DNA of 64,000 bases from Pomacea canaliculata. Lineage: Eukaryota; Mollusca; Gastropoda; Architaenioglossa; Ampullariidae. Within the stretch, counting starts at the first letter, position 1; every line of letters starts with the position of its first letter. The notes under the pieces were generated by a model. It made no database searches and was not told the DNA's origin. It worked only from the letters and a program-made list of their open reading frames with translations. Shown piece after piece: positions 1 through 64,000 of the stretch. Where the stretch lies: assembly GCF_003073045.1 (NCBI RefSeq), contig NC_037594.1, positions 26,418,927 to 26,482,926 on the forward strand, in the 5' to 3' direction. The translations under genes were made by a program, and so were the position numbers.

Positions 1-3000
1 CAGAAGAGGCCAATGCTAATGCTGCTCAGCCTCCTGTGCGAACTGGTGCTGTTATCTCAGGTTCTAAAAAGGTCAGAAAGGATAAAATTGTATCTAAAAT
101 GTTATCTTGCAACTGTGACAGATTTTAGGGTTGTCTATTATGCCCCAAAAATCCCTCTTGTTTTCACATGGCTAGTGGGTTTAAAAAAAAAATTATCTAA
201 ACTTTATGCCTCATGAAATATGTGTCTCGGCTCAAGAAGCTATTCACAACAGACAGTGGCAAGGGATGCAAAAAGTATCGTTGTTCACTTTGATGACCCT
301 CAAATTGGGAAACTTTTTTTTAAATAAGTGACGCTATTTTGGATTTTTATTTATGCAGAACATTTGTTGTGTTCACAGGTGAAAAATGACACAGACATGA
401 AAAGCAAGTCAAATAAGAAAGTAATGCCACGCTCTTTAAGGAGTGGGACAAGTGAGTTACAGCAGCATGGATTTATTTTATGCTAATACCAGGTTCATAA
501 GCAAAGCTATTCTTATCTTAATAATCAGGGTTCGCAGGGTCCTTACCTATCTTTTGTATTACACCAAAGAATGGCTTTCAGGTCTTGCAATTATTATTAC
601 TTAGATTTCTAGAAAACTGGGAACATTTACATTAACAGTGTATGTTATCAGCACGCTAAAGAGACTTTTTAAGTTATCTAAATATGGCAGACATGCATCA
701 GAATTATTTATTTATTACTAAAAAGTAATACATGTATTTCAGAAAATAGAGAAGATTTTCCCCCTCTTCCCTGGGAACCCTGTTATAATATCTAAGTTGT
801 CTTTAATCTTGTGATATTTTTATTATTAAATAAGAATTGTTGTTATGTTTTCAGTAAAATATCCAAGCTTCTAAATTGTTCATTTACTGTCTGCATACAA
901 AAATAGCTGTAGTGATTATTGTTACATGCTGCAGAGTTCTGCAATATAAACATTTGTTCTTGTTAACTGTATAAAGTAGGGCAATATGAATGATTTTTGT
1001 TATTTACAGTATACATATTCAGTATACATAGTACAATATAAACTATTCTTGTTATTTATTATAGGCATATGGAAATGAAAGTGCAATACGAACGATTCTT
1101 GCTACTTGCTGTGTGTATATATATAAAAAAAAGTAGAGTCGTACAATATGAGTGATTTTTGTTATTTCAACCTGGCATAGCTTTAATACTCATCCACTCG
1201 AGCTAAGGAGGCTGAACAAATTTGGTTTGGTCCCATACAGGTTTGATGCTGATGGGGAAGTGGAGAAGCTAGAGAAAGAGGAGGCCAGTAAAAAAGATGA
1301 CAGTGCTAGTGCTAGGTCTGCAAACCTGGAGCCAGAAAGTATTGTGGACATTGTGGACACAAAAGGTATTGAATTCAAAGTGTTGCGCTGTTACTTTACT
1401 ACAGGAGTTACTGCAACACTGGTTCATGGGGGCAGTTGTTGCTTGACCATCATCAGGTCAATCATCAGTCTGCTGCCTGTGACTTAACCCAGCAAAGAAT
1501 AACCTCTAGAAACTTTCCTTTTAACTCTTATCACAGCAAAATGCTATTTTAGTAATTTAAGTGTGTTTCATTTGGGATTTTATTGTGCCTTATGCTTTCA
1601 TGAGACCATGTTTTTCTTATTGTTTTCTTCTAGGGATGACTGATGAGGAAAAAACTGTGAAAGCTATAAGAGAGAAAGAGAAGGGAAATGAGGTGAGAGC
1701 TTTTAGTTAACATCATGTTGCATTTGGACACAGATTGTGCCTTATTAATATTGGCCCATTTTTCCCATTGGCTGAGGCTTTCACAATGTAAATGTTTCAA
1801 TGTTTAAGTCTTGATGCCAGTGTTGTTAACATCATTTTGTACATAGTGATATTTCCAGAATTGTATCTCAAGAACTCAGTTGTAGTTATGTAGTAATGTA
1901 GAGCTAAGCTAATGGCAACCAGCTCTGACCTGGTGTCACAGCTGGGAAAGAGTGCACTTAAAGAGACAGAGAGTTCATGAACACAACCCCTCATGGTGGA
2001 ACAAGCAGCAAATATTCAAAGAATTTCTCACAGCTCTACCCTCACAAAGGGAAAATGCCCCCACTTCCTTGTGGGTGACATCTTTTAAGACATAGACCAA
2101 GGAAGAAAACTCAGAGAAAACGGGATGTTAACATGGTATCTGAGCAAAGGCTTTCTAAGATGAAAGTACGATCCAAGACATTGCTCTTTTGGACAAGCAC
2201 TTTCCTTGATGAAAGTATTGGTCAGGGATCAAAACCCACTCATTTGCAACTAGGCGTACATGGTCTCAGAGCCTTGTGGGCAATCTTGGGAAAGATAAAG
2301 GGTAAGGGAGTAAACCCTAACAAAAAAAATTGAGATGTTAACACAGCATTTAGCTTAAAGCTTTCCACATTGAAAGTACCAGCCTGGGCATTGCCTGTCT
2401 AGGCAAAAGCAACTCATGAGAGCACCAGCCAGGTCATGATGAAGGTAACCTGTTGAGCAGATGGGTATTGCTGTGATATGACTTGAAAAGGAGATAGGTT
2501 TGCTGCCAAGCATATCAAGACAATGACAAGGAGCTTTATTACTGATATTATCCTGGATTAACAACAACTGCGCACTCTTCTCAAATCTGGCACCCACCAG
2601 GGAGGGTGGTCCGGTGGTGCAACGGTTAGCGCCTGTCACCAATACAGTGAGGTTTGGCTGCCCTGGGTTCAGCTCTTGTCTCGGGACGCTGTTCTTTCTC
2701 TGAATGTGGCATCTGTTTACAGCGCTGGCTCCTTGCCATGATACAGCCTTAGTTGCTGGCTCGGTGTTAAACACTGATTCACCCACCCACCAGGGAGGGG
2801 AGAGCCAAACGGATACAATACAACTTTATTGATCCCCAGGGGCAATTCAAAATAATGCTTATACTAAGAATAGTATATACATGATTTAAAAGATAAAACA
2901 AATGTACTTGTTGAAATAGTGTCTCTTTCACACACACATTCTTTCTCCCACACACACGAGTTTCGCTGTTAGCGCCTGTCACAATACAGTGTGTTACCTG

Positions 3001-6000
3001 GCAGCCAACCTACAATCTCAGGTAACTACAAGATCAGCCAGTAGAGTTTATCAAGTGAATGGCGCGTGGAATGAATGAGTTGTGGTGATGATTGGTTCTG
3101 CATTCAGGCATCTTGTACCTACAGGCAGACTGCAAGAGTGAAAATTACATGCCAACAGAAATAGAGAGGATGCATGATGCCTTCCTGAGGAATTGCTGAT
3201 GACAGAAGGCGACCAAGTCCTCTGCTGGTTCCGGTGATCTTGGAACAGATCCTGCCTGGACCCAAAGCTTTGTTAACATAAAGACAGAAGACTGGGTAAT
3301 CACTAACTCGTGCTCAGGGACCAAAGACTGTTTTAGTGTGTAAGCCTTGTGAGAGAAGTGGTGTAGCTCAAAGCTGGCATAAAAAGAATTAAGCACATTG
3401 GAAAGATTGCACTCATCAACGCCTGCAAGTGCCATTGGAATTTTTTTTTTATGCTTCTGGGACCAGCAAGCAAGCCTTTAAGTCATCACTCGAGCTGGAA
3501 GAGGCATCATTTGATAACTGGAGTGTTTGCACTCTTCATGAGTGCAGAAAGGTGCAGATACTCTTCTGTGGGCTGAAACGTTACAGGTGGGATATCATGA
3601 GACTGGTAGAAATCAGATAGATAAGCTTTGGAGAGACAGCGATGGACAAAGCCATAGTCTTTGGTACAATGGATAGAAAACTAAGCAAGGACATGGTATG
3701 AGATCACTTATAAAGAAGTTGTCAGCTGAGGAAATAATATCTCCCAATGCATTTTACATAGTTGTAGAAAAAAGAAATGTTTACACTCCACAAGATCTTT
3801 AAAAGAGATAAACTTTGAGGTGGATGTTGTGAAAATAAAGATAGCTTGTGAAAATTGGGTTTAATGTTAAAAGTAGATGCAGTAGTGTATTCTTCATTTG
3901 TTTTGGTCTGTTTTACAGGCATTCTATTCTCATGATTATGAGGAATCCATCTTGTACTATTCTCGTAGCATCTCTGTTATACCGCTGACAGCCACCTACA
4001 ACAATCGTGCCCTGGCCTGTAAGTACAACTATCCAGTTGCCTGTTGGTGGATTATGCTACAACTTGTGTGCATCTATGTAAGAAGATATGAAAAAATTCT
4101 GATTCTGTCAAAAGACATCTATTTGCTATAATTCCTATATTAAAGGAATTCAGTTTCAAAAGAGCCATTTTGATCGATACCATACAAAATGGTTTGAAAT
4201 TGTAACCATTTCTTTTCTCTCAGATTTGCGGCAGTCTAGATGGGATGAAGCCATCAAAGACTGCAACCATGTGTTGCAGGAGGAGCCTAATAATATTAAA
4301 GGTAAGTGCACCTTTTTGTCATTGATGAATCTCTCCTCCCCACTATCACTGATGTCTGTGCATGACATATTTTGACTGATTATTAACCTTGTGCATATTC
4401 TGAACAGACAGGTTGTGTTTTAATGCTCACAGCGTTACTGCGGCGAGGCACAGCTATGAAAGGCAAGAAAAACTGGGTCAAGGCTGAAGAAGATGTGAGG
4501 AGAGTTCTGGAGATAGAGTCTAACAACAAAACTGCACAGGTACATAGTCATATTTTTCACCATTCACTAGCAGATTTCAGACCTCTTTTAGTCTCATAGC
4601 TGTTCAGAAAATAACAAAAGCACCACTGGCAAAGTGAGTGCATTGTGCTAGTGAGAATTTGTTTCTAGATTGTTCTCAACATTAAAGGTGATCCTTTTTT
4701 TAGCTTTTGTTAATTTGTGTTATAAACATTTCAGAACTTGTTGGAAGAAATCAAAAAAGAGATGGAAAAAGAAGCAAAAACTCGCAAAGAGAAGGGCAGA
4801 CGCATGATAATCAAAGAAGTTGATAACAGTGAGGATGAAGATGGCAAAAGTGGAGACATAGTTGTGGAACAGCCTTCACAAGGCAAATGTTCTCATGTAA
4901 ATGGAGTTCTACATTCTGAGAAAGACACACAGAAGACAGTCAAGGTTTCGGAAGAAAAACACAAGAGTGGCACTGTGCCTGCGAATTCTTCTTCAGAATG
5001 TGGAGGACAGAAAGAAATTTGGTTGGAGGAAGAGGTTGAACAGATGAGTGAAGCTGTGAACTGTACAAGAGTTGATGTTTCTGGGGAAGCTGGTACAGAT
5101 GTGTTATGTGAGGCTTCAGTGAATGTTAGTGTTCCAGACAAAGGCGATGTAAAGGACCAACCAAATAAACAAAACTCAGTTTGTGCAAAAACAGAAAATT
5201 CTCAAGCATTGTTATCTTCAGGGCTTTCAAATGTTGACAGCTCACAAGATCAAACAGATCAACAGAATAATGTGAGTGAGTTTAAAGAGGCTAAGGAGGT
5301 TATAATTGGTGAGGATGCTGAGAAAGTGAATCACAAAGAATCTTCTGTAGGTGAGATCGGAGAAGATTCTACAAATAAAGAGCAGGATTCTGTTATAGAC
5401 ACAGAGCGTGCAAATGATGGCTTGGAAAAGAAAGACAACTGTTTAGTGGAGGAATGCCAGAAGCAACCCATCCTAATCCAGAAGACATTATCTAAAGATA
5501 TAGCAGCCATAAAAGAGAAGGGCAATGACTTATTTAGAGCTGGGCAGTTCGCAGAGGCCATCAATGTGTACTCTACTGTCATTACTAAACTTCAAGAAGG
5601 TATTGTCTTTTAATTGTTTTTAATTATCATTTGCTTAGTTCCCTGAATTCTTCAGCATGTTTTTCTGTTCCTTTTGTTATTTTGACATTTCCAGAATTGA
5701 AGAATGCAGTTTCTTGGATTTTGTCTGTTTTGGACATTCAGGGGAATAAAAGGCTGGTGTTACGCTGACAGATTTCCAGACAGACTAATTTTTAGATTAT
5801 TACATTTAAGAAAGATGATTCCTGGTAATACCTGTATGATTAGTAGCTCCACGAAAGTAAAGTTTTATGTGGGTGTACGTGTGCATGCGTGCATATGTGC
5901 ATGCTGTGTTTGCATGTGTATATGGGTAGCTGCACATGCCTGTGCACACGTGGTGGCATTGTTTCTTTGGTATTATGATGACGGTGGTGACACTAGTGAT

Positions 6001-9000
6001 GATGAGCATGACTTTGGTGACAAGAATGGTGATATGGAGATAACGACAGTTATTACTGTGATGATCAGAAGGAATCAATAATACTATTTATGCCTTCCAT
6101 TTAATAAATATTGCTTTCATTTCTCCTAAATGAAAAAGAGGGGAAAAAAAACCTACCAGATGTCACTTCATGAAGTCCTTCTACAGCAGCGGTTTCATTT
6201 CATTGTTTTAGCACCTGGACAGGAAGTCAACATTTCCCTGATGTACAGCAACCGTGCAGCCTGCTATCTTAAAACTGGTGACTGCCAAGCCTCCATCACG
6301 GATGCCACACAATCACTTAACCTTGTGCCTCACATGACTAAACCTCTGCTGCGCAGGGCATCTGCCTATGAGCACCTTGAGAAGTGAGTATGGTATGGTT
6401 TGTGTGACACCATTTATTTGTACACTTCAGGTTATGTTGTCGGATCTTAACAGCCTGTCCGTAAACTCTTAGCAGTTATGAGTTTCTGCAGTCCCAGTAT
6501 TAAAGTAATTTTTGCACTTATGTTTCATCATTACACAAGTTTTGTAAAACTGAAACTTTTGACAGGTATCGCCAGGCATATATTGATTATAAGCATGTGC
6601 TGAGTCTGGATAACTCGGCCATCCTTGCCCATCAAGGAGCTTCTCGATGCCAGCATGTGCTACAGAAGCAGGATGGATCAAAGTGGAGAGAAAAGCTGCC
6701 ACCATTGGTAAGGGTCGACAGATGGGAGGTTCCCAAAATCCTAGATGAAGAAGCTGCCATGAGTTCAGTTCTGCCTGAACCCACTGAGCCACTCATACTG
6801 CATGAGACAAATATCCAGGAGTCTCAAGCATCTTTTGAAGAGACAAGAGTGGCGTCCACAAATAAGAAGACTACAAAGAGTCTCAGTTTTGAGGAGCAGT
6901 TTGAGAGTCACAAAGCTGAAGGCAACAAGCAAGTTCAAAAGGTACAATGATTGAGGGTCCCTGGTGTTTCCTGAGTCTATTTATGTGTAAACATGTAAAA
7001 GATGGCTGGAGGAGGGAGTGTAGCTCTTTTCTAAGACAAATTGCGTGCTAAATATGTAGAATAAGTCGAATAAACTGAAAATATTTGACAATGGGATAAA
7101 TTGTAACCTGAATCATTTGATGCAAGGACCTATCAGTAGGTGAACTGTGTTTCTCTACTGCGTGTGTCTCTAGTTAAATGAGGTATTCTTGGGTGTTTCA
7201 GGTTTGTAAGAAGTATTCTGTTGGAGTGCATAAATATGCTTAAAAGGATTATATCTACTTTAAAAGACGTTTTGTGTGCAGGGACAATATGAGCAAGCCA
7301 TTGAGTGCTACAGAAAGTGCTTAGACCTTTTCAGCAACAAGGCTGTAATCTACACCAACCGAGCTCTCTGTTTTTTGAAAATAGATAAGGTCAGTGTGCA
7401 TTGTGTTCAAACATTTTTTTCTGACAGCAACCTCGTTCAAAATATGATGAATATGTCCATCTCAAAATTGTATCAGTTTCAAGCAGTCTATATACATTTA
7501 CCAGAATTTATGTATTATCTGTATACCTCAGAGTGTATAAGAAGAGACTCTTAAAATTGCTGCATGTGTAGATTTTGAATACTATTCTTGGCTTATTTAC
7601 AGGCACAAGAAGCAGAAGAAGATTGTAATGCTGCTTTGAAGCTTGAAGATAACAATTCTAAGGCGTACTATCGTCGAGCACTGGCACGAAAAGTGAGTTA
7701 AAGCGCCTCATTATTGTCAAGCTTATTTGAAAGTCTGTCAATCGCTGACATGAATACTAAGAAATATATCCAATATCTTAATGTAAGAGATTTTTAAGAA
7801 GTGACTTTTACCATCTTATGGCAGCTGGACCAATGTCATCACTTTTACATTAAGTATAGTGTTCTGTAGAGTTAAGAAATAATGCAATCGCTTATGTGTA
7901 TAAAACAATTAGAAAAGTCTGTTTTGGAAGGATAATCAATCAAACTGTTACAAAATAAATTTAGCTCAACTCTTTAAATGTGCTGCAATGGCCAGCAGGA
8001 CTGTTATGCTCATGACTTGCACTCAATGTGGCCACATTGCTTTGATCTTGCCTGCTAGCAGCGCATGTTAAATTAACAAGTTATTCCACTTCTAAAATGT
8101 TCTAGTGGTTGAGCATATATGGGTGAATGACATGTTTCACTGCCCAGAGTGTTTAGGGGTGAGAATGCACATGTGCAAATGGTAGGTAGTGGTTGTTTCT
8201 AGACCTTTCATTAGATGCCGAATAAATACTGAGGTTTTGTGAGCCAAGCAGAGGGAGCATTGTTGCCAGTAGTGTGTTTTTATATTTTGACATCTCTCCT
8301 GTATTGCTACCAATTGTATGCGTCAGCAGTCATTGTCTTTTATAAAGTGTCAAGTGACATCTTCAAAAAGGGTGTGTGGAGCCATCAGTATTGCCAATAA
8401 GCAATGGGATCTTAATCATCATTTCTTCTCATACCATCTCTCACCATAGCACAAGGTGTTGATGTTTTTTTCCTTGGGCAGATGAAAGGCCAGTACAGAG
8501 AGTGTCTTCAAGACTTGCTAAAGCTGCTACAGCTAGAACCTTCCAACACAGCAGCCAAACGGGAAACAGAGATTGTGAAAGGTTTATACAAGGAGGTGGG
8601 TTAACGCTGACAGCATATGCAGGGAATTATCTGTCTTCAAAAGACAAACCATTTTATAAATTCACCAAACAAAAATGCTCGTAATAGTAAATTAGTACTT
8701 TCAAAGATTTCTGTGGTGGTGTTAAGGTTTGAAAGAAGAACGTCAGCTGTAGTGTTGATGGATAGCAGGAAATCATGTGAACCTTTACCTGTACAGGGTC
8801 TCACATGCAGGTGGGCCTTTAAACACGTCTCCGGACACAACCCCCATCCCCCTAATATACTATGACCATGACACATTTCTTTCTCCTATGCTCTTGTTTT
8901 GTCGGTTTTATTTCATTTTTTGCCTACATTTGAGTTACCTCTGTTTCTGGAAAGCTTCATCCAGACTGATCCTGGCATCTTGCTTCCTACTCCAAAAACT

Positions 9001-12000
9001 CCTAAACCTTTCTGACCATAAATATTCAAGTTGTTTGTGATAGGGACCTTAAAGCTTGCTCTGGATATTTTTTTAAAAATCTTTTTTGTTTAATGTGATG
9101 TAGGAATATGAGAAGCTGAAGAGAGAGTCATCTCAGACAAAGAGAAACATTACGCAGGCTGAGAAAAAGAGGACAAGAGTTCAGATAGAGGAAGTTGATG
9201 ACTCGGATGATGAGAAGGAAACACCAGCAAGTAGGAAATTTTTTTTTCCGCAGATATCAAATTTTCTGTGTCTTTGTGGTTCTGCATAAAGTTCTCACCT
9301 CACTTTTCCTGTCCTTTTGTTATTTCTATTTTATCTCACAACTATTACTTACCATGTTAGATACAGGCCAGTTCCATCAGGCTATATATTCAAACAGCAA
9401 AACCACTAATTTTCTTGTTTTGTGTAGCCATGACTGCAAATTTCTTCATATACTTCATGACAGACTATGAATAAAAAACTCTCCGAAAGGACTGCTTCTG
9501 AAGGCAAGAAAATATAATCACATTTTATCTCTTCTGTTCATGTTCCACTAGCTGCATGTTATTGTAAAGTGTGAACAGTATTAGGTGTCAATTCTAAATA
9601 CAGAATGCATAGAGAGGGCTCATTTTGCAGATATTGAATCCAAGCCAAACAGCCATCCGACCCTTCCACACACAGAAGTCTCTAAAGGAAGTCCACAGTT
9701 ACCAGTTTCTGCACAGCCACTAGCATCAGAGATGCACAGCAGATCCAAAACAGGTGATGGAACCAAAAAGGTAGGAAGAGGAAAATCCAAGGCATCTGCA
9801 GTGAAACAGACTGGATTAGGGCTGCCGGTTACCCCTACTCCCAGGACAACAGAGGGAAAGATAACTCCATATGAATTCATTCAGCAGTGGAATTCTCTGA
9901 AGCAGACCAAAGACATTAAAGTCTATGCCCAGCTGCTGAAGCAAATTGCACCAGAGGATCTCCCGAAAGGTGGGCAGTTTTCTGTTCATTGACCTCTCAA
10001 CGGTTTAATAAAGCAAGATGCAGATTTTCCATGTCCCCATATCTAGAATGCCTGTTTTCCTGATTCCCGATGCAGGTGTTTCGTGTTTCATGTGTTTGCT
10101 TCACAGATAGTGGTATGTATTGAGGTTTATATCTAGTACCAGTCTTCCCCAGAGTTTATAAACCCTGTTGTTTTAAAGCAACTAGATTTTATATGATTTA
10201 AAAAGTGCCTTTATAAGACGTCTCTCCAGGAAGTAATGAGAATTTTTTTTAATTTGTTTATTGAAGAAATTTATAATTCAATTTATGTCGAGAGAGCATA
10301 CGTTTGGGAGTGTAAATGTATTTACTGTAAAACTGAGAACATAATGGTCAGTTTTAGATATTTGCGGTTTTGGTCGGAAAGGAGAAGGTTTGTGTTGTAT
10401 TGTTAGATTTGGGTTCAGGTTATTTTTAGGGGCTAGAAGGGATGGGAGATTTCAAACATACCAGCCATGGACCTTGAAAATTGTTTTGCTTGGATTTTGT
10501 AGGGGTGTCTGCAAAAGTGAAATGTTTAATTTTTGGGGACTGATGACCTCAGGAAGCTGGGAAAGACATTGTTTTCCAAATGCAATGGCTATGTTTTCAG
10601 TTATCAGCAACAACCTGGATGGGAATATATTACAGACGGTTATGCAGTGTGCTGCACAAGATGCAAGGACAGGTGAGCTTAAATGATTTATAGACATAAA
10701 GCAAACACAGTTACAGATGTTCACAGAGGGTAGACAGTAGTAAAACTAACAATGGCCAGTTGAACATCAACAAAGATAAACACTTTAAAAACAAATGAAA
10801 AGAAGAAAGTATGATTAAAGAAAAGGGACAAGAAAGACACGTAATACTAAATTATTTATTCACTTAGAATCTAGTTAAAATGAAATTTAAAAATGATTTT
10901 ATTACTATTGGTTAGTGTTGGTTTGCTGAGAGAAATTGTCTCCCTCTCACTTGATCTATTTTTATCTCACTCACTTGCTCTTGTTTTGCCGGCCAATAGC
11001 CTTGAAATATTTTATCTTTTAAGAGAATTTTTAATGTGTATATGGCAGTCATGTAAGAGTAGGGGCCTTTGTGTGTGTAAGTGGATAAATTCCTAGATAC
11101 TGTCTTTTGCTATGTGGTGTGTGTGTATAGAGTTTTTTCCTACATGTATTTATAGAAGATTAACTGGTCTTTTTATAATTGAACTATCTTTACAGCAGTT
11201 CTATGATATGTATATATTTTGACAGATGTTCATACCCATGCTGGAGCTATGCTGTTAAAGCAATAAAGTATCAGTCTCTCTCTCTCTCACACACACACAT
11301 AGCAACTGCTCATTTAACACATTTTTAAAGCATATAAAGAAGAATAAAAACATTCTTTCACTTCATATGCACATCGGGACTTTTTTCAGGTGAGGTGGAT
11401 CATGCATACAAGGTTTTGTCCTATCTGCGACAGGTTCCAAGATTTGCAACTGTTGTATTGTTCCTCTCCAATAAAGATAAAGAAGGTTTGTTCTGATGAT
11501 CAAGTGTACTGTCTAATTATTTTTGGTCAGTAGAAACTAACATATCCAAGTGCAGATTAATTCTTATGAATTTGTACAGTAACTATTCACTATTTCTTTA
11601 CTATTTCGCTGGTTTTTATAAGAAATTAATGGGAAAATATTTCCCGGATTTTCTGCAAAATTCAATCAGTGGAAAGTATATAGGTATTCCTCGACTTACG
11701 ACGGGGATCCGTTATTAACGCGGCGTCGTAAACCGAATTTTGACGTAAGTCGGATCATGCGTTCATACAGTGCTGTACCATTTACTACCATAATAACAGT
11801 ACAGTACTGCAAACACTTAGCCTATCCAAACACCTATCCTAGCACAGTACCCTACATAACTATCAATAAACATAAGTACAGTAAAATATTTTGCAGTACA
11901 GTACGTTTAATAGTGAAATACTGTACTGTAAGTGCTGTAAGTGCAGTAAGAATAATAAACAGTGTACGACGCTAAACCTCATAAGTCAGAATGAGCGTCA

Positions 12001-12355
12001 TATAAAGCGTCGTAACCACGAAACGACATAACTCAAGACCGTCATAACCCGAGGACTACCTGTATATTATATTTTATGAATTTTTAGATGAAAAACCCCA
12101 AAGTGTATAAAAATATATTACTATGCAATTTTTTACATTATGTGCGGGACGCAGAGAGAAAGTTTTTTGCTTTTTATGAATTCTTGAGAACTCTGTGTAC
12201 AGAAATAAGTTTGCATGCAGAGATAACATTTGAGCATTCTGTGATGTCTGTGTGCAGAAGTTAGCCAAATTTTGGATATAGTTTCTGGCCAAGGAATCTA
12301 CCCCCAAGAAGATGTGGCATCGATCAAAAAAGACTTTGGAATCAAATGTCTTTGA
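1..12355 (+). CDS. SPAG1: SPAG1 (DNAAF13), dynein-arm assembly TPR co-chaperone, 5'-partial, spliced
   Basis: SPAG1 is a cytoplasmic HSP70/HSP90 co-chaperone that helps preassemble axonemal dynein arms. Exons seen with GT-AG junctions: 1-71, 379-451, 1241-1365, 1634-1692, 3919-4018, 4224-4301, 4433-4539, 4735-5599, 6212-6383, 6566-6941, 7282-7389, 7603-7692, 8482-8595, 9104-9230, 9631-9969, 10601-10672, 11390-11485, 12258-12355 (stop TGA). Phases agree at every junction except around 379-451, which is one base short. The first exons give PPVRTG and, after a frame change, KEWDKFDADGE, as in vertebrate SPAG1 before TPR cluster 1. TPR cluster 1 spans 1634-4539 (YNNRAL, LLRRGTA), cluster 2 5500-6700 (MYSNRAACYLK, KPLLRRASAYE), cluster 3 6890-8595 (IYTNRALCFLK, AYYRRAL). 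The acidic KRE-rich linker is in exon 4735-5599. The RPAP3_C domain runs from about 9860 (YEFIQQWNSL) to the stop. Domain order and repeat count match the family. The N-terminus is missing upstream of the window. Confidence 0.95.
379..451 (+). other. SPAG1: SPAG1 exon with a one-base frame discrepancy
   Basis: Acceptor TTCACAG precedes position 379 and donor GTGAGT follows 451. Read from the upstream frame the exon gives KKVMPR; read into the downstream exon it gives LFKEWDK followed by FDADGE. Vertebrate SPAG1 has a KKxTPRDYxEWDKFD segment here, so both halves are homologous but lie in different frames. The exon is 73 bases where 74 would keep phase. The simplest reading is one missing base near 429-432, either an assembly error or a true lesion. 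Confidence 0.7.
2606..2730 (+). repeat. tRNA-derived SINE head
   Basis: The A box TGGTGCAACGG at 2615-2625 fits the RNA polymerase III consensus, and a B-box-like GGTTCAGCTC lies at 2666-2675, a spacing expected for a tRNA-derived promoter with a short insertion. A fragment GTTAGCGCCTGTCAC recurs at about 2968-2983, consistent with a second truncated copy. The family is not recognised. It sits in a SPAG1 intron. Confidence 0.6.
2806..2865 (-). repeat. 3' tail of a LINE or LINE-mobilised SINE, minus strand
   Basis: On the minus strand the sequence reads GCCCCTGGGGATCAATAAAG, the kind of conserved 3' hairpin-like tail used by L2/CR1-like LINEs and SINEs that borrow their machinery. No reverse-transcriptase coding sequence is visible next to it, so this is a 3' fragment or a SINE end. 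The family assignment is tentative. Confidence 0.5.
11681..12062. mobile_element. Non-autonomous TA-flanked DNA transposon (pogo/Tigger-like MITE)
   Basis: The left end reads AGGTATTCCTCGACTTACGA and the right end, reversed, CAGGTAGTCCTCGGGTTATG; these are imperfect terminal inverted repeats. TA dinucleotides flank both ends (11679-11680, 12063-12064), the target preference of Tc1/mariner and pogo elements. The 382-bp body holds GTACAG-rich sequence and no transposase. It lies in the last SPAG1 intron. Imperfect ends imply an old insertion. Confidence 0.8.
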
Positions 12356-14360
12356 CTTGTCGAGCGGTAGATGCTGTTCATGGTGATGTGGTGCTGTATG
12401 AACAGATCATGCTGCATGTATTCGACTGTTTACTTCAGATTTTTGCTGAGGATTTTTTTTATTATTATTTTGTCTTCTTCAGATGCAGAAGTGGCTGCAG
12501 TGTAATATTTCAGAGAAAGTAATGTTGTGAAGTTTAGGAGAAAGGGTACTTATTGGTTAATGTTGATGTAATTTTGTTGTTTGAAAATCCAGAATTGATA
12601 ACAAAGTTAATCAGAGGGAGAAACCTGAAGAGACACACAGAAAAGTTTTAGGGAGACAAGTTAGTTCTATGGCTGATTATCTTCGAAGATATTTGAAATG
12701 GGCAGAGAAGAGTCTTTTGCTAGCAGCAAAGAAAAGCCCATATATTTTGTAGGATCATCCTCTCTCCATGACTTACAGAAAGAAGTGTGAAACAGTCTAA
12801 AGTCCAAGGTTTGGGTGAAGTTTTAACCTAAGGACTCGTATATAAAAGCACAGAGACCATATATGTAACTCAATGTTGCTTTTAAGCAGCATATATGTGC
12901 ACAAACTAGGGCAGCAATGTTTGTAGCATAATCTTTTTCAGGTGCATTTTTTTTAAAGGGGCGTCGGTGGGTTGCAGGAATTAGTATTAGATCACTTTTA
13001 TGAGATTTTCTAGTATGAAAAAGAAAAGAAATAATCTTGTCATTATTGTGATAAGCATGTTGAAATACTTTAAATCACTTGCATTGTATTGCAATCCTGT
13101 GTGTTCCAGCTTGCAAATGATTGTTTTTGATAGCCATTTAGTCCATTCCTTCCTTCAGCAAGCAGCAGAATGAGGGCTAAAGATAGTATTCTATGTTGCA
13201 AAGTAATCAAGAAGACCAGGCCATATATACAATGGTCTAACTTTCTAGTCTTGATCACCCAAATCATTCAGCAACATGAAGCTGTTGCGCAGCATTGTTT
13301 TCCATTTACCTAGTAATTCCAGTTGTGATACAACCAGTTTTTTTGTTGTTTTCATTGAAAAAACTGGCTTCAGAGTTTAATAAGTATTGATTGCATGTGA
13401 GTGGTCTGTCATTGCAGAAGGGAATCAGTTGCGCTATACTCACCTTCTCCAGGTTGTTTGGTTTAAGTGGTTATTTTTCAGGTTTCTTTCTCTTTTTGAA
13501 TATATTTTCTTAGCAAGGCATCGCAACACCCACCTCAAAGCTCTATCCAAAAACTCATTTTGTGTGCTACCCATGACATAAAAAGTGCCAAGCCTTAGTA
13601 AATTAAGCAGGCTAAAAAAAAAAAGAGCAATATTTGTGCAGTCTGTGACATTCATCTATGAGTTGAACAAACATTTTACAAACATTGAAAATACTGCCAT
13701 TTTGCCGTCTGATGTTCCCTAAATAAAACCATTCACCTCTTTTTGCTGAGATTACCAGGGTATGTGTGGTTTGTTAGCAAGTTTGACAATTCATTGGGTT
13801 TGGCCAGTTGCATTTATGTTTGTTTTCTTCCTCTGTGATCAGTTTTGACAGCAGTCCCCCAGTGTTGTGTTCTGTCCTATTAGGAATATCCAGTCTGGCA
13901 CAGATCACTTGATCCAGTTCTTAAGGTGAAATAAAACACAGCTTGTATGTTGACCTTTGTGAACTACCTAAGTCTTTCTTTGGATGAGCAGTAAATGTGA
14001 ATCACTGGCCAGGTTTTGTTATGCGAGTGCTTGCATCTCCCGTGAAACTGTTTCACTGATGATTTACCACACCTTCTGCTGATTTTGTTTTCAAAACTGT
14101 AATTTTAGACATTTTTCATCTTATAAGATGTGGTTGCATTAACAACCAGAGTGGTGATAACTTTGTCTATTTATAATTACTTTTTGTAAAGAATATGTGC
14201 TTAAAATATTGTTTCACAATCAGTTTGTATTTTTGTTCAGTATTCAGTTATCTTGTGCATTGAAAGGGTGGTGGATGCATGTGTGTGTACTTCGATCTGT
14301 GGATGTAATATTGTCAACAGCTGAAAAAGGCTTTAATCTAGAAACCTTCATTCATTAAAT
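12356..14360 (+). other. SPAG1 3' UTR and downstream DNA
   Basis: No open frame resembles a protein and no splice-bounded exon was seen. A canonical polyadenylation signal AATAAA lies at 13722-13727 and a second AATAAA near 13931-13936, so the SPAG1 transcript may carry a 1.4-1.6-kb 3' UTR. Which signal is used cannot be told from sequence. Confidence 0.4.
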
Positions 14361-14767
14361 GACTGTCACAAACCACACCAGAGGCTGCCTGTGGTGCATG
14401 CCTTTCCACCTCAAAGAACCGGCAAACCAGGGTTCAAAACCATAGACACTGGATGGTTTTATGTTGTAGGGAGATGGCAGCTGGTGAGACCTTGAGCTGA
14501 CGTCACACCTTGAAAACCGTTTATCGATTGCCGTGGAACTGAGAGAATGGGGAGCGAGGTCGGATGATGCGCCGGGCATGAATACAAAGCCTGCATCGCT
14601 CGCTATCCTCTCTCCTCTTGCTGCTTGTGTTTCTGAATGTAACGAGTTCGTAGAATTATCAGTTTGTTCCACGTCAACCTCACTAAATACTATTTCTTAC
14701 CTACTGAAGTATACGTACTGTGGCTTTGTAGTGCGCTTTGTTTTGTTTTGTTGAGGGAGGGGAGAAG

Positions 14768-14970
14768 AAATCGTTGCATGTGATTTTTTTCATTGCCTTT
14801 GTATGACCTGTTACTGGCGCAACAACCAACCTTTCCCTCTCTGAGTGTTGATGGCACAAATCAGAAAAAAAAAACCAGTTGCGTGTGATTCTTTCATTGC
14901 CTTGGTATGACCTATGTCGCTGGCACTCCGCAAAACACTAACAACCAACCGACCCTCCCTCTCTCTCTCT
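14768..14970. repeat. Diverged tandem duplication, about 105-bp unit
   Basis: The segment near 14768-14862 (TTGCATGTGATT, CATTGCCTT, GTATGACCT, CAACAACCAACC, CCCTCTCT) recurs at about 14877-14970 with the same order of motifs and moderate divergence. It is a local two-copy tandem duplication in intergenic DNA with no coding content. Confidence 0.65.
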
Positions 14971-17900
14971 CGGGTTGCTCGGGACTTACTGGCTGTGAGG
15001 TCCCTAATTCATGATGTGATTCTCCTCCCCCTCTCCCACGGATGCCCATGATGGTGGCTGATGCCCCAGGTCAAAGGCGAGAGGTCAGCAGCTCCGGCCT
15101 GGGAGTGCCGATCATGGCCGGCAAGATCGATTTTCTACACGCGCCCTGCTTTTCTGTCGGCTGTTGGTCTTTGCTCCCGTCATCTTCATCGGCACGATTT
15201 CTAAACAAAAGATTTTTGCTAACCACGGTCTGGCCATGTTTCTCTAATTGCTCATCGTGTACACATTCTAGCATTCCGTTCTCTTCATTCCATCTGTTGT
15301 TATTAGTTTTGACCCTGCATTTGTTAGATGCAGAAAATAATGTTCTGTTTATCCTACACCCGTCATCGTCATTTTTTTTCTCTCTTCCCATCTCTTATTC
15401 TGCTCGTGTTTATCACCTTCCAGCAGTTTGGCAACCGTTTTTACGGAATGTCGTCGTTAATACTTTCAGTCGGCTGACGGCGTCGTTGGTGTTCTCTCAC
15501 TGCGCCGTTTGTTATTCTTTGGTCACGTGTCTGACCCTCTCTGTGTGGCACCTTCACTCTTGCGTACCAGGCAGTTTACAGTTGTAGTTAATGCGATGAT
15601 GAATGTTGCCAAAAGTTCAAGGCATACGCATACCTGGTGATGTGCCACGTGCAGGAAGGATCATCAGGTCATCGACAAACAAGAGATGAATGCCTGTAAA
15701 TGTCGGAGTACTTCCAGTGCTGTTATCACAGACAAATGCAGTTATTTTCTTGAAAGATTTTTTTTAAAGGATCAAGGAATTTTCGAACCGCGTGTCATCC
15801 GTGGCCATGATCTATTTTTAAAGAAAAATTTACAGGTAGAGCGGTTGTTAGGATGGCGTGTCATTACTACAACGCATACTCGCGCTCGTAAGGAGTGTGC
15901 TCCGAGAGAAAGACACAAGAAAGAGACATGGACGACATACGAAGGACGGACGAATAAACAACAGTACTGATGATTAATTGAAAAAAAAGTATAGAAAACG
16001 TAGAGATGAATCGGGTAAATGATTCTTGAGAGTGAGACGAGTAAGGTAGTAGCCAACAAACGGGGAAGAGGGTGTTGAAGAAGGACGAGAGTGTGGACCA
16101 TTGTTGGGAGTAATGTTTAATGAAGAGATGCGTTTTCAGTGCTCATTCAGAGGATTCAATAGTGAGTAGGTGGTGGAAAAGGAAAGAGTTCCATTGTTTC
16201 GCTGCACAGTAACTAAAAATCCTGTGGCCATATGTTGTTCTGGTGACACGTCTGATGACGAAGGACATGTGTCTGGGTGGGATGTAGGGGAAGAGAAATA
16301 ATCAGGACATGAGACAGCAAAAACTTAAAACAGCACAGTTTGTACTAGATGCCAGAAAGGATGGGTAACCAGTACAGAAAACCAAGGAGAGGAGTGGCAA
16401 GATCCTGTTTCCTCGCTGTGAGCACCAGACGTGCAGTTCTGTACATCATCATCCCTGGTATTAACACCTGCACCAGGTGAGTGGTGCATGCTGGGTAACA
16501 GCAAACGGCGTGGGAGTGGCTCTGTTGTACATAAAAATACCGAGATATGAAAGTAATCCAACCCACGGATGTCTCGCACAGCCATGGACTGGCAACACAC
16601 GTGAGACTTGCTGCCTGACTGGGTGGCAGACGGTCTGCGTGCTCACCTGATGGCGGGTGGGATCGATTGGTGTGTGTGGGGTAATATCTCGGAGCAGAGA
16701 GCTGCTTCCAACAAACTCTCCTTGGTCTGTCGATGTTCTCTGAAACCCACGCGGAAAAAAAACAATAATACTTTGTTCAGTCAAAAGATGCGAAGCAACG
16801 AATAGCATGCATTAGATTCTCGGATTTGAGCCAGTAAACCCACGCACTCCACCCGTGAGCATAATTATTAAAAAATAGTATAGTACTTCTTCTTTCGTCG
16901 TAATGTTTATTTTCATCTTCTCTCTTCTTTCACATTTCTATCTGTAGAAAGAGCGCGAAAAGAGGAAACAAATGTTTTACAATATTTTCAGTGTTAGGAA
17001 ATTTGTGTGTGGAAGGGGAGGAGGATGCTCAGGAGACAAAACTGAGAGGAGTGTGAGGTGAGTGTTGATGATACTGAAGATGTCACGACAATCGTTGCTA
17101 ATTCGTGTATCCTTTTTTTCAACAGGGGCTTGGTGTTGCAACATGCAACCTGATTACAAAGCTTTGAGAGGAAATTATAGTGGGACAAGTCACGACATAT
17201 TGACGATGACATCTGAAATGACAACAGTTGCACCTGCTTGACAAAGTGGACCTAATCATAAAGGTCGTTTCCGCAAGAAGAAAACACAAAGAACTGAAGG
17301 ACTGTCGTGAGAGCAGTTTATTGTGAAAAGTTATTAATAAAGTTGCGAAAATAGCAGCATGGGTTGGTTATTATGAGAACCATCCATTTCCTTGTCTCGT
17401 CTAAGTTATTCGCTTGATGTCCAGGTAAAGAATAATTTATTCATCACAATGAATTTTCTCTGCAGCAGCATCACCTTCGCGTCCAGAAGTTTGATCCGCA
17501 ACAGAAGACAAATAAAAATGAGAGAAGAAGTGTGTATATGTCTTTCCACAGACCACAATCTCCATGTCTGTCATACTATCTACCCGAAACAAGTACGTGG
17601 AATCATCGTCATGCAGTGTACAATTAAATTGGTTGATTCAAAGTTAATTAAATATGTATGTTATATTTCTTGTGTACGTGTTTGTGTGTCATGAATGACA
17701 GTGCTTGTGGCTGGCTGACTGAATGCGAAGACAGATGGTTAGAAGACTAATGATGGAGAGGCTGAAAAAATGAAGCACGATTAAATGGAAGGGGAAAAAA
17801 ACCTCAAAGTGAATTGAGAGTATCAGGAAGCGAACCATCACGCTCGAGCAGAATTAAAGAAGAGACAGTAAACATAATGCAAGACCCAAAAGACAAACAT

Positions 17901-18587
17901 CAAAGCTTCTACATATGATTAACAAATAGCAAACTCAGAGATAGAACGTCTGGTAAGCATATTTACAGAGATGTGTGCCACCAACACAGTGGAGGACACG
18001 ACCCCTTCTCTACCCCCCAAAACCCAATCATTTTCGGATGTGAATTTTCATGCGTCCCACTTACATCGACGATAATGGGAGGGCAGACGAGGGCAGGTCT
18101 TTGACACACGCAGTCAATTCTGTTGACTGGCAACTGAACAAATCTGACATGAATCACAGAGAACGGGTAACACTAAGTACAGACGTTACAGCAGCAAGGT
18201 CAAGAGGTCAGGCGAGGGCTGCCGACTCTCCCGAGGGACGTGAAGGTGAAGTGTGTCAGCCTGGACCCGCTGACCTTATTGGAATGCACCAGAGATTCCT
18301 GAAGATTCTGTGGCTGTGCAGGCATTAAGACCGTACGACGATTACAGTAATTACTGCTGTCATGGCCGGCTAGCACTTCCTATCTCGACATCAGACATGG
18401 CAACAGGCCGGTCTGGCTGGAACTATTTTTCGGTCAGAGAGTCGCACGATTTCTTCTTGAGCTGCAAAGAGAGATGTTCTTGTGCAAGAAGAGAGATGTT
18501 TCCGTGTGTATGGAGAGAGAGAGAGAGGGTTGGAGTGATACATGCCTACAGGTGGATACTCTATAACTGGCTGTATGATTTGTAACA
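14971..18587. other. Intergenic stretch, nothing recognised
   Basis: Open frames up to 181 codons occur (15042-15587) but show no domain, no sensible composition and no supporting splice signals. No SINE, transposon end or RNA gene was recognised. Base composition is more balanced than in the SPAG1 introns. Confidence 0.5.
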
Positions 18588-19075
18588 CTTAAAGGGATTC
18601 TAAAGGCAAAATAAAACTGCTTAGAATGGCATAAAGAGTAGGATACATTTGAATCTCGTCTATTTATATGTGTGTTCATGTGGAAAACGTTGAAGGTTTT
18701 TAGTAGAATGTTGTGTTTAATAAGAGAAATTACACAGGACTCTTTTTGTGCTTCCACGAAGTCTCGTTCTCCGTCACGTGACCCTATGACGTGTGGTTTC
18801 CATAGTGACAACCACGCCTCGAGAATGTGCTGCACCCGATTGCCACGAAAAGTTGGAAAAGATTAAAAATTGTCTTTTCATCAGTTTCCGACAGACAGAG
18901 CCTTACAAGCCTGACACACAGAGTGCGTCATACGATAAAATGACGTCAAATCTTCGCAATGACCCCAGACACTTCCTGTGCGTGTGACGTCACAAGGAGA
19001 CTGACGTCACAATAAGACTCGTCTGCTTGATCATCTCGGGAAGCTATCGTGGTTACTCGGCGGAAGGACACAAAG
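18588..19075. repeat. Dispersed 490-bp repeat, copy 1 (CRE-bearing)
   Basis: The stretch from CTTAAAGGGATTCTAAAGGC to GGCGGAAGGACACAAAG matches 38630-39113, 20 kb away, in the same orientation, with only scattered single-base differences by eye. It contains three palindromic CRE octamers TGACGTCA at 18941-18948, 18985-18992 and 19002-19009. I see no terminal inverted repeat, polymerase III boxes or coding capacity, so the class is unknown. High similarity points to recent spread. Confidence 0.85.
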
Positions 19076-20150
19076 GTCGATTTCACTGGATTTTTTCAAT
19101 GTTTATAAACATCGGCAACCGAAATAGTGCTAATAAGTGGTAATTAAGTGAAAAACCAATCCTTTATTTCTCCTGTATCGCTCTCGTGCTCTGTCATTGT
19201 AACTAAATATATTTTTGAAACGTTAGACGGTCACCAGAGCCTTATCACAAGCCTTGAGTATACCTTTAATTTTGGTGCAAACGCTTCAGTATTCAAAGTT
19301 AGCTAGGGCTACTGTATAAAAAAAATCATGTCAACCCAACATACTTTATTTGAAAAGATGGTTGATGTTTACTTCTACCTGCCACGTGTATGCACCACGT
19401 GATCTCACTGCCTGTACACCCGCTAGATTTGGGAACTTTTTGTTACGCCGCTTGACTGCTTTAATCTGTAATGTCTACTTCTGTAATCATGTCTGTCAGT
19501 TTAATTAGAAAGCTTGTTTGACTGTATTGGCCAGATAATACACCATCATAGTGAGCATGATTCACGTGCTGTATTCAGCAGTTTTACCTGCTGTCTTACT
19601 GCTTTAGAAATTTTGCATATCACCGGAGTTGATCAGTATCGCTCCCTCCTCCACGGTCTGACCCGCAGTCTCACCCGTCAAGATGTCAACATCTTCAGTT
19701 GGCGACGACAGACTTTTCTTGTCCATTCACTGGTCCTGTGTATTATCTTGTCTGTTTGCATCCGTAATTCTTCGAAAATATTTACGACTTGCGTTTAGTA
19801 ATTTTTTTTCTCTTGAATCTCTTAACCTTATATTTTAAAAATAAAACTGATTTTTTTGTGGGGTAGGGGAATGCTAAATGACTAAAAGATTCTTGTCTGT
19901 CTAATAAAATGTTTGTGCTTGAAAATGATGTCTCGGTGAACTGTTATAAAAGGATCTCTTTAGCAACTTAAAAAAATTAGAAAAGTGAATGTTTTGTAAA
20001 AGTGCGGGATTTCTTTCATTCTCGGCCTGACTTATCTGTTGATCAAGTCAAAGATAGGGAAGGACGGGTTCACTTTTGTTAAACAACAATAAAAGGCTTG
20101 TAAACAAGTTTTGTGACTTGTCAACACTCTCCGTTCCGCACCAGTAGCCA
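19076..20150. other. Intergenic stretch, nothing recognised
   Basis: AT-rich sequence with no gene-like open frame. A short motif CACGTGTATGCACCACGTG at 19383-19401 pairs two E-boxes. No other structure was recognised. Confidence 0.4.
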
Positions 20151-20153
20151 GCT

Positions 20154-20291
20154 TGACGTGATAATTACGTGACAGTAGCTCAGCTCGATTGAATCTTCTG
20201 TCCACGTGTCTGCACGACGTGAGAAAGTACGTGGCAATAGCTCCGTCCGCTTTTTTCTTCTTACTTGCACGAATAGCTTCTGCCACGTGTG
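20154..20291 (+). promoter_or_regulatory. Cluster of six ACGTG motifs upstream of the PRPS-like ORF
   Basis: ACGTG cores lie at 20156-20160, 20167-20171, 20204-20208, 20217-20221, 20229-20233 and 20285-20289; the third and sixth are full E-box palindromes CACGTG. ACGTG is the core bound by bHLH factors (MYC/MAX, USF) and, as RCGTG, by HIF. The cluster ends about 510 bp before the predicted start of the PRPS-like frame. Regulatory function is inferred from density only. Confidence 0.4.
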
Positions 20292-20797
20292 TTTGGGGAG
20301 ATACACCATGGTCCTCCTTCAGACCTTGTCCAATCTGTGTTTTATAAGCTGTCTCTTTGCCGATCTTTTCTGCAAAACTCCTACCAGACTGGGATGCGAT
20401 CCTACAGAGCCAGGTAAAGTATCCGGTTCAGAACTGGGTACAGTCGTGTGTCTCGGGATGCACCGGACGAAAGGTCTGTACAATCCACGGACTATTTAAA
20501 CGAGAAGATTTTGTGGAAGAAACCTACATACCAGTCGTGTGAGTTATAAACAACAATACACATTTTATTCTTCTTGTTCTTCCCCTTTTCTGTCAGAATT
20601 TACTTCTCTCCATTCCCCTTTCCTACTCCTTCTCATCTTTGTTCTTTGGACCAAAGATTTAGAAGTTCCTCATGATAGTAACAGAAATAATAAATTTTGA
20701 CAATAACCAGACAGAAGAAATATCTTGCTTTGTCCTAAACTTGTTCATCCAGTACCTCCACGAGCGTGCTGAAACCAGAGAGCAGTTCCAGGACGAA

Positions 20798-21759
20798 ATG
20801 GCGGTAAACATGAAGGTGTTGTCAGGAAGTTCCTGCCCTAACCTCGCCATGAAGATGTGCGAGCATCTGGGCCTGGAGCTGAGCCAGGTGGTCACCAAGA
20901 GGTTGCCCAGTGGAGAGTGGAGTGTCGAGCTGTGCGAGTCGGTGCGTGGAATGGATGTGTACGTCGTCCAGACCGGATGTGACGAAGTGAACGACATGCT
21001 GATGGAGCTGCTGATCATGATCGACGCCTGCAAGATGGCCTCGGCAGGTCGCGTCACCGCCGTCGTCCCCTGCTTTCCTTACGCGCGGCAGGACGAGAAG
21101 AAGCGAGAAAACAGGACGACAGTGACGCCAAGCTGGTGGCCAACATGGTGTCCGCGGCCGGAGCTGATCACGTGATCACCATGGACCTCCACGCCCCGCA
21201 GATCCAGGGCTTCTTCGACATCCCCGTGGACTGCCTGACCGCCGAACCTGCCATCCTGCTGTGGATCAGGAGTCAGATCCCGGACTGGCGCCACTGCTGC
21301 CTCGTGGCCCCTGACACTGGAGCTGCCAAGAAGGTGACGTCACTGGCCGACAAGCTGAACGTGGAGTTTGCTCTCCTCCACGAAGGCCGCACTAAGGTCA
21401 ACCAAACGGTCGCCATGATTTTGGTCGGAGATGTGCGAGACCGCGTCGCCATTTTGGTGGACGACGTGGCGGACGCCTGCGGCACGATGTGTCGCGCGGC
21501 AGAGAAATTAGTGGAGGCCGGTGCCCGCCAGGTGCTGGCCGTCTGCACTCATGGATTCTTCTCAGGTCCAGGCGTCGCCCGCGTGAACGACTCCAAGCTG
21601 GAGATGGTGATGGTGACCAACACGCTGCCCCAGGCCATCAACATGGCGCACAGCACCAAGATCAGGACGATCGACGTGTCGGCCATTTTTGCCGAGGCTG
21701 TACGTAGGACTCACAATGGTGAATCTCTCTCTTTCCTCTTCAGTAACGTTCCCCTCTAA
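20798..21759 (+). CDS. PRPS-like ribose-phosphate pyrophosphokinase, intronless, one frame break
   Basis: PRPS makes PRPP from ribose 5-phosphate and ATP for nucleotide synthesis in the cytosol. The frame opening at ATG 20798 ([12 protein letters not shown]) and the frame ending at TAA 21757-21759 (FLFSNVPL) together cover the family from end to end with no intron. The break lies near 21092-21125: [19 protein letters not shown] is in one frame and [20 protein letters not shown] in the next. The PRPP-binding loop [10 protein letters not shown] and RRTHNGES C-terminus are intact. Two active-site regions differ from human PRPS1: the FSNQE segment reads LPSGE, and the catalytic-loop KER (HKER) reads HEGR, losing the lysine. 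Lack of introns suggests a retrocopy. It is PRPS, not the PRPS-associated protein, since the inserted segment of that subfamily is absent. It may be a diverged paralogue, a pseudogene or a gene with an assembly error. Confidence 0.8.
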
Positions 21760-24700
21760 TTGTACCTCCATCCTTCCTTCCGTTTCCAACTTCTGCAGCC
21801 ATTAAATTTTTTCTCAGTGATTTTTGATCTATCCAGACATCTCATGCCCCTCCTGATGATAGTTAACTAATCTTCATTTCTTTCCTTCGTGCATTCGTTT
21901 GTTCGTTCATTCTTTCCTTTTACTCGTCACGTGATTGCCGGATTGGATGATGGTGGTCGTGCTGGTTCTTTAGTTCGTCGTGATCAGTTATGTAGTCTTA
22001 AACTTTGCAAGACCATGCTTTCTGTGGTGAGGAATTGTAATCATGGCAGCAGCACGTGTTATGTGTAGTTCTGCGATGAGTGAGCTTGAAGCATGTGAGG
22101 AGGCAGGCACGAGCGCGTGCGTGCTTGTGTGCGTGCTCCTATATGAAAACTGAAGTTAAGACTAAAGCAAATAACACAGGGAACTGCAGGTGGGCAGAGC
22201 ACAGTTCACATCAAGAAAGGAAAATTCGCTGTCATCCAACAAGGGTGCCATGGCTGGCGATGGGCAAACACAGCCTCGGTCATCTGTGGGTGCGCGATCG
22301 AAGCCATGGTGGCCCGGTGCCAGAAAAAGTCTGGAGAAAGCCACTGGACCATAAGACTAAAAGCCAGACTCACAAGACTGTGATTTAAAAGAAAGAAAAA
22401 ATCGCAAACACTCCAAGTGTCTGCTGCCGTGTTTGATTGAGTTGAAACCGAGTATAATGATCTGGACCCCGATTTTGTTTTTCTACAATATTGTTGAAAG
22501 AAAGTCATGGGGAAATTCCCGCAGTCAAAGACATTGTTGAGACGACCTGACTGACTGCCATATTCATGCATCGAATTAGTCTGATTGTGTGAGACACCCT
22601 GAAGGACTTGATGGCCACCAGCAGGGACTGCGGGTACAACCTCTCGAACAGAAGGGCCAGTGATAATTTTCTTCGACATTTCAAACCATTTGTGATACTT
22701 TATTTAGTTTCACCTTCCAAAGAATACAAAGCAGCTGACATACAAGTGGCACTAGTGCCTGGGGGCGAGTTGTCATGGCTGTAAGCTGAGAAACGGATGT
22801 GAATACCAGACTTTCAGCAAGAAACCTCAGCTTCCACAGAACTGTCCAACAGCTTCATTGTTCTCTTGTGTCTTTGGCTGCTAGCCGGGGGCCAACCCAG
22901 CCTGAAGTCGATCCATTTTCTGATGAGGTCTTTCTTGGTGAAAGATTAATCATGTAGGCTATGTAACCATGGTTTCCTGCCATCTGCAGCCCTACAGATT
23001 ATGTATCCGTGCTGATCACTTTCTGCTTTTGTAAACAGGGCAAAGGTCTTAACACACCACAGCCTGTGATGAGTTTGATAAAGGATTTTGCTAAATTACA
23101 TCCAGTCCTTACATTTTGTACAGAATATGGTATTTCTGATTAAAAAAAGAAAACATGATCTTGTGTATAAACATCTCTCATCTTTAATACACAATTTACA
23201 TCTTCCTGTTAATGACACCTTGTACTTTACATCTTCAGGTCTTATTGCCAAAGGCAATTAGTACTTTAAAACTCATAACTCTCAATATTTGTGATGCCTT
23301 GTCATTCCAAAGAATACCATAATATATACATTCCTTCCTTCAGCATTACTTTTACATTGTCTTTTACTGAAACAATGCTTTCCACTACAACACAGACAAC
23401 AGCAACCCTCGCCAAATCCAGAGGACTTCGGAATGACAACATTTTTCTGATTCTCTGCCTGCTCTTGTTTATTTTACTATACACATGGGACATCACCTGA
23501 CACCGGGTACATGGACCCTGGTAAACCAGTTGCAACATCCGATCTTGTACTCGCTGCTTCCTGGACTCTACGAGTCCTTCAGTCTTCACTCACCGACCAC
23601 CTGAGTCCAGTCGCTGATGGGTTTGTTTGACAAGAAAAACGAAGATTGAGTTGGAAATCTCAGACAGCTTACAGTGACATCAGAGAACAGGCTGTACGGT
23701 GAATAGGGTTTTTTTTCCCAGTGGAAAACTGAAAAAGGAAAAGAAGTTGTTCAACAAGTGCAAAAAAGTAATTGCAGTGATAATACTTTGATCTTTGGAG
23801 TACAGAAGGTAGGAAAAACTCTTAGCCGGGCTAAATAACCTGGCACTACTTCAAATACTTGTAGTAGGTATCTCATGGATCTGTAACCAGCCTCGAGGAA
23901 ACCAGAAACTAATCAGGTTTAGTTCGCGAACAAAGTGGTCGAACCTCGCACAATCACTCTTTTTTAAAATCTGAAAACGATGAAAAATTCTGTACTGATT
24001 ATTTTCTCAACTATTTAAACCAGAGGTTGCATAGTACTAACAAACAAAAACAAAAAAAGTCAGAAATCACCGCACATTACGAAATTCATGTACAGAGAAA
24101 ATGACTTTAATTCTATTACAACTATCGCACATATAATGCAGACATCTCACCAACAAATATTGCAATACTTTTAGTCCAAACACACCGCAGCTTAAACTGA
24201 CTGAATTGTCAGATGCTAGTTTACACCTGTTCGAAACATTCACATCTGTTGTTGTCGGACATCAGCAGAAATGATATTTTATAAATAATTAATTTTTAAT
24301 CATCCCCATATATATATAGAGAGAGAAAGAGAGGAAAAAAGAGTATTTGGGGTTGTTTGTACTAGGAGGGACAGTCAGTGTCAGGTGACGACGGGTAGGT
24401 CACGTGACTTGTGCCACTGCCCGTGATTTCGCCATCCCACCTTTGACCTCACTCTCTCCAACTCATTCGTCGTCTGGGAGGAATAGCATGTGACCTCTCT
24501 TCCTTCTCACGCCCTGATCCCCTTTTCACAGGTACAAAAATGAATGACTGGAAACATGAAATCTTGCTGAGCTTTGTGGAATGCATGGTGTAAATAATTA
24601 ACATGGATGGATGTGAATGAGCGGGATGACGGATCACAACAGACAGGAGATGAACTGTCACCCTGCACCACTCACTGAGGAGACAAAAAGTAAATAAACT

Positions 24701-25517
24701 GCAAGACTAGTGACTACAAGTGGTTCACCATGCCTTGTAATTACTGTGTTGAATAAACAAGACATAAATGTAGGAAAGATTCATCACCAACAAGAAAATT
24801 ACAGTCCAAGGGAGAAATTAACCAAGTTACCCCTGTTGGTTGTGTGTAGTTAAGTAGACAGTAGCAGGCTATATAGACCGAGAGTTATGACATATATATA
24901 GTAGACAGTAACAGACTATATAGAAAGATAGACAGACTTGTTATGTATGCAGACGACCTATATAGATATGGTATTTAAACAGACGAGAGATGCAGGCTGT
25001 AGAGATAGGCAAGAAGACACAGGCAAGTACAGACTGCCAGGCGAGCACTGGCCGACTGAAAGGAAATGTGCAGAGAGGAAGGAAAAGAAAATAAAAAAAG
25101 AAAGAAAATCGATCAGCAGCAACTACTTTCGGTCCGTCAATACTACCACCGCTCACGTCTTCTGCTCCCTCCCCCACCCACGTGTTGTCACTGTATCGAT
25201 CAGCTAACGACATCCGTGGGCTTCACTAGATGCCACGTGACAGTGGGAGGGTGAGGGGAAGGTAGGTCTGTGGGGGAGGGTAGAGGAGATTGGTCAGTGC
25301 TGAGGTTTCTCTTCCCACCAGGAAGACGGACGGGTCAGTGGCAACTCCATTTTAACGATTTTTCTTTCGATTTTCTCCTCTCCGCATTGATTAAGGATGT
25401 CAGGCATTTTGCTGTGTGGGTCTTGGGGTCGTGAAGAATGGTACAGCGCGAGGGGTCAAAGGTTGTGGCTGAAAAACATGAATGAAGGGAGTTACGTCTT
25501 GCAAATTCCATCCTATC

Positions 25518-25627
25518 AACGCACCATCCACCAACCCACCATCCCATCAACCCAACAACACCACCAGCCCACCAATCTATCAACACATCAACCCATCAAC
25601 CCACCAGCCCACCAATCTATCAACACC
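25518..25627. repeat. Pyrimidine-poor minisatellite (ACC/ATC-rich)
   Basis: Degenerate CAACCCACCA/CATCAACC repeats; the 26-bp block CCACCAGCCCACCAATCTAT plus CAACAC occurs twice (near 25561 and 25601). It is simple-sequence DNA without coding significance. Confidence 0.7.
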
Positions 25628-25882
25628 AACCCCCTGGCACTAGGGTAGATGGCATCATCGACTACTAATGACATTTCTACAACAGCTTCATTCGGTGTCA
25701 GCTTTTTGTATTCTACAGACATGTGCGATGCTCTACTGTCACGTGTATTGGCTTACTGTCATGTGTCATGTCAGTCTGACTATGACGTGTAGTGTTTTAC
25801 TGTCATGTAAATAACTGACTGTCTCACAGCCTTATTAGCAACCCTGTTTCCTATGTCCCCTTACAAAGAAGATCCAACAGCA

Positions 25883-25933
25883 CAGACTACAAGACTACAA
25901 GGACTACAAGACTACAAGGACTACAAGACTACA
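25883..25933. repeat. Short tandem repeat, 17-bp unit
   Basis: GACTACAAGACTACAAG is repeated three times in a row, itself built from the smaller unit GACTACAAG. It is intergenic. Confidence 0.75.
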
Positions 25934-28900
25934 GACACAATGGACGAAGACGACTCACTGCAATATTATGTACAAGGAGCGATTGACGGTTTCCTTTTGA
26001 GTGTAAGGCAGCTCATAAAACTAGATGAAAGATCTTTATAGGCCTGGAATTAAAACCCAAAAAGACACATTCGTGTCCTATCGTATCGCGTGGTGTCATA
26101 TAAAAGCACAACTGACAACGGACCGTCGTTCACAGAAGAAACCAGTAATAAATGTCTGAACCACGAACTTGTATACTGGACTGCTAGCAGACGATTTTTT
26201 TCCAGGTTAACTACTAAAACGAGGCATGAGACGACCAAAGCTTCCGGTTTAAGTCACATTCTTTGTTACGGCTCGCCGAGACTAACAGCGGAGAACTTCT
26301 CAAGAGGCTAAGCGTTGGTCTTGGCAGACAGACAGCAATCCACCTATACATTTTCTTATTCACGTAGAAAGCTAGGTTGGCTAGAGCTATAAACTTTCAT
26401 CCTGGGTCAAGCTCCAACAAAAGAAACAGTGACCATCTACACTCTACAGCGAAGGCAGGAAAGGCGGAAGAAGACGAGAAGGCAGGAGACCTGACCCTGT
26501 GACCTCACTGCGACCTCGCTCCTGTTATTACTTCGCCTACCCTGCACGGCCTCATTCAGCTTTAGCCACGCCCTTTAGACCTCACCTCATCGACGATGAA
26601 AGAGGTGAGGAAGGTTCGATCGTCTGTCTCGAGGGCTGCAGCATACTTTCACACCCTCCCCCTTTGGCGGCCGCTCGTCGCAGACTTTTTCTAACGTCCT
26701 GTGGCAGACCAGGGGGGTGGGTATGCTTGCTGGGGGGTGGCTACTGCTGAATGAAATGGAAGTGGATCGAAAACAACAGCTTCTTGTGAAAGAATAGGAA
26801 GACTGAGAGAACGCTAATTCAAGGGGAAGTTCTTGTGTGCTGACATGAGAAGCGAATATAATTAAAAGGCGCGCGCGCACACACACACACACGTACATAT
26901 ATACAAACTTATATTAATATTATGTATATAATACAAAAAAACAATCTTTTCCACTGACTTCTGCATATTTGACCAACTACAGTTCTTTTTTATTCACTGA
27001 TATCCAGATCTCCAATATTTTTCTTCCCTCTGCTGCATAGTTACATGTTAGTCATCTGATCATCTCTCCCCCTCCTCATCTGTGAAAAGGAAAGTCCGCG
27101 GATATAGCGGGAGAACCTCCGGGACAAGATAGCAATGGATGCCATGTATTGGGAGAGATCGACAGTGATCGATAGCTCAAGCCAGAGGAGTGCCATACAC
27201 GGGGGAGCACACGTTCGCGCCAGTGGTGTCCCTCCCGCTTCTACCCATTGTTAAGCGAGAGTTTGCGTCTGGGTCCATTCTACACTCCACCGCCATGTCG
27301 ATTCTGCCCGAGGGCTGCCAGAAATGAATGGCTCAGAAGGGGAAAAATACTCAGGCTGGAAGATTGGAGGAAACGTAGGCGGAAGAACTAGGTCCCGCTA
27401 CAAGAAAACACGGAAAAGGGATATAAAAAGGAGTCTCTCTCTCTTTCTTCTCCTTCTCTGTCTCTCTTATTCATGGTGCGACATTCATTCGTCTCCACAT
27501 GGCAAAAATATGCCGTAATTTCACGAATTTTCGCCTTGGTTGTGGAATTTGTGTAATTTTATTGTATGTGTGGGTGTGTGCAAATAAAAAGTGTGATGAA
27601 ATGTCTTGTAAACAGACCGAGAGGCAAGCAGCTACAGACGATTAGACAAACAAAAGATAGAAACATACCTTTGGTGAAAGTTTAAAAAAGAATTGTTCAT
27701 GGTGGACTTTTCCAGGCGTACACACACACAGACACAAAGGCAAGCACACATGTCAGTGTAGTGAAACAAATATTGACGAAAGTGATGTACACGATGATCA
27801 AAGATGGCCGTTGTGTAAGGTGTCTGTGCTTCTAGTTCCTTCTCTTGGTATTCTGTGCTAAATGTCTGAGGTTGACAACTTAGATTCACTAATTTGTGAC
27901 CTTTCGGCCTCATGTTATTGACCAAACGTAATCTCTGACCATTCCCTAAGTGAAAGGAGTATTCAACCCAACCCCATTCTCTTTCTTGTACATTGTTCGC
28001 TTTCATTGTAATATTTTATGAACATTTCCCTCTTTAGGTGGGAGGAGGCTCGATGTAAAAAGCATATCGTTTGCTTGAATTGTCATTACCTTCATCCTTC
28101 ATCCTTCATCCTTTCCTTTTTGTGTCAGTATTAGTCATGTGAAAAAAAAAATGTATGTGTCATTTGTATAATCTTGCCAAAATTCATGTCCGTTGGAAGC
28201 GATTGTGTCCATTGGTAGCCATCATGTCCGTTGGTAGCCATCATATCGGCATAAAGGAAAATACAGAATGGAAATTAAAGACGTAGACGACAGTACAGTG
28301 GAGCCCCGATACACCAATCCCTACTAAAGAAGAGGTTTTAATACCCCTCCCCACTACTGGAACTACTAAATCCCACAATAAGAATAGAAGGTCGGAAAAT
28401 TATTTTTAAAATCTGATTCCGTAATGAACATGATCTGTGAGCAACAACATCAACGCTACCACTCTGTCTCGTTTGACTAAAGAGACACCTGGCATGATAT
28501 TTCCTGATTAACCTTACTGTAGTCAGGGGTTAATCATCAAGTAGCTGCCTGCTAAAATCTGTGATTTGATGGGTATGATAGGTGTTGTGCTGTGTGCAGA
28601 TGTTATTTAGGTACAGTGTGTATTTATGGATGTCGGAGAAAGGTAGTAACTGTTCTTTAAGAATAATAGAAACATGGTTCCTGTTATCGAAGCGATGTTT
28701 TGGAACAAAGAACATTCACCTGACTAGACTTGACTGTACATGAACCAAAACATAGTCTGTGGCCTTTCCTAGATAAAAGTACTCCTGAACAAACAGTGAA
28801 CATTTGTATGGAAAGTGAACGCGTGTACATACACAATGGCAGTTGGTGAAAATGGAGAGAGAGAGAACATACACTCATAAGTATGTAGAAGGCAGCAGCA

Positions 28901-30070
28901 TCCACAGAGTAGCCCCTTGACAATGTGTGGGTCCCCTGTAGCTGGTGGTGTAAGCTATGGGGTGGACTGAATGTTTATGTTGATATACGAACTACCCAGC
29001 TAACAAGTGTGTTTTAGTCCAAGTCATTTTTATTTCATTCCCGGCGGGTGACCAGACATCATGAATGGAGGGAGAAGTTTGCCTGCAGCCCACCAGCCTG
29101 CTCTAGCCTTGTTAGCAGCCTGTTGTGTTGATGACATCTCCAGGATCCTGTCTCCAAGATATGGACAGAGGTTCTCTCCACCGATAAATTCCAGATTATG
29201 CCAATAAAATTAATAACCCATGAATGAAATTTATAGTCACTTTATTACTTTTCTTTTCTCGTCAACCTAGCGAAGATTTTTTTCTTGAACCAAATGTGTA
29301 ATTTAGATGATTAGATAATACAGCAAATACAGTTTGGTCATATACAATGTTGCTGCATTGTCCTATACCCGCCGCCAGGTACACCCAGTAGCAGCTCATA
29401 TAGTCAGCAGAAGAAGCCAACATCGATGTTTGTGTTTAGCCTTAAAATTTGCAGGCAAATTGCGGCAAACGTCGGCAAGTGAAGACGTCCATGACAAGGC
29501 CCGGTGTCCCCGCACGCGCACGCACGCACTGGCTGTGCCGAGCCATCTGGGTAATGGCGGTGTCCATCGATTGCTTCGGCAGCAGCCAGGCGTTCATTGG
29601 AGGCTGCACGCGAGCTCGTGTGTTGCCATGGTGATGATATCATCCAGGATCCAGCAACATTATGTTAAGAAGCTGGCCTCACCACCACCGCCGCCGCCGC
29701 CGCCTGCTAGAGGACACTGGTGGCTGTGTCGGTTCCTTTTGTGATACTCGCTTGTCAACAGACGGTGGGGACTATTTTTTTTTTAAAGCCGTTTCTGCTG
29801 TAAATACTGGACTTTGCTGGCACCTGACCGTGTTGTAGCTGATTTTTGTAGTTCCCAGTCTCCACAACAAATCTCGGATTTTTGGTCGAGAATCATGCAG
29901 CTTTCTGCGTCTTCCGTGTGTGGTAACGGGTCTACAGTTCGTTCTCTGCCTCATGTGATGCATTCCTCAACACCCACCACCGGCTTCTGCCTGTCGCTGC
30001 ATCTGGCTGTTTGCTAGAAGGACTAGTAGGCCATTTTCTTTTCATTTCGTCTTTATCTCCGATCACCAGG

Positions 30071-30964
30071 ATGGGCACCGTGTTGTCTTTCTCTCCACGC
30101 CAACGGAAGCCTCTGTGCGAGGACATCAACCTGAACAATTTCACGTACGAACAGCTCAACAATGCCAAAAACATTCCCAATATTCCGCCAAAGGAGAAAA
30201 ACTTCAAGCGCCATTCCATGTTTCTCAGCGTGCTCAGCTGGAAGAAGTTCACCGTCAACCCCAAGAAGAAGGACAAGAACTTGTTAAAGCTTTCAAACTC
30301 TACGATCCTCCACAGCAACAAGTTAGACAACAACTTTAATCTGGAGAATGTCAACTTGAACAAAAACATCCAGAAGTCGGTTTCCTGCTACAACCTGAAA
30401 ACAGGGCAAGAGGAACCCGTGCACACCATTGTGCCGGTGAAGGTGGCGCCAGTGGTGACTAAGAAACTGGTGGACAAGTGCTGCAGTCCTAAGCGGACGG
30501 TGATCCAAGCCTCCACCTCCGAGCTTCTCAAGTGTCTGGGGGAGTACCTGAAGCGCAAGTGTAAAAAACTGCGGCACTTTGAGCCCAGCGACGCCATCTT
30601 GTGGTTACGGTCCGTGGATCGCTCCTTGCTGCTTCAAGGATGGCAGGACATCGCCTTCATCAACCCGGCCAACGTCGTCTTCATCTACCTGCTGGTACGG
30701 GATGTCGTGCCCAGCGAGCTACAGTCCGAGCACGACCTGCAGGCCCAGGTACTCACCTGTCTCTACCTGTCCTACGCCTACATGGGCAACGAGATCAGCT
30801 ACCCGCTCAAGCCTTTCTTGGTGGAAGAGGACAAGGACAAGTTTTGGGATCGGTCCCTGCTCATCGTCGAGCGACTCAGCGCCAGCATGCTTCGCCTCAA
30901 CAAGGACCCCAGCTTTTTTACAGAAATCCTCACCGAACTCAAAGCTTACTCTCCGTGTATATGA
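30071..30964 (+). CDS. CDK5R1: Cyclin-dependent kinase 5 activator p35, single exon, complete
   Basis: p35 binds and activates CDK5, a neuronal kinase acting in migration, axon growth and synaptic function. The 297-residue frame starts at ATG 30071, giving [10 protein letters not shown], the N-myristoylation signal (Gly2) that tethers p35 to membranes. [15 protein letters not shown] at residues 46-60 matches the conserved N-terminal region. The cyclin-box-like activator domain spans about 145-292, with [47 protein letters not shown] and [20 protein letters not shown], close to human p35. The stop is TGA at 30962-30964. The frame remains open for 20 codons upstream, but the MGTVLS start is the family start. 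The coding sequence has no intron, as in vertebrate CDK5R1. No truncation or missing element is visible. Confidence 0.97.
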
Positions 30965-33880
30965 GAAGCCACACCGCGGGTGTTCAGGTGTGTTCTTTCT
31001 CCAACCTTCGTGCGACCGTACCCACCGTCGTAGCGCCAGTTCTCCAGGAAGATAGCAACTCCTGTGGTTGGTTCCCTACAAATATTTGAAACTCACCAGA
31101 TGGTAAGAATGTTGACTTCGATTCCTTGAGCTGCCCACTCGCTGGTCATGCTCTAGAACTGTTGTTCCCAAGAGAATGGAACGAAATGAAGACTTGATCA
31201 GAGGAGACTGGTCCTCGCCAAGTATTCTAGAGACAAAGTCATTTTGCTGTTTATAGAGACAAGCAGCGATAGCCATATTGTTTACAAAGACAAACTTTTT
31301 TCTAGTCTAAAGCCTTTTATTATAAGTTTGTTGCCGTTGCTTTATTTTTGTTTAGCCTCAGTTTGAGTAAGTACAATATATCATGTAATTTTGATGAAAC
31401 ATATTTTACTGGCATTATCTTTCGCATATTGTTCTCTTTCAAAATGAAGTAAAAAAGATTTTTTTAAAATAATCAGTAATTGTCTCGGTGAGATACAAGT
31501 GTAAACAGTTTACAACAAGATGACACAATACAAAGATGTTATCTCTTTGTTTCTGTACACTTTAGTAATGGTAATCAATCTTCACACCCAGAGAAAACAA
31601 TAACAACGAGACAATGAATATAGCTTTTAAGGAGTGGTATAGATGTCCACAAGATTGATAGAGTGGTGTAGGCGTGTTGGATTTCATTCAGTATTAATGT
31701 CAATTATTAATATTAATATTAATATCATGCATATCTATATTTTTTAAAGAAAAGTAGTATTTCTGTAAATATAAGTTGTCTGCATACTCTAAACAAGAGA
31801 TTAGGTGATGTTGTCTCATTCAAACAGTCGTGTTTACTTTCAGGAGGTAAATTTTCTTACTCAATCACACAGGGAATTATACACACTTCTTTGGGATATG
31901 TAAAAATAAATAAATCCAGTTAGCTTCACTGTTAGCCATTACATGTCGCAAGAGGATAATCACGCAGTAAATTATTTTGTGATGTTAATCAGAAAATATA
32001 ACAATACGAGTCGTGCATTTTCCACATAACAACATTATTTGAACACTTAAGAAATTTTTGCCAGTCATCTGTTAGTTTCATCTCTTCTTTTTTTGTTTAT
32101 TTATTTGTTGTCAATGTCGCAAGATTACCACTACAACGTGTTTAGTATTTGTTTACGATCAACATTTGAAACTTCGTGATGTGTTACAACAGCAGTTCGA
32201 ACAAAAAGTTGTTTTCCCTGTAAGCCACGAGTGATGTCATGTCAGCTTCCTGCCAGGTCAGCTGACACTCCCTTCGATGACGAGTCATGATGTAAACATA
32301 TGAATATTAATGAAGGTGTATATATTTTTGTGTCGGAGACTATCCTACAGTTCAATGCTGCGGATGCTGCCAGTGACAGTGTAACTCACAGACTGACAAC
32401 AGCTACAAGTTGTAGCCACCAACAGCGAGGAGCAAGTGCAAGAGAACTCTGCCGATAGTTGAGTATCGATCCCTCGGTCCCCAGTCCTCGTGATCGTGAC
32501 GACACAGCAAGATGGCGGGCAGTGGGAGCTGCGGCCTCGTTTCCACATCCGCCAGAGAAACGAGAACTGATGCCACAGAAAGAAATCATGGCCATCTAGC
32601 TTACTAGACCTGTGTGTGTGTGTTTATTGTGTATGTATGCGATGATAAAGAGCGCAGCAGGACTGGCCAGTGGGGTTAGGATGTGAATAATTCTACTCTG
32701 GATGTTCATCCGCTCTTTTTGTCAAGACAAAGAAAAATCCCAAATACCTGGCGATATCCAGACATAAAACACTTTTATAAACATTTCGATAATTACCGTT
32801 CAGACTTGTCGATCAAACTTCCAGTCAAAGTTTTGCTACAAAAATAACAATTTTTATTTTTTGGCCAAACTGGTGTCTGAATATTTGATGTGTGGTCACG
32901 TGACATCAGACAAACCTGTCTGCACTCACATCCAGAAGTGAAGATGGCGACAGACTGATTGACAGAATGTCCCATGTGTGGATGTCCAGTGGGATTGTCA
33001 TTCTCAGAAAAGTCTGTCTACCCATCGACCTGTCTACCTGTCGACCTGTCTGCCAGCTCGCCCACACCAGACGTGGTGTCGCCATTGGTGGCTCAGCTGG
33101 AATATTCGTTGTGGTGTTGACGTTGACGTAAAGTATTAACTGTGGAGACTTTGTAGAAACAATGTGTTCATGAATATATTTTGCTGAATCAAATGCTGTT
33201 CCAGTCCCACAATTACTCCAATGATAATGAGCAATGTTAACATAATTATTTAAATATTTTATCCAATCCAAGCGACGTGTGGAAAAGGCACTTTACAGTG
33301 GCTTGCTTGTGAAAGTTTTTGTTGCATGCATGAAATGAGTTTTGGCAATGAGGCTAGCTCCTTTCCTGGAATTCTGTAATAGCCAGTGCAAGTCAAAATG
33401 ATTTATGGAAGCAGTGGTGATAAAAAAAAAAATCTCATTACAATTCTGTTTTGAACAGGAATGAGCATTGGTTTCATCGTGTATCTCCTACCTTTTAAAA
33501 CTCCGTTGATGTTAGACCAGATAAGCTAATGATACACATCATCAAACCATTATAAATTTCTGTCTAGAGTGTGGTTTGCACAACAGTTTGAGGACAGCCA
33601 GGGCTGTCTGGCATGAGAGATCGCATCTCTTTGCCACGATCAACTTGCACATTATCCATGAGATTTATGGGCAATGAAATGCGTGGAAAGGCAACTTAAC
33701 TGCTTGCAACGCGGCCATGTTTTTTGTCAGAAATGTTTCTGGGAAATCTTCTGGGTTAGTGGCTGACTAGTTCTTTCAAAATGTCTGCTTGCAGGCAATC
33801 AATACAGTTACTCATTAAACAGCCGTCTGCGGAATATCTCATTGGCATCGGCTTCCACTACTGCTTCTCCTGGGGCTTCT
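30965..33880 (+). other. CDK5R1 3' UTR and intergenic DNA
   Basis: AT-rich sequence with no gene-like frame. AATAAA at 31905-31910 could end a CDK5R1 transcript with a 3' UTR of about 0.95 kb. An AATATT/TTAATA-rich stretch at 31690-31722 is simple sequence. Nothing else was recognised. Confidence 0.4.
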
Positions 33881-33884
33881 GGTC

Positions 33885-34310
33885 TGTGTGTGTGTGTGAG
33901 GTAGAATGTATTATGAGTGATGTGTGTGTGTGTGGGAGGTAGAATGCCTGTACTCTGAGTGTTGTGTGTGTGTGGGTGTGTATGTGTGTGTGAGGTAGAA
34001 TGCATTATGAGTGGTGTGTGTGTGTGAGGTAGAATGTCTGTATTCTGAGTGGTGTGTGTATGTCTGTATGTGTGTGTGTGTGTGAGAGAGAGGTAGAATG
34101 TCTGCATTATGAGTGGTGTGTGTGTGTATGTGTGTGTGTTTGTGTGTGTGAGTGAGAGGTAGAATGTCTGCATAATGAGTGGTGTGTGAGTGTGTTTGTG
34201 TGTTAGGTAGAATGCATTATGTGTGGTGTGTGTGTGTATATGTGTGTGAGGTAGAATGTCTACATTATAAGTGGTATGTATGTGTGTGTATGTGTGAGCG
34301 AGCGTGAGTG
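33885..34310. repeat. GT-rich minisatellite with GAGGTAGAATG core
   Basis: About eight irregular units of 45-65 bp each contain GAGGTAGAATG followed by a CATTATGAGTGGTGTGTG-type stretch and a variable (GT)n spacer. The repeat produces a long open frame on the minus strand that is an artefact of the period. It is typical of subfamily-variable minisatellites. Confidence 0.85.
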
Positions 34311-35323
34311 AGTGTATTTTCAATGACATTTGCACAAAGATGAAAAGTAGGGGGTGGGTATAGAAGGGAGGACATAACTATAGCTACATCAAGTATAATA
34401 TACAGAAAACTTACTTTTGAAATAAATGAATTTTGTGAAAAAGTTGGGAACATAGAAAAAAAATATTTTTTTCCTCAGCTCATGTGAACTGTCAAAAATC
34501 AGCAGTTTCTTTGTGTGACATATTACCAATATTGTTTGATGCATTTTTATTTTGATTGTCGTTGCTGTAAGAAAGTTTGTGATACAGCCGTTTATGTTTA
34601 TTTTACTATAACAAGATGGATGTTTAAAGCGAAATAGCATCGTGTGGAATGACACAAGGTGTTTAGCTGTGATGGGTTCTCCTTGTAACAATCTAGAACA
34701 CTAGAAGCCACTGATATCATCTCCGACAGAGACTTGTCCTCTACTTTTCGCTGAATGTCTCAGTTTAAGAGACAAAGAAAGAGGACGACCAGAGTGATCA
34801 AACGGCTTGTGACTGAATAGAAGAGTTGTTTATGTTGTTAGTTATGTTGTGTCAGCCTATTCAAATTCTAAAAAAAGTAGTTATCTATGATTTTCTTGTT
34901 GACTGTGTTCGGATGCGTGGAACGATTATTTGGCTTCATTGTTAACGACAGTTGAAATGCTAGTTCACCTGAGAAGAAACGTGGATTTCTTCCATCTTGT
35001 AGATGTGCTTGTGTCTACCAGTGGCGGAGGAAGATGCTCGGATTTGGGGGATGGGGAAAGACAAACTCCATGCTGACAGTGACCGACATTCACATTCTTG
35101 TCTCCTCATTATCTTTTTTTGAGGGAACAGCTGGTCCTCCCCTTCCCTTACCTCCGTGGTTCCTACGCCACTGTCTGTAGTTCCAGACCCGCCTCACCTG
35201 ATCCCACCTGGTTTCGAGTGTTCTCTCCCACCTACTTTGCATGTTTTCCCTGCGATTCCGTCAGATTGTCCTTTTTCAGGGATTTTGGTGACTAAGAACG
35301 GAGAACATTTTGATACAAATTTG

Positions 35324-35324
<1 letters not shown>

Positions 35325-35392
<68 letters not shown>
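35325..35392. repeat. (ATT)n microsatellite
   Basis: An uninterrupted ATT/TTA trinucleotide run of about 22 units, likely length-polymorphic. Confidence 0.95.
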
Positions 35393-35394
<2 letters not shown>

Positions 35395-36521
35395 CTCTGA
35401 TCACGTTAAGGATTCAAGTTCCCTTCGTTTGCATCGACTCTAGAACTGAAGAGTTCTGGGACAAAGAGAATAAACGTTTTTAGTAACGGGATGCCCAAGA
35501 TGGAATGGTTCCTACAGAAACAGGCTTCGCAGTAGATGTCACGCAAGTTTAATTTTGAGGTTATCGACGATGATTTGTTGACGAGCACTGTCACTTCACC
35601 TCAACAGCCTGAGGCTACTTTTTGTAACTGTGCGCAAGTCTGTGAGAAGCCACTTGTGGTCGCTCGACATGACAAGCAAATAAAGCGAGCATTGTTTCTA
35701 GCTACACCTGGGATAACTCGTGATGTGACTGTTGGTGAGCGTGGCCGCATTGTCTGCCTTGGCTGTCGTCTCTTGTCATGTCTGTCGTCTGTTATTGTCG
35801 CTTGATTTGGTGTCTGTTTTCTCTGAATCCTTCTTTTCTTCTACTGATATATTTCTGTTCTATGCGACACATTATTTGTTCATGGTTTGTTCCCTTTTTC
35901 TGAAAGTGTTACTTCTAGAATGATTAGAGACATTCCTGTCTGTCTTCTCTGTGTGTGCGTGCGTGTATGCGTACGTTTTCATCGTAGTTACCTACCCCAT
36001 GTGCATTTCACATTCATAAATATTTCTTTTGTCCAATCAGCTGGTTAATGGAACTTCTGCACCTTCGCAAGCGCGCGGTCATACCAACAAATACACACAC
36101 ATAACAAAACAAACAAAATCCATTACCAAAAAAAAAAAAATCAGTCAACTAACAAAAATATGCACACGACACAAACATATAAAAGAAATGGAAATCAAAC
36201 CAGACAACTAAACAAAATAAAATAAAACGAAACAAAAAGCAAAAACAAGAAATAAATGAGCAAAAAGTAAAAAAAAAGAGGGTGAAACTCCCACACATCA
36301 GATGCTTTTATCAAGAAATTTAAACCGGTAATGTGACAGATGAAGACGACAAAAACAGTATTTTGCACTGAGTGCCGTGGCTGCCGGTGATTAATATTTA
36401 AAGATCATCCTGAACAGTTTGCGTTTTTTTCGCGTATAATGGCTATAGAGGTATAAACATAACCCGCATATTTCCGCCTCCAAAACCCATTCGTTAATTA
36501 ATTATCCGCTACGATTCGCAC

Positions 36522-36820
36522 CTGCGGTCAACCAGCGCTGATGACACTGTACTACGTCACGTTGGTACACCATTCACACGGTCGCCTGCAGTCAACATCA
36601 GTCAGAGAGAGAATGAGTGACAGTTCGGATTATTCGGACGCTAACGGTCTGCATTTCTCGTACTGGTTCTGAAAAACTCCTATTTTAGTACGAGAAATGC
36701 ATACTTTCACCCTCCGAATAACCCGAACTCTCTCTCTGACTGGTGTTGACTGGTGGCAATATTGTGAATGGTGTACCAACGTGACGTAATATAGTGTTAT
36801 CAGCGCTGGTTGGTCGCATA
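36522..36820. mobile_element. Foldback (long inverted-repeat) MITE
   Basis: The left arm (from TGCGGTCAACCAGCGCTGAT, then CGTTGGTACACCATTCAC, GTCAGAGAGAG, to GCATTTCTCGTAC near 36662) is the imperfect reverse complement of the right arm ending AGCGCTGGTTGGTCGCA. Arms are about 140 bp around a loop of about 25 bp with CTCCTATTTTAG. The corresponding place in the two sister blocks lacks it, so it inserted into block A alone. No coding capacity. Confidence 0.8.
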
Positions 36821-37116
36821 CCTTCAGTCTTCATCCTTACCAACATCATGAACGCACGCACTTAACCTTTGACCAACGTCTTTTAATTTTCGTACCACTG
36901 ACACCATGATTAATTATTCGGTATTCCAGGAAAATGTCATTATTCGATTCTTAATTCTTGTGAGTGCAAATCATGGCACAGAATCACAGGTTACCGAGGC
37001 TGTGACCCATAGAATGACAATATTCTGTAGAATTGTAATTGAAAACTGAGAGACAAGACCTACAACAGCTCTTGTGTCGTAATTTACTGGTGGTGGTCTT
37101 TTCTTTTGCTTCTTCG

Positions 37117-37260
37117 CTAAGCAGAGTTTCTGAGTCGGTTCCAGAACCGACCTAGGTCTTGTCCAGAGCTGCGTCGCTTTCGTCTCCCACCTGGAGAATA
37201 ATAAGATAATGAGAGTAATAAAAGAGTAACAAACACATGGAAACACACACGCGCGCGCAC

Positions 37261-37291
<31 letters not shown>

Positions 37292-37891
37292 TAAAAGTAA
37301 GTACGTAAAAGTCGAGTACTCACGATAGGGAGGAAAGCAGCAGGCATGCGATGGAAGTCGACACAAGCCTGTACGGACCACGCCCATGCACGTGTGACCT
37401 ACAGCTTTACAGATTCCCTTGGCATGGTAACATTTGTCACAAGATACTGGGGAATGAACAAAAAACACACACACTGCTACTAGTAGAAATGACCTTCTTT
37501 GAGGAGAACATTTGCAGGAGAACGAACAGGAACCTAACTCTTAGCTGATTAACCATTTATAATGTTTTGGTATAAACTTTCTTTCATTTAGAAAATAACA
37601 CTTTCTTATATTGTTTTATTTTCTATATGGTATATTATCAATAATAACACAGAACAGTTTCGTTTAGTATTTTAGTATTTGTTTTGTTGCTTATACGGTA
37701 GCTACTACTGTCTGATATGCTTTAACCACGTCTAGGTTTTTATTATTTTTTGTGTAGATTGATAGTCGAGGAAGACTTAAAAATATATCAGCTGCTGGCA
37801 GCGAGGCTGGCAATCAGTGTTGCGTGTCACCTGTTTCCATGCAGACGAACGTGATCAACACCAAGACCGTGACACAGGCCGCCACACCCAT
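37117..37891 (-). CDS. Novel secreted cysteine-rich peptide, copy A (3 coding exons)
   Basis: I do not recognise this gene. Exons on the minus strand: 37891-37831, 37446-37324, 37190-37117, joined by phase-1 introns of 384 and 133 bases with consensus ends (CCCCAG, CTCCAG acceptors; GTGACA, GTGAGT donors). The 85-residue product begins MGVAACVTVLVLITFVCMET, a classical hydrophobic signal peptide. Then comes a core with cysteines at 23, 26, 33, 40, 49, 56 and 57 (C-x2-C-x6-C-x6-C-x8-C-x6-CC), including MGVVRTGLC. A strongly basic GRRKRR at 63-68 is followed by SSGQDLGRFWNR and the stop. RRKRR looks like a prohormone-convertase site, which could separate core and tail. The last six cysteines are spaced roughly as in beta-defensins, but similarity beyond spacing is not evident. 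Copy A has a single cysteine exon, unlike copies B and C. Confidence 0.75.
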
Positions 37892-38130
37892 CACGTGTGG
37901 TACAGGACACCCTGCCCTCTGTCTACTGGCCACAACAGTCGATTTAGCTTTCCAACTTTCAAGCACACTAAGAAAATAGAAAATATTTCTGTCATAAAGG
38001 AGATCACTCCCTACCTATTCCCCACACTAACGGAAAACACATGAGCAGAGTGAGGTCAGGTGAACGCGAAGTCACGCGCCATCGTCAACGCTGAACACGG
38101 GACAAGGTATGAGAAAGAGAAGGTTACGAA

Positions 38131-38629
38131 AAAATGTAAGTTTGGTACCTGTATAATGTTGAGGGGTCCTTCAGATGTGCCTTTGTTCTTTAGTTAGACA
38201 CCAGAAGTCACAGGCACTAGAGGTGTCTTCGCTCCTTCCGCTGCAGGTGTAAACCTCTTCTCTGAAACCAGACGGAAACACGGCGAGGAATAGCACACCT
38301 GAAGCAGATGGTCACGTTCACCACCCCATCGCTCACAAAAGTTGTTCCTTTTCCTGTAGATTAATAATAATATAAAGAAACCCAAACGAGTGTGCCTCAA
38401 GGCTCGCTGTGGAGGCTGTCTCAAGGGGAGGATCATTTATCTTGTCTCACGAGCACCAGCCGAGCTTCCGCTCTGTATTTATGTTTTCCGTCAGCTTCTA
38501 TGGTTCATTGTTTGATGTGGCTCTCTCAGAACAACAGCGGCTGTGTATAATGTGAGAGAAAAAAACTTACAAAGTACTTCATATAAGCCAGAAAATATTT
38601 AACCCATTTAACTGCAGGCGTATATTGCT
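38131..38629. other. Spacer, nothing recognised
   Basis: About 500 bases of intergenic DNA between block A and the dispersed repeat; no exon-like or repeat-like structure was recognised. Confidence 0.4.
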
Positions 38630-39113
38630 TAAAGGGATTGTAAAGGCAAAATAAAACTGCATAGAATGGCTTAAAGAGTAGGATAAATGTAAATCTCGTC
38701 TATTTATATGTGTGTTCAGGTGGAAAACGTTGAAGGTTTTTAGTAGAATGTTGTGTTTAATAAGAGAAATTACACGGCACTCTTTTTTTGCTTCCACGAA
38801 GTCTCGTTCTCCGTCACGTGACCCTATGACGTGTGATTTCCATAGTGACAACCATGCCTCGAGAACGTGCTGCACCCGATTGCCACGAAAAGATGAAAAA
38901 GATTCAAAATTGTCTTTTCATCAGTTTCCGACAGACAGAGCCTTACAAGCCTGACACACAGAGTGTGTCATACGATAAAATGACGTCAAATCTTCGCAAT
39001 GACCTCAGACACTTCCTGGGCGTGTGACGTCACAAGGAGACTGATGTCACAAGGAGACTCGTCTGCTCGAGCATCTCGGGAAGATATCGTGGTTACTCGG
39101 CGGAAGGACACAA
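38630..39113. repeat. Dispersed 490-bp repeat, copy 2
   Basis: Matches 18588-19075 in the same orientation. Two of the three TGACGTCA octamers are kept (38981-38988, 39025-39032); the third reads TGATGTCA. Its right end abuts the start of duplication unit 1, so it may mark a recombination boundary. Confidence 0.85.
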
Positions 39114-40282
39114 GGGTGAAACGAAGTGGCTTGTGTATGAGATTTGTAGGGAATGAGTGATTGTGCAGTGTTGTGAGTGTGGTAGTGAAGAATAGATTGA
39201 CTCGCTAGATATCTGGATTAGGGTTAAGGAGTATAGTTAGTGTTAACAGGACGACCTAGATAACTAGCCAAGATAGGGAACTGGATCATTTGCAAACCTG
39301 CCTGTTCTTTGTATTTCCTTTGTCATTTAGTAATTTGTAAAATCCTCTCGATTATTAATGACTTTCTTTAATAAACTAAATTGCTTTGAGTTGTTTATTG
39401 GGGTGATGCATGCTGGGGGCTCAACGAGTTAATTAAAAGTGTTAATAAGCAATTTAGTATGGCTGCATGCGGTAAATGTCGACGTGATTTGGTGGAGGTA
39501 TCGAGAGTGTGATAGGCCGGAGCGACGGAAATCATAACCTCTACCATCTCCACGTGCTCCTACCCCAGAGGTTCACTACAAGGGTGAAACTCCTACACAT
39601 CGGATGCTTTTATCAATCTGCAAAACAAAAAAACAAAACAAAACAAAAAACAAAAAAAAAAAAACAAAAAACAAAAAACCCCCAACAACAACAAACAAAC
39701 AAAAACCGCAATTCATTCAGATTGGTCTTGAAGCAAATGAACAGATAATGCTAGATTCTGAAAGCTGATTCGCGCGCCTTGCAGCGACACACAGAGAATT
39801 CAGTTTGCTTCAAGTCGTGCGACAAGGTCATAGGTTACATTGGCAGCCAAGCTTAGGATGGGTGACGATACTGTTCGAGACGAGACATACATTACATAGC
39901 AAACCAGCACAAAACTGTGGCCCCCACAGGCGAATTCCTCGCTCCCACCCACTGACACGCATCCGAACACACCTTCAGTCTGCATGCTTACCAACATCAT
40001 GAATGCACCCACTTAACCTTTGACCAACATCTTTTAATTTTCGTAGCACAAACACCTAAATTAATTATTCAGTATTCCAGGAAAGGGTCATTACTCAATT
40101 CTTAATTCTTGTGAGTGTAAATCACAGGTTACCGAGGCTGTGACCCATAGAATGATAATATTCTGTAGAACTGTAATTGAAAACTGAGAGGCAAGACCTA
40201 CAACAGCTCTTGTCGTTATTTATTGGTGTTGGTCTTTTCTTTTGCTTCTTCGATAAGCAGAGCTTCTGACTCGGGTCCAGAA

Positions 40283-40374
40283 TTAACCTAGTTCTTGTCC
40301 AGAGCTGCGTCGCTTTTTTCCACCATCTGGCGAATAATGAGATAATAAGAGTAAAACGAGTAACAAAAACATGA

Positions 40375-40405
<31 letters not shown>

Positions 40406-41403
40406 TTAGTACGTAAAAGTCGAGTACTGACCATCGTGATTAAAGCAGCAGACATGCGAGTGATGTCGACAATAGTCTGCATTGTACACGCCCGTGCACG
40501 TGGGACCTGGAGGTTAACAGTTTCCCTTCACTCGATAACATTTGTCACAAGATACTGGGGAATAAACACACACACACACACACGTACGTATGTGAAAGTC
40601 GAGTACTCACGCCTGGGAGGAAAGCAGCAGACATGCGATGGATGATGACACAAGCCTGTACGGACCACGCCCATGCACGAGTGACCTGGAGGTTTACAGA
40701 TTCCCCTCCCTCTCTGACATTGGTTACAAGAAACTGGGGAATGAACAAAAAACATACACACCACTACTAGTAGAAATGACCTTCTTTGAGGAGAACATTT
40801 GCAGAAGAACTAACAGGAACCTAACTCTTAGCTGATTAACCGTTTTTACTGTCTTGGTTCAAACTTTCTCCCGCTAAGAAAATAAGTTTCTTATATTGTT
40901 TTATTTTCTATATGGTATATTATCAATATTGACACAAAACAGTTTCGTTTAGTATTTTAGTATTTGTTTCTCTGCATTACACTCTAAAATTTAAAATAAC
41001 TTTAAGTCGTTTATTATTGTACTTTGATTTTATATTCACTGTACCATATGCTAGCGTGGATATTTCCCCAATGTGATTTATGTAACCTTTCTCTGAACTC
41101 CAGATATTATCAACAAGCAGCTTTTTCGGTATTTTGCTATTGTGTTCTCTATCATATATTGCATGTATCAACATTAAGAAGTTTTGTTGCTATAGCTTCT
41201 ACGGTAGCTACTACTGTCTGATATGTTTTAACCATGTTTAGGTTTTTATTATTTTTTGTGTAGATTGATAGTCGAGGAAGACTTAAAAAAATACATATAT
41301 CAGCTGCTGGCAGCGAGGCTGGCAATCAGTGTTGCGTGTCACCTGTTTCCATGCAGACGAACGTGATCAACACCAAGACCGTGACACAGGCCGCCACACC
41401 CAT
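40283..41403 (-). CDS. Novel secreted cysteine-rich peptide, copy B
   Basis: Same architecture as copy A. Exons: 41403-41343 (signal peptide, identical in protein to copy A), 40733-40611 (cysteine core), 40326-40283 (tail, stop TAA). All introns are phase 1, giving 75 residues. The core keeps all seven cysteines (SCNQCQRGRGICKPPGHSC, MGVVRTGLC, HVCC) and the tail reads HGGKKRRSSGQELG, ten residues shorter than in A and C. A second cysteine-exon copy lies within the intron before the tail exon (40554-40432). An AATAAA signal lies soon after the stop on the minus strand. Function is unknown. Confidence 0.75.
40432..40554 (-). pseudogene. Second cysteine exon (2b) of copy B, probably inactive
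   Basis: This exon-like segment is 123 bases like the used cysteine exon, with CCCCAG acceptor and a GTCAGT donor, and would splice in phase 1 at both ends. It encodes SCDKCYRVKGNC, PTCTG, DYC and HSHVCC, so the cysteine spacing is recognisable, but it is not open throughout, a state shared with the copy in unit 2. It may be a relic of an alternative-exon pair. Confidence 0.6.
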
Positions 41404-41639
41404 CACTTGTGGTACAGGACACCCTGCCCTCTGTCAACTGGCCACAACAGTCGATTGAGCTTTCCAAGTTTCAAGCACACTAAGAGAATAGAAAACATTT
41501 CTGTCATAAAGGCAGTCACCTGCCCACACCAAGGGAAAACACATGAGCAGAGCGAGGTCAGGTGAACGCGAATTCACGCGCCATCGTCAACGCTGAACAC
41601 GGGACAAGGTATGAGAAAGAGAAGATCAAGAAAAGGTAA

Positions 41640-42890
41640 AACTAATTTAACCGTATCACAAAGTCAGATGTCAAATGTGTACAGTCTAAACTCTAACATA
41701 CACAAACTAAACCAAATAACAGGAGATTGCATCAACTCACTAGCGACAGACCACACTATAGTCCACCTAGTTTCTGGAAGTCTATCTGCACTAAGCCAGG
41801 TGAGTCTGCTTTTCAAGTGCCATGTCCTAGACACGGATAATCAATCACGTTCTGTCCTTACTGCCACTCTATGAATACACACTGAATAAATAAATAAACG
41901 AAAGGACTTCTATTCTTGGGTTGACACGCTAGAGACCTCTTGAAAAACCGGTACACAAATTAAATAAGACTTTGGAAAGGGAAACGAAACAAAAAATTGC
42001 GTATATTAATCTTCTTCAAAAGGTTGAAAGTCACTAGTAATACTTTATAGATGGCAACTTGTCGTGCGCTGCCACCCTTAGCATGCATACCTTAATTGAC
42101 TTCACCCTCGCACGCACGCGCGGAGCTCTTCAGTCACGACAACGAGCGATGGGGCCAGCAGCACGGGGTACGTACGTGACTGTCACGTGAAGGCGAGGCG
42201 ATGGACCGTCGTGCTGTGGGCTGCAAATTAAATCGAATACATGGCTGCCTTCCCTCAGCACCTAATCATGTCGGCCTCACATTAGTCCTGAAACACGACT
42301 GCATCCTGGCTCAGCAAACTTAATTACAATCCAGATAGGTCTGCCACTAAGGGTTCTTAGTTTCTAGAGAGGATAAAGGATTTGAGAGCTCATCCATTAT
42401 TATTATAGACCTCTGAAACAAATGAAAGGAAGACACGTGAACTACAAACATGATCAGCTGATTAGTTATGAAATCTTACTTTTCAACATCATACAAACTC
42501 AACTGGTCGAAGAGAAAGAATTAGGAGCGCCTGTCGACAGAACAACCTCTCGAGAACGTGGCGGTTTATTTGGGAACCCTTCAATATTGTTTTTGGTTCA
42601 GTTGTAGATAAATTATTATTTTGTAGCACACAGTTTACGCAATAGTGATTTAAAACATCATCTTTCAACCGATTAGACAACAAGAGAACGTGATTGCCAT
42701 GGTAACTAATTCCCGACGCTGATTGTTGACAAGATACAATGACGTAAACATGACGTGGAGCTGTTGAGGCGGTACGGGAAGGGAAGAAAACTAATGGCGT
42801 TAAATTGAATGAGACATTATCTAACCAATGCATTGGCATCATATTTAGAGGATAATAATTTGCATGCGTACATAATTATAACTGCTGCAG
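41640..42890. other. Unit-1 spacer including 1.1 kb absent from unit 2
   Basis: Up to about 41756 the sequence matches unit 2 (46717-46838); from there to about 42895 there is no counterpart in unit 2. No transposon ends, coding exon or RNA gene was recognised in the extra segment, so insertion here and deletion in unit 2 are both possible. Confidence 0.5.
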
Positions 42891-43770
42891 GCCAGCGCTT
42901 CAGTTCCCGAGGAAACACGAGACACTACGTGTAGGGGAGTGGAGGCTGCGTCTGCCTATATAGAAAGGTGCGGTGTTTGTATTTTTGTACATTTCGAGGT
43001 TTTTGTATGTTGAATTTTTTATGTACAATTTCCAAAAGATATGAATGATCGAGTGATTTTGTTCTCGTTCGTAACTGTCAATAGGCGCAGTCTGCGGGCT
43101 GGGAGATGGGCCATGAAGTGAAAGGACGTCAGTGTTTGAGTCTGGCTAATGCCACGGACTAATCGGCCTGGCAGATGCCATGAAGAGTTTTATGTGTTTT
43201 GTTTTGTAAATTTTTTTAGTTTGTACTGGTATCCTGGAGTATATGGCCCAGGAAGACAACGTCTGACCCCAAGAAGCAGTGTTTGATATGTCAGGAGGTG
43301 AGGTCGCTCGATCGTCTCCAGAGACGTGTCATTCAGTGCATATAACGTCTGTCCCCTAGTAGAGACGTCAGCTGTGTTTCGTGTGTGTAATAATTGTTTT
43401 TATGATTTAAGATAAGTTGTGAGTGTCGTATATATATAGATGGATGGAGCATTAGTCACCAGAGACAGCTGATACAGTGAAAGCAGTGTTGTGCCGAACT
43501 TTACACTTTATTATTCTTAATTTGATCATCAAGAAAAGGTATTTTCTATTAGGACTGATTTTAGAATTAGATAGTAATAAAGTGAATTTTATAGCAAGAG
43601 AGAGAAAATAATAAGAAATTTCCCTATAAGCAGCATAAAGTCGGCACCGCCTGTAACCTGTTCGCATACTTTTCGGGACAAATAAAAGACGACCGCCTGT
43701 GTATGATCGACATCCTATGCCCGGGTCGAAGTCAACCGTTCCTGTGTGAATTTTGTAATGATTATTTCAG

Positions 43771-43881
43771 TTCCTTTGGCCACCATCATGTTTCACAGTA
43801 TATATATTAACCAAGGATTTTGCTAAGGTGAAAGCCATTAAAAAGTTGGGGTTTTGTTTAACACGCCAGTCTGTCACTAAA
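43771..43881 (+). pseudogene. Relic of isopentenyl phosphate kinase exon 2
   Basis: The segment TCCTTTGGCCACCATCATG to CTGTCACTAAA, bounded by ATTTCAG and GTGAGTAAATT, matches IPK exon 2 at 49708-49810 and its flanking intron. It is 111 bases against 103 and does not keep the reading frame. No matching exon 1 lies upstream in this unit. It is the by-product of the segmental duplication. Confidence 0.88.
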
Positions 43882-45162
43882 GTGAGTAAATTATTTTGTG
43901 GTCATTTCACTTATCACAAGACTGTCTTCATCTATAAGGCAGTTTCAGTTCAACCTTGGAGCCCTCCATCCAGCGAGAAACCATTGTACGACATCGCAAG
44001 TGACAGTTGTGTGTGTCCAGCAGAGGCTACACATCACACGTGAAGGCTTGTGTGAAGTGAAGTGGCATGTGTATGAGATTTGTAGGGAATGAGTGATTGT
44101 GCAGTGTTGTGAGTGTGGTAGTGAAGAATAGATTGACTCACTAGATATCTGGATTAGGGTTAAGGAGTATAGTAGTGTTAACGGGACAACCTAGATAACT
44201 AGCCAAGATAGAGAACTGGATCACTTGCACACCTGCCTGTTCTTTGTATTTCCTTTATCATTTAGTAATTTGTATAATTCTCTCGATGATTAATCACTTT
44301 CTTTAATAAACTAAATTGTTTTGAGTTGTTTATTGGGGTGATGCATGCTGGGGGCTCAACGAGTTAAATAAAAGTGTGAATAAGCAATTTAGTATGGCTG
44401 CATGCGGTAAATGTCGACGGGATTTGGTGGAGGTATCGAGAGTGTGATAGGCCGGAGGGACGGAAATCATAACCTCTACCATCTCCACGTGCTCCTACCC
44501 CAGAGTTTCATAACAAGTGTGAAACTCCTACACATCGGATGCTTTTATCAATCTGTAAAACGAACAAACAACAACAACAACAACAACAACAACAAAACAA
44601 AAACAAACAAACAAAAACCGCAAGCCATTCAGGTTGGTCTTGAAGCAAAGGAACAGATGATGCTACATGTATATTGTGAAAGCTGATTCGACACAGAGAG
44701 AATTCAGTTTGCTTCATATCGCTCGACAAGGTCATAGGTTACATTGGCAGCCAAGCTTAGGATGGGTGACGATACTGTTCGAGACGAGACATACATTACA
44801 TAGCAAACCAGCGGCTAAAAACCTCCCCCACAGGCGAGCTCCTCCCTCCCACCCACAGACACGCATCCGAACACACCTTCAGTCTGCATGCTTACCAACA
44901 TCATGAATGCACCCACTTAACCTTTGACCAACATCTTTTAATTTTCGTAGCACTGACACCTAAATTATATAATTATTCAGTACTCCAGGAAAGGGTCATT
45001 ATTCGATTCTTAATTCTTGTGAGTGTAAATCACGGCTTACCGAGGCTGTGATCCATAGAAGGACAATATTCTGTAGAACTGTAATTAAAAACTGAGAGAC
45101 AAGACCTACAACAGCTCTTGTGTCGTAATTTATTGATGGTGGTCTTTTCTTTTGCTTCTTCG

Positions 45163-45553
45163 CTAAGCAGAGCTTCTGACTCGGGTCCAGAACTGACCTA
45201 GGTCTTGTCCAGAGCTGCGTCGCTTTCTTGCCTCATCTGGAGAATAATAAGAGTAATAAACGAGTAGCAAGCACATGAACACACATACACTCACACACAC
45301 TCACACTCACACACACTCACACTCACTCACACACAAACGTTAGTACGTAAAAGTCGAGTACTCACGATCGGAATTAAAGCAGCAGACATGCGAGTGATGT
45401 CGACAATACTCTGCATTGTACACGACCGTGCACGTGGGACCTAGAGGTTAACAGTTTCCCTTCACTCGATAACATTTGTCACAAGATACTGGGGAATTAA
45501 CAACACACGCACACGCACGCGCACACACACGCACGCACACACACACACACGCA

Positions 45554-45633
<80 letters not shown>

Positions 45634-46463
45634 TACGTACGTAAAAGTCGAGTACTCACGCCTGAGAGGCAAGCAGCAGACATGCGATGAATCTTGACAC
45701 AAGCCTGTACGGACCATGCCCATGCACGAGTGACCTGGAGGTCTACAGATTCCCTTCCCTCTCTGACATTGGTTACAAGAAACTGAGGAATAAACAAAAA
45801 ACATACACACCACTACTTGTAGAAATAACCTTCTTTGAGGAGAACATTTGCAGGAGAACTAACAGGAACCTAACTCTTAGCTGATTAACCTTTTATGATG
45901 TTTTGGTTTACACTTTCTTCCGTTAAGAAAATAACAGTTTCTTATATTGTTTTCTATATGGTACATTATCAATATTAACACAGAATAGTTTCGTTTAGTA
46001 TTTTAGTATTTGTTTCTCTGCATTACACTCTAAAACTTAAAATAACTTTAAGTCGTTTATTATAGTACTTTGATTTTATATTTACTGTACCATATGCTAG
46101 CGTGGATATTTGCTCCAATGTGATTTATGTAACCTTTCTCTGAACTCCAGATATTATTAGTATTATCAACAAGCAGCTTTTTTCGGTATTTTGCTATTGT
46201 GTTCTCTATCATATATTACATATACTGTATCAACATTAAGAAGTTTTGTTGCTATAGCTTCTACGGTAGCTACTACTGTCTGATATGTTTTAACCACGTT
46301 CAGGTTTTTATTATTTTTTGTGTAGATTGACAGTCGAGGAAGACTTAAATATATATATATCAGCTGCTGGCAGCGAGGCTGGCAATCAGTGTTGCGTGTC
46401 ACCTGTTTCCATGCAGACGAGCGTGATCAACACCAAGACCGTGACACAGGCCGCCACACCCAT
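45163..46463 (-). CDS. Novel secreted cysteine-rich peptide, copy C
   Basis: Exons: 46463-46403 (signal peptide MGVAACVTVLVLITLVCMET), 45782-45660 (cysteine core), 45236-45163 (tail, stop TAG), all phase-1 introns, 85 residues. The core keeps every cysteine (SCNQCQRGKGICRPPGHSC, MGMVRTGLC, HVCC). The tail reads HEARKRRSSGQDLGQFWTR and onward, parallel to copy A. The 423-base second intron contains a long CA tract and exon copy 2b. AATAAA (minus strand, 45134-45129) lies 29 bases after the stop. Against copy B the core exon differs at eight bases, all changing an amino acid. Function is unknown; a secreted immune or signalling peptide is inferred. Confidence 0.75.
45366..45488 (-). pseudogene. 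Second cysteine exon (2b) of copy C, probably inactive
   Basis: Counterpart of 40432-40554: 123 bases, CCCCAG acceptor, GTGAGT donor, cysteine spacing visible, not open throughout. The common state of both 2b copies shows that it was inactive before units 1 and 2 separated. Confidence 0.6.
45504..45630. repeat. (CA)n / (CG)(CA) microsatellite
   Basis: A long alternating purine-pyrimidine CA tract with CG interruptions, in intron 2 of cysteine-rich gene C. Shorter homologous tracts sit at 37247-37290 and 40375-40401 in copies A and B, so the tract predates the duplications and has expanded in copy C. Confidence 0.92.
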
Positions 46464-46939
46464 CACTTGTGGTACAGGACACCCTGCCCTCTGTCAACTG
46501 GCCACAACAGTCGATTGAGCTTTCCAACTTTCAAGACAACAAAGAGAAAAGAAAACATTTCTGTCATAAAGAGATCATACCCTACCTATACGCAGTCACC
46601 TGTCCACACCAACGGAAACACATGAGCAGAGCGAGGTTAGGTGAACGCGAATTCACGCGCCATCGTCAACGCTGAACACGGGACAAGGTATGAGAAAGAG
46701 AAGATCAAGAAAAGGTAAAACTAATTTAACCGTATCACAAAGTCAGATGTCAGATGTGTACAGTCTAAACTCTAACATACACAAACTAAACTAAAATAAC
46801 AGGAGATTGCATCAACTCACTAGCGACAGACCACACTAGCTTCACTTCCCGAGGAGACACAGCGATCGAGTGCCGAGACACTATATATATATACACACGT
46901 GTGGGGGAGTGGAGGCTGCGCCTGCCTGTATAGAAAGTA

Positions 46940-47679
46940 CAGTCAAATCTCCCTACTATGCCACCCCGCTACTATGCCACTCTCGGTATTATGCCACTTT
47001 TGCTCGGTCCCGACTATAAATTCAATGTAAAAAAAAATTTACTATGCCACCCCAGACTCTCGCTACTATGCCACTTTTTTGTGACTATTAAAAGACACAA
47101 GTTGTGAAATTCCACGCAGTGCTCGATTACTATACTGTATGGTAGTGTGGGACATTGCAGTTAGGTGGATGGAACCTAGCACGCACACAGGGAGGGTGGA
47201 GGCTGGCAATGGTGGTGGTCGCTGGCCGGGTGACAGCCACGTGACAGAGGGAAGGTGTGAGGGGGTCGACTAGCGACAGGATGCAGGTGCGCGGATGTGG
47301 TTGGGAGGGGTGGAGGATGAAGAGGTGAGGGGGAGAATGAGAGGAGACAGCTAGCGAAGCCGAAAATTCTTGAGAGCTTTGGACCAGACCTGGGCAAAGG
47401 CCTCCTATCTCTGACCGGCCCGCCCACCCGCCCGCCAGTATATATACTATACATACAGTATTGGGTAAAACTGAGTTAACTATATTAGTCCGGCCCTCTA
47501 AAACCATCCCAATTTCTCATGCGGCCGCTTGGGAAAATTAATTGCCCACCCCTGCTTTGGACTGACGGGTAACTTGAACAAATAAAGCCGTTTTTACGAA
47601 CCCTCTCTACTATGCCACTCTCGCTACTTTGCCACTTTTGCTCGGTCCCGGTAGGTGGCATAGTAGGGAGATTTGACTG
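46940..47679. mobile_element. TA-flanked non-autonomous DNA transposon, 740 bp
   Basis: Terminal inverted repeats CAGTCAAATCTCCCTACTAT continue with GCCAC at both ends; TA flanks each side (46938-46939, 47680-47681). Near each end the phrase ACTATGCCAC is repeated several times as subterminal repeats. The GC-richer middle lacks a transposase. The homologous site in unit 1 (about 42966) is empty, so insertion followed the duplication. The CAGT ends and TA target fit the pogo/Tigger or related IS630-Tc1 group. Confidence 0.9.
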
Positions 47680-48544
47680 TATACGTGCGGTGCTTGTATT
47701 TTTGTACATTTCGAGGTTTTTGTATGTTGATTTTTTTTATGCATTCTTTTCAAAAGATATGAATGATCGAGTGATTTTGTTCTCGTTCGTAACTGTCAGC
47801 AGGCGCAGTCTGCAGGGCTGGGAGATGGGCCATGAAGTGAAAGGACGTCAGTGTTTGAGTCTGGCTAATGCCACGGACTAATGGGCCTGGCAGATGCCAT
47901 GAAAAGTGTTTGTGTTGTTTTGTTTTGTAAATTAGTTTAGTTTATACTGGTATCCTGTAGTATATGGCCCAGGAAGACAACGTCTGACCCCAAGAGGCAG
48001 CGTTTGATATGTCAGGAGGTGAGGTCGCTCGATCGTCCCCAGAGACAGTGTCATTCAGTGTATGTATAACGTACGCCTGTCCCAAAGTGGAGACGTCAGA
48101 ATTGTGTTTTGTGTGTGTAACTGTTTTTATGATTTAAGATAAGTTGTGAGTGTGGAAGATATATAGAGATTTATGTAACATTAGTCCCCAGAGACAGTTG
48201 ATACAGTGAAAGCAGTGTTGTGCCGAACTTAACACTTTATTATTCTTAATTTGATCATCAAATAAAGGAACTTTCTCTCAGGACTGATTTTTACAATTAG
48301 ATATTAATCAAGTGAATTTTATAGCAAGAGAGAGAGAGAGAGAAAATAATAAATTTCCCTCTTAGCAGCCTATAAGTCGGCACCGCCTGTAACCTGTTCA
48401 CATACTTTTCGGGACAAATAAAAGACGACCGCCTGTGTATGATCGACCTCCTCTGCCCGGGTCGAAGTCACCCTCTCCTGTCGGAAGGTGAAGGTGACAA
48501 AAGCTTTAAATTTTGAGCTCTTGGCTGCAGAATTTGTGTTAACT

Positions 48545-51500
48545 ATGGAAAGCGATCGGAAATCAACAACCTTAGATTTGATTGTGAAATTTGGCGGTGC
48601 TGCAATTACGGACAAGTCTTCCTTAGAAACACTGAAGCCGGATCAGCTGGACTACGGGGCTAGCATCATTGAAGAATGTTACAAGCTGGGACAGACTGTG
48701 GTCGTCGTACACGGGGCAGGGTATGGCGTGTTGGGGGTGTGCGCGCGAGTGGCGTGTTCATTGCGTGCCCTGTCTGGTCTTCAAGAAGAAAATAACGATT
48801 CACAACCTTCCAAGACAACAACACACATGTGCACACACTAATAATTACACAGTTGTAAAGTCAGTAGAGAAAACTCTTAACATAGGAAGCCATGTTTTTT
48901 CAGGCGCAGCAACTCTGGATGAGTGACGAAAGTTGATGGAAGATCGAGATTTTCTCTGTCACCGCTAGATTGTCATCAAAGATAATAAATATCACTAAAA
49001 CAAAATGTTCTCTTTAACGTGAGAGGTCAGGGCATCGCATAGGAATCGAAGATTGAAAGCGGTTTCATCTGAGCTATCACACTTTTAATGCACACAACAC
49101 TGTCCAGACTCTAGAGATAGTAACGACCACATAGCAGGGCTGAGATATATGTGTTGACATCTAGTGTCCTCTGTTAAGTTGACTATAAACATGATCAGCA
49201 CATTTTGAGAAATTTGTGCATTTGATAATGAAGAGTCCTGAACAACAAAGTTCCCACTGCGATGCAGATTTACACAAAAATGCATTTGATAGCATTGTAA
49301 AGTATAAATATATTTCCTCATCCTTAAGGAAGTGTGATATATTTAATTTTTTACAGGCCTCTCAAAATCCATGTTAGACTAGTCCATTAAAGACTGCCAC
49401 ATGCTTCCAAGATTTCTACCATTTCTAGGTATCCCTCTAGCCTTAGTTGTTGACTATGGGTGCATGCACACACTCTTTCTTGAAGCTTTTCATAGATAAC
49501 CCTTGTGTGGTGAAAGCGAAGGTGCAAAAACCATTTAAATACCCTATTCACCTACAGAATGATGGATCACAGATCTCCAACTATCCACATGGTGATTTGA
49601 GCGTCTTAGCTGTCTATATATGTATGTGTGTAGATACATTTAATTATGCAAGCATGTTCTTCTCTGCAGGCATCTATTTTATCTTAATTTTGTAATGATT
49701 ATTTCAGCTCCTTTGGCCACCATCATGCTTCAAAGTATAATATTAACCAAGGATTTTTCCAAGGTGAAAGCCATTTGGGTTTTTGTTTAACACGCCAGTC
49801 TGTCACTAAAGTGAGTAAATTATTTTGTGGTCATTTCGCTTATCGCAAGACTGTCTCCATTTATAAGGCAGTTTCAGTTCAACCTTGGAGTCATACTTTT
49901 GTTTTTCTGCTCCAAGGAACACCAGCTAAAAGTGTTTGAGGCTAGGGCATTTTACAATGCAGCTCCTGTGTTGCAAAACCTAATTCTATTGAAGCATGCT
50001 GAGTCTTCATCTGCTTGCTGAAGATTCAGCTGATTGTTAGCTGAAGAGTCCAGCTCAACCTTTCTCTCCTGATCCTGCTTCCTCCCGCCATGTTTGTTCT
50101 GTTGTTTATCCAGATTTTCCATATACAGGATAAGCATGTTATATATTATTATTGGGTGGTGTCAATGGTCTGATAAAAGCATAATACTTGATTTTTTTCT
50201 ACTTGTGCAGCTTAATAAACACATAGTTGACAGCCTGATTTCTAGGAATGTACCTGCTGTTGCTTGTTCGGTAAGTATGTTTCCCCAGACCTGATTCTTT
50301 TAAGTATTTAGCAAAGAAAACTTTTAAAGTATATATTTTTTTTTTGGACATATCTTTGGATGAATACTTGTTGAAAATCATTTTGACTGTGTGATGCCAT
50401 ATGCTGGTCTGGGAAATATATGATAAATGTTTTTGAGTCCTAAAGCTGTGTGCCTTTGGAATAAACTAGTTTATGTGGTTCATGGTTTCCAAACATTTAT
50501 GTGGAGGGAATGCTTGAGATATTGTGTCTTTTAAACTTTTAAATTTAATCTGAATATCCTAGTCTGGTAGTCATTCACCACTGTTCATCTTGAGAGATCG
50601 TGGCATAGCACTGTCAAAATGATATGGTGTTGAAATTATTATTAGGCTCACCCCCAAACTTTCAACATAGCAACAATTACTTATTCACTTACTAACATAA
50701 ATTTGAAATACTTTTTGTCATGCATCAAGTAGCGTCTGCATTACCCATATTCAGGCTGCATTTGTCAATATCAAGATTATTATCTAATGCACCTAACTGT
50801 ACTGAGATCTGGTTTCTTTTCATTTCTATATCAGCCATTCCCAACATGGCAGACAGATAAGAAAGCTGTTGTAGCATGGCCAAAAGAGGTAATCCAAAAT
50901 GTACTCACTTCAAGATTAGTTCCCGTTTTTCATGGAGACTGTGTGCTGGATGCTGCTCAGGGTTGCTGTATCCTCAGTGGAGATTTAATAATCAAGGTTC
51001 ATATCAAGTTTTAGTTACTTTTTGTGTTTGAAGTGTATGTATTAGGAGTGTAAATAGCAAGTTTTGTCACTAAATCAACTGAAGGAGAGCATTCTTGTAC
51101 TTGTGTCTGCATTTTCTTTTGATTTTGATGAAACACTATGCAGATCCATAATCCAACTGATGCCACATAGATTTTATGGTGATTCAAATCTGATTCTGGC
51201 CGCCACATAGTGTTCCTTACAGCTGCATATGCATATGACCTTACATATTTATAAGACCAGAGAATATAAAAATACAGTTCAGCTTTTTAACCACAAGGCC
51301 TAGTTTATTGATAAATTGATGAGACTGGAAGCTAAACATTTTCTTTTTGTCTTTCCAGACACTTTGTGAGAATTTTAATGTGAAAAGAGTGGTCTTTCTT
51401 ACTGATGTTTATGGAGTGTATGATAGACCACCTTGTAGTCAAGGCAAGTATTTCAAAATAACTGTAAAATATTTGACCTCGTCAAGACTTTGCAGTATTA

Positions 51501-52371
51501 ACTTCTACCTAATCATCCTTGCAGTCTGTTGGATAAAAGTATGGGGTTTTTTTCCTAATCACAGTTGCTGTTACCTGAATGGGGAAGTTGGTAGCTGAGA
51601 GCTTAGAGTGTTGTTGCAATCCGAAGGCACACTGGGTTGATACCCATGTGATGTCACTCAGCAAATTTTTCCCAGTTGATCCAGCTGTTGAGAATGGGTA
51701 CGTGACTCTACAGAGGGTTGGGGGAAGGAAGCAATGAGAGGAAGAGATGGGCACCACCCTTACAAAAAGCTGGCCCTAAAAAGTGGGATCTTTAACACCT
51801 CCCTTCCCATACAATATAGAAAAGGTGATGGAACAACCTTTACCTTTTATTTCCTGATTGGCTACTAAACTATAGGGAAATTCACTTGCCATAACTACTA
51901 CACATTGTTTCCACAATGTAGTTCACGATGCAGCTTGAAGATTATCAGAAACAGTGAATAGAATTATCTCTAGACTGCTTCAGAAGAAATGCTACTTTTT
52001 CAAACTGTTGAAGGAAAACTGCTTATATTATGCATTTAAAACTGATCTTTGTATGTTGCCTTGCCTGATAAATATAAGTTGTTACAAACATCCTTTTACT
52101 TTTTGCAGGTGCAAAGCTACTGCAACAGATTTCCACATTTGCTGATGGCATTATAGAGGAACATATACATACATCAAATATCTCACAAGATGTTACTGGA
52201 GGGATGTTGAATAAGCTTCAAGCAGCGTGCAGTATTGTGCGAATGTCTCGAGGAAAAACACGAACATTCATTTGTAAAATTGATTCCCATGATGCTGTCA
52301 AGTTGTGTATTGAGCAGAGAGAAAATTGCAAGGATTTGCAGGCAACAGAAATTGTCCTGAAGCAAAAATAA
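48545..52371 (+). CDS. IPK: Isopentenyl phosphate kinase, six exons
   Basis: IPK phosphorylates isopentenyl phosphate to isopentenyl diphosphate using ATP, feeding isoprenoid synthesis; it belongs to the amino-acid kinase family. Exons 48545-48720, 49708-49810, 50211-50270, 50835-50996, 51359-51443, 52109-52371 join in phase to 282 residues, near the usual length. Motifs: LIVKFGGAAITDK (12-24), HGAGSFGH (56-63) split across exons 1 and 2 and including the His that fixes the substrate phosphate, PVFHGD (143-148), ILSGD (159-163), FLTDVYGVYDRPP (180-192) and DVTGGM (223-228). I chose ATG 48545 because it directly precedes the first beta strand; no upstream ATG fits. Intron 5 has a GC donor (AAG|GCAAGT). 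The stop codon overlaps AATAAA (52370-52375). The 5' flank and exon 2 are duplicated in unit 1. Confidence 0.93.
51444..52108 (+). other. IPK intron 5, GC-AG type
   Basis: The exon ends CAAG and the intron begins GCAAGT, with a standard TTTTTGCAG end. The protein reads YDRPPCSQGAKLL across the junction, as expected for the family. The C at donor position 2 with an otherwise perfect donor is typical of the minor GC-AG class. The intron also holds a SINE. Confidence 0.8.
51588..51850 (+). repeat. SINE with tRNA-like head and conserved central domain
   Basis: A possible A box (TAGCTGAGAGC) near 51591 and B-box-like GGGTTGATACCC near 51636 form the head. The body contains CCCAGTTGATCCAGCTG and GAATGGGTACGTGACT, then GGGCACCACCC and an AACACCTCCCTTCCC end, a layout known from widespread metazoan SINEs with a shared central domain. 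Family name not assigned. Confidence 0.6.
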
Positions 52372-52574
52372 TAAATTTTTATGTTGGGAACTGTATGATC
52401 CAAGGTTTCATTTTGAAATGAAAGAGGGGGGAAATCAATGAGTGCAAAGAGCAGCAAAAGTTCATCTGTTGCTGTTTAGCATAAATATTTCAGTTACAGC
52501 TGGAAGAAAATTTCTTTTCAAATTTATTCAGTGGTACATGGTTGTGAAAGACTTTTGAAAGGCAAAACTTCTTT

Positions 52575-55500
52575 TCAGATCCACCGTAGGTGTAGAATCT
52601 TCCGGAAAACACCTGGAATATATATATATATAAAAGGGGTAATAAAAAGAAAACTAATAAAAAGAAGAAAGAGCAAGAAAATGAACACAAAAAAGAGATG
52701 CAACAAAACTTAATTTACTACAGCTACTTAACAGATCTCAGAGGAAATCTGGGTGAGAAAAAAAAAACAAAAACAAACTAAAAGGCAATCGTAGACAAAC
52801 CTAGTTTTGATAAAATACAGTAAATACACCACAAACTATTAGGATTTATTTTCATACCAGTAAATGCTAGGGGTATTTTTTATTGTAGCTTTTTCCCATA
52901 ATAATAAGTGATAAGTAATGCTAAAAAATTTAGCAAAGATCTGAATCCCTCATGTTTAGTAAACTTATACTGCCTCTGCTCACCTTTGTCGAGATTTCTA
53001 ATAATATCTGCTTTAAATTGTTGTCTTTCATCCACAAACTTGATAAAACTGTCAACACCTCCTCCCACTCCAAAATATACACTCTTGGCAGCTAGGAGAC
53101 TAGGGCATGTTAAGGCTTTGCAGTCCAGCCAATAGGCCAATGACAGCTTAAAGAGTGAGGTAAATCAAAATACAGTGGAACCTCGGTTAGCGAACGCCTC
53201 GGATAGCGAATATTTCAGATAACGAACAAAACATTCGTTAAAAGTTTGTCTCGATAGCGAACAAAATTTCGGATAACGAACAGCCACATGAACTACACGT
53301 GACCGACCATATTTTGTATATGCATGTATCTGGGATAGCTGGATTTTGAGCAAGAGTTCGGACAGCCAACAGCAAGAAAAATAAGAAAGTAATACAGATA
53401 GAACCCTGCTTACGAAGTCTATCTCAGTAAACTTTATGGGACCCTTGAATTTTCGGGAGAAGGAACAATCGAGAAGTGACCTCCTCTACATGATGATGAT
53501 GATGAGGAGGAGGAGGTTACCTTTCGTGCACCCAGCAACACACTTTGACCGCCTGTTGCCTTCCAAGTGATGATAAGCATGGAGGGTTTCTTTGTCTGTA
53601 AGATGGCCGAGACCGGCAGCATCTGTCGTTATGGAGCAGAGTTTACCTTCTGTCAAATTCTACTTGAGGGATTTTATTTTCGTTTTAAAAGGAGTCACAA
53701 AGCTTTCTTGCTGCATAGAAAACTGTGTGGCATTTAATGATGTTAATATAGAGGAGTGTGTGGAATTTAATGATTTCAGTACAGTTGTTGGCATTGCAGG
53801 TTCAGTTTATGTCTCTCTTGCATGCTGAGAAATATTTCATAGCCGGAGCGCTGTTTAACGTTTGAATGACTGTACGGGTCTTTTATACAGATTTCACATT
53901 AAAGTACATCATAACGACGCAAATAACATTAACAGTAAAAATATTCACAGACAGAAGAAAATAAACACAGAGGCTACCGGAGTCGGAAAGTCTTACCCGT
54001 AAAAAGACTTAATTTTTTAAGATTTAGAAAACATCCTTACGAAGATCTTCTGTAAATTCTTCAGTTATTTGTTTGTACGTTAACTTTGGAAAGATTTACA
54101 TGCAAGTAAAAAACTAATGATGGAATAATGTCTAATGATACCAGATAATGATAGGTTCAAGATAAGACTTGCCGAATTCAAAGTAATCCACCCTTTCCAT
54201 TCTCAAGATACACACCCACAAACATCAGCATGTACCGGTTAAGGCCATTCGCACAGACATCAGAGTTGTACATGGCGAGTCATTAGGGGCTGGGAACCAA
54301 TTAAATCTATTTCCTTTATTTCTTATGGGAAAAACTGTTTCGGATAACGAACATTTCGGATAACGAACAACTTTCCAGAACGGATTATGTTCGTTAACTG
54401 AGGTTCCACTGTACATCTAAAATCTAAATGATAGATTCTGTCATCTTAGTACACTTTTAGTATTAGCTAGTGGATTTTGCCATAAAAGAAATATGGTCAA
54501 GCTATATGGATAAATGATAAAACAAAACATCAATGAAAGTAATCCTTGGTAGACTCCCACTATCATAGGAATACTTTTCAACTAAGCAGAACAGAGCTCA
54601 CAGAATAGTTCAGACTATATTCATTGTTGAATTTCTGTACCATGTGCCACAACCTCTCGTGCCAGACTCTTGTCAAAAATTCTTTTTAAGTCAAGTTATG
54701 ATACAAATCTTATACTGAGCTGGTGTTTTTCAATCAGGATGAGGCTTCTGCTGGCTCTGAAATTGGCTATTCTCCACAGTTTCACCATCCACTGATGATA
54801 ATTCTATATCACCTTCAGCCTAATTTCACTTTGGTGACCGATTAGGCTTTTTTTGTACAGTAGTTCTGACACTGCCTCTGGTTCCCCTTTTTCAGCAGGC
54901 AAGAAAAGGGACAAAGGCAGCCAGGGAAACCTGGATGGAATAGAGATGCAATGAGATAGAGGAAAGGATGTCTTAGGGTGACATAAATAAGGCCTTTTGC
55001 TGCTGACCCTCATTTGTGATGGTTTTTGAGAGCAAAAGTCATCCGTCATTGAAGACAGCATTGGCAATTTCCATGCAGAAGAGAAGGCTGTACTAGATCA
55101 ATGGACAGAATTTGCTACGTCTTCTACGAGGTACAGCTGGTGACAGACATGAACACCCTTAAAGACGATCTGGCTACGGGGAAGAAACTCCAAGATCCTA
55201 CAGAACTGCAGGTCTTATGGGAGGAGGTTAAACAAGGTCCTCTGATAGATTCCTATTTTGATGACACTAGGGTAGTTGAGTGACTCTGAATTTTTACACA
55301 CTGACGACACACACAGATCTTCATCTTTTCTATTACCTAGATATTACAAACAGAAGGTTAAGTCACTTGTTTTTAGAATGTTTTGCTGCCATATTCCATG
55401 TTACAATCTGGCTGGGCGAGGCTATCCCATACATTTTGTTACTTTCTATTGCTGAGTTATTACCTTCCTTTTCTGCACAGTTAATGGTTATAAAGCATCA

Positions 55501-58440
55501 CTGCATGCTCTAACATTGTAAATTTAGTTTAAACATTAAGCAAATAAAGGATACATAATCCCTGTCTTTTTCAAGACAGACGTGAAGACTTTATGTAGTT
55601 TAGGATAGGATGCTGTATTGTAGATAGTCTCAGATGTCAATATAACGTCATACCTGAAATTGATGCCAATAATTATCATGATAATTCCCATCATCATTAA
55701 TGGCATTATAACACATGAAATCTTTAAGACCCTAGATCACCAGCATCACCTCTTTTCTCATTTTTTTTTATTTTTACAATTAGTACATTTGATTTATTGA
55801 TTACAAATTAAGCTGGTCTTTTACTATGCACAAGTTGGGTATAGCACAAGTGTATATTAAATTTCTTACATGGAGGATAGACTAGTAAAGATATGACAAT
55901 ATATTTTAAGAGAGAGGCATGGAATTACATATGAACCGCAGACAGATTAAAACAAAAGCATCATCACAAAACTTTAGCAATTGATGCAATGATCCATGTT
56001 AGATTTTTTTCCCCTCCTTACTAACCAGAGGAATAGATAGGGATGGATAGAAGAAATTTGCAATTATAAAAAACAACAGAGAAAGTACCTTAAGTTTCTA
56101 GTTATTTATACAAAAGAGACACCATATAACGATACCTGAGATTTTTCTCTAAAGCTAATGATGCAAAGCTGCTCCAGTCTCCAGAAAAGAAGGAAAATTT
56201 ACAAGTATCTACAAAATTGAGGAGAATATTTGGCATTGTATAGACCTCCAGCACATCCTTATTCTGCAACATGAATGGTTTCAGAAATAAAAAGATCTCG
56301 TGTGACAGTACTACAGTACATGTATCACTACTGCGCAGTTTAGACACAGTTATGTTTGTGAAATTTTGAAATGGAAATTTCTGAGTTAACATTAAGACAC
56401 TTATGGACTTCTTGCATGCTAAAATATGGTGTGTTTGAGTATCAAGAAAAATATTGTGTAGTTTCTCAGTAAAAGCTATCTTTTGTTATAGGCTGTATTA
56501 CACCATTACTGAAATGCACACAACTTGACACATTATAATATTACACTAATATGATACAACAGAAGAAAATATCCAGCAACACACTCCATATACACTTTTA
56601 ACTAGATAACATTAATTCTGTTCAAAGCACTTGAAAAAAAAATGGTAAAAAAATAGCCTATAGTGAAACATTTATGTAAAATAAATATATAAGGCAGTTA
56701 TACAAAGTCTTGGAAGTGAACGATGTCTGCTCCCATCTTGGCTGCCAGAATTCCTGGAAGTCCTCCACCACATCCTAATTCCAGAACTGAGCACCCGGGC
56801 ATCGAAATGTCACACTCCTCCAGATACTGGCACAAATCAACAGCACATTCCCAAAGCTTCAGCCCACCTTGTGTAATTAAAAGAAAGGAAAAATGACGCT
56901 TACAGTATATTTTGCATACTGTTAGCAAAAAAATCTATTGATGCTTAAAGTGAGGATCAAATCTGCTTTAATTTGCTTCTAAAACATGTTCTGGAGCTGC
57001 TTATTAATAGCACCATCATTAATTCTATGCTTAAAAGTTTTTCAGTTCACCGTGTCTTTGACAAATGAAATTAATATTTTCAATGTAACAATACAAAGTT
57101 CTTAAGTTCCTGTATCTGTGTGTTCCAAATTTATTGCCGCTTGTTGCAAGTTTCATTAAAAACTACAACTTAATTTATGACATGTCTGCATCATGTAAAA
57201 ATTGCAAAAGAGGTATGTAGTAATATTTATCTCTATATCATTGGAAGTCAATAAGTAAAATGACCCCACATTAACAATAACACAAAATAAAAACTTTTAG
57301 TTCATATTATTCATATATTGTTTTCCTACCTTCATACTTCCCAGCCTCCAGATCTGAGTGTCGAGCAATGGCATTTTTTAGAGCTAAAGAAGATAGCGCT
57401 GAACTGTTCAGCAAATGGTCTTCCACTGAAGGACCAGAAAGAATTTGTAAATGATGGCCTTTGAAATAAAACTCTGCTGTGTCAAGTCCCTGGAAGAAAA
57501 TACAAATGATAAAAGTAATGGTGCAATATTATTTCAATCTAACTAGATATGTGTCAATGAAGTCAGTTAAAGAAAAAATGTTGATGTCTACAAACTTGCC
57601 ACACAGCACATTTGATTAAATTTTGAACATGCAACACATTTTAAGCTGTCATTTTGTATGTCCTGTGCAAGAGAAAAATATCATATATTATCCTTGAACC
57701 TGACCTAACATCAATCATGTGTATGGTCATTAAATTTGCAATAGTAAAGTGAGCAAATAAACAATTTTTAAAACTCAATACTTGAGATGCTTGTATTCCT
57801 GCAACAGACTCAGTAATCTCAGAATTATAAGAAAACGCTTTGTATACTGAAACCTTTGCTTCAATTTTAGATGAAGGCAGTTGCAGTTCACAGGCCAAGT
57901 TGTCTGTGTCATCAGCGGGGCACCCATCGTCATGCAAATTCTCTGATACTATAAACAAAATAGTTAAAATGTAATTAACACTCAGTATTTAATAATAGAT
58001 ATGACACCAAAAATTCTAGTTCTCATCGATATCACTTATTGTCAGTTACCTCAGTACCCTAAAGAATATTGAATAAGTACCAGTAACTTCATCATTTTCA
58101 TCAATTTCATCTGGTTTTTGCGATATGTTGTCTACAAAACGTCATGATTAATGTGCAATATCTGTATAATATAATAGACAAGATACAAATATTTGCAGAG
58201 CTAGAAAAACCAAGAAATGATAGCACTTAAAATAACATAAAATCATACATACACAGATGATACAATATTCCCTTATTATCATAGAAATATATATGAGTCT
58301 AGTACTACCAAGAGGGGAAAAGAGCAGCAGTAATAAGGCGCTATATCGGTAAATTAATTTGTGCCCGAGCCCTTACATGTTTCTCTGGTTAAGTCATGAT
58401 CTTCGGCTGACGGCAGAAAATTAAATTTAAAAGTTGACAT
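52575..58440 (-). CDS. METTL18: METTL18/Hpm1-type protein-histidine N-methyltransferase, nine exons
   Basis: METTL18 methylates a histidine of ribosomal protein uL3 (RPL3) with S-adenosylmethionine. Minus-strand exons: 58440-58377, 58131-58081, 57948-57782, 57489-57330, 56867-56704, 56263-56136, 55653-55555, 53099-52984, 52612-52575. All phases agree, giving 328 residues from MSTFKFNFLPSAEDHD. Family marks: YEGGLKLWEC (146-155), the SAM-binding VLELGCGGGLPGI (175-187), VHFQDFNKDVL, SGDWSSFASL, YDVILTSETIYN and LLAAKSVYFGVGGGVDSF near the C-terminus, ending KILHLRWI. The intron before exon 8 contains a 1.24-kb DNA transposon. An AATAAA on the minus strand (52528-52523) follows the stop. The gene is head to head with GTF3C4 and tail to tail with IPK. 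Confidence 0.93.
53173..54411. mobile_element. Tigger/pogo-like non-autonomous DNA transposon in METTL18 intron
   Basis: Ends are CAGTGGAACCTCGGTTAGCG and, reversed, CAGTGGAACCTCAGTTAACG, flanked by TA at 53171-53172 and 54412-54413. CGGATAACGAACA-type subterminal repeats occur near both ends (53265-53285, 54338-54370). CAGTGGAACCTC ends with TA targets are characteristic of pogo/Tigger elements. The 1,239-bp element has no transposase frame, so it is a deletion derivative. Confidence 0.92.
54414..55554. other. Rest of METTL18 intron 7
   Basis: About 1.1 kb of intron between the transposon and exon 7. Open frames on either strand (for example 54804-55067) show no family resemblance. Nothing else was recognised. 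Confidence 0.4.
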
Positions 58441-58930
58441 TTTTTATTACTGTTTCCACTGAAAATAAACCCGCATTATTATTTGTATCACCACGTTAAC
58501 GAAGGGAGAGCACTCTGAGGTAGCAACTATTTCTCGATATGTTCAAGTTCCTAAATGGTCTTGTTCACATATTTCCTGTGGTGATTGTGGTAACTGAGAG
58601 ACTTAGGCTGGAGCGTGATTTGAATCCCGTGGTTTTAGAACCTTTAACAAAATCAACAACACGAGCTTGAAACACGCACAGATTTAAAAAAACAAAACAA
58701 AAACGCACTTGATTTGCGAGGAACCGAGAAGAATGCATAATGAAACGTCAGACTAACAGGACTTTTTAATGACATTTAAAAACTCGACAGAAAGGAGTAT
58801 GCGAGAGGACGTAATAACATGTTTAGTTAAGAATAAAAAAGTCTGCTACGTATATTTCTGTACCAGCAAACCAAAATAAGCTAAACCCATTCCATCACAG
58901 TTTAAAAAGAGAATTCCATTATCAAGAGGT
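58441..58930. promoter_or_regulatory. Bidirectional promoter region, METTL18 / GTF3C4
   Basis: Only 490 bases separate the METTL18 start codon (minus strand, 58440) from the GTF3C4 start codon (plus strand, 58931). No TATA box is obvious at a fitting distance for either gene. Head-to-head housekeeping pairs of this spacing usually share a promoter; this is inference from layout. Confidence 0.55.
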
Positions 58931-61900
58931 ATGGCTGGAAGTCTTACATTTTCAGTGGACATTTGTGTCAGGCAGAACGTTTCTTGGTCGAAAGACAACA
59001 AGATTGCTGTAAATGTTGACAAGGAACTGTACATACTGGTAAGGAAATATCTCACTCTGAACAACAGCTACGCATTTCTTGCAAATACCTGTATGCCGAT
59101 GGCGTAGAAAGCTGCAGGTTCATTTGTCCGGTTCGAATCCGGGCAGAGTACTTAGGCAGTCTAGTGTATTTATTGTGATTTGCCAAATCCACTCATTAAA
59201 AAAGTTTTATGCAAACAGAAGTGAGAAATCCTCATCTTTGGCGTCAGTAATTGACACTTTGAAGAATGAAGCATTTTTCTTGAAAATTCTCTTGTTATCA
59301 TTAGTTCTTTTGGTGCTGTAGTTGGTTAATGCAAAGTTTCAAAAATCTCATTTTCTCTGTTACATCTGTGTCCTATACATTACACTGAAAAATTAAGGCA
59401 ATGGTTGTTCCTGTTTTTGGTCTTCAAAATGTTGGCATCTTCTTAACCTATCCATTGATTTGGTTATACATTGAACAATTTATTCTCTTTCTATCATACT
59501 AGTGCAAGGCAAAGTTTTATAAAGCTAATTATTCATTACATCAGTTTGTTAATTACAGCATAAAATTTATGCAATATTAAAATGTAGGATAACAAAAATA
59601 ATGGAAATTTGAATACACTAGATTTGGGGGTGGGGTGATCATTTGTTTATTTTACAGAAGTGCAAATTTGTTACTGCTTCTTTTTCACTCTTTCTAGTGA
59701 CAGGTCAAAGAAACAAAAACAAACTGAGCATACATTTTAAATGTTTCAGAAACTTGATTGTTCACCCCAACAGACAAATACAGGTTTTAATATGAGAGTG
59801 GCACAAACATTCTCTGCTGCTAATCTTGGTGAAAAACATATTCCATGGAAAAACCTGGAGGATATATTGAAAAATGCAGACAAAAGTATGTAATGCACTG
59901 CTTTTAATTTTGTATCTATGTGTAGTAGAATCATGTTTTGTCTTCATTCCATGTTTTATTTGCTTCATATGTGTCCTTACTAAAACAGCATTTTTTTAAA
60001 TTGAGTTTATACACAAATTCACTTGTTTTTAGCAGGCACATCATGCCTGAGGGCCCTTCATTACATTAAAGGCAGGGATGACTTTGAAAATATCTATTAT
60101 GTAGACTGATGAAACTATTAAAATACAAATAATGTCAAAATCTGCTTGATATTTCAGCAACAAGAAATGCTTTCCTTGCTGACTGGACATTTTCAAAGTT
60201 AGGCAGTGGTAGTGGGCTAAGTCCAGCTTGGGGCCCCTGTTGTTGGTCACCTGACAATGTTGGCCCCAATCACCGGTGATATATTCATTTTTGAGATTGT
60301 TATCTTTTATTCTGTTTGAGGATGACCTATTTTTAAATTGATATTTATTATATAACATAAGCTGAGGAGAATATGCTGACAAAGTAAAGAAGTACAGTGA
60401 AAAAGAACAGGATGGAACAGAAGGCTCTGAACCAGTGTCACTTTTTTTTGTTGTTTTATTTTTATAATTTAATCAGCCTTCTAGAAAACTACTTCTGCAT
60501 TACTTGAGGAATTTTGCAGTATGTTTATCCCTTTGCCACTGAAAGAATTCCAAGTCATCTTTGCATTTTTTAATCATGATATTTAATTATTTTTGGTTTT
60601 AATAAGTCTTAAGTTTGATGACAGGGATTATGATCAGTGATTATGATACATCCAAAGAAAATTGGACAATGCCCATTTTTAAGTGGCTTGATCATTTCAT
60701 TTTTCAGAAGTATTTTGGCTGCCCTAACGCTGGACCACCAGATTCACCTTTTTGGCCAACCGGGATCACTAAAAAAAGTTGGTTCTTTTATTGCTTAACA
60801 TGAGCAGTCTCTAAATTCACTGCTGCTGGTGGTAATGACATAATAGCTTTTTACTATTGTCATTAATGATGCAAGAAAGAACTTTGCACTTAATTAAAGA
60901 ACTCAGTACAAGATAATGAAACCTTTTTCTTGGGGGTACTGTGTTTCGCAACTGGGTCCACTGGCGAGGTGTTGTTGCTGCACTATGCTCCTCGAGGAGT
61001 AACAAGGAATATTCTAAGACTAAACTAAAACTACTGTTTCACATGGCTTATCTCTTGCTTGCTGCAGCTATACTTATTGTGTTTAGTGTGTTTCAGCTGG
61101 CTGATCTCTCAAATCAGCTGTCCTCTTCTGTAGCTGATGAGTTTAATGTGACATTGGCCACCATTTCGTCTCCAAGCAGTTACGTGCTAAAGGTTCAAGA
61201 ACAGATGGCTAGCATTGCTGCTGTAGGTAAGACTTTTCAAAACTGTGTTTCGTTTGATTCATGGGCATTCACAGAAGTGACCAAAGTAAAGAAAAGGGAT
61301 TGATAAAAATATTAAAAATTAGTTACAGCTTTCAGTTTTTAGTTTGGAGTAATTTTTTTTAAATGTTGTATGCTACTGTAGTCACTAGTATAGTGGATTA
61401 AAGATTTATTTAAATAACTTCATGCCTTTGTAAATACCTCAGTGTCTGAATTTAATTTTGTTGCAATCTAAAACTGTAATGGATCAATATTTGTTGCAGA
61501 GCTCACATGGTCCAGTATTTTACAAGGAGATGGTGATGCTGAGAACAAGTTCCTATTACTGTTTGTGGGGATGAAGAATGGGGATGTTGTCATCTGGAAA
61601 CTTCAGCTTCCAGTCCTTGGCCTGTAAGACTGTTAATGCCTACGTGCATGTGTGCATGATTGTGTATGCATGTAGGGAGTTTGTGTTAAAAACAATTGGT
61701 AGTAAGTTCTTTCTTGTTAGGCTTTGCACAGTCATGTTGTAGAAACTAATAAGTGTTAGTACCAGTTATTTTTTCCTATTAAAAATACATTTGAGCATTT
61801 TAGATTCATCCTATTTTGGCATAAGTGTATAGGCTGCAGATTCTCTATAAAATGTTGCAAATACCAATATTCTTTGAAGATGCAGCATGATGTTATAAGT

Positions 61901-64000
61901 ACTATTAATCAATAACCTTATCAAAAGTGTTACACTGTATTGGAAGCTTTAGCAGGTTTCATTTGCTTCAAATGGCAGGGCCTAAAAGCTTTTCTTGTCA
62001 GTCATTTCAGAGCCAAGAGGAATGCTGGATGATCTTCTGTTGCATATTAGACTTTTTGCCTGGTGGGTTTTGAACAGTACAATTGCATTGGCCATTTCTT
62101 GTTTCTTTTCTTACAGCCAAGACTGTTCCATATTGTCCAGACACAGTCTGCACAATCTCAGTGCTGTTACTTCCCTTACCTGGACAGATGTTCCTCAGCG
62201 AAAACATTTTGGTTTGTTTCATGCTGTTTTATTTCATCGTAAATTATCAAGCTCGTTGCATTCTGTGCATAAGTTAATTTTTTAATTTGAAATGTACTTG
62301 TCTCCATGAACTCTTTCTGCTATAATCTAACTGATAGATGAAGCATCTGTTGGTCGTTTATTTGGAAATTTTTAAAAATAAATTAGTTAAAGATAAAGGA
62401 TCTCGTATAATGAAAACTGCTCATCACAGGGATATGACTGATATTTCTAGTAATTTCTTTGCAGGCATTCTGGGTGTGGGATATGAAGATGGTTGTGTGT
62501 ACCTTTTGCCTCTGCAATGGGAAGCAGACTCTTTAAGGAGCCAGACATTCCTGACAGGTTCTACTGTTATAGAAAGTGAAGCAGACAACATGTCTGTCAG
62601 TTGTATGACTTGGATGCAGTGTGATGAGGTTTGACAATAAACAAGTACATGTAACAATAAATGTGGATGTGCATGCGCTTATGTGTGTTGAGAATAGTGC
62701 ATAGAAGGACGGCGCAGTGAGAATAAAGGTGTGCTTTTGTGTAAAATTGTGGACTACGTTCTGAGTATGCCCCTTTGCCAACTATGGTTGCAAATGTGTC
62801 TGTGAAAATTTCTCTTTTTCACTGCAGGCTGATGAAATATCAGATTCATAAAGTTTCTTTCTTTAAAAGTAAAGCAGGGGCAATTAAGGGGGATATTAGA
62901 CTGAGGAAGTCTGTATGCCATGAAGAGTAAACACTGCCTTGAAATTTAGTTCATTGTTTGCTAATTATCACCCTTCGTTTTTTTCTCCTTTTTCCTTGAT
63001 TTTCAGAACACTAAATACTACTTTTACTTTTTGTTTTTCAGTTTTATTATCTAAAGAGTCAGATGTCTCGTCATTTAATAATTTAAGTGAGCTTTATATG
63101 GTTTTCTGTACACTATTCAGACTGGCCCAGTCCTGCTGTATGCCAAAGAACATGTGCTCAACAGTCATTGCCTGTCATTTCCAGACAACAATATACCAGA
63201 TGTTTTGCTGACAAAATCTACTTCTGTCTGTCTAGGAAATTCGTTTCCTATAACCTGTAAGTATCTTCATTATTCAAAATAAAGCCCTGCAAAAAACCAA
63301 ACAGACTTTCAAATAATCTAAAAGCAGTGGACATTCTTTATGTCTATCATAAGTTGGTGATATGCAAAGCCTTGCGATGCATTTGCAGTAAAAACAACTA
63401 GATAGTTTACAAAAGCCTGAAACTGCTTGAAATAGACAACAGATGAGGTTAAGTAGTCATTTCATCTATCAGTTTCTTTTTCTCATCTCAGGTCTGTCAT
63501 TTCCTTTTTATATGTAATTTTATAAACTAATAGGAGCGAATTCTACTGCTACTCTCCTGATATGAGTGAAAGCAGTAAAGTATGCTAGTTTAACATGATT
63601 GGCTGAAAGTGTTTACATGCATGGCCATGAGTGCAACTATAGTCATTATGCAACCTTAGTTATTGCACTTCACCATCATTGCTGTTAGAATTATGCAGCA
63701 ATTAAATTGCCAGTGTCAAGAAAGATAACAGGATTTCATTCTATCAATGTTTGTGAGGGAGGAGGGGAGAGCAAGAGAAATGTATAGTCTTGAGTACAAA
63801 ACACACTGCATTGATCTTGGAATATTGTACTCTGAATCGGATCTTTTAACAGACATCTTTCTACAGGTCTGGAATGTGTGGGTTCCACCATTTTAATGGC
63901 AACTCAGAATGGTAGTGTGCAGCTTGTGAAAGTGGAGCACAGGGAAGCAGGTACATCTTAGTGGCTAGAACTTTTAGAGGAAGATGTTCGCATAGTTGAT
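58931..64000 (+). CDS. GTF3C4: GTF3C4 (TFIIIC90)-like gene, 5' part, runs off the window
   Basis: GTF3C4 is a WD40-type subunit of TFIIIC, the RNA polymerase III initiation factor in the nucleus. Exon 1 is 58931-59038: MAGSLTFSVDICVRQNVSWS then KDNKIAVNVDKELYIL, the family's SWSxDxxIAV opening strand. Further exons with agreeing phase: 59750-59885, 60625 to about 60780, about 61097-61226, 61500-61623 (ELTWSS, LLLFVGMKNGDVVIWKLQLP, matching human VLLAVLFENGNIAVWQFQLP), 62117-62211, 62465-62628 (GILGVGYEDGCVYLLPL) and 63867-63950 (STILMATQNGSVQLVKV). The join between the third and fourth exons is unresolved and may hide a frame problem near an A7 run; a short exon between 62628 and 63867 is also missing. 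The start ATG has a good context and follows no other in-frame ATG. Confidence 0.75.
59090..59152 (+). repeat. tRNA-like fragment with perfect B box
   Basis: GGTTCGAATCC at 59121-59131 is a perfect polymerase III B box inside a possible T arm (TCCGG, loop, CCGGG), with TGGCGTAG upstream as a weak A box. The remaining cloverleaf does not form and the acceptor stem is not found, so a SINE fragment is likelier than a tRNA gene. It lies in GTF3C4 intron 1. Confidence 0.4.

Follow-up and report, generated by a model that had tools for sequence, protein, structure and literature searches.

One study (PMC7203481) describes a phase-1 intron located 5' of the cysteine-coding part as a mark common to beta- and big-defensin genes, and mentions big defensin genes in the genome of Pomacea canaliculata. 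Very little is known about antimicrobial peptides in apple snails: a 2022 review cites a single report of such peptides from a Pomacea species (PMC9178244). We analyzed 64,000 nucleotides of P. canaliculata contig NC_037594.1, hereafter the window, in which three tandem genes, with a probability that we put at about 0.62, encode secreted beta-defensin-like host-defense peptides.

The three genes, which we named A, B, and C, are neighbors on the minus strand (table 1). The three-exon structure proposed by a sequence-only reading is confirmed in each of them: the exons join in frame, exon 2 is 123 bases long, both introns are in phase 1, the donors are GTGACA for exon 1 and GTGAGTACT for exon 2, and the acceptors terminate in CAG. 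The predicted peptides are of 85, 75, and 85 residues, gene B being shorter through an early TAA within its tail exon. Candidate polyadenylation hexamers lie 29 (A), 59 (B), and 29 bases (C) past the stop, and the genes are presumably transcribed. In all three, the phase-1 intron typical of beta- and big-defensin genes is present two codons 5' of the first cysteine, only two residues separating the leader exon from this cysteine.

Table 1. Features of the locus, in positions of the window
Feature	Positions	Strand	Remark
Gene A exon 1, coding part	37831..37891	-	Signal peptide, 20 codons + one base
Gene A exon 2	37324..37446	-	Seven-cysteine core, 123 bases; fold modeled
Gene A exon 3, coding part	37117..37190	-	Basic tail + stop
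Gene A AGTAAA	37083..37088	-	Possible polyadenylation signal
Gene B exon 1, coding part	41343..41403	-	Signal peptide
Gene B exon 2a	40611..40733	-	Seven-cysteine core
Gene B exon 2b	40432..40554	-	Cysteines retained at all seven positions; TAA in frame behind cysteine 3; donor changed to GTCAGT
Gene B exon 3, coding part	40283..40326	-	Basic tail shortened by TAA
Gene B AATAAA	40219..40224	-	Possible polyadenylation signal
Gene C exon 1, coding part	46403..46463	-	Signal peptide
Gene C exon 2a	45660..45782	-	Seven-cysteine core; fold modeled
Gene C exon 2b	45366..45488	-	Cysteines retained at all seven positions; TAA in frame behind cysteine 3; intact donor, GTGAGT
Gene C exon 3, coding part	45163..45236	-	Basic tail + stop
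Gene C AATAAA	45129..45134	-	Possible polyadenylation signal
Duplicated unit with gene A	36817..38132	.	Approximate limits; self-comparison
Duplicated unit with gene B	39116..43961	.	Approximate limits, discontinuous; self-comparison
Duplicated unit with gene C + 5' part of amino-acid-kinase-type gene	44052..49890	.	Approximate limits, discontinuous; self-comparison

Self-comparison of the window shows that the genes arose by tandem duplication. The cysteine exon had been described as present in triplicate, which is true of its intact copies; the total is five, since genes B and C each contain a second cysteine exon, 2b, in which a TAA immediately follows cysteine 3 in both cases. The pattern C-x2-C-x6-C-x6-C-x8-C-x6-CC is exact in the three genes, as claimed, and exceeds chance: in a six-frame scan of 264,000 bases (the window and 200 kb of flanking DNA) a loosened seven-cysteine version and a six-cysteine version matched solely at the three exons. 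Cysteines 2 to 7 form in each gene a six-cysteine order closing in an adjacent CC (C-x6-C-x6-C-x8-C-x6-CC), and the earlier remark on beta-defensin spacing proved a correct lead (x6, x6, x8, x6 vs. x6, x4, x9, x6 in hBD-2). Among the five exon copies, 28 of the 41 residue columns vary and none of the seven cysteine columns does (hypergeometric P 7.6e-5; 18 of 41 and P 0.011 for the three intact copies), the cysteine codons being unchanged in all five. The net charge of the three peptides up to the basic site is +10, +9, and +7.

The models of copies A and C have mean pLDDT values of 79.2 and 78.8. Three strands are predicted in both (E11-16, E24-26, and E34-37 in A; E12-14, E23-26, and E35-38 in C), with an additional N-terminal helix in C (H3-8). 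The predicted folds thus display the three-stranded sheet, with or without an N-terminal helix, expected of a beta-defensin. Beta-defensin-fold entries make up all the rows listed by VIA-align (6/6 for A, 12/12 for C) and, by our own count, 6/8 and 12/16 of those listed by Foldseek; Hact-SCRiP1 and the tick carboxypeptidase inhibitor, both in these lists, are taken by us to have this fold. The big defensin structures 6qbk and 6qbl appear in the list of copy A.

Exons 1 and 2 differ in their divergence. The 61-base coding part of exon 1 shows no change between A and B and one between A and C, where the intron rate predicts about four (P 0.036 and 0.15, respectively). Conversely, exon 2 differs at 22 (A-B) and 26 (A-C) of its 123 bases vs. 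26/382 and 27/379 in intron 1 (Fisher P 6e-4 and 6e-5), and its divergence also exceeds that of the 5' and 3' flanks (P 0.004 to 4e-4). In all ten pairs among the five exon copies pN is higher than pS. Omega is 3.9-4.9 (likelihood-ratio P 0.002-0.016). These data show that amino-acid change of the cysteine core has been accelerated. Descent of gene A exon 2 from an older exon lineage does not account for its apparent speed, because in the comparisons of this exon pS (0.09-0.11) barely exceeds the intron rate, while pN is 0.20-0.25. Recombination among exon copies may also have influenced the divergence.

Such unusually fast change of the core hints at an immune arms race, in animals from which few peptides of this sort have been described. 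The sequence-only reading had proposed an immune or signaling role; the former fits both the acceleration and the beta-defensin-like models, and nothing specific to the latter was found. However, reproductive and toxin-like secreted proteins typically show accelerated change too, and the peptides might use a defensin-like scaffold for another task, either reproductive (in egg fluid or in a mating secretion) or in a secretion that deters or acts like a toxin. The structure lists indeed include members of the fold that are not immune peptides (crotamine, platypus defensin-like peptides, Hact-SCRiP1, and the tick carboxypeptidase inhibitor). As nothing points to a particular gland or target, and the cationic charge and defensin-type gene design suit defense at least equally well, we consider this alternative unlikely.

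At the sequence level, resemblance to beta-defensins and big defensins falls short of significance, the profile comparison being judged by shuffling. No Pfam family was found at E up to 10 with full copy A or the three cores, no PDB sequence with the core profile, and none of 5.8 billion proteins with copy A or the three-copy alignment. As gastropod proteins, and also the CDK5 activator encoded in the window, are present in this protein database, the peptide is seemingly absent from it at about 47-149 residues, in a search that requires three shared 5-residue words and that distant relatives would escape. A single-sequence PDB search listed four weak hits, the best of which was a viral capsid peptide at E 0.02; they were read as chance because the three alignments shown have no common cysteine frame. 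In tblastn, the one query used, the Tachypleus big defensin, had no convincing match in the window. A DNA search for further copies, with 40 of 144 candidates scored, gave seven long matches among the 80 listed, all inside the three window copies, the other matches listed corresponding to the query's GT repeat. At the protein level, core C retrieved only the five window exons, and core A these five and three weak places (E 0.27, 1.4, and 7.1). The place at E 0.27 has the last five cysteines exactly spaced but lacks the first two and has stops near both sides, and was taken as a probable chance match; that at E 7.1 is a tandem repeat. Literature searches of open-licence PubMed Central listed no paper on this peptide family. 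The description of the family as undescribed therefore holds for sequence families and database proteins, whereas predicted fold, cysteine order, and intron position place the peptides beside beta-defensins and big defensins.

These weak sequence ties would also suit a secreted cysteine-rich peptide whose fold and origin are unrelated to those of beta-defensins and which resembles them by chance, be it knottin-like, one half of a Ly6-type domain, or a fold not seen before. So would the seven cysteines and the Foldseek E values of at least 1.0, with knottins among the rows listed. Ly6/uPAR domains begin with C-x2-C-x6-C-x5/6-C and have phase-1 exon borders, like the snail genes, but close with CC-x4-C-N. 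Neither this motif nor the long second half occurs here, no cysteine following the final CC in any gene, and Ly6 was set aside, as were knottins for their few, low-scoring rows; no three-finger (Ly6) entry occurs among the VIA-align and Foldseek rows listed for copies A and C. Together with the agreement of two models made for different copies, this renders a chance likeness improbable. That the cluster is decaying, as recent pseudogenes or genes no longer expressed, is suggested by the stop in both 2b exons, the altered 2b donor of B, and the shortened tail of B, but is very improbable given that A and C each have a complete, uninterrupted reading frame, splice sites, and a polyadenylation-type signal, that the signal exon is nearly unchanged, and that only 0.4% of 20,000 random exon 2 versions with 26 substitutions stay open with all cysteines.

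If the genes encode beta-defensin-like host-defense peptides, the precursor would begin with the signal peptide encoded by exon 1, continue with the beta-defensin-type cysteine core of exon 2, and end in the basic tail of exon 3, which carries a multibasic cleavage site. Secretion, as suggested earlier, is consistent with the hydrophobic leader under a simple cleavage rule, which permits cuts at TVS|C and VSC|D; the signal peptide would be removed near one of these. Seven cysteines follow the leader, and only cleavage after VSC leaves exactly six in the mature core; otherwise the seventh would be free to pair or dimerize. A furin-like protease might cut behind the basic run, RRKRR in A and RKRR in C; that of B, KKRR, falls short of the full furin consensus. 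The cationic core would fold into a three-stranded sheet with three disulfides (C1-C5, C2-C4, and C3-C6 in beta-defensins) and would target microbes, in the simplest case through binding to their membranes or to precursors of the wall.

More doubtfully, these genes may represent a line of gastropod defensins built on a gene plan of its own. In this plan the beta-defensin-type core would occupy a symmetric phase-1 exon, open to duplication or exchange inside the gene (2a/2b), and the exon after it would supply a second basic peptide, set free by a protease. Duplication of genes and of exons, together with strong positive selection, would create diversity, and the dead 2b exons would be remnants of an exon-swapping stage. 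If real, the peptides would offer a testable defense system in an invasive snail, extend short beta-defensin-like genes in molluscs beyond bivalves, and bear on whether big defensins gave rise to beta-defensins on more than one occasion.

Canonical big defensins (Tachypleus, Crassostrea) likewise have a C-terminal cysteine domain in its own exon, and one study describes cysteines kept while other sites vary (PMC3182236), as here. Their hydrophobic N-terminal domain is absent between the leader and the cysteine domain of the three snail genes; intron 1, screened for a hidden one by length of open stretch, has longest stretches of 40 (A), 70 (B), and 78 (C) codons. Sequence similarity of the cores is not significant, the spacing differs (x6, x6, x8, x6 vs. 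x6, x3, x13, x4), and the basic site follows the core instead of preceding it, as the dibasic site of the big defensin prodomain does. Vertebrate beta-defensins (hBD-2, AvBD3, and AvBD11) share the succession of a signal exon and a cysteine exon in phase 1, as described in PMC7203481, and similar spacing and predicted fold; the snail peptides differ by the extra cysteine, a tail exon of their own, second and third loops of 6 and 8 vs. 4 and 9, and the lack of a Pfam or PDB-sequence match. The non-canonical, beta-defensin-like big defensins of Ruditapes and Dreissena, as documented in PMC7203481, are likewise encoded by short genes of molluscs that have a beta-defensin-type cysteine domain but not the hydrophobic one; they occur as tandem copies in Dreissena, and in Ruditapes a phase-1 intron precedes the cysteine domain. 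Unlike these bivalve genes, those of the snail have seven cysteines and a third coding exon that places a multibasic tail after the core.

The sequence-only reading had proposed three minus-strand genes for secreted peptides, here A, B and C, each with a signal exon (exon 1), a seven-cysteine exon (exon 2) and a basic tail exon (exon 3); this anatomy was borne out in positions, in-frame joins and product lengths (table). Exon 1 comprises 61 coding bases and splits a codon behind its first base. Exon 2, of 123 bases, ends in the same phase, and exon 3 encodes the tail and the stop. A polyadenylation-type hexamer lies 29, 59 and 29 bases 3' of the stop in A, B and C, respectively. Upstream, a nine-codon reading frame, MAR(E/D)FAFT-stop, near-identical in all three copies, starts at 38082, 41584 and 46663 (minus strand), about 180-200 bases 5' of each start codon. 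The genes are apparently unannotated so far. A second cysteine exon, 2b, interrupted by an in-frame stop, is present in both B and C. As the two 2b exons have this stop in common, either the exon was already dead by the time of the B/C duplication or the stop was shared through exchange. The 2b exons are a possible trace of alternative exons.

Peptide genes, second cysteine exons and duplicated units (window positions)
Feature	Position	Strand	Remarks
Gene A, exons 1, 2, 3	37891-37831, 37446-37324, 37190-37117	minus	85-residue product
Gene B, exons 1, 2, 3	41403-41343, 40733-40611, 40326-40283	minus	75-residue product
Gene C, exons 1, 2, 3	46463-46403, 45782-45660, 45236-45163	minus	85-residue product
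Exon 2b of B	40554-40432	minus	seven cysteine positions kept; TAA directly after cysteine 3; donor changed
Exon 2b of C	45488-45366	minus	seven cysteine positions kept; TAA directly after cysteine 3
Duplicated unit of B	about 39116-43961		peptide gene; sequence matching 5' flank and start of amino-acid-kinase-type gene
Duplicated unit of C	about 44052-49890		peptide gene; 5' flank and start of amino-acid-kinase-type gene (near 48443)

Self-comparison of the window placed the peptide genes within a tandem segmental duplication. Sequence of the C unit (47685-48481 and 49686-49890) recurs in the B unit (42968-43745 and 43749-43961, respectively). The B-unit copy of the kinase-type 5' flank (90-92%) extends into the first open frame of that gene and is likely a gene fragment left over from duplication. 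A 490-base repeat, 94.7% identical and perhaps a mobile element, occurs far apart in the window, at 18588-19077 and 38628-39117. Just downstream of gene A, a 296-base segment (36523-36818) resembles a small inverted-repeat element, with a 75% match to its reverse complement. Conserved plus-strand neighbours are open frames for a phosphoribosyl-pyrophosphate-synthetase-associated protein (20983-21756) and a CDK5 activator (29927-30961), the latter closest to the snails Nucella lapillus (84%), Batillaria attramentaria (82%) and Babylonia areolata (80%) among named records in the best 120 of 1661 matches. In the assembly searched (440,159,624 bases, 24 contigs; window at C5:26418927-26482926), the matches listed place the family at this locus only, with five cysteine exons, three of them intact and two of the 2b type. 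Three further weak protein matches were judged to be chance. One of these, at C1:28136012-28136098 (minus; E 0.27), reproduces C-x6-C-x8-C-x6-CC, the spacing of the last five cysteines, exactly; the first two cysteines are absent and stops lie close by. It may be a remnant, but was taken as chance.

Exon 2 differs at 22 (A-B) and 26 (A-C) of 123 bases, compared with 26/382 and 27/379 aligned bases of intron 1 (gap columns, 229 and 246; P 6e-4 and 6e-5). It also exceeds both flanks (P 0.004 to 4e-4), which differ by 7.1% and 8.6% in the 220 bases 5' of the ATG and by 6.5% and 6.9% in the 200 bases past exon 3. Exon 1 differs at 0/61 and 1/61 bases and exon 3 at 13/74 and 9/74. The contrast is weaker when the control is the adjoining 150 intron bases, which differ by 10-11% (A-C, P 0.016; A-B, only P 0.11). 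For B-C, none of the four yardsticks showed an excess in exon 2 (P 0.37 to 1.0).

Among the five exon copies (three intact, two 2b), 47 of 123 bases vary, the cysteine codons are constant and pN exceeds pS in 10/10 pairs; individual tests on the pairs of intact copies gave weak results (P 0.20, 0.036, 0.13). A codon model gave omega of 4.4 and 3.9 for the five copies (likelihood-ratio P 0.002 and 0.004 against omega 1), a set that includes two dead exons and leaves out one codon column, and of 4.7 and 4.9 for the three intact ones (P 0.016 for both). Both sets comprise 40-41 codons of paralogues among which sequence exchange is possible. With the leader near-fixed, the cysteine frame fixed and the remainder variable, these sequences are best explained as encoding translated, secreted peptides under diversifying selection.

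By the simple -3/-1 rule, leader cleavage is allowed at TVS|C or VSC|D; the latter would leave six cysteines. The basic runs RGRRKRR (A), HGGKKRR (B) and HEARKRR (C) suggest furin-type cleavage, with the best fit in A and C. The basic residues of A and B come after a glycine, and trimming could yield an amidated end. Past this site the tail has 17 residues in A and in C but 7 in B; it may serve as a second peptide or be a propeptide that is discarded. Core plus basic site carry net charges of +10, +9 and +7 (A, B, C). Such peptides usually act through membrane or cell-wall binding.

The core profile is 30% identical to hBD-2 and BNBD-12 over 33 columns, but the alignment score was reached by 13/150 full shuffles and by 36/150 in which the cysteines stayed in place; for three big defensins the numbers were 5 and 11 of 150. 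Shuffling thus gave no significant sequence tie to beta-defensins or big defensins. The profiles of these two groups scored lower still when compared with one another, so profiles of this small size have little power. According to PMC7203481, beta-defensin and big defensin genes, including the big defensin genes of Pomacea canaliculata, share a phase-1 intron, which lies at the 5' end of the cysteine region, and two bivalves have short beta-defensin-like genes, in tandem in Dreissena. A, B and C resemble the genes described there in intron position and short form, and differ by one extra cysteine and one extra coding exon. Unlike big defensins, they have neither the hydrophobic domain nor the upstream dibasic site. 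Formal beta-defensin membership fails at the Pfam profile, and the mature peptide may have six or seven cysteines, with putative disulfides; we therefore name them beta-defensin-like rather than beta-defensins. They are probably real, fast-evolving genes of this kind, and are like beta-defensins in predicted structure and gene design.
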